Shown: positions 1 to 32,651 of the stretch, in pieces
Numbering within the stretch: position 1 is the first letter of the stretch
Layout of the letters: each line of letters opens with the position of its first letter
Virus record (IMG/VR): IMGVR_UViG_3300025914_000475
Coordinates: 1 to 32,651 of that record
Strand: one strand, 5' to 3'
DNA length: 32,651 nucleotides
Origin: a virus
Position numbers and translations under genes: made by a program
Notes under the pieces: model-generated
The model's database searches: none
The model's input: only the letters and a program-made list of their open reading frames with translations
Told to the model about the DNA's origin: nothing

Positions 1-591
1 ATGAAATCTGAAATAGAAGCAAAATTTCTTGACATAGACCCAGAGGATATACGAACTCGTCTTAAAAACATTGGTGCTGTTTGCAAACAGCCTATGCAAC
101 TTATGCAGCGAATTATCTTTTCTACGCCTGAGATGGACGATACACATGCTTATGTTCGTGTTCGCGACGAAGGTCACCGCATTGCGATGACCTATAAACG
201 TTTTGATGAAATATCGCTTACCGGCGCAAAAGAGGTAGAGCTTACGGTAAATGATTTTGACACCGCCGTAGCGTTTGTGGAAGCACTTGGTGTAAAAGCA
301 AAAAGTAGGCAAGAGGCTCGGCGCGAGATTTGGATGTTAGGCGATGTAGAGGTGGTAATAGATGAATGGCCTTGGATAAAACCATATATTGAGGTAGAGG
401 CACCAACTGAGGAGCAAGTTAAAGATACGGCGAATAAGCTTGGTTTTGACTGGCAGACGGCTGCGTTTGGTGATATCATGACGTCCTACCGAGCAGAATA
501 TCCTGGTACTGGCACGACATACGATGACATGGTCTATAACTTACCGAACATACGTTTTGGCGATCCGCTGCCAAGCATCCTCAAAAAGTAG
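1..591 (+). CDS. CYTH-domain protein (class IV adenylate cyclase / thiamine-triphosphatase-like), probably host gene
   Basis: This 196-residue protein starts with the CYTH signature ExExK (E4, E6, K8). Basic residues typical of the triphosphate tunnel follow (R53, R55, K66), and an acidic strand lies near residues 130-135 (YIEVEAP). CYTH enzymes bind triphosphates with metal ions in a beta-barrel tunnel; family activities include class IV adenylate cyclase and thiamine triphosphatase. The substrate here cannot be told from sequence. The ATG at base 1 is the first base of the window, so a start further upstream cannot be excluded, although ExExK close to the N-terminus is normal for the family. 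The gene lies outside the candidate attachment site and is most simply read as host chromosome. Confidence 0.85.
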   Translation: MKSEIEAKFLDIDPEDIRTRLKNIGAVCKQPMQLMQRIIFSTPEMDDTHAYVRVRDEGHRIAMTYKRFDEISLTGAKEVELTVNDFDTAVAFVEALGVKAKSRQEARREIWMLGDVEVVIDEWPWIKPYIEVEAPTEEQVKDTANKLGFDWQTAAFGDIMTSYRAEYPGTGTTYDDMVYNLPNIRFGDPLPSILKK

Positions 592-603
592 CATATAAAT
601 AGC

Positions 604-632
604 TTGCACATACAGGGGTTATTAGGTATAAT
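604..632 (+). promoter_or_regulatory. Sigma-70-type promoter of the host tRNA-Gly
   Basis: TTGCAC (604-609) and a perfect TATAAT (627-632) are separated by exactly 17 bp. The predicted transcription start, around 639, lies about 14 bp before the tRNA-Gly fragment at 653. After integration the same promoter would read through the fragment into the intact tRNA at 766. This is seen directly in the sequence; use in vivo is inferred. Confidence 0.75.
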
Positions 633-652
633 TATCGAGGTAAAACACCTAT

Positions 653-692
653 GCGGGTGTAGCTCAGTTGTTAGAGCGCGTCCTTGCCAAGG
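653..692 (+). pseudogene. 5' half of a tRNA-Gly gene; candidate left attachment junction (attL)
   Basis: The first 39 bases match the intact tRNA-Gly at 766 with two mismatches. They contain the acceptor 5' strand, D arm and an anticodon loop reading TTGCCAA (anticodon GCC). The anticodon stem begins to close (CCTTG-C-CAAGG, 682-692). Homology then stops: there is no T arm and no 3' acceptor strand. A 7-bp hairpin (GGATAGG, loop ATCA, CCTATCC; 691-708) follows at once. A strong promoter still sits upstream, so this was probably the functional host gene before it was interrupted. The simplest reading is that a phage integrated at the anticodon stem-loop and left the 3' half at its far end, outside this window. 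Decay of a tandem tRNA duplicate is the alternative. Confidence 0.6.
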
Positions 693-765
693 ATAGGATC
701 ACCTATCCACCTGGTAAGCGAAGCAATCAACGCAGCTAGCTATAGCCAAGCAGTTAAAAATTTAT

Positions 766-841
766 GCGGGTGTAGCTCAGTCGTTAGAGCGCGTGCTTGC
801 CAAGCACGAGGTCCCGGGTTAGAGTCCCGGTACCCGCACCA
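766..841 (+). tRNA. tRNA-Gly (anticodon GCC)
   Basis: This is a complete 76-nt cloverleaf with encoded CCA. The acceptor GCGGGTG pairs with TACCCGC (one G-U), the D stem is GCTC/GAGC, and the anticodon stem CGTGC/GCACG encloses loop TTGCCAA with anticodon GCC. The T stem is CCGGG/CCCGG, followed by discriminator A and CCA. Two oddities: the D loop (AGTCGTTA) has one G where GG normally sits, and the T loop is TTAGAGT rather than TTCGAGT. Position 56 is therefore A instead of C. A 19-56 tertiary pair could be preserved as U-A. It probably replaces the host tRNA interrupted at 653 and is transcribed from that promoter. Confidence 0.9.
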
Positions 842-855
842 GTGTTAGTAAACGG

Positions 856-889
856 AAATCCGTCTCCAATTTAGGAGGCGGATTTTTTT
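856..889 (+). terminator. Rho-independent terminator after tRNA-Gly
   Basis: A 12-bp stem, AAATCCGTCTCC paired with GGAGGCGGATTT (one G-U), has a 6-nt loop (AATTTA) and runs into seven T residues. It would end transcription from the tRNA promoter. Confidence 0.85.
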
Positions 890-955
890 ATTCGTCGTGA
901 AGTAGTGGCATTAGGGGCTGCTAGTTACGATCTATTACTTAGGAATCAAAACTCG

Positions 956-986
956 AACCCCCTCTTGTCGCTAGAGGGGGTTTTTC
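956..986 (+). terminator. Second Rho-independent terminator / possible attenuator
   Basis: ACCCCCTCT pairs perfectly with AGAGGGGGT around a 7-nt loop (TGTCGCT), followed by TTTTT. It lies 70 bp beyond the first terminator with no gene between them. It therefore either insulates the early phage operon from tRNA transcription or acts on a transcript starting around 900-950. I see no convincing promoter there; TATTAC at about 932 has no good -35 partner. Confidence 0.75.
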
Positions 987-989
987 TGA

Positions 990-1129
990 TCCCGGAGCCA
1001 TAAATAGCAGTTTGTGACCGGGACGGGGAAAATCCCCAACTTGGGAGATTCATGAAGTGGTGTGGAACTTAGGCGGGTCGGCTTCCGGCCCGCCCGGGAA
1101 ACAAAAACCAAAAACAGAAAGCGATTGAA
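990..1129 (+). other. GC-rich structured leader ahead of the early operon
   Basis: This non-coding stretch carries several hairpins: CCCGG/CCGGG (991-995 with 1018-1022), GGGGA-AAA-TCCCC (1025-1037), and a 10-bp stem with a 3-nt CTT loop at 1072-1094 (GGCGGGTCGG with CCGGCCCGCC, one G-U). None is followed by a T tract. A six-codon frame (ATG at 1051, reading M-K-W-C-G-T-stop) lies between the last two hairpins. I do not recognise a known riboswitch. A structured 5' UTR or an antitermination/attenuation leader would fit. Function is inferred only from structure and position. Confidence 0.45.
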
Positions 1130-1297
1130 ATGAGAAGAATACCAGTAGTAGTAAACGGACAAATCGTAAGATACATGACTCCGCACCAATACAGGAAAGT
1201 CTCATTTTGGAGAAAGCACCAAAAAACGATATGTGAATGGGGAACGCTTTTAGCACTCATCATGGCAATCGAATTGATGTTTATCCAGGCAGTGTAA
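1130..1297 (+). CDS. Small single-pass membrane protein, unknown function
   Basis: This 55-codon frame has a basic N-terminal half (RKVSFWRKHQK) and a hydrophobic C-terminal segment (about residues 40-53, LLALIMAIELMFIQAV). That suggests a small type II inner-membrane protein. It sits directly after the hairpin leader and 29 bp before the recT-like gene, so it is probably the first gene of the early operon. The ribosome-binding site is weak (AGAAAGCG about 8 bp before the ATG). I do not recognise the family. The compact composition and clean ending before the next SD support a real gene. Confidence 0.5.
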   Translation: MRRIPVVVNGQIVRYMTPHQYRKVSFWRKHQKTICEWGTLLALIMAIELMFIQAV

Positions 1298-1326
1298 ATT
1301 AACTAATCCATAGGAGGTAAAGAACT

Positions 1327-2019
1327 ATGGCTAATACAGAGAAAGAAGGACAGGCTATAGCTTCGCAAAAAAAGATTGCGATCTATAAAGAAGTCGTCCC
1401 TCTAACCGTCGGCATGTTTGCTGACGATACAAAGCTTAGCAAAGAAAAAATGATCGCAACATTACATCGCTCCGTTTTAGGTATCACTAAAACTGGCGAG
1501 CTGCGACCAATAAATGATCTTAAATTATTTTTAACTATTGCTAATCAATATGGATTAAATCCATTTAAAAAAGAAATCTACGCAACCTATGTCTGGGATT
1601 CTAGCAGGGGCCGTGAGGAACTTACACCAATAGTTTCAATCCATGGATTGCGCAAACTTTGCCGTAATTCGTCGTTACCTCGCTATACCCATACGGGTGC
1701 GGCTACCTTGGAATTTGATGCAGACGGCACAATCATAAGCGCTACAGTGCCAGTATTTGGCTACTTTGGAGCCAGTCTGCTTTCACCAGTACAACCAGTC
1801 GAAATTACAAGTTACACTGCCTATTTTGATGAGTTTGCACGTAAGAAAAAGGACGGCGACCTCAATAAAATGTGGAACGAAAAACCACGCATGATGCTCA
1901 CTAAATGTGCAGAAGCTAACGCGTTACGTCAAGGCTTCGACATCAGCGGTATTTACATTGAGGAAGAGATTGCAAACGATAACGTCATTGACGTAGACCC
2001 GGAGGCAAATAATGGCTAG
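1327..2019 (+). CDS. recT: RecT/Bet-family single-strand annealing protein
   Basis: At 230 residues this has the usual Bet/RecT length. Its core resembles that family: a segment reading LFLTIANQYGLNPFKKEIYA (about residues 65-84), then a beta-rich middle, then PRMMLTKCAEANALRQGF (about 190-207), which is the typical C-terminal core motif. Such proteins coat 3' single-stranded tails and anneal them to complementary DNA during phage recombination and replication. The start is fixed by a perfect AGGAGGT 9 bp upstream. It overlaps the next gene by 8 bp. That gene encodes a nuclease, the normal partner that makes the single strands. The acidic C-terminal tail is common among annealing proteins. 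Confidence 0.88.
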   Translation: MANTEKEGQAIASQKKIAIYKEVVPLTVGMFADDTKLSKEKMIATLHRSVLGITKTGELRPINDLKLFLTIANQYGLNPFKKEIYATYVWDSSRGREELTPIVSIHGLRKLCRNSSLPRYTHTGAATLEFDADGTIISATVPVFGYFGASLLSPVQPVEITSYTAYFDEFARKKKDGDLNKMWNEKPRMMLTKCAEANALRQGFDISGIYIEEEIANDNVIDVDPEANNG

Positions 2020-3994
2020 GGTTGAACATTTAAGCTATTCATCAATCCTTACGTTTCTGCGCAACCAGGTTGAATTCCAGAAGCGATATATTGCCAAGGT
2101 TTGGGACAATGCAAAATCACCATCAATGGTGGTTGGCACGGCGTTTCACAAGGCCATGGAGGAATTTTACCTTGGACATCCAATGCAGGAATCAATCACC
2201 GCAGGACTCCGAGAAATTGAAATCACCAGCGATTACGAAATTGATTACGGTAAAACCGGTAGTCGCGAGAAAATGATTCAAGAATACACATCACTAGTCA
2301 ATAAATATTTTGAGGAATGCCCAAAGTATGACGTTGTTGATGTAGAAAAACGCCTAGAATCATCAGTTAATGCAGTACCAATGGTGGGTGTCATTGACCT
2401 TGTAGTGCGCAACAGTGGCAAGCTAGCCCTAGTTGACCACAAAACGGTCTCGTTCTACTCACCAGAGGGAGAAGAGAATTACAAATATTTGCTCCAAGGG
2501 TACATATACCTTGTGCTTGCTGAAAATGAGTACGAGGAAAAGATTGAATCGGTAACGTTCAGCGAGATCAAAAAAAGCATTAACCGTGATGGCACGCCAC
2601 AGCGACGAGAAGTTATATATGATCGTGAATCGCTACTAGCATTTGCTCCGGTTGCGCAAAAGATTATCACCAACGTATTTTCATACGTCAATGACGACAA
2701 TGCTCGGTTCTTCCCCAACCCATCAGACATACTTAACGGCCAAGCATCGATGGAACTGGTGTCAAACATGGAAGAGGGTTTTGAAGCTAAGCGAGTTAAT
2801 CGCCAGGTTAAAGTTGCTGATAAGTTTGCTCCTCGCAATGTGACAATCGACATCGATGAAGCAACCGGCAACAACGAAGATCTGATACTACGAAAGTTCA
2901 TAGAGTTTGGGATCGGTGGCGTTATTGGCACCACCTACAAAGGCGCGTCGGTGATTCGCTACACGTTCAAGCCTAACCGCGGCATATCAATGAACAGCAT
3001 CGCAAAGCGCGGGGATGATCTTGCCATAGCTCTAAAGTCGAAATCTGTACGAATTGAGGCACCTATTGCTGGCACCGACCTCGTAGGCGTTGAAATTCCA
3101 AACGAAGACCGCCGCACGATCAATTTAGAAGACAGGCACCTTAAACCCGGCACGATGGAAATCCCATTAGGTGAAGATATCTTTGGTAAAACTCATTACT
3201 CCGATATTACAAAGATGCCCCATCTCCTTATTGCTGGTCAAACTGGCTCTGGTAAATCAGTAATGATTAACGTCATTCTCGAAGCGCTAACAAAGCAAAT
3301 GACGGCAGATGCATTAAAGCTGGTTCTGATTGATCCAAAGCAGGTGGAGTTGGCAGCATATTCTCGCAGCCCACACCTATTACGTGAAGAGCAGCTTAGA
3401 TTCAAAGGCATAATAACCGACTCGGTAACTGCATCAAACGCGTTGGACGATATGGTTAGGCTGATGGAATCTCGATACGAAGTGCTTCGCAAGGCGCGAG
3501 TACGATCCATCGAAGAGTACAAAAAGGGTGATATGCCTCGCGTCGTAGTAGTGATTGACGAGTTTGCCGATCTTATGATGCAAGACACGAAAATGGGCAT
3601 TGAATCGGTTGATTATGACGTGTTGAAAGAATGCATACTTAACAATCTTGGAAGCAAGGGTATTACAAAAACCGGGCTAAAAAAGGCAGTTAAAGAGGCT
3701 ATCGAAACTACCGCTCCACCTAGCTGTGAACATTCTATCGTTCGCATCGCTCAAAAGGCTCGTGCTGTCGGCATTCACTTAATACTTGCAACACAGCGGC
3801 CAAGCGCGGATGTTGTGACCGGTCTGATTAAAGCCAATGTTCCGACAAAGATCGCATTTAGCGTGACTACTGCCATGAACAGCAAGATCATTCTCGACCA
3901 ATCCGGCGCCGAAAAGCTAACTGGCTATGGTGACATGCTTTATCAAGATCCAAGGTCTAAAAACCTTGAACGTTTACAGGGGTTCTATATATGA
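2012..3994 (+). CDS. RecB-like PD-(D/E)XK nuclease fused to an FtsK/SpoIIIE-type DNA translocase
   Basis: This 660-residue protein has two parts. Residues 1-about 240 carry RecB/Cas4-type nuclease motifs: H46 (GTAFHKA), D129 (GVID), D142-H-K144 (VDHK) and Q162-x3-Y166. Residues about 280-375 look like the FtsK alpha domain. Residues about 376-660 form the RecA-like motor, with Walker A GQTGSGKS (409-416), Walker B VVVVIDEFADLM (D516, E517), the downstream motif ILATQRPSADVVTGLIKANV, and GDMLY near the end. There is no membrane anchor and no C-terminal gamma (KOPS-reading) domain. About 45 extra residues lie between Walker B and the ATQRP region. It overlaps the RecT-like gene, so I infer a translocating exonuclease that resects DNA ends for annealing, comparable in logic to HerA-NurA but in one chain. 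Confidence 0.85.
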   Translation: MARVEHLSYSSILTFLRNQVEFQKRYIAKVWDNAKSPSMVVGTAFHKAMEEFYLGHPMQESITAGLREIEITSDYEIDYGKTGSREKMIQEYTSLVNKYFEECPKYDVVDVEKRLESSVNAVPMVGVIDLVVRNSGKLALVDHKTVSFYSPEGEENYKYLLQGYIYLVLAENEYEEKIESVTFSEIKKSINRDGTPQRREVIYDRESLLAFAPVAQKIITNVFSYVNDDNARFFPNPSDILNGQASMELVSNMEEGFEAKRVNRQVKVADKFAPRNVTIDIDEATGNNEDLILRKFIEFGIGGVIGTTYKGASVIRYTFKPNRGISMNSIAKRGDDLAIALKSKSVRIEAPIAGTDLVGVEIPNEDRRTINLEDRHLKPGTMEIPLGEDIFGKTHYSDITKMPHLLIAGQTGSGKSVMINVILEALTKQMTADALKLVLIDPKQVELAAYSRSPHLLREEQLRFKGIITDSVTASNALDDMVRLMESRYEVLRKARVRSIEEYKKGDMPRVVVVIDEFADLMMQDTKMGIESVDYDVLKECILNNLGSKGITKTGLKKAVKEAIETTAPPSCEHSIVRIAQKARAVGIHLILATQRPSADVVTGLIKANVPTKIAFSVTTAMNSKIILDQSGAEKLTGYGDMLYQDPRSKNLERLQGFYI

Positions 3995-4275
3995 AAGCTA
4001 TCCACTGCCCTGAGTGCGGGAGCCTAGCGGAGCTTAACCAGCATCCTCATAAAGATGCAGGAATCTGGGAATGTACCAATGAAGAATGTGGCGCAACCGA
4101 TACTTGTCCACATGAGAATCTGCACATAGAAAAAATCTCTACCGACTATATGCGCAATGGCGAGATCGATCAAAGAGATTCTGAAATATATGTCTGCGAC
4201 GACTGTAATTGTGCCATACCACTCGATGTGGCAAATCCAGCCGAGGACGTAAGCAGGGCATTAGCCATGACATAA
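3991..4275 (+). CDS. Small zinc-finger-like protein
   Basis: This 94-residue protein has cysteine pairs arranged like zinc ribbons: CPEC (residues 6-9), CTNEEC, a CPHENLH cluster and CDDC near residue 70. They probably bind one or two zinc ions. Its ATG overlaps the stop of the nuclease-translocase gene (ATGA), which implies translational coupling. It could be a DNA- or protein-binding accessory of that module. I do not recognise a specific family. Confidence 0.7.
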   Translation: MKAIHCPECGSLAELNQHPHKDAGIWECTNEECGATDTCPHENLHIEKISTDYMRNGEIDQRDSEIYVCDDCNCAIPLDVANPAEDVSRALAMT

Positions 4276-4296
4276 CAAAAAACGGAGGGTAGAGAA

Positions 4297-4545
4297 ATGG
4301 CGGGAACACGCGCCGGTGGTAAAAAGGCCGCAGCCACCATAAAGAAAACATTCGGCGAAGATTTTTACAGGGAGCTTGGTCGAAAAGAAAACGTTGCAAA
4401 GGGGTTTGCATCGGAGAAAGTTGATAAAAACGGCATGACCGGCTATGACCGAGCAAAAATCTACGGATCAATTGCAGGCCAAATATCATCTCGTAAGCGA
4501 GTCCTAGGGGGTAAGAAAAGTGAGATGGCGAAAGATAACGCCTAA
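4297..4545 (+). CDS. Small basic phage protein with KGG-like repeats
   Basis: This 82-residue, lysine-rich protein opens MAGTRAGGKKAAATIKK, has a FGEDFYRELGRKENVAKGFAS-like core, and ends in a DRAKIYGSIAGQISSRKR segment. Small phage proteins of the type 'MAGTKAGG...FYxxIGxKGG...GFA...GxISRR' are widespread. They resemble the KGG stress-protein motif and have no settled function. A strong GGAGGG lies 10 bp before the ATG. Its high positive charge would suit nucleic-acid binding; that is inference. Confidence 0.7.
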   Translation: MAGTRAGGKKAAATIKKTFGEDFYRELGRKENVAKGFASEKVDKNGMTGYDRAKIYGSIAGQISSRKRVLGGKKSEMAKDNA

Positions 4546-4894
4546 AGCGATCGTACAGAGTAAACAGCGTAGTTTATTCGATCAGGCGGAACGCAAAAAA
4601 CAGGAAGGCATAAACGCATCCTACAATCGTACATCGACAATTTGGAAAGAGGCAGCTGCCGAAGCTCTGATTGCAGTAGCTAAGGCAAACTATCAATTTA
4701 CAAGCGACAAAGTATGGGAATATCTTGCATCAATAGGTGTCCATACCGGCGACAATAGAGCGCTCGGAGCAGTAATGCAGGCCGGCCGCCGATCGGGTGT
4801 TATCGAATTTACCGGTAGCTATCGCCCAACAATACGACCAGTCGGCCATAAAAGTCCAAAGGCAATATGGCGGAGCAAAATCTATGTCGGATAA
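4520..4894 (+). CDS. Winged-helix-like phage protein
   Basis: This 124-residue protein uses a GTG start and overlaps the previous gene by 26 bp. The block FTSDKVWEYLASIGVHTGDNRALGAVM, followed by GVIEFTGSYRPTIRPVGHKSP, matches a pattern I associate with small replication-region proteins of phages and actinobacteria. These are predicted to form a winged helix (helix, turn, helix, then a hairpin wing). A DNA-binding role in replication or recombination is likely but unproven. An internal ATG at 4524-4526 is not in this frame; GTG is the only start that keeps the basic N-terminus MRWRK. Confidence 0.6.
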   Translation: MRWRKITPKAIVQSKQRSLFDQAERKKQEGINASYNRTSTIWKEAAAEALIAVAKANYQFTSDKVWEYLASIGVHTGDNRALGAVMQAGRRSGVIEFTGSYRPTIRPVGHKSPKAIWRSKIYVG

Positions 4895-5090
4895 GCCATC
4901 TATTTTGTCGAAGCTATCGCGTATAAGAATACGGTTTGAGCTTTTGCCGAGTGATCCATTTAAGGATCGAGAAATTGTACATATACCAATCAAACAAATG
5001 GGTATCTCGAAAGTGGTACACGTTCGTACATCAACTAATAAAACTTTCAGAAAGGACGAGCATGGCAATTTTAAATACACAACCAGTTAG
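4884..5090 (+). CDS. Hypothetical protein
   Basis: This 68-residue frame starts at an ATG overlapping the end of the previous gene by 11 bp. The frame is open further upstream, but that stretch lies wholly inside the winged-helix gene, so the internal ATG is preferred. The protein is basic (KLSRIRIRFELL...) with a likely small beta fold and no recognised motif. Dense overlap on both sides supports it as part of the early operon. Confidence 0.5.
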   Translation: MSDKPSILSKLSRIRIRFELLPSDPFKDREIVHIPIKQMGISKVVHVRTSTNKTFRKDEHGNFKYTTS

Positions 5091-5283
5091 TTACCAAGAC
5101 CGCGCAGTAAAGATTCCAAAAAGGAGCTTTCTAAAGAGGACAAGGTACGCATTAATGCGTCGTAAGCAGCTTGTTGAACACAATCGAGAGCAACGACGAT
5201 TATTACACGAATCATTAGAAAATTTAACCGATCCAACATTTCTACAGAGGGTCGAGGAAGATCAGAGAGTTTATGGAAAGTAA
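5062..5283 (+). CDS. Small basic hypothetical protein
   Basis: These 73 residues are strongly basic in the middle (KIPKRSFLKRTRYALMRRKQ) and probably helical towards the C-terminus (LVEHNREQRRLLHESLENL). The ATG at 5062 is chosen over an earlier in-frame ATG at 4936 because AAAGGA lies 5 bp before it. The extra N-terminus would otherwise lie entirely inside the preceding gene. It overlaps that gene by 29 bp. No family was recognised; nucleic-acid binding is possible. Confidence 0.5.
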   Translation: MAILNTQPVSYQDRAVKIPKRSFLKRTRYALMRRKQLVEHNREQRRLLHESLENLTDPTFLQRVEEDQRVYGK

Positions 5284-5524
5284 TAACGAAGACCCATACA
5301 CGCAAGCATTTATCCTACGTTTGGACGCATCAGCTGCGCGCAAAAAGGCTCTGTTCTTTATCGTTCTAGCTGTTGTGGCCGGCCTATCGCACATCGCATG
5401 GTTGGTGGTCGTTCTTTCGGCAATCGTTGCAGTCCTATTGGCTATATCAATTGCCTTAAATGGCGAAGCAAAAAGGCTGTGGCCACAACAGAAAGAAACG
5501 AAGAAAAATGAAAAGCGCAACTAG
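5273..5524 (+). CDS. Small two-helix membrane protein
   Basis: This 83-residue protein has an acidic N-terminus and two adjoining hydrophobic segments, about residues 27-43 (LFFIVLAVVAGLSHIAW) and 44-61 (LVVVLSAIVAVLLAISIAL). A charged C-terminal tail (KRLWPQQKETKKNEKRN) follows. It is likely an integral inner-membrane protein. Its place in the early operon, overlapping both neighbours, argues against a lysis role. A host-takeover or membrane-modifying function is possible, but the family is unknown. Confidence 0.55.
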   Translation: MESNNEDPYTQAFILRLDASAARKKALFFIVLAVVAGLSHIAWLVVVLSAIVAVLLAISIALNGEAKRLWPQQKETKKNEKRN

Positions 5525-5753
5525 AGAGAAACAACTAGATCAGATTATTGATTTATTGCCTACTCGCTCGGAGCGCAAGGCAGCTGCAAAACATTTGGCT
5601 TTTCTCGAAGAACAGATCGCGGAACGCCAAGCGTCTGGCGAATCAACGCAGGTAATGCGCATTGCACACGACAGTATTACCAAATTGTTGAAGTTGTCGG
5701 ATGCAGTAAGGGACACAAAGGTTGCTACGGCTGGTAACAAAAGCAATAGCTAA
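5508..5753 (+). CDS. Hypothetical helical protein
   Basis: This 81-residue protein is rich in Ala, Glu, Lys and Arg and probably all helical (DLLPTRSERKAAAKHLAFLEEQIAERQA). The ATG at 5508 is preferred because the in-frame region upstream lies within the membrane protein gene. It overlaps that gene by 17 bp and is the last gene before a 94-bp non-coding gap. No motif was recognised. Confidence 0.5.
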   Translation: MKSATREKQLDQIIDLLPTRSERKAAAKHLAFLEEQIAERQASGESTQVMRIAHDSITKLLKLSDAVRDTKVATAGNKSNS

Positions 5754-5760
5754 TCGTGCT

Positions 5761-5794
5761 CAGGTGAGCAGCCTCATGCGGACTGCCACACCTG
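5761..5794 (+). other. Hairpin in the gap before the gene at 5848
   Basis: CAGGTG (5761-5766) pairs with CACCTG (5789-5794), and inside it GCAG (5768-5771) pairs with CTGC (5783-5786). The terminal loop is 11 nt, with an A bulged opposite CA. No T tract follows, so it is not a simple terminator. It is the only notable structure in the gap and may be a processing site or 5' UTR element. I do not match it to a riboswitch class. Confidence 0.35.
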
Positions 5795-5847
5795 GATAGG
5801 ATACACCCACTACCAGAAAATTAAATAAAAAGGGTGCGGAGGGAAAA

Positions 5848-6039
5848 ATGATATCACCAACACTGGTGCGCAGAATCAGAAATGAAGTGCCGGAAGAGGG
5901 GTTTGTACTTGACACGACAGAGCGGGAATTTATGAATGCCGCTCGTTATTTGAAGGACGATCTCCGTGCTAGCGATGATGATGTAATCAAGATGTTACGT
6001 GGCCTCTACGTTGCCATGAGCGAAGAATATGGGGCATAG
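5848..6039 (+). CDS. Small acidic hypothetical protein
   Basis: This 63-residue protein is probably helical (RRIRNEVPEEGFVLDTTEREFMNA, then DDDVIKMLRGLYVAM). A strong SD (GGAGGG, 7 bp before the ATG) fixes the start. It is the first gene after a structured gap and may open a second early transcription unit running through GroEL. The family is not recognised. Confidence 0.55.
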   Translation: MISPTLVRRIRNEVPEEGFVLDTTEREFMNAARYLKDDLRASDDDVIKMLRGLYVAMSEEYGA

Positions 6040-6041
6040 GG

Positions 6042-6518
6042 ATGTCTTATTCTTCTACTCGGTCGAGTTCGTCACGATCATACAGTTCAACAAGATCGTC
6101 GAGTTCATCGAAGTCGTCTAGCTCGGGCTATAGTTCCACCCGATCATCGTCAAGCAGCTCTAGCGGTTACAAATCGACTAGGCCGAGCACGCCCATCACA
6201 AGATCAAACGTTTATAGCATGACAACTCCCACCCAGCGCACAACGGTTATAAACAACTATCACAGTGACATGTATGGCTTTAACAGCTTCTTCCATCCTT
6301 TTGGCTGGGGCTATGGATCGGGTGATTTCTGGTTTTGGATGTGGATTTTTGACAATAACCAGTTCAATCAGAATACCCAAATTGCTCAGGCTACCAATGT
6401 GAACGTAAATCAACCGCCTGCAAACAATTTCTGGGCTGATGCATTGTTGATAGCTATTGTTATCGGCTTTGTAGCTGCCGTTTGGGCAATAACACGTCGC
6501 ATTAGGCGCGGCTGGTAA
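6042..6518 (+). CDS. Serine-rich, membrane-anchored protein
   Basis: This 158-residue protein begins two bases after the previous stop. Residues 1-about 50 are low-complexity repeats built from YSSTRSSSSS-like units. The middle is Asn- and aromatic-rich (FGWGYGSGDFWFWMWIFD, about residues 85-103). Residues about 131-151 form a transmembrane helix (ADALLIAIVIGFVAAVWAI), followed by a basic tail RRIRRGW. There is no signal peptide, so it is probably tail-anchored or N-out. The composition is unlike its neighbours and suggests a surface- or membrane-modifying accessory gene; superinfection exclusion is one guess. No family was recognised. Confidence 0.6.
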   Translation: MSYSSTRSSSSRSYSSTRSSSSSKSSSSGYSSTRSSSSSSSGYKSTRPSTPITRSNVYSMTTPTQRTTVINNYHSDMYGFNSFFHPFGWGYGSGDFWFWMWIFDNNQFNQNTQIAQATNVNVNQPPANNFWADALLIAIVIGFVAAVWAITRRIRRGW

Positions 6519-6527
6519 ACGGGGTCT

Positions 6528-6788
6528 ATGGTGGAAAAAATATCGCATAAGACATTTGAAATTCGCGCTACCGTCCATGTATGGATAGAAAATCAGGGCG
6601 GCCGCTATGTAGTTATGCAAAAGATGGGCATGGTTGGTGGGATGCCAATTGAATTGGGCGCACATCCCTCTCTTGTACACGCTATGGCGAACGAAGATGC
6701 AATTATGGCGATTATGACACCGAATATCATAGAGGGCTCAGTACAAGACGTAACAGAGTTTGATAAACATAGGAGCAATGAACAGTGA
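6528..6788 (+). CDS. Hypothetical protein
   Basis: This 86-residue protein has a beta-rich N-terminal half (FEIRATVHVWIENQGGRYVVMQKMG) and an acidic C-terminus. Its stop overlaps the GTG start of the next gene by 4 bp (GTGA), showing translational coupling. No known motif was seen. Confidence 0.5.
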   Translation: MVEKISHKTFEIRATVHVWIENQGGRYVVMQKMGMVGGMPIELGAHPSLVHAMANEDAIMAIMTPNIIEGSVQDVTEFDKHRSNEQ

Positions 6789-7033
6789 AAAAGCAATTAA
6801 CGAATAAAACGGTATACATGCCCAACCCATTCGTGAAAATTACGGTGACAAATAAACCGGTCCTGGATGAAGAGGTTGGACAGATTGCCGGATATGACGT
6901 GTCGGTAGACGTAAAGATAAAGCGAAACCTCATGCCCAGCGAAGTCAAATTTGCAAGCGATGATGATATTGCCGATTTTATGGCGACAGTCAATTACGAT
7001 GATCCGCAACTAAGTTTACCAATTGGAAAGTAG
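6785..7033 (+). CDS. Hypothetical protein
   Basis: This 82-residue protein starts at a GTG coupled to the previous gene. It is likely beta-rich (FVKITVTNKPVLDEEVGQIAGYDVSVDVKIKR) and has no recognised domain. It sits 11 bp before groES, whose SD (AAAGGAAG) lies in the gap, so it is in the same operon. An effector that works with the chaperonin cannot be excluded. Confidence 0.5.
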   Translation: MKKQLTNKTVYMPNPFVKITVTNKPVLDEEVGQIAGYDVSVDVKIKRNLMPSEVKFASDDDIADFMATVNYDDPQLSLPIGK

Positions 7034-7044
7034 AAAGGAAGAAA

Positions 7045-7317
7045 ATGATATTTAATCCATTAACGGACAACATTATCGCCATGCCAGAAGAGGCGGCAAA
7101 ACAATCAAAATCAGGCATCCTCTTCACCACCGGCACCACACGTGAACAGCCGCGCATTGCGGAGGTCAAAGCTGTTGGTCCAAAGGTAGAACACTTGAAG
7201 GTCGGTGATAAGTTCCTATTTCAAGCGTTCGCTGCGGCCGAGCTAAAAGTCGGTGATGATAATTACATTGCCATCCGTGAAGAATTTGTAATAGCAACTA
7301 TTGGAGAGAAAGAATAA
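7045..7317 (+). CDS. groS: GroES co-chaperonin
   Basis: This 90-residue protein has the GroES fold signature. PLTDNIIAMPEEA opens the barrel, the mobile loop carries SGILF (the hydrophobic tripeptide that docks on GroEL is ILF here, commonly IVL), then AEVKAVGP, VGDKFLFQAFAAAELKVGDDNYIAIREEFVIATI. GroES caps the GroEL ring and encloses the folding client. The stop codon shares its last base with the groEL start (TAATG), so the pair is translationally coupled. It is slightly shorter than E. coli GroES (97 residues). Phage GroES-like proteins such as T4 gp31 serve capsid folding. Here a dedicated GroEL follows, so the partner is probably that protein. Confidence 0.93.
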   Translation: MIFNPLTDNIIAMPEEAAKQSKSGILFTTGTTREQPRIAEVKAVGPKVEHLKVGDKFLFQAFAAAELKVGDDNYIAIREEFVIATIGEKE

Positions 7318-8918
7318 TGTCAAAAAAAGTATTTTACGATGAAGATGCGCGCAAACGAATCCTAGCCGGTGCTGAGCTGCTATACAATGCAGTTAAAGTG
7401 ACCATGGGCCCTAGAGGTCGCAATGTAGTGATTGGTAAACAATACGGCGGAGCTCCGAAAGTTACGCACGATGGTGTTAGCGTTGCGAGGTCTTTTGAGC
7501 TTACAGACACCGAAATGACCATGGGGTATGCCACGGGTGTCGAGCTTATAAAGAGCTCATCTGTCAAAATGGACGAACTAGGTGATGGTACTACTACCGT
7601 GACTGTCCTTACATATCACATCCTTAATGAAGCAAACAAGCTGATCGCAGTTGGCCATAATCCTATGCAGCTACGTGAAAGTTTGGAAAAAGCAGGATAT
7701 GCTGCGCTTGATGCACTCCAAGAGATGAGCGAGGATATCTCGCAGGATTCTCGAAAAGTTGCCGAAGTTGCGACAATTAGTGCCGGCGGCGATGTCAAAA
7801 TTGGCGGCATGATTGCTGATGTTATGAAAATTGTTGGCAACGAGGGTGTTGTCACCGTGGAAGCTAGTCAAGGCACACAGCTTGAATCAGAGGTTGTTGA
7901 GGGTTATACATTCGATCGTGGTTACGTTAGCCCATACATGGTTACCGATGTCGCACGCATGGAGGCGGCTTATAATCAGCCACTAATCCTAGTCACGGAT
8001 AAAAAGATTTCAAACATTCAGGAGATATTGCCACTACTTGAAAAAATGGCAACTGCTGGTAAAAAAGAGCTCGTTATTATTGCGGAAGATGTTGACGGTG
8101 ATGCGCTCGGCAGTCTCATCCTAAATAAGATCAAGGGAGTATTCAATACGGTTGCCGTCAAAGCACCTTCTTATGGTGAAAACCGCAAGGAAGTTCTAAA
8201 CGACATTGCCGCACTTGTTGGTGCTGAGGTCGTAAGTGAAGCAACAGGAATGGCGTTTGCGGATGTAGATATTGCATCTCTAGGATCAGCTCGTCGTGTA
8301 TTAGTGAAAAAAGACAGTACTACGATCATTGAGGGCAAAGGCGATGCAAACCACGTTGCAGAGCGTATTGCGCAGCTGAGCGACCACATTGAACATGCTG
8401 ATGGTGAGTTTAAGCGCGACAACCTAAAAGAGCGCAGGGCTGCACTAAGTGGCAAAGTAGCTGTTATTAAGGTCGGTGGTATTAGCGAAACAGAAATGAG
8501 CGAAAAGAAAGATCGTGTTGACGACGCTGTGGCAGCGGCTAAAGCTGCATTGGCCGAGGGAATCGTGGCTGGTGGTGGCGTAACGCTACTTAATGTCGCC
8601 GATAGGCTGGAAAGCGATGAGACGGGCTATAAGCTATTAAAAAATGCGCTACAAATGCCGTTCCGTATTCTTCTTGAAAATGCTGGTATTACACCGGAAG
8701 AATGGCTGCCGCAGATTCGGGGCAAAGTTGGTATGGGTATAAATGTTAATAATCCCGAGAAGGTTATCGATCTTAAAAAGAACGGTGTGATTGATCCAGT
8801 GCTCGTTACTAAGGAAGCTATCCAAACTGCCATTTCTATATCTGGAACAGCTATGACAATGGGTGCATTGGTTGTCGAAGAGGCAAAAGACAACAATAAC
8901 AACGCAGAGGTAGCATAA
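7317..8918 (+). CDS. groL: GroEL chaperonin
   Basis: This full-length, 533-residue GroEL has intact equatorial, intermediate and apical parts: AVKVTMGPRGRNVVI near the N-terminus, HDGVSVAR, ATP-binding GDGTTT, apical VTDKKISNIQEILPLLEKM and IIAEDVDGDALGSLI, then VDDAVAAAKAALAEGIVAGGG carrying the catalytic Asp region. The C-terminus ends in an Asn-rich stretch (DNNNNAEVA) and lacks the usual GGM repeat tail. It is clearly coupled to groES. The pair stands among phage genes between early hypotheticals and the terminase, so I read it as phage-encoded, probably to fold coat or tail proteins. An ordinary host operon would not be expected here. Confidence 0.95.
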   Translation: MSKKVFYDEDARKRILAGAELLYNAVKVTMGPRGRNVVIGKQYGGAPKVTHDGVSVARSFELTDTEMTMGYATGVELIKSSSVKMDELGDGTTTVTVLTYHILNEANKLIAVGHNPMQLRESLEKAGYAALDALQEMSEDISQDSRKVAEVATISAGGDVKIGGMIADVMKIVGNEGVVTVEASQGTQLESEVVEGYTFDRGYVSPYMVTDVARMEAAYNQPLILVTDKKISNIQEILPLLEKMATAGKKELVIIAEDVDGDALGSLILNKIKGVFNTVAVKAPSYGENRKEVLNDIAALVGAEVVSEATGMAFADVDIASLGSARRVLVKKDSTTIIEGKGDANHVAERIAQLSDHIEHADGEFKRDNLKERRAALSGKVAVIKVGGISETEMSEKKDRVDDAVAAAKAALAEGIVAGGGVTLLNVADRLESDETGYKLLKNALQMPFRILLENAGITPEEWLPQIRGKVGMGINVNNPEKVIDLKKNGVIDPVLVTKEAIQTAISISGTAMTMGALVVEEAKDNNNNAEVA

Positions 8919-9253
8919 TGACCGAGATATTGGTTGCAGGCGCGGCTGAGGGGAATAAACCCCCTCAGCCTAAAGAGATTCAGGCAACAGTTATGTTCCA
9001 GGATGAGAACTATACAATTTTACGAAACAAAGATGGCGTTACGGATCAAGATATACTCGATATGCCCGTGCATCTTTCCCTACTTTCATTTGGCATGATG
9101 GACGCACGAAACTATGTTGAAAAGGTTGGGTATAAAAGCTACATCAAAGCTCTGAGGCAAGTCAAAAAGCATTTCGATCGTCAATTCAAAACTCAGCTTG
9201 CTGCCGCATCAAAGATGAAGCAGGAACGGTTTATTAGTCATGCCGACGAATAA
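8918..9253 (+). CDS. Hypothetical protein
   Basis: This 111-residue protein overlaps the groEL stop by one base (TAATG). A Pro-rich N-terminal linker leads to a mixed region (QATVMFQDENYTILRNKDGV) and a basic helical C-terminus (KALRQVKKHFDRQFKTQLAAASKMK). No family was recognised. Coupling to GroEL suggests co-expression but does not show a chaperone role. Confidence 0.5.
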   Translation: MTEILVAGAAEGNKPPQPKEIQATVMFQDENYTILRNKDGVTDQDILDMPVHLSLLSFGMMDARNYVEKVGYKSYIKALRQVKKHFDRQFKTQLAAASKMKQERFISHADE

Positions 9254-9539
9254 GGAAGAGTTAGAAGCCCTATGGTATATGACATTGCCCGTGGTCAACC
9301 TTGATGCGGAACCAAACACTACGGAACAGATGTCAAAAGAAGAGTGGACGATAAGAGCCGATCGATTAATCACCGCCCGCGAAAAGGTGGCATGGGCTAA
9401 AGGCTATGACCAAGGTTGTATGGATTCAACACCTAAAAATAATAAGAATATTCGCAGTAAAGATTATAACCTTGGATATCATGCAGGCTACAAAGCCGGC
9501 GAGCATCATGCTGCCCAATCCAGAAAGAACAATAAATGA
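9240..9539 (+). CDS. Hypothetical protein
   Basis: This 99-residue protein overlaps the previous gene by 14 bp. The C-terminal half has repeated aromatic-glycine motifs (WAKGYDQGCMDS, YNLGYHAGYKAGEHHAA), a GYxxGxxxG style often seen in small phage proteins. No enzymatic motif was found. Its stop overlaps the next start (ATGA). Confidence 0.5.
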   Translation: MPTNKEELEALWYMTLPVVNLDAEPNTTEQMSKEEWTIRADRLITAREKVAWAKGYDQGCMDSTPKNNKNIRSKDYNLGYHAGYKAGEHHAAQSRKNNK

Positions 9540-9889
9540 ATCAAATTGTAATAGCTTTCGATTGTGATGGTACACTTGTCACTACGTTTAGCCAGAAAAG
9601 CGGCAAAATTGTAGCAAATGAGCGCATTCGCACCCTACTTATTACGCTCGCCTCTATGAAAAACACCAAGATTGTTGTTTGGAGCGGTGCAGGTGAGCTA
9701 TGGGCGCGGCAAGTCGGTGCGGCAATCGGCATTGATAAATATGTCGATCTTTACGCGTCAAAGAACTATGTTGGCAAAAACGATGAGGGCGACCCATTAT
9801 TTTCGCCGGAAATGATGCCCGACATTGCCATAGATGATATCCACGATTGTGAACTTGGCGTAATAAATATGATTGTGAGGGAAAAATGA
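9536..9889 (+). CDS. Small HAD-like phosphatase
   Basis: This 117-residue protein carries HAD motif I as FDCDGTLV (nucleophile D9, acid D11), motif II in VVWSG, and motif IV as IDD near residues 105-106. HAD enzymes form a phospho-aspartate intermediate and hydrolyse phosphomonoesters. At this length there is a minimal core with no cap, as in small phage polynucleotide or nucleotide phosphatases. The substrate is unknown. It overlaps both neighbours by ATGA-type junctions. The motif III lysine is probably in YASKNYVGK. Confidence 0.75.
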   Translation: MNQIVIAFDCDGTLVTTFSQKSGKIVANERIRTLLITLASMKNTKIVVWSGAGELWARQVGAAIGIDKYVDLYASKNYVGKNDEGDPLFSPEMMPDIAIDDIHDCELGVINMIVREK

Positions 9890-10110
9890 GTGAGGAATAT
9901 AAACATGCTCTTTATGAGGCTTTCTTAAAAGATACGCCCATAAAATACGAAAGCGTTACTTATGAGCAATGGCAACAGATGCACAAAACTCTAACGGGTT
10001 GGATAATTGCAATTACACCTGTGATCGAGGCTGTATCAGTTAGCATGAAATCGTTAGTTAAGGAGTTAGACGCTTTGATTGGAGGCGTAAAGGATGAACG
10101 TAACAGATAA
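9886..10110 (+). CDS. Hypothetical protein
   Basis: This 74-residue protein is coupled to the HAD-like gene (ATGA). It is predicted helical with a weakly hydrophobic middle (LTGWIIAITPVIEAVSVSMKSLVKEL). It may be a small coiled-coil or peripheral membrane protein. No family was recognised. Confidence 0.45.
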   Translation: MSEEYKHALYEAFLKDTPIKYESVTYEQWQQMHKTLTGWIIAITPVIEAVSVSMKSLVKELDALIGGVKDERNR

Positions 10111-10423
10111 TCGCTCACTCGACCGAGCGGTAAAAATTGGTTCATGCGAAGCTGGCATGTGCCAAGGGCAAGCAGTGGCAGAAATATCGCTGGACACCCT
10201 GCAAATTGACCCACAAACGTTCCAATCGCGGGCTGTGCCTAAAAGCGTTAAGGTTTGTATGAAACACAAATCGGAATACTTTAAGTATCAGGAGGGATTG
10301 CTAGACCGCATCAACCCAGAAAGGAAAAAATATGGCAAAAAAGGCAACCAAACAACGTGGCCCAAAACCAACGTGGACTACGCCAGCCCAATTGCTCAAA
10401 GATTTCGAGCTCTTTCTGCATGA
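10094..10423 (+). CDS. Hypothetical protein with possible zinc site
   Basis: This 109-residue frame has a good SD (GGAGGCGTAAAGG before the ATG), which supports the start. Residues near the N-terminus, CEAGMC, and a later CMKH could form a zinc site. The last 92 bp overlap the small terminase gene in another frame. That is unusually long, and the residues in the overlap look non-conserved. Either the tail is free to vary or the functional protein is shorter. Confidence 0.5.
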   Translation: MNVTDNRSLDRAVKIGSCEAGMCQGQAVAEISLDTLQIDPQTFQSRAVPKSVKVCMKHKSEYFKYQEGLLDRINPERKKYGKKGNQTTWPKTNVDYASPIAQRFRALSA

Positions 10424-10874
10424 TCAGTCGCCGCATCCAGTAAAGGTATGGCGTAATGTTCGGACATTGAAGAAAGCGCGGGCACACATCAAAAACCCGC
10501 GCCCATCCGATTACGAATATCGCATTGAGAAAGTCGAAGAGCTGTCAAAGCAAGGTGTGGTGACTATAGTACAATTTGCCGCATGGAAAGGAGTGCATCG
10601 CACCACCATTACCACCGGTTATTCTGAGGGTGACTATAAAGAGGCATACCAGCACATTCTAGCGGTTTGTGAGGCATTTAGTGAAACGTATCTATACGAT
10701 ACCGAAAATCGTAACTCAGCGGGCGTGATCTTTTCGATGAAGAATGCCTATGGTTACACTGATAAAAGCGAAATGGAGTTATCTGGCTCTGTTAATCAGC
10801 CGCTTAGCGAAGAGGCCAAAGCTATACTTGCCAAGGCAACGAGAGCGAGTGAAGATGGCTCTACCGAGTCCTGA
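10332..10874 (+). CDS. terS: Terminase small subunit
   Basis: This 180-residue protein has a basic N-terminus (KKATKQRGPKP). A helix-turn-helix region follows (VTIVQFAAWKGVHRTTITTGYSEG, about residues 76-100), suited to recognising the packaging site. The C-terminal AYGYTDKSEMELSGSVN resembles the 'GYxDKxExExSG' ending common in small terminases. It lies directly before and overlaps the large terminase. A clear AGAAAGGA SD precedes the ATG. The small subunit oligomerises, binds phage DNA and hands it to the motor. Confidence 0.82.
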   Translation: MAKKATKQRGPKPTWTTPAQLLKDFELFLHDQSPHPVKVWRNVRTLKKARAHIKNPRPSDYEYRIEKVEELSKQGVVTIVQFAAWKGVHRTTITTGYSEGDYKEAYQHILAVCEAFSETYLYDTENRNSAGVIFSMKNAYGYTDKSEMELSGSVNQPLSEEAKAILAKATRASEDGSTES

Positions 10875-12420
10875 TATTTTAATTAAGCAGGTTGGCGAGA
10901 TTCAAGCGAAGAATATCTATCGTGAGTATTTTCGTGACCCCGCCAACCTAGAGGAGTTTGCCGAGCTCTTTAATTCGTATGTGCCAACGCACCTCGCTGG
11001 CTTCCACGGTGAATTGTATGATTATTACGAAGCAGACGGTAACTTTGCTGGCGCCGCGCCTCGTGGTTTTAGCAAATCAACTGTAACAGATACCGTATAC
11101 CTAGCACATCGCATGCTCTATGCTCGTTCGCACTTTGCGCTGCTTATATCAGACACCGTTACACAGGCGGAAGGGTTACTCGATGGTCTCAAATCTGAAC
11201 TTGAAGGCAATGAAATGCTGTTATGGATTTACGGCAATGTTCAAGGCCGGATTTGGTCAAGCGAGGGGCTAATCATAAATGCTTGGAGCGAAGACGGCAA
11301 ACGCCATTTGGTAAAGATTTTGCCGCGCGGTGCTGGTCAGAAGCTGCGTGGACTCAGGTTTAAACAATACCGACCCGATTTTGTCATTTGTGACGACCTC
11401 GAAAACGACGAAATGGTTGAATCGCCAGAGAGGCGAGAAAAGCTAGCAAACTGGTTTAAGCGTGCGTTATTGCCAGCCCTTGCTAAGGATATTAGTAAAA
11501 TTATCTATATTGGCACGTTGCTGCACCGTGAAGCACTGCTTGCAAAGGCTCTGCGCGGCGAGGATGTGTTTGCTGGATGGAATAGGCATAAGTGGCAAGG
11601 AATACTCCCAGACGGCACCAGCCTATGGCCTGAGCGCTTTACTGTTGATTATCTAACTGGAATGCGCGACGATCCAACGCACTCGCTCTATATGGGCCCT
11701 ATCGTATGGTCGCAGGAAATTCAGAATAACCCGATCAGTGAAAAAGATCAGATTATTAAACCGGAATGGACGCAGAGTCGCTATGCGCTTAATGACCAAC
11801 TGATGAATTGGGCGGCGCAAATGAATGTCAAAGATCCCGAAGTGGCGCTACGTTCATGGCTTAAAACACACTTCAAACGCGTTATCTCCCACATCGATCC
11901 GGCCATATCCGAAAAGGAAACGGCAGACTATTGGGCAATGGTAACGGTTGGTATTACGCATAAGTGTCCTATTTGTGAGGGTGGTGGTAGCAATCACATT
12001 GTTATATTGGATGTTGACCGATTCCGCGAAGCAGACCCGGAAGTGCAGGCACAAGTGGTTGGTGATTCGTTCCTACTGTGGAAGCAAGACAAACTGAAAG
12101 TTGAAACGGTGGCATACCAGGCTGGTTTATATGCGATCATTCAAAACATTGCAAGGAAACGCGGCATACATATCCCAATATGGAAATGGAAGCCAGACCG
12201 CAGCAAACGACGACGCGCAATATTGCAAAGTGGGTCATGGGCTGGTGGGCTCGTACACATTCGCACCGACATGCCACTATCAGGTGAATTCATTGAGGAG
12301 GTACTGCAATTCCCACAGGGCGAGCACGACGACATGTTTGACGCCTACCTAGGTGCAGCAGAAGAAACGGTATTGACCACACAACGACGGGCATTCCAAG
12401 ACAAGCCTAGAGGATTGTAG
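10855..12420 (+). CDS. terL: Terminase large subunit (packaging ATPase-nuclease)
   Basis: This 521-residue protein has an N-terminal ATPase with Walker A-like APRGFSKST (about 68-76, K74) and Walker B FVICDDLEND (D180, D181). IYIGTLLHREAL follows as the coupling motif. The C-terminal RNase H-like nuclease has acidic residues in ISHIDPA (D348), ILDVDRF (D386, D388) and GEHDDMFDAY (D492, D493). A CPIC pair (C371, C374) in the nuclease domain could bind a metal. The ATG at 10855 is chosen because it overlaps the small subunit by only 20 bp; the in-frame region upstream has no conserved features. It cuts concatemers and pumps DNA into proheads through the portal. Confidence 0.9.
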   Translation: MALPSPDILIKQVGEIQAKNIYREYFRDPANLEEFAELFNSYVPTHLAGFHGELYDYYEADGNFAGAAPRGFSKSTVTDTVYLAHRMLYARSHFALLISDTVTQAEGLLDGLKSELEGNEMLLWIYGNVQGRIWSSEGLIINAWSEDGKRHLVKILPRGAGQKLRGLRFKQYRPDFVICDDLENDEMVESPERREKLANWFKRALLPALAKDISKIIYIGTLLHREALLAKALRGEDVFAGWNRHKWQGILPDGTSLWPERFTVDYLTGMRDDPTHSLYMGPIVWSQEIQNNPISEKDQIIKPEWTQSRYALNDQLMNWAAQMNVKDPEVALRSWLKTHFKRVISHIDPAISEKETADYWAMVTVGITHKCPICEGGGSNHIVILDVDRFREADPEVQAQVVGDSFLLWKQDKLKVETVAYQAGLYAIIQNIARKRGIHIPIWKWKPDRSKRRRAILQSGSWAGGLVHIRTDMPLSGEFIEEVLQFPQGEHDDMFDAYLGAAEETVLTTQRRAFQDKPRGL

Positions 12421-12426
12421 CAGCAG

Positions 12427-12435
12427 TGGTATAAT
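12427..12435 (+). promoter_or_regulatory. Extended -10 promoter producing a near-leaderless mRNA
   Basis: TGGTATAAT fits the extended -10 consensus (TGnTATAAT) with no recognisable -35 at the usual distance. The ATG of the next gene lies at 12442, seven bases after TATAAT, where transcription would begin. There is therefore no room for an SD, and translation would be leaderless. Confidence 0.55.
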
Positions 12436-12441
12436 TGCTTT

Positions 12442-12639
12442 ATGACAAGAATCACTCAGAAAAGCCCAAACCAATTTGTATTTGAATCCGACCACGAACT
12501 AGAGTCTCATTTTTCCCAGGTTAAACAATTCGATTTCATGGGCAAACGCTATATGCTGGATGGTAATATCGTAGCCGTCCAAGCAGTTGATCCTGAATAT
12601 TCGTTTGCTTACGCGGTGAACGTTACGCTTGTATCTTAG
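12442..12639 (+). CDS. Small hypothetical protein, probably from a leaderless transcript
   Basis: This 65-residue beta-rich protein (FDFMGKRYMLDGNIVAVQAVDPEYSFAYAVNVTLVS) begins where transcription from the extended -10 element would start. It sits between packaging and portal genes, is not part of the terminase overlap chain, and has its own host-type promoter. It may therefore be expressed in the lysogen. No family was recognised. Confidence 0.55.
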   Translation: MTRITQKSPNQFVFESDHELESHFSQVKQFDFMGKRYMLDGNIVAVQAVDPEYSFAYAVNVTLVS

Positions 12640-12648
12640 GTTGGATCA

Positions 12649-12831
12649 ATGAGGCCGAGAGCACGATTCAGTATTTTCAATGGTAAACGCTTTATGGGCG
12701 ACATTGATATTGTTGGGTATCCGGCAAAGCAGAAGAATGGTAGCTGGTGGATGCTAACAGGATTTATTTTGAGTGGTTTGGTGGTCTTATTGTGTCTATA
12801 CCTGCTGTTCTATCTCATCTTTTTACAATAA
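12649..12831 (+). CDS. Small membrane protein
   Basis: This 60-residue protein has a basic N-terminus (RPRARFSIFNGKRF) and one long hydrophobic segment, about residues 35-59 (WMLTGFILSGLVVLLCLYLLFYLIFL), giving an N-in, C-out topology. It lies 9 bp after the previous gene, with TTGGATCAATG and no clear SD, and is probably cotranscribed. Both genes could be lysogeny-expressed accessory genes; the role is unknown. Confidence 0.55.
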   Translation: MRPRARFSIFNGKRFMGDIDIVGYPAKQKNGSWWMLTGFILSGLVVLLCLYLLFYLIFLQ

Positions 12832-12945
12832 TTTGTTAAAACTCTATTTGTGGCGTCTCTGGGAGAGGTGTGAAATACTAACGCGCACTAAATATTCATC
12901 ACCATAAAAAGGGACTAAATGTGTGAGCTCATAACTAATAGTGTT

Positions 12946-12965
12946 ATGGTTGATTAAAAAACAAC
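12946..12965 (+). promoter_or_regulatory. Late-gene promoter element, copy 1 (portal unit)
   Basis: Exact match to ATGGTTGA-N7-ACAAC (N7 = TTAAAAA). The portal ATG follows after 20 bp (12986) with no SD between. The preceding stretch 12832-12945 holds no gene I can support. Confidence 0.75.
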
Positions 12966-12985
12966 ACGACAACACAATTACAGAT

Positions 12986-14641
12986 ATGGCGAGCTCTCAA
13001 AAGAACAATATTACTCCTCTACCTCAAATTACCCCTGTAGCAAGTTCCGACTCTGCTGCCGTTACGGGGCGCACAACCGGTTCAAAAGTCTCTGCCGGTG
13101 CTGGTAAACCGATTTACCCATATCCTGATCAGCAACCGCGCTTGGACCGCTATGCGTTCAACTCCTTGCTATTTGATGGCAATCACTTTGACGCTTTCAA
13201 GATCAAAATTGGTAATGATGCGTACAATAAAAACTATTCCCGCTTGCGCTACATCGTTAATAACTTCCCGGGATTGATCAGCAAGATCTGTGCCGACATG
13301 ATGTTTGGCGACAAGCCTCGCATTACGTTGCCAGAGGGCGCTAATAGCGACGACAACGCCGATTGGCTCGAAAACTGGTTGCATGACACTGATTTCTTTA
13401 CCACGTGCTACGAGTCTGCCATGACATCCAGTTATAAGGGCGATACGATATTTAAGTTGCGTGTCGGCGAACTGCATGATCCCACAAAGCCTAGCGTGAT
13501 TGTCGAACAGCTACAGCCCGATTTTTATTTTCCGAAGATAGATCCAATGAATGTGAGCGCCGACCCAAAAGAGGTTGAAATTTCGTTTGTTATTCAGATC
13601 AATGGTGATGATTACCTACGTAAAGAGATCCACGAAGCTGGATACATCCACAATGAGCTCTGGAAGCTTAATGGTAAGGAGATTACTCATCAAGTCCCAC
13701 TTGAAATGCTGAACGATCCAGACTTAGAGGACGAGGAAGCAACGGGCGTTAATCGCCTACTATTGGTACATAACCCAAACTGGAAAGACGGGCGTAGCTA
13801 TTTTGGCAAGGACGACTATTACGACTTAACCACGTTGTTTTATGCTATTAATAACCGTTTTTCTAAGATCGACAACATTCTCGATAAGCACAGTGATCCG
13901 ATTCTTGCTATCCCAGAAGGTATCTTGGACGAGGAAGGGCGTGTTAAAAAAGAGAACCTTGGACTATTTGAAAAAGGCCAGGATGGCGAAACACCTGAAT
14001 ATATCGTATGGAATGCCAGCCTAGAATCGGCATTTAGCGAGATCGACCGCCTGCTTGAATCGCTATACCTATTTAGTGAGATTTCACCGGACGCAATGGG
14101 CCAATTCAAAGACGCAACAGCCGCTAGTGGCCGTGCCTTGAAATATCGTATGATGCGTACCGTTGCTAAGGTAAAGCGAAAGCAAATGTACTTTGATCAC
14201 TCGATTAAAGAGGTTATTTACCTTGCTCAAATGCTTGCTCTTGAACATGGCGTTGAGGCGCTTGGATCAAAGTATACTGGTGCGCCAGAGATTCCATCAG
14301 TGGAGTGGAAGCACCCAATACCACAGGATAGCTACGAGCAAGCCCAAGAGGAAGAACTACGCCTCGCTAGTGGCAATCAGACACTCAAAGATAGCATTAT
14401 GAACATTGATGGCCTTACTGATGAGCAGGCAGAGGAAAAAGTAAAAGAAATCTACGCCGAAAAGGCAAAATACGCACCGAGCATTGTAGTTCCTACGGCT
14501 GGTGATGGCACTCCTGCGGAGCCAGGTATAGCAGTGCCCGGCCAGTCGCCAAAGACGACGCCAAGCGGCCAACCAAAAACCGATCCATATGCTACTGATA
14601 TAAAAACACCTACTACTCCAAAACCAGCTAATGCGAGTTAG
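12986..14641 (+). CDS. Portal protein (SPP1 gp6-like)
   Basis: At 551 residues this is the usual length for SPP1-type portals. It has the fold's typical succession: an N-terminal wing (NKNYSRLRYIVNNFPGLISKICADMMFGDKP), a mixed core with TTLFYAINNRFSKIDNILDKHSDPIL, then SGRALKYRMMRTVAKVKRKQMYFDHSIKEV. A Pro/Thr-rich tail ends it. The portal ring occupies one capsid vertex and is the channel for packaging and ejection. An in-frame GTG at 12941 would run through the late promoter element, so the ATG at 12986 is preferred. It opens a late unit with the minor capsid gene. Confidence 0.88.
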   Translation: MASSQKNNITPLPQITPVASSDSAAVTGRTTGSKVSAGAGKPIYPYPDQQPRLDRYAFNSLLFDGNHFDAFKIKIGNDAYNKNYSRLRYIVNNFPGLISKICADMMFGDKPRITLPEGANSDDNADWLENWLHDTDFFTTCYESAMTSSYKGDTIFKLRVGELHDPTKPSVIVEQLQPDFYFPKIDPMNVSADPKEVEISFVIQINGDDYLRKEIHEAGYIHNELWKLNGKEITHQVPLEMLNDPDLEDEEATGVNRLLLVHNPNWKDGRSYFGKDDYYDLTTLFYAINNRFSKIDNILDKHSDPILAIPEGILDEEGRVKKENLGLFEKGQDGETPEYIVWNASLESAFSEIDRLLESLYLFSEISPDAMGQFKDATAASGRALKYRMMRTVAKVKRKQMYFDHSIKEVIYLAQMLALEHGVEALGSKYTGAPEIPSVEWKHPIPQDSYEQAQEEELRLASGNQTLKDSIMNIDGLTDEQAEEKVKEIYAEKAKYAPSIVVPTAGDGTPAEPGIAVPGQSPKTTPSGQPKTDPYATDIKTPTTPKPANAS

Positions 14642-14647
14642 GAGTGA

Positions 14648-15631
14648 ATGATGGCACAGCCTTTATTCCCCCAAAGTATCGAACTCAATCAAAGTCAACT
14701 GGACGATTTAGATCACTTATTTACGGACGCTACGAATGATTTAGAGCGTTCTGTTCGCGCACTTAATAGCGGTAGTCTTAACCGCGCACAGCTCGTTACG
14801 GTACGCCAACAAGTACAGAGTCGATTACAGCAGCTCGGAAATAGTGTCGGTGCCTGGGTGTCGATCAACGTGCCTGATCAGTACATACAAGGCCAGCAAG
14901 ACGCAGCTAGACAGCAAGCGTCATTTGGTAATAAAGCGGCCGCCGGTTTGATACTTGGCGCTATTGCCTATGGCTCATATGCAAAGTATGCCGATAGTAA
15001 AGTGCTAACCACCGCCAAGATCATAACGCCTACGCCGCAAATGTTCGATCTGCAAAACCAAGCAATTGAAACCATTGTTAAGGATATGAGCACTAGCTTT
15101 GGCAACACGCTCACCTATATGTCACGCTCAACGGATGGCATTATTAGTCGCATACAATCACTTGGCATTCGTCGAGCCATTGCCGAAGAAACGAAGAGTG
15201 GTGCCGGTACGGACGCTATTAGTAGGCAAATTGCATCCATGATCGAGAACAATGGTATTTTTGGTCTGGTTGATAAAGCTGGCCGTACATGGTCACCGGA
15301 AGTGTATGCCGATATGTTGGTTAAAACAAAGCTAACAGAAGCACGCAATAACGGATTGATGAACTCATTACTCAGCGTAGGCCAAGACTTAGTGGAAGTA
15401 TCAGCACATGGCGCAACAGACGCTTGTGGCAACTGGGAAGGTCGCATTTTGTCGATCACTGGCTATAGCAAGCTTTACCCAAGCGTGCAGGATGCAAGTA
15501 TGGCCGGACTCTTTCACCCACGTTGTAAGCACACGCTGAACGCAGCGCCAGCAGATACCTATCCGGATCAATACTTGCCGAATTCGTCGGCGTCATTAGA
15601 GAACGTCGATGCTATGGCTACAGTTGCGTAA
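14648..15631 (+). CDS. Minor capsid / head morphogenesis protein (minor capsid protein 2, MuF-like)
   Basis: This 327-residue protein has a helical N-terminal half with AAAGLILGAIAYGSYAKYA. The C-terminal block HGATDACGNWEGRILSITGYSKLYPSV...GLFHPRCKHTL (about residues 255-300) matches the end of phage minor capsid proteins that follow portals. Such proteins ride on the portal inside the prohead and may be ejected. An ATG at 14648 and another at 14651 are both possible; TTAGGAGTGA upstream serves either. It ends 14 bp inside the convergent gene at 15618. Confidence 0.8.
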   Translation: MMAQPLFPQSIELNQSQLDDLDHLFTDATNDLERSVRALNSGSLNRAQLVTVRQQVQSRLQQLGNSVGAWVSINVPDQYIQGQQDAARQQASFGNKAAAGLILGAIAYGSYAKYADSKVLTTAKIITPTPQMFDLQNQAIETIVKDMSTSFGNTLTYMSRSTDGIISRIQSLGIRRAIAEETKSGAGTDAISRQIASMIENNGIFGLVDKAGRTWSPEVYADMLVKTKLTEARNNGLMNSLLSVGQDLVEVSAHGATDACGNWEGRILSITGYSKLYPSVQDASMAGLFHPRCKHTLNAAPADTYPDQYLPNSSASLENVDAMATVA

Positions 15632-16247
15632 TGTCTGCGCGAGCCTTTGCAAGATCGCTCTTGTAGGCGTCCTGGTCGCTGGTTACTTTTGCGCTGTCGC
15701 TATCCGTTGGATTGCCAAGCGTCTGGTCGTCCAAAACAGCCTTAGTGTCGCGAGTATAGTTCTGAATATCGGTATAAACCTGTTGGATATCTGTATTCCA
15801 TGTATCAAGCGCGGCTGGTTGTGTTTGGTGTGCGTTGAAATAAGCATTGCTTGCTTTGTTATACTCGGGCGTTATAGTGTCGTATTTTACGCTGTGTTCG
15901 AGATCATCCCAGAATTGGTGGAATGAGCTAGTGGAGTTTGCTGCATCGCTTTGGCCGGCAGCAGATTGCACGTTGTTCATTAGGTTGTCTTCCCAATTCG
16001 TTTGATTGGTCATAATAGGAGTAACTTGTGTTTTTAGATCGGCAAGTGATGTCGTAGGTGCCTGGTTTGTAGCGGTAGTTTGTGAGCTTTTTGCATCTGC
16101 CGTAGTTTTTGGCTTATTGAAGTTACTGACGAGTGCAGAGATGCCCCAGATTATAAGCGCAAGTACCACAACAATGATTACGAGCCCTATGGCTATTTCG
16201 CGGGGTGTGCCCTTTTTATTTTTACTGTGAGTTTGCAGATCAGCCAT
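15618..16247 (-). CDS. Membrane-anchored moron protein, unknown function
   Basis: This 209-residue protein is the only complete gene opposing the head genes. Residues 1-18 are basic and cytoplasmic. Residues about 19-41 form a transmembrane anchor (IAIGLVIIVVVLALIIWGISALV). A Thr/Ser/Gln-rich linker follows, then a helical extracytoplasmic domain (QFWDDLEHSVKYDTITPEYNKASNAYF...). It has an SD (AGGGAGAG) and its own sigma-70-type promoter. That makes it a typical moron, an insert expressed by the prophage. Superinfection exclusion or host-surface change would fit, but the family is not recognised. It converges on the minor capsid gene with a 14-bp overlap. Confidence 0.7.
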   Translation of the reverse strand: MADLQTHSKNKKGTPREIAIGLVIIVVVLALIIWGISALVSNFNKPKTTADAKSSQTTATNQAPTTSLADLKTQVTPIMTNQTNWEDNLMNNVQSAAGQSDAANSTSSFHQFWDDLEHSVKYDTITPEYNKASNAYFNAHQTQPAALDTWNTDIQQVYTDIQNYTRDTKAVLDDQTLGNPTDSDSAKVTSDQDAYKSDLAKARADITQL

Positions 16248-16279
16248 GGACTCTCCCTAATAGAACTATTATTAACACT

Positions 16280-16308
16280 ACAATAACCGATCCACATTGC
16301 TTCGTCAA
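16280..16308 (-). promoter_or_regulatory. Host-type promoter for the moron gene
   Basis: On the minus strand, TTGACG (16303-16308 on plus coordinates) and TATTGT (16280-16285) are exactly 17 bp apart. The -10 lies 32 bp before the ATG. The -35 box is only 6 bp from the late element of the opposite strand at 16315, so the two divergent promoters nearly touch. Confidence 0.55.
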
Positions 16309-16314
16309 ACTGCT

Positions 16315-16334
16315 ATGGTTGACCTATTTACAAC
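16315..16334 (+). promoter_or_regulatory. Late-gene promoter element, copy 2 (scaffold and coat unit)
   Basis: Exact match to ATGGTTGA-N7-ACAAC (N7 = CCTATTT). The scaffold ATG is 74 bp further on and, unlike most other copies, is served by an SD (GAGGAATC). A longer 5' UTR is therefore expected for the most strongly expressed unit. Confidence 0.75.
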
Positions 16335-16408
16335 GTCTGCTTGACAATCACGATTGAACCAAGCAATAGAGTGGGCTGACCACTTAAAAAACTGAAGCGA
16401 GGAATCAC

Positions 16409-17119
16409 ATGACCGTACAAAGCGGAGCAGGAGCAAGTGACGGAGCTGGAAACGGCAATGGCACGGGTTCCGATGGCGCAGGCACAGGCGATAGTGCAAA
16501 TCAGAACCAAAATCAGAACCAAAACGGTGGTGCAAACAACCAAAACGGCAATGGTGGCGGCTCTAGCTTCGATCCTGAAAAGGATTTAACAAAAGAACAA
16601 TGGGAAGCCATTTACGGCTCTGGCCGATTCAAGCAATTGAACGATAAAGCCAAGCAAGCCGATACCCTTCAAAAAGCAGCTGATGAAGCTGAGCGGAAAC
16701 GCCTCGAAGACGAAGGAAAGTGGCAGGAACTGGCGAATAAGAATGCTCAAACAGCCGAGCAATACAAAACTGTAGCCCTCAATGCCGAAATCAAGGCACT
16801 TGCAGCGGCAGCAGGTAGCGTAGACCCGGCAGCAGTTGCGGCGCTTATCGACAAGTCTGGAATCTCAGTTGACGACAACCTCAACGTCACAGGCGCTGAG
16901 AGTGCCCTCAATGCTCTTAAAGAATCGAAGCCTTACCTCTTTAACAACGCTAACAACAATAATAATTCGACTCGGGTTGGTTCACCAACGAACCCCGGTA
17001 ACACAAACACCGGTTACAAGTTCAAGATGTCAGAAATCAGGGATCCAAAGTTCTACGCAGAGAACAAGGTCGCTATCAAAGAAGCGATCAAACAAGGATT
17101 AGTTGACAAAGACAACTAG
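16409..17119 (+). CDS. Capsid scaffolding protein
   Basis: This 236-residue protein has a Gly/Asn/Gln low-complexity N-terminus (residues 1-about 50). A charged helical centre (QLNDKAKQADTLQKAADEAERKRLEDEGKWQELANKN) follows, then a short basic C-terminus. DPEKDLTKEQWEAIYGSGRFKQL and the coiled-coil middle are typical of scaffold proteins encoded just before coat genes. Scaffolds guide prohead assembly and then leave. There is no protease motif. It is 39 bp before the coat gene in the same unit. Confidence 0.8.
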   Translation: MTVQSGAGASDGAGNGNGTGSDGAGTGDSANQNQNQNQNGGANNQNGNGGGSSFDPEKDLTKEQWEAIYGSGRFKQLNDKAKQADTLQKAADEAERKRLEDEGKWQELANKNAQTAEQYKTVALNAEIKALAAAAGSVDPAAVAALIDKSGISVDDNLNVTGAESALNALKESKPYLFNNANNNNNSTRVGSPTNPGNTNTGYKFKMSEIRDPKFYAENKVAIKEAIKQGLVDKDN

Positions 17120-17158
17120 GAACGTAAGCCCTAGCCGCAGAGAAAGGTAAACAAAACC

Positions 17159-18103
17159 ATGCCATACATGGATAACACAGCTGATGCCGCTTTCATACCG
17201 GTCATCATCTCAAACGAAGCTCTAGGCGCATTCGGTTCATACATGAACCTCGCAAAAACAGTATCTCTTAACTGGGAATGGACTAGCTCCACTCAGGGTG
17301 CTACCCTCCAGGTTCCAAAGCGTGGTGTTTTAACTGCCAACAGTAAAGCATCTAACGGCTCTGTAGTTGTACAGAACCCAACCGCTACAACGATTCCTGT
17401 TACACTAAACCAACACTGGGAAGTTACCTTTGGTATCGACGACGTGACTGCTGTATTGCAAAACCAGAACACGCTCGAAGGCTATGGCCAAGATGCAGCT
17501 ATTGCACTTGCTGAAAAAATCGAAGGTTACCTTGCTGGTCAATACGCAGGTCTTAGCGCAACGCCAATCACGTTCGATACTACCAGCACCACAACTATTG
17601 ACCAAAGTGTTCGCAAAATCCGCAAATACTTCACTGATAGTAAGGTTCCAAAGCTCGAACAGCGCAACGTGTATGTTTCAAGCGGTATTTACGATGGTCT
17701 GCTTAGCAACCCAACGTACGTACAGGCTCAGAACATCGGTTTGCTCGGCGGTAACGTCAACGAAGTTCCATTGGTTAAGGGTCAAGTGCTACCTATCCAT
17801 GGCCTGCACTTCTGGGAAAGCCAGCTTGTCACACAGACTGGTACGACTCCTAGCATCGTTGACCACGCTATTGCTTACACCGAGAACGCCTTTGTATTGG
17901 CTGCTCGCCCACTTCCAAAGGTCCCAGATGGCTTCGGTGCTGTATCTGAGGTCTTCCAGGACGAGGATGTACAAGTAGGCTTCCGTACCGTTTCAAGCTT
18001 CAACCCGAACATGACAGCAACACAGATCACACTCGATGTACTGTTTGGCGCTGCCGCACTCGACGTTCGCCGAGGTGTCGAGGTTGACTTTACCCACGCC
18101 TAA
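17159..18103 (+). CDS. Major capsid (coat) protein, P22-like
   Basis: This 314-residue protein resembles P22-type coat proteins (HK97 fold). It opens MPYMDNTADAAFIPVIISNEAL, then has IPVTLNQHWEVTFGIDDV, the long helix QDAAIALAEKIEGYLAGQYAG (about residues 109-129), and AYTENAFVLAARPLPKVPDGFGAV. Codon choice is more uniform than in neighbouring genes (many CCA, GTT and AAC), which suits very high expression. The SD is AGAAAGGT. It is followed directly by a strong terminator. I place it by position and motif style, not by a database match. Confidence 0.85.
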   Translation: MPYMDNTADAAFIPVIISNEALGAFGSYMNLAKTVSLNWEWTSSTQGATLQVPKRGVLTANSKASNGSVVVQNPTATTIPVTLNQHWEVTFGIDDVTAVLQNQNTLEGYGQDAAIALAEKIEGYLAGQYAGLSATPITFDTTSTTTIDQSVRKIRKYFTDSKVPKLEQRNVYVSSGIYDGLLSNPTYVQAQNIGLLGGNVNEVPLVKGQVLPIHGLHFWESQLVTQTGTTPSIVDHAIAYTENAFVLAARPLPKVPDGFGAVSEVFQDEDVQVGFRTVSSFNPNMTATQITLDVLFGAAALDVRRGVEVDFTHA

Positions 18104-18129
18104 CAGCTAGGTAACGGACAACAAAGTGA

Positions 18130-18158
18130 GATCGCTCCACATGGGGCGGTCTTTCTTT
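18130..18158 (+). terminator. Terminator after the coat gene
   Basis: GATCGCTCC (18130-18138) pairs with GGGGCGGTC (18143-18151) around ACAT, with two G-U pairs. It is followed by the T-rich tract TTTCTTT. It closes the scaffold-coat unit immediately before the next late element. Confidence 0.8.
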
Positions 18159-18172
18159 ATAGCGAAAGCGTA

Positions 18173-18192
18173 ATGGTTGACTAAATAACAAC
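18173..18192 (+). promoter_or_regulatory. Late-gene promoter element, copy 3 (connector unit)
   Basis: Exact match to ATGGTTGA-N7-ACAAC (N7 = CTAAATA). The next ATG is 40 bp away and has an SD (GAAAGGGGAT). Confidence 0.75.
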
Positions 18193-18232
18193 ATACAAGT
18201 CACAATACGGCCAGAATAAGAAAGGGGATCAG

Positions 18233-18610
18233 ATGCCATTTTTCAAAAATGCTAAGGACGAGATTTGCCAAGTTTATGAGACCGAGGTTAAACCGGTTTT
18301 GGAAGCTGGTTGGAAAGAATTAACAGCCGTAGAGGAAGCGGAATACCGCGCAATGCTACACGGCAAAGAAGAGCTTACAAGCTCTCTCGCTATTGAGGAA
18401 GCACGTGCTAAGGCTGGCTTGCACAAGTTGTTTGGCCAAGTCGAGACTAATGTTGCTGCCGACACACAAAAAGTTGAAACAGCTGTTAAAGAAGCTGCCA
18501 AAAAGACTACTAAAAAGCCAGCAGCTACAAAACCTGCTGACACTAAAGCCCCAGCCGCAGGTGCTACTGATGCCGCAGCCAGTGCAAACGCTACGGAGGG
18601 TACGAAATAA
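18233..18610 (+). CDS. Hypothetical structural protein with Ala/Lys/Pro-rich tail
   Basis: This 125-residue protein has a compact N-terminal part (MPFFKNAKDEICQVYETEVKPVLEAGWKELTAVEEAEYRAML), then helices, then a disordered Ala/Lys/Pro/Thr tail from about residue 85. It is the first gene after the coat terminator and overlaps the next by one base (TAATG). It may be a head decoration or head-tail accessory protein. The family is unknown. Confidence 0.55.
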   Translation: MPFFKNAKDEICQVYETEVKPVLEAGWKELTAVEEAEYRAMLHGKEELTSSLAIEEARAKAGLHKLFGQVETNVAADTQKVETAVKEAAKKTTKKPAATKPADTKAPAAGATDAAASANATEGTK

Positions 18611-19272
18611 TGGCGGCCTCATCCGTACCAGGCACAGTTGAACCAACTGTCGATCCCGCAACTATCATCCCAGCTGCACACATTCCATCAGCAGCCGCTG
18701 CTGTTCAACAGAATGGTGGCCAAAATAACCCTAACGTTCTTGCAATGATCGAGCAAATGCGCAAGCAGCTCGACGCGCTTGCTGGCAATGCAGGCGGTGC
18801 AGAAATGGGCGATGTTGTCCTCGTCAACCCTTATGGTCGCATTGTCGAGGTGAGTGGTGAGTTATCTACCGAATACATGGGTAAAGTTGGTTTCCGCCGT
18901 GCTACTCCTGATGAAGAAGCAGGTTACCGCAAAGCTATTTTGCGCCAAACTCCTGAATACCTACGTCGTCAAGAGAAAAAGCGTCTCCAAGAGGAACGTG
19001 CAATGCTTGATGAGCTTGAAAACGAAGATGTTGCCGGTGGTGCATCAAATGAAGATCTAATGCGTGCAACCGTTACGGATGCTCAGAAGACCGGCGCACC
19101 GGCTCCTGCTGCACCAGCTAAGGCTCAGAGCCAAGCAACTCAGGCGCCAAAAACTGGTGAATCCGCGCAAGACGCTACGGACGCCGGCGATTCAACGCCA
19201 AAACCACCAAGCCGTCGTGCAAGGGCTCAGAGCCAAGCAACTAAAACCGAAAACACAACCCCAAAGCAATAA
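18610..19272 (+). CDS. Hypothetical structural protein
   Basis: This 220-residue protein has disordered ends and a conserved-looking centre (GDVVLVNPYGRIVEVSGELSTEYMGKVGFRRATPDEEAGYR, about residues 66-107). A charged coiled coil follows (RRQEKKRLQEERAMLDELENE). The Pro/Ala/Gln tail contains the peptide AQSQAT twice, encoded by the 19-bp direct repeat listed separately. Its place between coat and connector genes suggests a virion or assembly role. No family was recognised. Confidence 0.55.
   Translation: MAASSVPGTVEPTVDPATIIPAAHIPSAAAAVQQNGGQNNPNVLAMIEQMRKQLDALAGNAGGAEMGDVVLVNPYGRIVEVSGELSTEYMGKVGFRRATPDEEAGYRKAILRQTPEYLRRQEKKRLQEERAMLDELENEDVAGGASNEDLMRATVTDAQKTGAPAPAAPAKAQSQATQAPKTGESAQDATDAGDSTPKPPSRRARAQSQATKTENTTPKQ
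19122..19242 (+). repeat. 19-bp direct repeat inside a coding region
   Basis: GGCTCAGAGCCAAGCAACT occurs at 19122-19140 and again at 19224-19242, in the same frame, in the disordered tail of the preceding gene. Slippage or recombination between the copies would remove 34 codons without a frameshift. Confidence 0.7.
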
Positions 19273-19309
19273 TAATTGCTGAATTGGGCTATTTAAAGAG
19301 AGGAATATA

Positions 19310-20071
19310 ATGAGTCGCCGTCAATACATAACTTCCACATATCTTACGAGCTATTTAGGAAGCCAAACATTGACCGGCGACTTTCCTTCTCCCGATGGTT
19401 TGATTGATATGGCCGAGCAGATGATCGACAGTTATGTTGGCCCTCAGCGCAAATGGTTCCAGCTAGACAGTTCGTTTATTGCCGGTGTTTATACTCCTCC
19501 TGATTATGAGCCAGAAACACCAGTGGTCAAAGAATTGCGTGGCCGTATTACGCAGGTTGTAAGTCCTACGCAATACATGATTGAGACGTGGCAACAGCAT
19601 GCTTACCAAAATAACTTCTTTCAAATGTGTAATTTGGACATCATAGGCGGTATGGGGAATGGCAATAGCTATATTATTAGTGCTTCTACGCTTGCGGGGC
19701 AGATCACCATTACAAATATTGATGGTACGAGCCCATCGGTGGCCGTTTTTGACACAACGAGCGTGTACCGCATCTATCAGCTCGGTAAATTCCCACGAGA
19801 TAGGGATGTATTCTATAATACCTTCCAAAACCCTACATTCTATTACAAATCAGTTCCTGAGCAAGTACGTGAAGCAGTTGCGGCACAAGCTGAATTTATC
19901 AATAAGATGGGTCTATCCTACTTCACGTCGGAACGCCTAACAAGTGAGCATATCGGCCCATACAGCTATACCAGGGCTGCACATTCTGTTAAAGATGATA
20001 CCCTTATCGCTCCCAAAGCGAAAATGTTGCTACGCGGTTACATGAGTCGCCGAGGGACGATGATGGTATGA
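19310..20071 (+). CDS. Head-tail connector (adaptor) protein
   Basis: This 253-residue protein begins with the helical pattern of gp15/gp6-type connectors (YITSTYLTSYLGSQTL, then DGLIDMAEQMIDSYVG). A beta-rich insert spans about residues 70-170, and the C-terminal helix PEQVREAVAAQAEFINKMG closes it. The insert makes it longer than typical 100-150-residue connectors. It follows the head genes, and its stop overlaps the next start (ATGA). The adaptor ring binds below the portal. The SD is AGAGAGGAATA. Confidence 0.7.
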   Translation: MSRRQYITSTYLTSYLGSQTLTGDFPSPDGLIDMAEQMIDSYVGPQRKWFQLDSSFIAGVYTPPDYEPETPVVKELRGRITQVVSPTQYMIETWQQHAYQNNFFQMCNLDIIGGMGNGNSYIISASTLAGQITITNIDGTSPSVAVFDTTSVYRIYQLGKFPRDRDVFYNTFQNPTFYYKSVPEQVREAVAAQAEFINKMGLSYFTSERLTSEHIGPYSYTRAAHSVKDDTLIAPKAKMLLRGYMSRRGTMMV

Positions 20072-20394
20072 GTCTGCAAAATCTTCTCAATCAGAACGTT
20101 GATGTTTATCGTCGTGCTCTTACGACGGGAAGCAAAAAAGAGGTATCAAAGGTCGCAACAATTAGGATTATGATTGCGCCGATGTCCGCCAACACTACAA
20201 AGATAGCCGATATGGCGTTCGCGCGCGCATTCCAAGGCTTTGTGTTGCCTACAGCTAACGTACTCATTGGTGACTATCTCCAAGATGCAACGGGCGGCAA
20301 ATATGATGTCCAAGGTGCTCGTAATTACACGATGGGTACGCAACCGTTTATTGAGCTACTACTACAGAAACAAACGCAGCAAGGACAAGTATAA
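20068..20394 (+). CDS. Head-closure / stopper protein
   Basis: This 108-residue protein is beta-rich, with NVDVYRRALTTGSKKEV near the N-terminus and ANVLIGDYLQDATGGKYDVQGARNYTMG. This layout and size resemble head-closure proteins (SPP1 gp16 group), which plug the connector after packaging. It overlaps both neighbours by 1-4 bp, in the canonical order adaptor, stopper, tail completion, terminator. Assignment rests mainly on position. Confidence 0.6.
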   Translation: MSLQNLLNQNVDVYRRALTTGSKKEVSKVATIRIMIAPMSANTTKIADMAFARAFQGFVLPTANVLIGDYLQDATGGKYDVQGARNYTMGTQPFIELLLQKQTQQGQV

Positions 20395-20891
20395 TGGCTG
20401 AAAATGACGACACACAACCTTATAGCCTGAGTTTTGACACGAAGGCACTCGATTTGTGGGCGTCGTACGTTGGTGGCAATGCTGGCAATATCATTCGTCT
20501 GCATACTAACCTTGCACTGAAAAACGCCGCCGGAATAGTGCAGCGTCGAGAATACAAGGAGGCGCCACGCGGCGTTACTGGTGGGCTGATTAAATCCATT
20601 CGCCAGATCGTGACAGAGGCGATTGCAACTATTGGCCCCGCCGCCAACAAGTATGCTATCTACATCGAAAAAGGGACTAAGCCGCACATGCCACCTATTG
20701 ATGCGATCACGCCGTGGGCTGAGAGCGTAGGTATTAATCCATGGGCTGTGGCAATGAGCATCAAGAAGAAAGGCACGCAAGCAAATCCGTTTGTTAAGCG
20801 TACCTTTGGTGTTACAAAGGGTGACGTTAAAGCTGAATTTGCGCTAGCTACTGTACGCATAACCTCTGCACTAGCAGCGAAAGGATTTTAA
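20394..20891 (+). CDS. HK97 gp10-like neck / tail-completion protein
   Basis: These 165 residues carry the recognisable block APRGVTGGLIKSI, then IGPAANKYAIYIEKGTKPHMPP, then WAESVGINPWAVAMSIKKKGTQANPF. The 'YA.YIE.GT.PH.PP' and 'KKGT.ANPF' signatures are typical of gp10-like proteins that join heads and tails. It starts on the last base of the previous stop (TAATG). Confidence 0.8.
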   Translation: MAENDDTQPYSLSFDTKALDLWASYVGGNAGNIIRLHTNLALKNAAGIVQRREYKEAPRGVTGGLIKSIRQIVTEAIATIGPAANKYAIYIEKGTKPHMPPIDAITPWAESVGINPWAVAMSIKKKGTQANPFVKRTFGVTKGDVKAEFALATVRITSALAAKGF

Positions 20892-20893
20892 CC

Positions 20894-21373
20894 ATGCAAG
20901 CATCAACAATACTCGATGATATCTATAACCAGTTAGTCACAGTGCTTGAAAATGTGGCCGATCCTATCAATACGAGTAGTAAACTATTTCAGAATGCCGA
21001 TAATTCGTGGAATATCTTTGACGGCCCTCAGACTGACTATAAAGGTACGCCAGCCGCAATATTGATTCCATTGCCCGGCCCCGAAAGTGTATTTGAGACC
21101 AATTATCAAAACAAACGTGGTTATGGTTACGGCGTACTTATTGTTATGGACACAGAAATAACGAATTATATGAGTAGTCGAAAGAACATGCGTTTGATTG
21201 TTGACGGCGTACTGGACGCCCTCGACCGCAGCAACATGCTTAATGGCGTGGTTGATATCCTCAAAGCCTCCTCTTTGAAATGGACAGAGGAAGAGAGTTC
21301 ACTTGGCGTAAGTATTGTTGCACCACTCGAAATCAACGCAGTTAAGTTGGTTCAAGCATCCCTAGCTTTATAG
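20894..21373 (+). CDS. Tail terminator protein
   Basis: These 159 residues sit in the tail-terminator slot, two bases after the gp10-like gene and before the tail tube. The alternating helix and strand pattern (STILDDIYNQLVTVLENV, GTPAAILIPL, GYGVLIVMDTEI, MRLIVDGVLDAL, GVSIVAPLEINAV) fits the lambda gpU-like fold. Terminator rings cap the tail tube and define where elongation stops. Confidence 0.65.
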   Translation: MQASTILDDIYNQLVTVLENVADPINTSSKLFQNADNSWNIFDGPQTDYKGTPAAILIPLPGPESVFETNYQNKRGYGYGVLIVMDTEITNYMSSRKNMRLIVDGVLDALDRSNMLNGVVDILKASSLKWTEEESSLGVSIVAPLEINAVKLVQASLAL

Positions 21374-21381
21374 ATACCGCT

Positions 21382-21401
21382 ATGGTTGACCTATTTACAA
21401 C
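21382..21401 (+). promoter_or_regulatory. Late-gene promoter element, copy 4 (tail unit)
   Basis: Exact match to ATGGTTGA-N7-ACAAC (N7 = CCTATTT, identical to copy 2). The upstream context AGATACCGCT is shared with copy 5. The next ATG is 15 bp away, with a second ATG at 24 bp; neither has an SD. Confidence 0.75.
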
Positions 21402-21416
21402 GCCTCGCCCACACTG

Positions 21417-21629
21417 ATGGGTATTATGGTAACCAAAGCAAAAGACCAACCAGACTCTACTCAACCAGAAGCCCCTGCTACCTCTGTGGATAGCGCCAAG
21501 GCTGAATCAGCTACCGTAGCTGCTGGACAAAATCAAGTTTACTTCGTTCCTGAATACAACCTGTCCGTGGAAGCTGAATCGTTAGAAGCGGCGGTTGAAA
21601 AAGCAAAAGAATTGAAAGGGGTGAAGTAG
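21417..21629 (+). CDS. Small hypothetical tail-unit protein
   Basis: These 70 residues begin with a disordered Pro/Ser/Ala region. A small conserved-looking end follows (QVYFVPEYNLSVEAESLEAAVEKAKE). Either ATG (21417 or 21426) is possible, and there is no SD for either. It is the first gene after late element 4 and stops one base before the tail tube gene. The family is not recognised. Confidence 0.5.
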   Translation: MGIMVTKAKDQPDSTQPEAPATSVDSAKAESATVAAGQNQVYFVPEYNLSVEAESLEAAVEKAKELKGVK

Positions 21630-21630
21630 C

Positions 21631-22611
21631 ATGAGTGGCAGTCCATTTAGTGGCCGCAAGGTTGCGGTAGGTATAGCAAAAGAATCAGTGCGCGGCACTG
21701 GCGTAAACCCTGCCTTTTGGCTTGGCTGGACGGCTACCGACCTTGCTGATATGGGCAAGAACCAAATGAACAAGAGTGCGATCAATGTGCTCGACGAGAA
21801 CCAAAGCTCGGTTCTGGTCGAACAAACTGGTGGTGGTAAGATCGATGGTATTGTACCCGATCAGGGTATCGGTCTTGTGCTTTATTCGCTGTTTGGTGGC
21901 TATGCTAGTGCACTCCACGCTGGTGAAACGCTTGTACATGACCACACCTTTACCGAAAACCAAAGCAACCAAACCCAATCAGTTACTCTTACTCGCAAAG
22001 ATCCTAACGTAACCAACCAGTTTGCACTTTCAATGTTGAAATCACTCAGCCTGGATGTTGTTGCCGGCGATTATGTTAAGTTCTCTAGTGACTGGATCAC
22101 TCAGCCATCTACAACGGCTACCGTTACACCTGCCTTTGTTCAGGAAAATAACTTTATTGCCAAGAACGCTACGCTTAAATTTGCTACGACCGTCGCGGGA
22201 TTAGGTGCTGCAACCCCTGTAATTGTTAAGGACGTAAAGCTTAACTTCGATAAAAAAGTTAATCCATACTTTGTCATTGGTCAAAACAACCCGAATGATA
22301 TTTTTGCCGAAGGATTCACCCTTAAAGGTGACATGACTTTGCTCTATACCGACGATACATATAAAAACTATCGCTTTAATAACACACCTATGGCTGCTCT
22401 GCTCGATATCAAGAACACAGCCGTAACAATTGGTACCACGTCTAGCCCTGAGCTCCAACTACAACTATCTCAGGCCTACTTTACCGACTGGAAGCCTGCA
22501 TACCCTGTTGACGGTATGGTTGAACAAACCGTCACATTCGAGGGTACATTCTCGATCAGTTCAGGCTATGAGGCCCAGGCAATATTAACGAACTTAGTAA
22601 CAACGTATTAG
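21631..22611 (+). CDS. Major tail (tube) protein
   Basis: At 326 residues, beta-rich and Asn/Thr-rich, this fits the phage tail tube family. KVAVGIAKESVRGTGVNPAFWLGW opens it (a form shared by many siphovirus tube proteins), and KGDMTLLYTDDTYKNYRFNNTPMAALLDI and QTVTFEGTFSISSGYEAQAIL lie near the C-terminus. It is directly followed by the frameshifting chaperone genes and the tape measure, the conserved siphovirus order. AAAGGGGTG before the ATG is the SD. Confidence 0.82.
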   Translation: MSGSPFSGRKVAVGIAKESVRGTGVNPAFWLGWTATDLADMGKNQMNKSAINVLDENQSSVLVEQTGGGKIDGIVPDQGIGLVLYSLFGGYASALHAGETLVHDHTFTENQSNQTQSVTLTRKDPNVTNQFALSMLKSLSLDVVAGDYVKFSSDWITQPSTTATVTPAFVQENNFIAKNATLKFATTVAGLGAATPVIVKDVKLNFDKKVNPYFVIGQNNPNDIFAEGFTLKGDMTLLYTDDTYKNYRFNNTPMAALLDIKNTAVTIGTTSSPELQLQLSQAYFTDWKPAYPVDGMVEQTVTFEGTFSISSGYEAQAILTNLVTTY

Positions 22612-22621
22612 GAGGTGTGAC

Positions 22622-22939
22622 ATGGCGTTTATCGTATCAAAAAAACTGGATCTGAATTTCTTAGGCGAAGGCTGGCAAGGCGCGTACATCAATTTCTCGC
22701 TGCCTAGTCTTAAAGAGGGGCTAGACCAAAACACACCATCAGAGGAAGAAATCAAAGCCGATCCAAAAAAGCACACGCAAGCCATGGTCCAATTCGCCGA
22801 GAAGCATTTCTTGGATGGACAAGGCTGGAATGGTAGTCAACTCGTACCTTTAAAAGCATCTGATATCCAAGAGCTGCCTACGACCGTGTTCGTGGAAGCC
22901 ACCAAATTACTCATGGGGGCTCCCGACCCAAAATCGTAG
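22622..22939 (+). CDS. Tail assembly chaperone, short form (gpG-like)
   Basis: This 105-residue protein lies between tail tube and tape measure, where lambda gpG lies. The SD is GGAGGTG. Its last codons before the stop are GAC-CCA-AAA-TCG-TAG, which contain the in-frame slippery heptamer C-CCA-AAA. Most ribosomes should stop here and give the short form. A fraction should shift back one base into the next frame. Chaperone of this type binds the tape measure protein and recruits tube subunits. Confidence 0.78.
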   Translation: MAFIVSKKLDLNFLGEGWQGAYINFSLPSLKEGLDQNTPSEEEIKADPKKHTQAMVQFAEKHFLDGQGWNGSQLVPLKASDIQELPTTVFVEATKLLMGAPDPKS

Positions 22940-23157
22940 AGGGGTTGGAGAAGGTCATTCTATATGGCCGCGAAAGCAACAATCCCGCAGCAACCTACTG
23001 GATAGCCCGCAATCGCCTTATGCGCGAGTTTGGGTGGTCACCAGATGTTGCTGATAAAGCGGAGACCGAGCGGAGAGATGAAATCATGCTCCACTTAAAG
23101 ATATTCGAGCTCGAAAATGAGCGGCAAGAAAAAGAAAACATGAGAGCGGCACAATAA
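22622..23157 (+). CDS. Tail assembly chaperone, frameshifted long form (gpGT-like)
   Basis: A -1 shift at C-CCA-AAA (22927-22933) continues in ATC-GTA-GAG-GGG and joins the frame ending at 23157, giving about 178 residues. The downstream frame has no ATG near its beginning; TTG at 22945 would be its first start. It encodes YWIARNRLMREFGWSPDVADKAETERRDE, a helical T-like domain. This matches the programmed -1 frameshift of lambda G/GT and many siphoviruses. The T part is thought to contact the tube protein. The tape measure gene starts on the last base of this stop (TAATG). Confidence 0.75.
22927..22933 (+). promoter_or_regulatory. Programmed -1 frameshift heptamer CCCAAAA
   Basis: It fits the X-XXY-YYZ rule in the correct phase (C CCA AAA) and lies one sense codon before the zero-frame TAG. 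The -1 frame is open from here to the end of the T-like segment. The purpose is to set the ratio of the two tail chaperones. Confidence 0.72.
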
Positions 23158-25610
23158 TGCTAGATCAAACCATACTCGACATTATTATTAGAGCCAAGGA
23201 TCAAGCCTCTGGTGTTTTCAAAGATACTGCCGGGAATATGTCCGGCATCAATAAAGCTGCAACGATAGCTGCGGGCGCTACAACGGCCGCATTTGTTGCA
23301 ATTGGAGCTGCATCAGTAAAGATGGCGGCTGATTTTCAGCAACAAACAACCACCCTTGTTACGACTGCCGGTGAAAGCGAGAAAAACCTGGCGATGGTTC
23401 GCACGGGTATTCTCGACATATCATCGCAAACTGGTACATCAGCAAAAGAAATGGCTACAGCCATGTATACCATCGAAAGTGCCGGTTATCACGGTGCTGA
23501 TGGTCTTACGATCTTAAAAGCTGCCGCGCAAGGAGCAAAGACGGAAAATGCCGATTTGCAAAAAGTTGCTGATGCCGTAACGAGCTCGATGCGAGATTAT
23601 CATAAACCAGCTAGCGATGCGGCCGATGTTACAAGCAAGATTGTTGCGGCTGTCGGTGCTGGTAAAACGACCTTCGAGGACTTTACCGGATCTTTGCACA
23701 GCGTATTACCGATTGCGAGTGCCGCACATATTAGCCTTGAAGACATTCTAGGCGACGTTGCTAGCATGACCGTGCATGGTATGTCGGCCGACCAGGCGAC
23801 TCAGAACCTTGCCAATGCAATCCGCACGCTACAAAGCCCTTCACAAAGCGCGCAGCAGTATCTTGCTTCTATCGGCATCAATGCCGCTGATCTTAGCGAT
23901 AAGCTCAGTACGAAAGGTTTGAGCGGCACATTAGAGGAAGTTTCGCAGGCCATCATGCAACACATGGGGCCAAGCGGCAAAGTTCTAATCGATAGTTTCA
24001 ACCAGAGCAAGTCCGCTGCGGCCGATGCACAACAAATGATCAGCAAAATGCCTGCTAACCTGCAAGCGCTTGCCAAGCAATATCTCGCTGGCTCAATCTC
24101 AGCAAAGGATTGGCGCACCGACACGAAAAACCTAGGCGCCGATCAAGCGAACCTCGCGAACCAATTCGCCAGTGTTGCCAACACTGCCGGTGGTTTCAAT
24201 AACCTGCTTAAATCGGGCTCACCAACAGCTCTAACCTACTCACAGGCTCTACAAAAGGCAACTGGCAACGCTACGACTATGAACGTTGCCTTGATGCTCA
24301 CCGGTGAGAATGCAGAATATACAGCCAACGCGGTGAAAGCCGTCGGCGCTGCACACGCCGAAGCAGGTAACAATGTTGCGGGCTGGCAGTTGATCCAAAG
24401 CAACTTTAATCAAGTGTTGTCTGAAGCAAAAGAGTCGCTAATGAACACGGCGATTGCATTGGGCACCGCTCTATTGCCAGCGCTCACCGCGATGTTAAAA
24501 GCTGTGATGAATGTCGTCGAACCTATTGCAGAATGGACAAATAAACACAAGAATCTCACGGCAATCATATTTACCGGTGCTACTGCCATTGCTGGTCTTA
24601 CAACGGCTATTCTGTTGGCACATGGGGCATTTTCAAAGATTAGTACCTCCGCCAACCTTGTTAAAAAAGGTATTTTGGCTATCAAAGACAGTTCTATGAT
24701 TGCCTCTATCGCGACAAAAGCCATGGCCGCTGCACAGTGGCTTCTTAACGTTGCCATGGATGCTAACCCTATCGGGTTGATAGTGATCGCGGTTGCAGCA
24801 TTGATTGCCATCGTAATAACCCTTACGAACAGTTGGAAAAAGGTTGCAGACTTCTTTGTGCAGCTCTGGGATGATATCGTTGGATTCTTTAAAAACCACA
24901 TCGAGCTAATCGTAGGCGTTATTCTTGGCCCACTAGGCGGCTTGATCGTATGGATCATTATGCACTGGAAACAAGTGAGCGCATTCTTCTCTGAACTATG
25001 GAGAGACATCGTAAATGGCGTTGGTGGTTTCATCGGTGGTGTAATTAATTTCTTTAAAAACCTTCCTGGTCAAATATTGGGCGCGCTCGGTGACGCCGGA
25101 AGCATGCTATTTGATATTGGAAAGAACATCGTCCAAGGTCTGATTAATGGTGTGACGGGTATGATCGGCGCCGCTGGTAATGCTGTTAAGAACGTAGGAA
25201 GTAGCATCGTCAACGGATTAAAAGGGTTGCTCGGTATTCACTCACCATCAACAGTCTTCCACGAAATTGGTCAAAACCTCGGCCAAGGTCTGGTAAATGG
25301 TATTACCTCAACAAAGAGTGCAGTTCAAACTGCTACTAACGGGTTGGTAAATGTACCGAATGGTCGATCAGTTGCAAACCTACCGACATCTGGTGGTGCG
25401 CTGCCATCCGCATCATACGGATCGCCGTCACAGCCACAGGGTGGCGTTGTATTTAACGCTGGTGGCATTACCGTTCAAATCGGTATGTATGCCGGTACGG
25501 CCAACGAAAAACAACAGATAGCGGTAGAAATATGGCAGGAACTCATGAAAGTAGCAAGACAGCACAACATGGCCGGTAATATCCCTAATCTCGGAGTGAG
25601 GGCGGTATAG
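23157..25610 (+). CDS. Tail tape measure protein
   Basis: This 817-residue, Ala-rich, mostly helical protein has the TP901-like tape measure core (MAADFQQQTTTLVTTAGE, SSQTGTSAKEMATAMYTIESAGYHG, SLEDILGDVASMTVHGMSA). Hydrophobic segments lie around residues 465-490, 535-560 and 580-605. The C-terminal GLLGIHSPSTVFHEIGQNLGQGLVNGI is typical of such proteins. No peptidoglycan hydrolase domain is visible. The protein sets tail length. By the known rough rule of 0.15 nm per residue, a tail near 120 nm is expected. That is an estimate only. Confidence 0.92.
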   Translation: MLDQTILDIIIRAKDQASGVFKDTAGNMSGINKAATIAAGATTAAFVAIGAASVKMAADFQQQTTTLVTTAGESEKNLAMVRTGILDISSQTGTSAKEMATAMYTIESAGYHGADGLTILKAAAQGAKTENADLQKVADAVTSSMRDYHKPASDAADVTSKIVAAVGAGKTTFEDFTGSLHSVLPIASAAHISLEDILGDVASMTVHGMSADQATQNLANAIRTLQSPSQSAQQYLASIGINAADLSDKLSTKGLSGTLEEVSQAIMQHMGPSGKVLIDSFNQSKSAAADAQQMISKMPANLQALAKQYLAGSISAKDWRTDTKNLGADQANLANQFASVANTAGGFNNLLKSGSPTALTYSQALQKATGNATTMNVALMLTGENAEYTANAVKAVGAAHAEAGNNVAGWQLIQSNFNQVLSEAKESLMNTAIALGTALLPALTAMLKAVMNVVEPIAEWTNKHKNLTAIIFTGATAIAGLTTAILLAHGAFSKISTSANLVKKGILAIKDSSMIASIATKAMAAAQWLLNVAMDANPIGLIVIAVAALIAIVITLTNSWKKVADFFVQLWDDIVGFFKNHIELIVGVILGPLGGLIVWIIMHWKQVSAFFSELWRDIVNGVGGFIGGVINFFKNLPGQILGALGDAGSMLFDIGKNIVQGLINGVTGMIGAAGNAVKNVGSSIVNGLKGLLGIHSPSTVFHEIGQNLGQGLVNGITSTKSAVQTATNGLVNVPNGRSVANLPTSGGALPSASYGSPSQPQGGVVFNAGGITVQIGMYAGTANEKQQIAVEIWQELMKVARQHNMAGNIPNLGVRAV

Positions 25611-25611
25611 T

Positions 25612-25947
25612 ATGTCACTCATAACACTCAACGGAAATAGCGGTGTTCCGCAACCATCGGAATTAACCGAAGAATATTTGCACGTGCGACGAGTCCGCAC
25701 TACTATAACCGGCCTATCTCGTCAGATTTGGCTTGCACAAAAAATGCAGGTAACAATGAAGTTCGAGGGCATTACACAGAGCCAGTTTAATTTGCTCAAC
25801 GGCTATATTGCCGGCGGTGCTCTCATAAGCTATAGCAACTCGTCGAGTGGCTGGAGCTTTAGTGGTTTTGCTACGTCCGCACCAGATCAATACATTCGTG
25901 GTGCATCGATGCTCCGTAATATGACAATCGTAATCCTACAACAATGA
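25612..25947 (+). CDS. Small distal tail protein
   Basis: These 111 residues are beta-rich (YLHVRRVRTTITGLSRQIWLAQKMQVTMKFEGITQSQFNLLNGYI) and follow the tape measure gene by one base, where distal tail (Dit-like) or minor tail proteins are usually encoded. It is too short for a classical Dit. The role is inferred from position. Confidence 0.55.
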   Translation: MSLITLNGNSGVPQPSELTEEYLHVRRVRTTITGLSRQIWLAQKMQVTMKFEGITQSQFNLLNGYIAGGALISYSNSSSGWSFSGFATSAPDQYIRGASMLRNMTIVILQQ

Positions 25948-25948
25948 T

Positions 25949-27643
25949 ATGCAAGCAGTATCCTCGACATTCCAAGCAAACACAGTCGCAGCCAACCAAT
26001 ACCCAACGTATGCGATTTTAATTTCGTGGCTCGAAACCATCAATACGTCCTATTCGTTTTTTACTATTGGCACCTCAAAGATCGGTGGTCCGGACGTTAT
26101 TAAGGGCTCTGGCAGCTCTGTCACGTTTCTCGATCGCTATCAATATACCGACTATTCTCAGTATGGTGTGAGCGTTGACGTTAACCAGGCATTGGGCCAA
26201 TATCCGTACGGCACTCTCATGGCCATGTGCACAATTAAGCTTGAAAATACGAGCCAAATATTTACGCAGGGTAACGACCCAACAATTGGCAACTACATAC
26301 TGCCTAACCGACCGGTTAAGTTTACCGTTGGATTTGCAAGCGATATTAATGGTTCAAGTCGTGAAGATATAGCAATGTTTGCCGGCTATAGTACGGCGCC
26401 AGACAATGATATTTTAAACCGTGATACAACGCTCATATGTTACGACGGCATGAATTACCTAAATAACACTCCATCGGCTGGTGGTGGGCCGCTGGCGGCC
26501 GCAAATGGAGGTGTGTATGTAAATACATATGCTCATTTGATTATCGCCGATCTGATGCAAGAAGCAGGATTTTCAAGTAGTCAATATGTTATCGAACAGA
26601 GCTTGCAGCAACCCATTGGCTTTCTGGCACCAATTAACTTTCAGGGTGGCACAAATACCGGGGGTAACCAGGGGTCTATTGGTTATATTATTTCGGCACT
26701 ATGTGAAGCAGAGCTTGGTATTGCATTCTTTGACGAAGCTGGTATATTTCACTTTTGGAATCGGCAACACATTCCAAACAACCAAACTGTACAATGGAAA
26801 TTTGATTATAATGAGACGCTTGGTGGTGGTAATAACACGGGTATTGTTGATTATTCGATTGAAAACACACCAGTCATTAACGATGTTGTTGTAGTGGCTA
26901 ACCCGCGCGCCGTTCAAGCAAAGCAAGAGGTGTGGCAGCTTACCCAACCTTTTCTAATACCAGCAGGCTCGACCGCTCAGCTCTCCGTTGATTTTACGGA
27001 CGCCGACGGCGCACTGCCGGTTACATCAGTAGATACCCCTGTATATTACACATCGGCAACAAGCTCAAATTATTCCACAAACCTCAACCAAGACGGCTCT
27101 AGCACCTTGGATGTACATGGTAATATATCGATCACAGGCACAACGCTCAAAGGCTCTAACTACCTTATAACATTCCAAAATACCTATTCGCAGCCGGTCT
27201 ACGTAACGTCTCTTAACTTGTATGGCACACCAGCCAAAGTAACCATGCAGATTAACCAGGAGTTTAGCGACGCCACTTCTATAGGCCTCTATGGTGCTAA
27301 CCCGGCAAATAATGGTCTTCCGATTAAAATTGCAAATGATCTTATTCAAGATCCGAATACTGCAAACTCGATTGCCTACCAACTCGTTACAGATTATAAA
27401 ATACCCCAACAGCGTATTGTTGCCGAGGTAATGAGTGTGCCACAGATTCAGTTTGGCGATTTTACGCAAATGACATTATCTGATATCAGCCAAACAAAGA
27501 ATTATACCGTTGTCGGTAAATCGTTCACGCTTAGCAAAGAGGAGCCATTTCAACAGAAGTTGGAAATGGAAGTTAAGCAAATGGTTAGCTATTTTACGAT
27601 TGGTACATCACTAATTGGTGGTACAGACCAAATAGCGCCGTAA
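25949..27643 (+). CDS. Baseplate / tail tip protein
   Basis: This 564-residue, beta-rich protein follows the distal tail gene by one base. Its domain order suggests a hub-like N-terminal half, a carbohydrate-binding-like middle (TAQLSVDFTDADGALPVTSVDT, then a jelly-roll style stretch) and a closing segment near PQIQFGDFTQMTLSDISQTKNYTVVGKSFTL. The latter resembles the end of Tal/gp27-like hub proteins. FFTIGTSKIGGPDVI near residue 37 recurs as YFTIGTSLIGGTDQI at the C-terminus. It ends one base before the convergent gene. Assignment is by position and style. Confidence 0.6.
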   Translation: MQAVSSTFQANTVAANQYPTYAILISWLETINTSYSFFTIGTSKIGGPDVIKGSGSSVTFLDRYQYTDYSQYGVSVDVNQALGQYPYGTLMAMCTIKLENTSQIFTQGNDPTIGNYILPNRPVKFTVGFASDINGSSREDIAMFAGYSTAPDNDILNRDTTLICYDGMNYLNNTPSAGGGPLAAANGGVYVNTYAHLIIADLMQEAGFSSSQYVIEQSLQQPIGFLAPINFQGGTNTGGNQGSIGYIISALCEAELGIAFFDEAGIFHFWNRQHIPNNQTVQWKFDYNETLGGGNNTGIVDYSIENTPVINDVVVVANPRAVQAKQEVWQLTQPFLIPAGSTAQLSVDFTDADGALPVTSVDTPVYYTSATSSNYSTNLNQDGSSTLDVHGNISITGTTLKGSNYLITFQNTYSQPVYVTSLNLYGTPAKVTMQINQEFSDATSIGLYGANPANNGLPIKIANDLIQDPNTANSIAYQLVTDYKIPQQRIVAEVMSVPQIQFGDFTQMTLSDISQTKNYTVVGKSFTLSKEEPFQQKLEMEVKQMVSYFTIGTSLIGGTDQIAP

Positions 27644-27644
27644 A

Positions 27645-28115
27645 TTACGCGCCAATCGCTATCCATGTGTAAAAACCAAAGCCAGCAGAAAAGTTACCAC
27701 CAGAAGGTTTGTGTAGATAAACGGTAAAGCCTGATGCTGTGGGTAATACCGGCTTTGTTTGTACTAATGCCTCGACTAAGTTGCCGTTCGATCCATATAT
27801 TTGTGATGTCGAATGGTCACCAGCAAAGCTCGTAAGGATTATGGGGGGATTTGTAAAAGGTGTCCCAAATGTCACCGTTTCACTAATAAATGTAGAGCCT
27901 GTATTATACGCAATAACGCCCCAGCCGGTTAGAATACGAGCTGCTGTTTCCGTCGTGTTCGTTGTATCATTCTGTCTAGTGGTAAGGTAGCTTGAAATCG
28001 CCGACCCTGTAACCGAGCCATTAGCCAAGTGCCTTGCAATGATAATTCCATCATTAAACCCGTTACCATTGTTGAAGGACGCGTCATTGCTACCGATATG
28101 ATCCGCAATGGCCAA
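27645..28115 (-). CDS. Alternative tail-fibre C-terminus (silent cassette), oriented leftward
   Basis: In the current orientation this reads as 156 residues starting MAIADHI, then GSNDASFNNGNGFNDGI (shared residue for residue with the fibre at 28710). A different C-terminus follows, with TGWGVIAYNTGSTFISETVTFGTPFTNPPIILTSF and ending YLHKPSGGNFSAGFGFYTWIAIGA, a beta-rich receptor-binding-type end. No SD precedes the apparent ATG. The seven residues before the shared block look accidental, so I read this as the stored half of an invertible fibre gene and not a stand-alone gene. It ends one base from the tail-tip gene stop. Confidence 0.65.
   Translation of the reverse strand: MAIADHIGSNDASFNNGNGFNDGIIIARHLANGSVTGSAISSYLTTRQNDTTNTTETAARILTGWGVIAYNTGSTFISETVTFGTPFTNPPIILTSFAGDHSTSQIYGSNGNLVEALVQTKPVLPTASGFTVYLHKPSGGNFSAGFGFYTWIAIGA
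28044..28096 (-). repeat. Left 53-bp inverted repeat of the fibre switch
   Basis: It is the perfect reverse complement of 28783-28835, with all 53 bases identical, including silent positions. It encodes the shared GSNDASFNNGNGFNDGI block in the leftward cassette. Identity stops sharply at both ends. Confidence 0.9.
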
Positions 28116-28126
28116 CAGATACCGCT

Positions 28127-28146
28127 ATGGTTGATTAAAACACAAC
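28127..28146 (+). promoter_or_regulatory. Late-gene promoter element, copy 5 (inside the invertible segment)
   Basis: Exact match to ATGGTTGA-N7-ACAAC (N7 = TTAAAAC), with AGATACCGCT upstream as in copy 4. The next ATG is 19 bp away, with no SD. Its position means that the direction of fibre transcription follows the orientation of the segment. Confidence 0.75.
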
Positions 28147-28165
28147 GAGCTCAGACAATCAAAAC

Positions 28166-28717
28166 ATGATTCATAAGAGCTCGATTGGCTTAAAAACAGC
28201 AAAACACCTCAGCCGACTACTCCAAGAGGAGCAGGAACCTGATGCTCGTGCCGAGGCTAAGGAGATTCTTGATTTCTATCTAAAAAACTATGAAATTGTA
28301 CAAATTGTACGATGTGATGGGTGTGGCTCAGATCTCTGCCTGGAAGTGCTTGATCCTGATCAATATGCGATGAACCTCACGCACTATCACCATGAGGGTT
28401 TGCGTATGATCGAACTCGCTGGTGCGCCACTATTATCTCGCCGAAAGCGGCTTGATGGTGCTATGGGCTATGAATGTAAATGCGGTAATAACACACTTAA
28501 CTCAGAGGTAGAGCTTGGCCTAATACCTAGTGTCAAAATTAGAAAAGGTACGACTGTTATGCCCGGTTCCATTCCTACTATCCAGCCCCACCATGAGGCC
28601 GCTGTGGCACTCCAAATTGCTAATCAACACTATACGCCAGATGTAACGATTAATGGTGCATTCAAGACTACGGAAACATTTACGGTCGAACGCATAAAGG
28701 GGCCAGCTCATGCCTAG
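28166..28717 (+). CDS. Hypothetical zinc-binding protein encoded inside the invertible segment
   Basis: This 183-residue protein has helices up to residue 45. A cysteine cluster CDGCGSDLC (about residues 49-57) and a later CKCGNN (about 101-104) follow, probably coordinating one zinc. The C-terminus is beta-rich (PDVTINGAFKTTETFTVERI). It starts 19 bp after late element 5 and overlaps the fibre gene by 8 bp, so it would be made with either fibre version. It could be a fibre assembly factor or an adaptor to the tail tip; the family is unknown. Confidence 0.6.
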   Translation: MIHKSSIGLKTAKHLSRLLQEEQEPDARAEAKEILDFYLKNYEIVQIVRCDGCGSDLCLEVLDPDQYAMNLTHYHHEGLRMIELAGAPLLSRRKRLDGAMGYECKCGNNTLNSEVELGLIPSVKIRKGTTVMPGSIPTIQPHHEAAVALQIANQHYTPDVTINGAFKTTETFTVERIKGPAHA

Positions 28718-29360
28718 CTCTGGTTACGCCACGATCTCGTTTACTGCTGGCGAGCAGCCAACAACCGCAAAGTGGAATCTTGTCGGTAGCAATGACGCGT
28801 CCTTCAACAATGGTAACGGGTTTAATGATGGAATTTTGGTACCACGCCACTTTTCTTCGACCGCGGTAAATTCGAGCGTAGTTGATTGGACGACAGCGGG
28901 TGGAATATGGTGGCAAGAACTAGGTCGCGCAACTGCCTCGGTCGCTGGTACGACTATTACCATATCATCCATACCAGCACGTACGTATCTCCGAATCTTA
29001 GTGAACTTATTACCGACAGCGGCGACGAGTACCGTTAAGTTAATTTTTAACGGTGATTCGGGTACGAACTACGGCTATCGCTTATCGACAAACGGAAGTG
29101 CAGATTCAACGGGTACATTTGCTGGTTTACCTATAGATACGGCTGCAAGTCCTGCGAGTGTTATGTGGGTAGAGCTCGAAGGAAACAACAATGCCAGTAA
29201 GGCAAAGCTCTTTGTAGGGCACTCGATAGATGAGAACTGTAATCGTCGTGAGCTAAATGCCTTGTGGTCTAACACATCGGCCCAGATCAACAGCATTGCA
29301 TTGAACACTTCCGTGAATATGGCGGTCGGTTCAGAAATTATAGTATTGGGTCATAACTAG
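28710..29360 (+). CDS. Tail fibre protein, currently expressed version
   Basis: These 216 residues have a short N-terminus (MPSSGYATISFTAGEQPTTA, then KWNLV, residues 1-25). The shared GSNDASFNNGNGFNDGI block (26-42) comes next, then a beta-rich C-terminal domain (RATASVAGTTITISSIPARTYLRILVNLLP, later VMWVELEGNNNASKAKLFVGHS). The latter resembles lectin-like or adhesin tips. N-terminal 'ATISFTAGEQPTTAKWN' with 'GSNDASF' is a style I associate with fibres of small bacterial phages. The first 25 codons lie inside the invertible segment and the rest lies outside it. Confidence 0.65.
   Translation: MPSSGYATISFTAGEQPTTAKWNLVGSNDASFNNGNGFNDGILVPRHFSSTAVNSSVVDWTTAGGIWWQELGRATASVAGTTITISSIPARTYLRILVNLLPTAATSTVKLIFNGDSGTNYGYRLSTNGSADSTGTFAGLPIDTAASPASVMWVELEGNNNASKAKLFVGHSIDENCNRRELNALWSNTSAQINSIALNTSVNMAVGSEIIVLGHN
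28783..28835 (+). repeat. Right 53-bp inverted repeat of the fibre switch
   Basis: Perfect inverted copy of 28044-28096. The reading frame within the repeat is identical in both copies (GGT AGC AAT GAC...), so recombination anywhere inside keeps the fibre frame. Confidence 0.9.
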
Positions 29361-29375
29361 ATAGCGTTTTGGTTG

Positions 29376-29395
29376 ACTGTTGCCTCTGTTACAAC
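29376..29395 (+). promoter_or_regulatory. Late-gene promoter element, copy 6 (degenerate)
   Basis: This site matches the consensus at 13 of 20 bases and keeps the GTTG-N9-CAAC core. A second half-site, TTGGTTGA, begins at 29369. The next ATG (29409) is 13 bp further on, with no SD. It makes genes from 29409 on independent of the fibre-switch orientation. Confidence 0.5.
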
Positions 29396-29408
29396 GTGTA
29401 ATAGTCGT

Positions 29409-29993
29409 ATGGGTAGCCAAGATAAAAACCTCCGTCAAGTCGCTATTCCGTATTACGGGCAAATCATGGGATATAACCGAGCGGAGCAATCAGACCAAGA
29501 CGTTTCTATAGCTCAGCTAGTTTATGGATCTGGTGTTGCCCAAGCGGGTGATCTTTACCCATTCACATACAGTAGTGCTCAAAAAGATTTTATGGTGAGA
29601 ATCCTACGGCCACAATTTGGCCAACTGATTGAGGCGTATTTAAATCTTAGTTTGACGTTCGATACTGCTGAAACCTCGCCAAAATTCTACGTTTCCGCTG
29701 GCTCCGGCTATGCAGCTGATGGTACTACCCCGATTGTTCCATCCCAAAGCTATATTCAACAGGCGCATCAAACAATTACCGGACAAACATCCCCGCTTAC
29801 TGGCGTTGCCGGACAGCCTATGACGCAATATAAGCTAAATATTCTGTCACTATTACCTCTGGGGCCTGGTTCGACCAATTTCAATCCCGATAGTTTTGTT
29901 GTGGGTATTCATTTCTTGCAAACGCCAGTTATGACCGGTTTATTTCATTTGCAAAAATTCTTCGTAACAGGAAGTGCATTGGTAATACCATAA
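29409..29993 (+). CDS. Hypothetical tail/fibre-region protein
   Basis: These 194 residues start at the ATG after late element 6. The open frame extends upstream, but that stretch runs through the promoter element. The protein is beta-rich (LIEAYLNLSLTFDTAETSPKFYVSAGSGYA and FVVGIHFLQTPVMTGLFHLQKFFVTGSALVIP), with no transmembrane helix or enzyme motif. It starts a run of three beta-rich proteins and is likely a virion component. Confidence 0.55.
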   Translation: MGSQDKNLRQVAIPYYGQIMGYNRAEQSDQDVSIAQLVYGSGVAQAGDLYPFTYSSAQKDFMVRILRPQFGQLIEAYLNLSLTFDTAETSPKFYVSAGSGYAADGTTPIVPSQSYIQQAHQTITGQTSPLTGVAGQPMTQYKLNILSLLPLGPGSTNFNPDSFVVGIHFLQTPVMTGLFHLQKFFVTGSALVIP

Positions 29994-31141
29994 TGGGCAT
30001 GCTTGATAAACGTTCGGCGGCAGTACCGTTAAATACCTTTCGCCAGGACTATAATATTATTGCTTTTGTTCCGGGTCGTGGGGCGACTGGTAGCTCGCCG
30101 ACAGGGGTAACGCGATATACTTATTGGCTCGATTGTGATCCGTTTGATATATATAACCGGAGTCTCATTAGTCAAAACGTTAGTTTTCAGATATTTGCAG
30201 ATTCATTGCTCTCTACGGCTATTGTTCCTTATATAATTGTGGATCAAAGCGATGATATTCCCGATGAGCAGGTAATTGTAGGTCCTACGTCATTAGGCGG
30301 CTCGATAATATTAGCGCCGGGGCAGCCGCCTTACTATCTCAATACCAAATTCCTAGCCCAGCCTATTAACTCTAATTTCCAAAACGATCAGGGTCGCTAT
30401 AGTATGGCGGGGTATGTCGGACAGGGTACAGGTTTCGGAGGAACGCAGATGGTCGGCCAGGCATTCGTGCCAAAGCAGTCGAAACTAACGGGATTCTCCC
30501 TAGCTGAACTATTCCACACCAATATTACAGATCATACTAAATTCTTTAATCTCAACTTTGAGCTATGGAATTCAAACAAGCAGTTTGTGGCGCATATAGG
30601 CACTTTGCAGCCAACCTACAACGCGGCGGTGCAACCGTCTGGCTTAACGACAGACAGTAGTTGTACGGCGTATTGTAGCGGCATTACATATAATATCTGT
30701 GACGACAGCATAAAACGCTGGATCACTCTTAACCAGGTAAATATACAGCTCAATAGCCCGGTTAATGTTTCACCTGGACAAACGTATTATATAATCGTTC
30801 GCCAGGCAACTCTTAGCACTACTAATTATTATTTCCTCGGTAACAATACCAAAAGCACAGGTGCGTTATCAGGATCGGGGCGCTATACTGCCTATGATCA
30901 AACAGGCGCAGCAGTGGCTGCACATGCAATTATTGCGGCCGACGGGTCTTCGACATTCTCCAATGTTGTAGATATAAATGGTAATCCGGTCGATTTTCCG
31001 TTTACTACCCAAGGGAATACGGGTCGTATAGCCGTGACATTCTGGTGGGGTAATCAGTCAACATCATATTGGTCTACACCGCCGCAAAATCTGCCGGGCA
31101 GTTTCAAATTTATTCACCTGGATTTTGACCAAAGGATATAG
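29993..31141 (+). CDS. Hypothetical receptor-binding-type protein
   Basis: This 382-residue protein is predominantly beta-strand and Ser/Thr/Asn-rich, with three cysteines close together (CTAYCSGITYNIC, about residues 222-234). Elements such as NLNFELWNSNKQFVAHIGTL and VSPGQTYYIIVRQATLSTTNYYFLG resemble carbohydrate-binding or choice-of-anchor adhesin folds. It overlaps the previous stop by one base (TAATG). It is probably a distal tail or receptor-binding subunit. No specific family was recognised. Confidence 0.55.
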   Translation: MGMLDKRSAAVPLNTFRQDYNIIAFVPGRGATGSSPTGVTRYTYWLDCDPFDIYNRSLISQNVSFQIFADSLLSTAIVPYIIVDQSDDIPDEQVIVGPTSLGGSIILAPGQPPYYLNTKFLAQPINSNFQNDQGRYSMAGYVGQGTGFGGTQMVGQAFVPKQSKLTGFSLAELFHTNITDHTKFFNLNFELWNSNKQFVAHIGTLQPTYNAAVQPSGLTTDSSCTAYCSGITYNICDDSIKRWITLNQVNIQLNSPVNVSPGQTYYIIVRQATLSTTNYYFLGNNTKSTGALSGSGRYTAYDQTGAAVAAHAIIAADGSSTFSNVVDINGNPVDFPFTTQGNTGRIAVTFWWGNQSTSYWSTPPQNLPGSFKFIHLDFDQRI

Positions 31142-31142
31142 T

Positions 31143-31649
31143 ATGGGTAGTGAATCAGGGTCACAAATATTTCCGCTTAGCTTTAAAACAGCAGCAATAA
31201 CCAACCTCGGTCCTGGCGGCAATACGGGTATTGATGCGGTTTATGATAATATCTTAAAACCTCAATATGGTGTAATAGGCTTTCAGCTTTACCAGCCATA
31301 CAATATGTATGCGGTAAAAAAGATGAAGATGCACTTTAGGTGTAAATTTGCCAGCAGTGTAACGACTCCACAGCAAATCATTAACAAAATAGTGGTTGGC
31401 AGTAATGGTAGTGGCTTACCTTCGCCCACCGCGCCATCTATTACCGTGAACTTCACACCGGTTAGTGGTGTACTCGATTTTACAATTGATCTTAAAAGCT
31501 TAATTACGCCAACCGGCGATAATATAGTATTTCTTTATTTGCCAAAGGCTCTAGTACCGGGCGATATTGGTTGGTCTGGTAGCTATAACCAAATTCAAGT
31601 ACAAGTATGGAAGCTCGATATGCTTTATCAGACAGTGGGGATACGATGA
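31143..31649 (+). CDS. Hypothetical beta-rich tail-region protein
   Basis: This 168-residue protein uses the ATG at 31143 with SD AAAGGA. The frame is open 18 bp further upstream inside the previous gene, but that start has no SD. Its content (FRCKFASSVTTPQQIINKIVVGSNGSG, ITVNFTPVSGVLDFTIDLKSLI) resembles the preceding protein's strands and suggests another virion tip component. It overlaps the next gene by 4 bp (ATGA). Confidence 0.55.
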   Translation: MGSESGSQIFPLSFKTAAITNLGPGGNTGIDAVYDNILKPQYGVIGFQLYQPYNMYAVKKMKMHFRCKFASSVTTPQQIINKIVVGSNGSGLPSPTAPSITVNFTPVSGVLDFTIDLKSLITPTGDNIVFLYLPKALVPGDIGWSGSYNQIQVQVWKLDMLYQTVGIR

Positions 31650-31957
31650 AAAAACACCGACCATTCAAACCGACAAAGGCCGATATCAATGAACGCCGCA
31701 AACATCATCCAGGTAAACGATTAGACTGGTTGCCTGGCCAAGAGCCGGTATTTGAACATAAAACTGTAACCACTACTGCTTGCGTTATTTGCGGGATAGC
31801 CTTTGCCCGGCCTGAAACAGTTTGTAATAGCTGTGGTAATTGCCAAGCATGTGGTGGCATTACAATCGATAGATTTGGAAACTCCTGCAACCAGTGTGGC
31901 AATCATATTGATCAGCCACGCTTTGATACCCTCGGGCCTATGATTTATACAAATTAG
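31646..31957 (+). CDS. Zinc-ribbon protein
   Basis: This 103-residue protein has a basic N-terminus (MKKHRPFKPTKADINERRKHHPGKRL). A cluster of cysteines follows: CVIC, then CNSCGNCQACGG, then CNQCGN, enough for two zinc ribbons (about residues 45-90). The start at 31646 overlaps the previous gene by 4 bp; an in-frame ATG 39 bp upstream lies inside that gene. Zinc ribbons among tail genes are uncommon. A regulatory or assembly role is possible. Confidence 0.6.
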   Translation: MKKHRPFKPTKADINERRKHHPGKRLDWLPGQEPVFEHKTVTTTACVICGIAFARPETVCNSCGNCQACGGITIDRFGNSCNQCGNHIDQPRFDTLGPMIYTN

Positions 31958-31967
31958 GCATACCACT

Positions 31968-31987
31968 ATGGTTGAGTTATTTACAAC
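31968..31987 (+). promoter_or_regulatory. Late-gene promoter element, copy 7 (lysis unit)
   Basis: Exact match to ATGGTTGA-N7-ACAAC (N7 = GTTATTT), preceded by TACCACT. The next ATG is 20 bp away (32008), with no SD. Confidence 0.75.
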
Positions 31988-32007
31988 CGTCCGTCAATAA
32001 TCAAAAT

Positions 32008-32376
32008 ATGGCAACGAAAAAGACCGTTACTGAGGAAAGCACAGACGATTCACCCAGCGTAAAGATCGCGGTGATGAATAACGATATCCAGCATATTAAT
32101 GAAACTCTTGCTCGCATGGAAGGCAAGTTTGATACCGCTATAAATAATTTTGTGACCAATCAACAATTTCTTGATCAACTCGCTGTTACGAAACGCAAGA
32201 ATGAAGATTATGACAAAGTGATTGAGACTATGCAAGAAGACATTCGCAAATTGCGGGATGCCTACAATGCACAAAAGGGCGCTATTGAGGCACAGAGACG
32301 GTATATTTCGATAGGTCTCACAATCTTAGGTATTGCGGTTGCTGCAATAACAACCTATTTAGGGTTACGAAAATGA
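32008..32376 (+). CDS. Coiled-coil membrane protein (XhlA-like)
   Basis: This 122-residue protein has an acidic N-terminus and a coiled coil (MNNDIQHINETLARMEGKF...DYDKVIETMQEDIRKLRDAYNAQKGA, about residues 23-90). A C-terminal transmembrane helix (ISIGLTILGIAVAAITTYLGL, about 99-119) follows. This is the layout of XhlA-type proteins found next to holins. An in-frame TTG at 31972 lies in late element 7, so the ATG is preferred. It overlaps the next gene by 4 bp. Confidence 0.65.
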   Translation: MATKKTVTEESTDDSPSVKIAVMNNDIQHINETLARMEGKFDTAINNFVTNQQFLDQLAVTKRKNEDYDKVIETMQEDIRKLRDAYNAQKGAIEAQRRYISIGLTILGIAVAAITTYLGLRK

Positions 32377-32651
32377 GTCGTTTTAATGACTGGCTAGGCG
32401 GAAAAATAACCGATGGTGTTTCTACTATGTGGTGCGCTTATATATTTGCTGGTCTGGCTATATATGGCTATCCCTATGGCAGTACCGACCCAAAGACAAT
32501 CGTGCAATGGTTTGCTCAAACATTTCTGCAACTCGTGTTATTGTCCATCATCCTGGTGGGTCAGAAACTCCAATCTAATAAGCACAACGAAATAATCTCT
32601 CACGTCAAAAAGATTCATGCCCACTTAGGCATTAAGGAGGATTCATTATGA
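32373..32651 (+). CDS. Holin-like membrane protein
   Basis: This 92-residue protein has two hydrophobic segments, about residues 18-34 (TMWCAYIFAGLAIYGYP) and 44-63 (IVQWFAQTFLQLVLLSIILVG). A charged C-terminal tail (KKIHAHLGIKEDSL) follows. MSRFNDWLGGKITDGVSTMWCAY resembles small membrane proteins of phages and actinobacteria. Size and place behind the XhlA-like gene fit a holin. The stop is the last codon of the window. Confidence 0.6.
   Translation: MSRFNDWLGGKITDGVSTMWCAYIFAGLAIYGYPYGSTDPKTIVQWFAQTFLQLVLLSIILVGQKLQSNKHNEIISHVKKIHAHLGIKEDSL
32634..32651 (+). promoter_or_regulatory. Ribosome-binding site and start of the next gene
   Basis: AAGGAGG (32634-32640) lies 7 bp before an ATG at 32648 that overlaps the holin-like stop (ATGA). 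A further gene, by position perhaps an endolysin, begins here and is cut by the window edge. Confidence 0.7.

Follow-up and report, generated by a model that had tools for sequence, protein, structure and literature searches.

A putative two-state switch of receptor-binding tips in a phage tail-fibre gene, with the late promoter element and constant N-terminus inside the proposed invertible segment

Can a phage exchange one receptor-binding tip for another by means of an inverted repeat within its tail-fibre gene and, if so, which part of the locus flips? The question is raised by the window, i.e. the whole stretch of DNA analysed (32,651 bases). It is from a phage, is incomplete, is coding mainly rightward, and has terminase, portal and RecT genes as well as a gene for a GroEL-like chaperone (the latter identified by reading its sequence). 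Immediately 3′ of the RecT gene, a single protein combines a PD-(D/E)XK nuclease with an FtsK motor, including the alpha domain of the latter. The best explanation of the fibre locus, to which a probability of roughly three in four is given, is a two-state invertible switch of receptor-binding tip. Strand exchange between identical repeat arms would flip a 686-bp segment. As proposed, the present state has a late element, a zinc-ribbon gene and the fibre N-terminus facing right, with the N-terminus continuing into the C-terminus on the right (216 aa). Once flipped, the segment would face left and join a stored, lectin-like C-terminus in the same frame (174 aa), and late transcription would then yield a fibre with another binding tip. 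Inversion, its site-specificity, action of the element as a promoter and a change of host range are what we infer.

The repeat itself, with perfect 53-bp arms and 686 bp between them, is present where the sequence-only reading of this DNA had placed it (Table 1). By comparison, the longest exact inverted repeat in each of 20 dinucleotide shuffles was 14-18 bp. Both arms are in identical reading phase, as had been claimed, and the repeat is so situated inside the fibre reading frame that either C-terminus can be joined without loss of frame; the length of the hybrid fibre that a flipped segment would encode was computed from this phase. All of the arm codons are identical (17/17), silent sites included. 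On the N-terminal side of the arms identity breaks off sharply against unrelated DNA. Just past the arms on the C-terminal side, 12 of 24 nucleotides are identical while the proteins are still similar (GILVPRHFS / GIIIARHLA), and since the proteins remain alike where the DNA does not, the identity of the arm DNA exceeds what the protein would need. Beyond the arm and about six further residues the two C-termini have no evident similarity, in keeping with their earlier description as unrelated ends facing outward. Single-strand folding of the arm gave nothing unusual, and a 9-base match between the arm and a tRNA-like copy (CGCGTCCTT) was set aside as chance because it is missing from a close relative.

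Table 1. Positions of the features discussed, in window coordinates
Feature	Position	Strand	Remarks
Partial tRNA-like copy	640..691	+	upstream of tRNA-Gly(GCC)
tRNA-Gly(GCC)	766..841	+	
RecT-family annealing protein	1327..2019	+	
PD-(D/E)XK nuclease joined to FtsK motor	2012..3994	+	
Upstream tail protein gene	25949..27643	+	phrog_1887 tail protein, E 1.2e-4
Stored fibre C-terminus	27645..28115	-	open from arm to stop at 27645; TTG at 28115 is a mechanical start only
Left arm	28044..28096	-	codons GSNDASFNNGNGFNDGI
Proposed invertible segment, 686 bp	28097..28782		late element, zinc-ribbon gene and fibre codons 1-25; putative inversion
Putative late promoter element TATGGTTGA-N7-ACAAC	28126..28146	+	within segment, directed at zinc gene
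Zinc-ribbon protein gene, 183 aa	28166..28717	+	Zn_ribbon_LysW weak, E 0.0095
In-use fibre gene, 216 aa	28710..29360	+	constant N-terminus and current C-terminus
Right arm	28783..28835	+	codons 25-42 of fibre
Downstream genes 29373-29993, 29993-31141, 31125-31649, 31607-31957	29373..31957	+	common to distant relative G001; no own late element found

What lies between the arms (a late promoter element, a zinc-binding gene and fibre codons 1-25) was also confirmed. Six copies of the element are present in the window, all on the rightward strand, as against 0.19 expected, and the close relative, G006, carries the same element before its zinc gene; the copy within the segment is taken to be a promoter. 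The zinc-ribbon protein is 62% identical to its counterpart in G006 and 43% to that in a distant relative, G001. The same kind of fibre N-terminus was found at 34 viral loci, and in most of the relatives examined a zinc-ribbon gene precedes it; used alone as a query, the zinc protein found no viral relative. The N-terminus of the in-use fibre is conserved up to about residue 43, and a model of this fibre predicted without relatives was unusable (pLDDT 38).

The contention that both orientations are workable fared unevenly. On the left, the stop of the tail-protein gene ends at 27643 and that of the stored cassette, on the opposite strand, starts at 27645, so that the two end tail to tail as described. 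For the genes on the right, a late element of their own had been placed at 29376. The sequence there is GGTTGA followed 14 nt on by ACAAC, where the consensus spacing is 7, and scanning did not pick it out even when 3 mismatches were permitted; it does not belong to this family of late elements. With no late element confirmed for these genes, the flipped state may lower their transcription, and they may then rely on read-through from upstream or on an unrecognised promoter.

The stored C-terminus comprises 149 open codons and is without an N-terminus or start region of its own. It resembles the in-use fibre tip at locus L077, at 48% identity across an alignment of 109 aa (E 1e-28), and it also matches in-use fibre C-termini at L078, at L087 and in G001. 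Relatives in its alignment match H_lectin (best E 3.8e-4) and Gp53-like_C (E 3.5e-4), with the match of the window protein itself to H_lectin being weak (E 0.03). A model of only modest confidence, with pLDDT averaging 61 but reaching 70-88 over most of the tip, was paired by Foldseek with the knobs of R-type pyocin fibres and with Helix agglutinins at a probability of 1.00 and query TM-scores of 0.35-0.48. Neither C-terminus had a match among 50,697 phage records. Homology and the model together identify the stored leftward end as a genuine fibre tip, predicted to be receptor-binding and H-type-lectin-like.

Particularly pertinent is the one close relative found that covers the fibre region, G006 (IMGVR_UViG_3300037069_002169, 35.4 kb), which is homologous to the window in its zinc gene, tail gene and capsid. 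It too carries inverted arms in its fibre gene, at 19838-19870 and 20683-20715 (identical over 33 bp, or 44 bp with one indel), and the repeats of both phages begin at the same T of TCGGTAGCAATGA. The layout in G006 is Mu-like: its repeats enclose two C-termini that oppose each other, and the zinc gene and constant N-terminus lie outside them. Among the 34 family loci such a repeat at the fibre is found, besides the window, only in G006 and in a second contig of 8 kb that is its 100% identical duplicate and in the same orientation state. The arms of the two phages differ at 10 of 33 positions, yet match within each phage, which suggests continuing exchange. Either the repeats arose twice at one nucleotide, in which case a recognised site is suggested, or they are old and have been kept identical by exchange. 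Tempering this, the stored arm of G006 is one T short (four where there are otherwise five), so that its flipped fibre, as deposited, would end early at a TGA, a point against the switch. In G006 (L056, 2736-2760) a half-matching late element is situated about 20 bp past the stored arm, and in the window the corresponding distance is 29 bp; the pairing of a late element with a stored arm may be a module common to both phages.

The comparison of relatives for the opposite orientation, which had been recommended, gave no flipped form of the window segment, its yield being the G006 repeat with the same start and a Mu-like layout. No contig of opposite orientation is known, both G006-type contigs being identical and in one state, and contig searches gave no second contig of the window phage. 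In a scan of viral contigs with the 16-base start of the site, the two G006-type contigs were the only matches from the phage family; another 33 matching stretches are without the fibre N-terminus and look like chance, as does a single weak Flavobacterium match in a scan of genome contigs. The switch is the best reading of what sequence comparison and modelling provide, and it has independent support in the G006 repeat at the same nucleotide, the identity of arms within each phage, and a real lectin-like stored tip.

What could flip the segment is a separate issue. The proposed search of the record for a serine or tyrosine invertase gave neither, the record being incomplete: serine recombinase (PF00239) was found neither in the window nor in 14 relatives (a control matched 10 of the 14 genomes), and neither phage integrase (PF00589) nor an IS110-type enzyme was found in the window record. 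The record is, though, without a counterpart of the 23.4-29 kb region of G006, where a tyrosine recombinase of 295 aa is encoded beside a tRNA-Gly and an endolysin-like gene is also present. Its first bases are an ATG and its last a stop codon, which gives the record the look of having been cut at gene boundaries. That recombinase is 8 kb from the fibre locus and looks like an integrase for the tRNA. The tRNA-Gly and partial copy in the window match a similar pair that in G006 comes just after the recombinase gene, and so mark a likely attachment region; their retention means that an integrase may lie beyond the left end of the window. The likely attachment region in G006 has no resemblance to the arms when both phages are considered.

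A substantial minority of the probability goes to a different agent, with the phage RecT and nuclease, or host recombination, occasionally recombining the arms by homology and by inversion or gene conversion keeping them identical. At issue here is the agent and not whether the segment flips; it would be the same switch, slow and not site-specific. RecT and the PD-(D/E)XK-FtsK protein, which are encoded in the window (G006 also has RecT), are possible agents of such inversion, no recombinase was found in the record, and the arms are unlike the gix/hix or rix cores. There is a precedent in the pneumococcal spnIII locus, where inversions on longer repeats proceed without known recombinases, though they are RecA-independent (PMC6620402). 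A recognised site is nevertheless what a common start nucleotide in two phages of opposite topology points to, and the record is incomplete exactly where the relative has its tyrosine recombinase. A site-specific recombinase is the likeliest agent, encoded either by the host or in the part of the phage that the record lacks, with RecT-type homologous recombination the alternative.

The distant relative, G001, brings in the question of whether the stored end is alive at all. Where the window has the stored cassette, G001 has complete leftward fibre genes between its tail gene and zinc gene, and the fibre gene beside the tail gene has its stop one base from the tail-gene stop, as in the window. 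DNA positions of the G001 N-termini are only about 63-73% common, with no repeat found. A complete leftward gene in relatives had been named as a finding that would count against the switch; it is present in this distant phage. The stored end could be a relic: an ancestor with complete divergent fibres, as in G001, would have lost the 5′ end of its leftward gene, with the 53-bp identity reflecting one recent recombination or conversion. The complete leftward fibres of G001, the last of which likewise adjoins the tail gene, are as a relic would predict, and so is the want of a start region. This is nonetheless unlikely, as 149 codons are intact with strong homology to in-use tips, the cut is exactly at the arm edge that is also used in G006, and the arms are identical even at silent sites. 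With the switch retained as the preferred reading, sequence comparison suggests that the arrangement in the window may have arisen from two divergent fibre genes, one of which relinquished its start. Very improbable is an assembly artefact in which two fibre variants were joined at a common 53-mer, for though the contig is metagenome-derived and assemblies are often wrongly joined at identical repeats, an assembly error at one inverted pair within a single genome only reorients the segment and cannot turn a Mu-type layout into one with the N-terminus inside, and the tail-to-tail abutment agrees with G001.

Several other features of the family loci merit mention in their own right. In G001 one fibre N-terminus recurs in four genes, two per strand, and an HNH-type- or zinc-finger-like gene (L057, 15755-16282, minus strand) is situated between two of them. 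At L088 and L091 (near 6036-6060) an in-frame TGA (TGA CTT) comes after the codons for GEQ of the conserved fibre N-terminus; L084 also has an in-frame TGA after the GEQ codons (near 5952-6000), with a 45-nt insert containing a hairpin. In all three the fibre frame runs on intact past the TGA, and stop read-through, bypass or inactivation are possible; a changed genetic code was considered and was not supported. Repeats at L086 were rejected as a shufflon, being leader or ribosome-site repeats. At L069 (G016) a perfect 24-bp inverted repeat (8664-8687 and 10526-10549) surrounds 1.9 kb containing a tyrosine recombinase gene.

Among the closest parallels are the Mu G-segment, the P1 C-segment and p15B Min (with Gin, Cin and Min), where inverted repeats lie in a fibre gene, as here, and inversion exchanges the C-terminal receptor-binding part and leaves the N-terminus unchanged. 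In those systems it is the variable ends, inside the repeats, that flip, and the promoter and constant part stay in place outside. G006 has that layout; the segment of the window instead contains the N-terminus and late element, as the sequence-only reading had emphasised, and they are what would flip. The known systems also have an adjacent serine recombinase, of which there is none beside the segment. Their gix/hix/cix-type crossover sites have the core AAACC-NN-GGTTT; the arms gave no match to it when as many as 2 mismatches were allowed. A closer parallel in anatomy, and in anatomy only, is with sapA of Campylobacter fetus and slpA/slpB of Lactobacillus acidophilus, where the flipping unit is a promoter with a conserved 5′ coding region, and the genes on its two sides oppose each other and differ in their 3′ parts. 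These are bacterial S-layer genes and not phage fibres, and their repeats, sizes and enzymes differ. A further parallel is the Rin shufflon of bifidobacterial prophages, which by inversion varies the C-terminus of a phage receptor-binding protein, with several variable ends, an 11-bp rix site at each, the constant gene outside and an Xer-like tyrosine invertase adjacent; a prophage locus that inverts with no recombinase beside it has also been described (PMC6109161). In contrast, no PF00589 match was found in the window, which is without the region that holds the recombinase in G006, and the rix site (TTCCCTAACCC) is absent from the arms, its one match in the window at 1 mismatch being at 2711. 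The fibre cassette of G006 shares the repeat start and differs in its Mu-like layout and in the missing T of its stored arm.

In its operation, as interpreted, the window locus is akin to the fibre switches of Mu, P1, Min and Rin, but it lacks their tested defining features. The literature searched, with partial coverage, contains no phage fibre switch of this topology, which had been put forward as undescribed. That stands for phage fibres, with the topology appearing new to us, and does not stand for the flipping logic, which by analogy is already known from S-layer loci. A fuller proposal is that the promoter, zinc-ribbon gene and N-terminus flip together, with a fixed tip on either side, at a recombination site that the same lineage uses in a Mu-like topology, and might do so by a type of recombinase not yet linked to fibre switching; it is advanced tentatively, at somewhat short of even odds. 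With no known invertase in the record, the inversion agent is open to testing. If the switch is active, inversion moves the promoter also, and the choice of tip and the direction in which the segment is transcribed would change together. A lineage in which the repeats of both topologies start at one nucleotide would then reveal how such switches evolve, perhaps from divergent fibre genes like those in G001.
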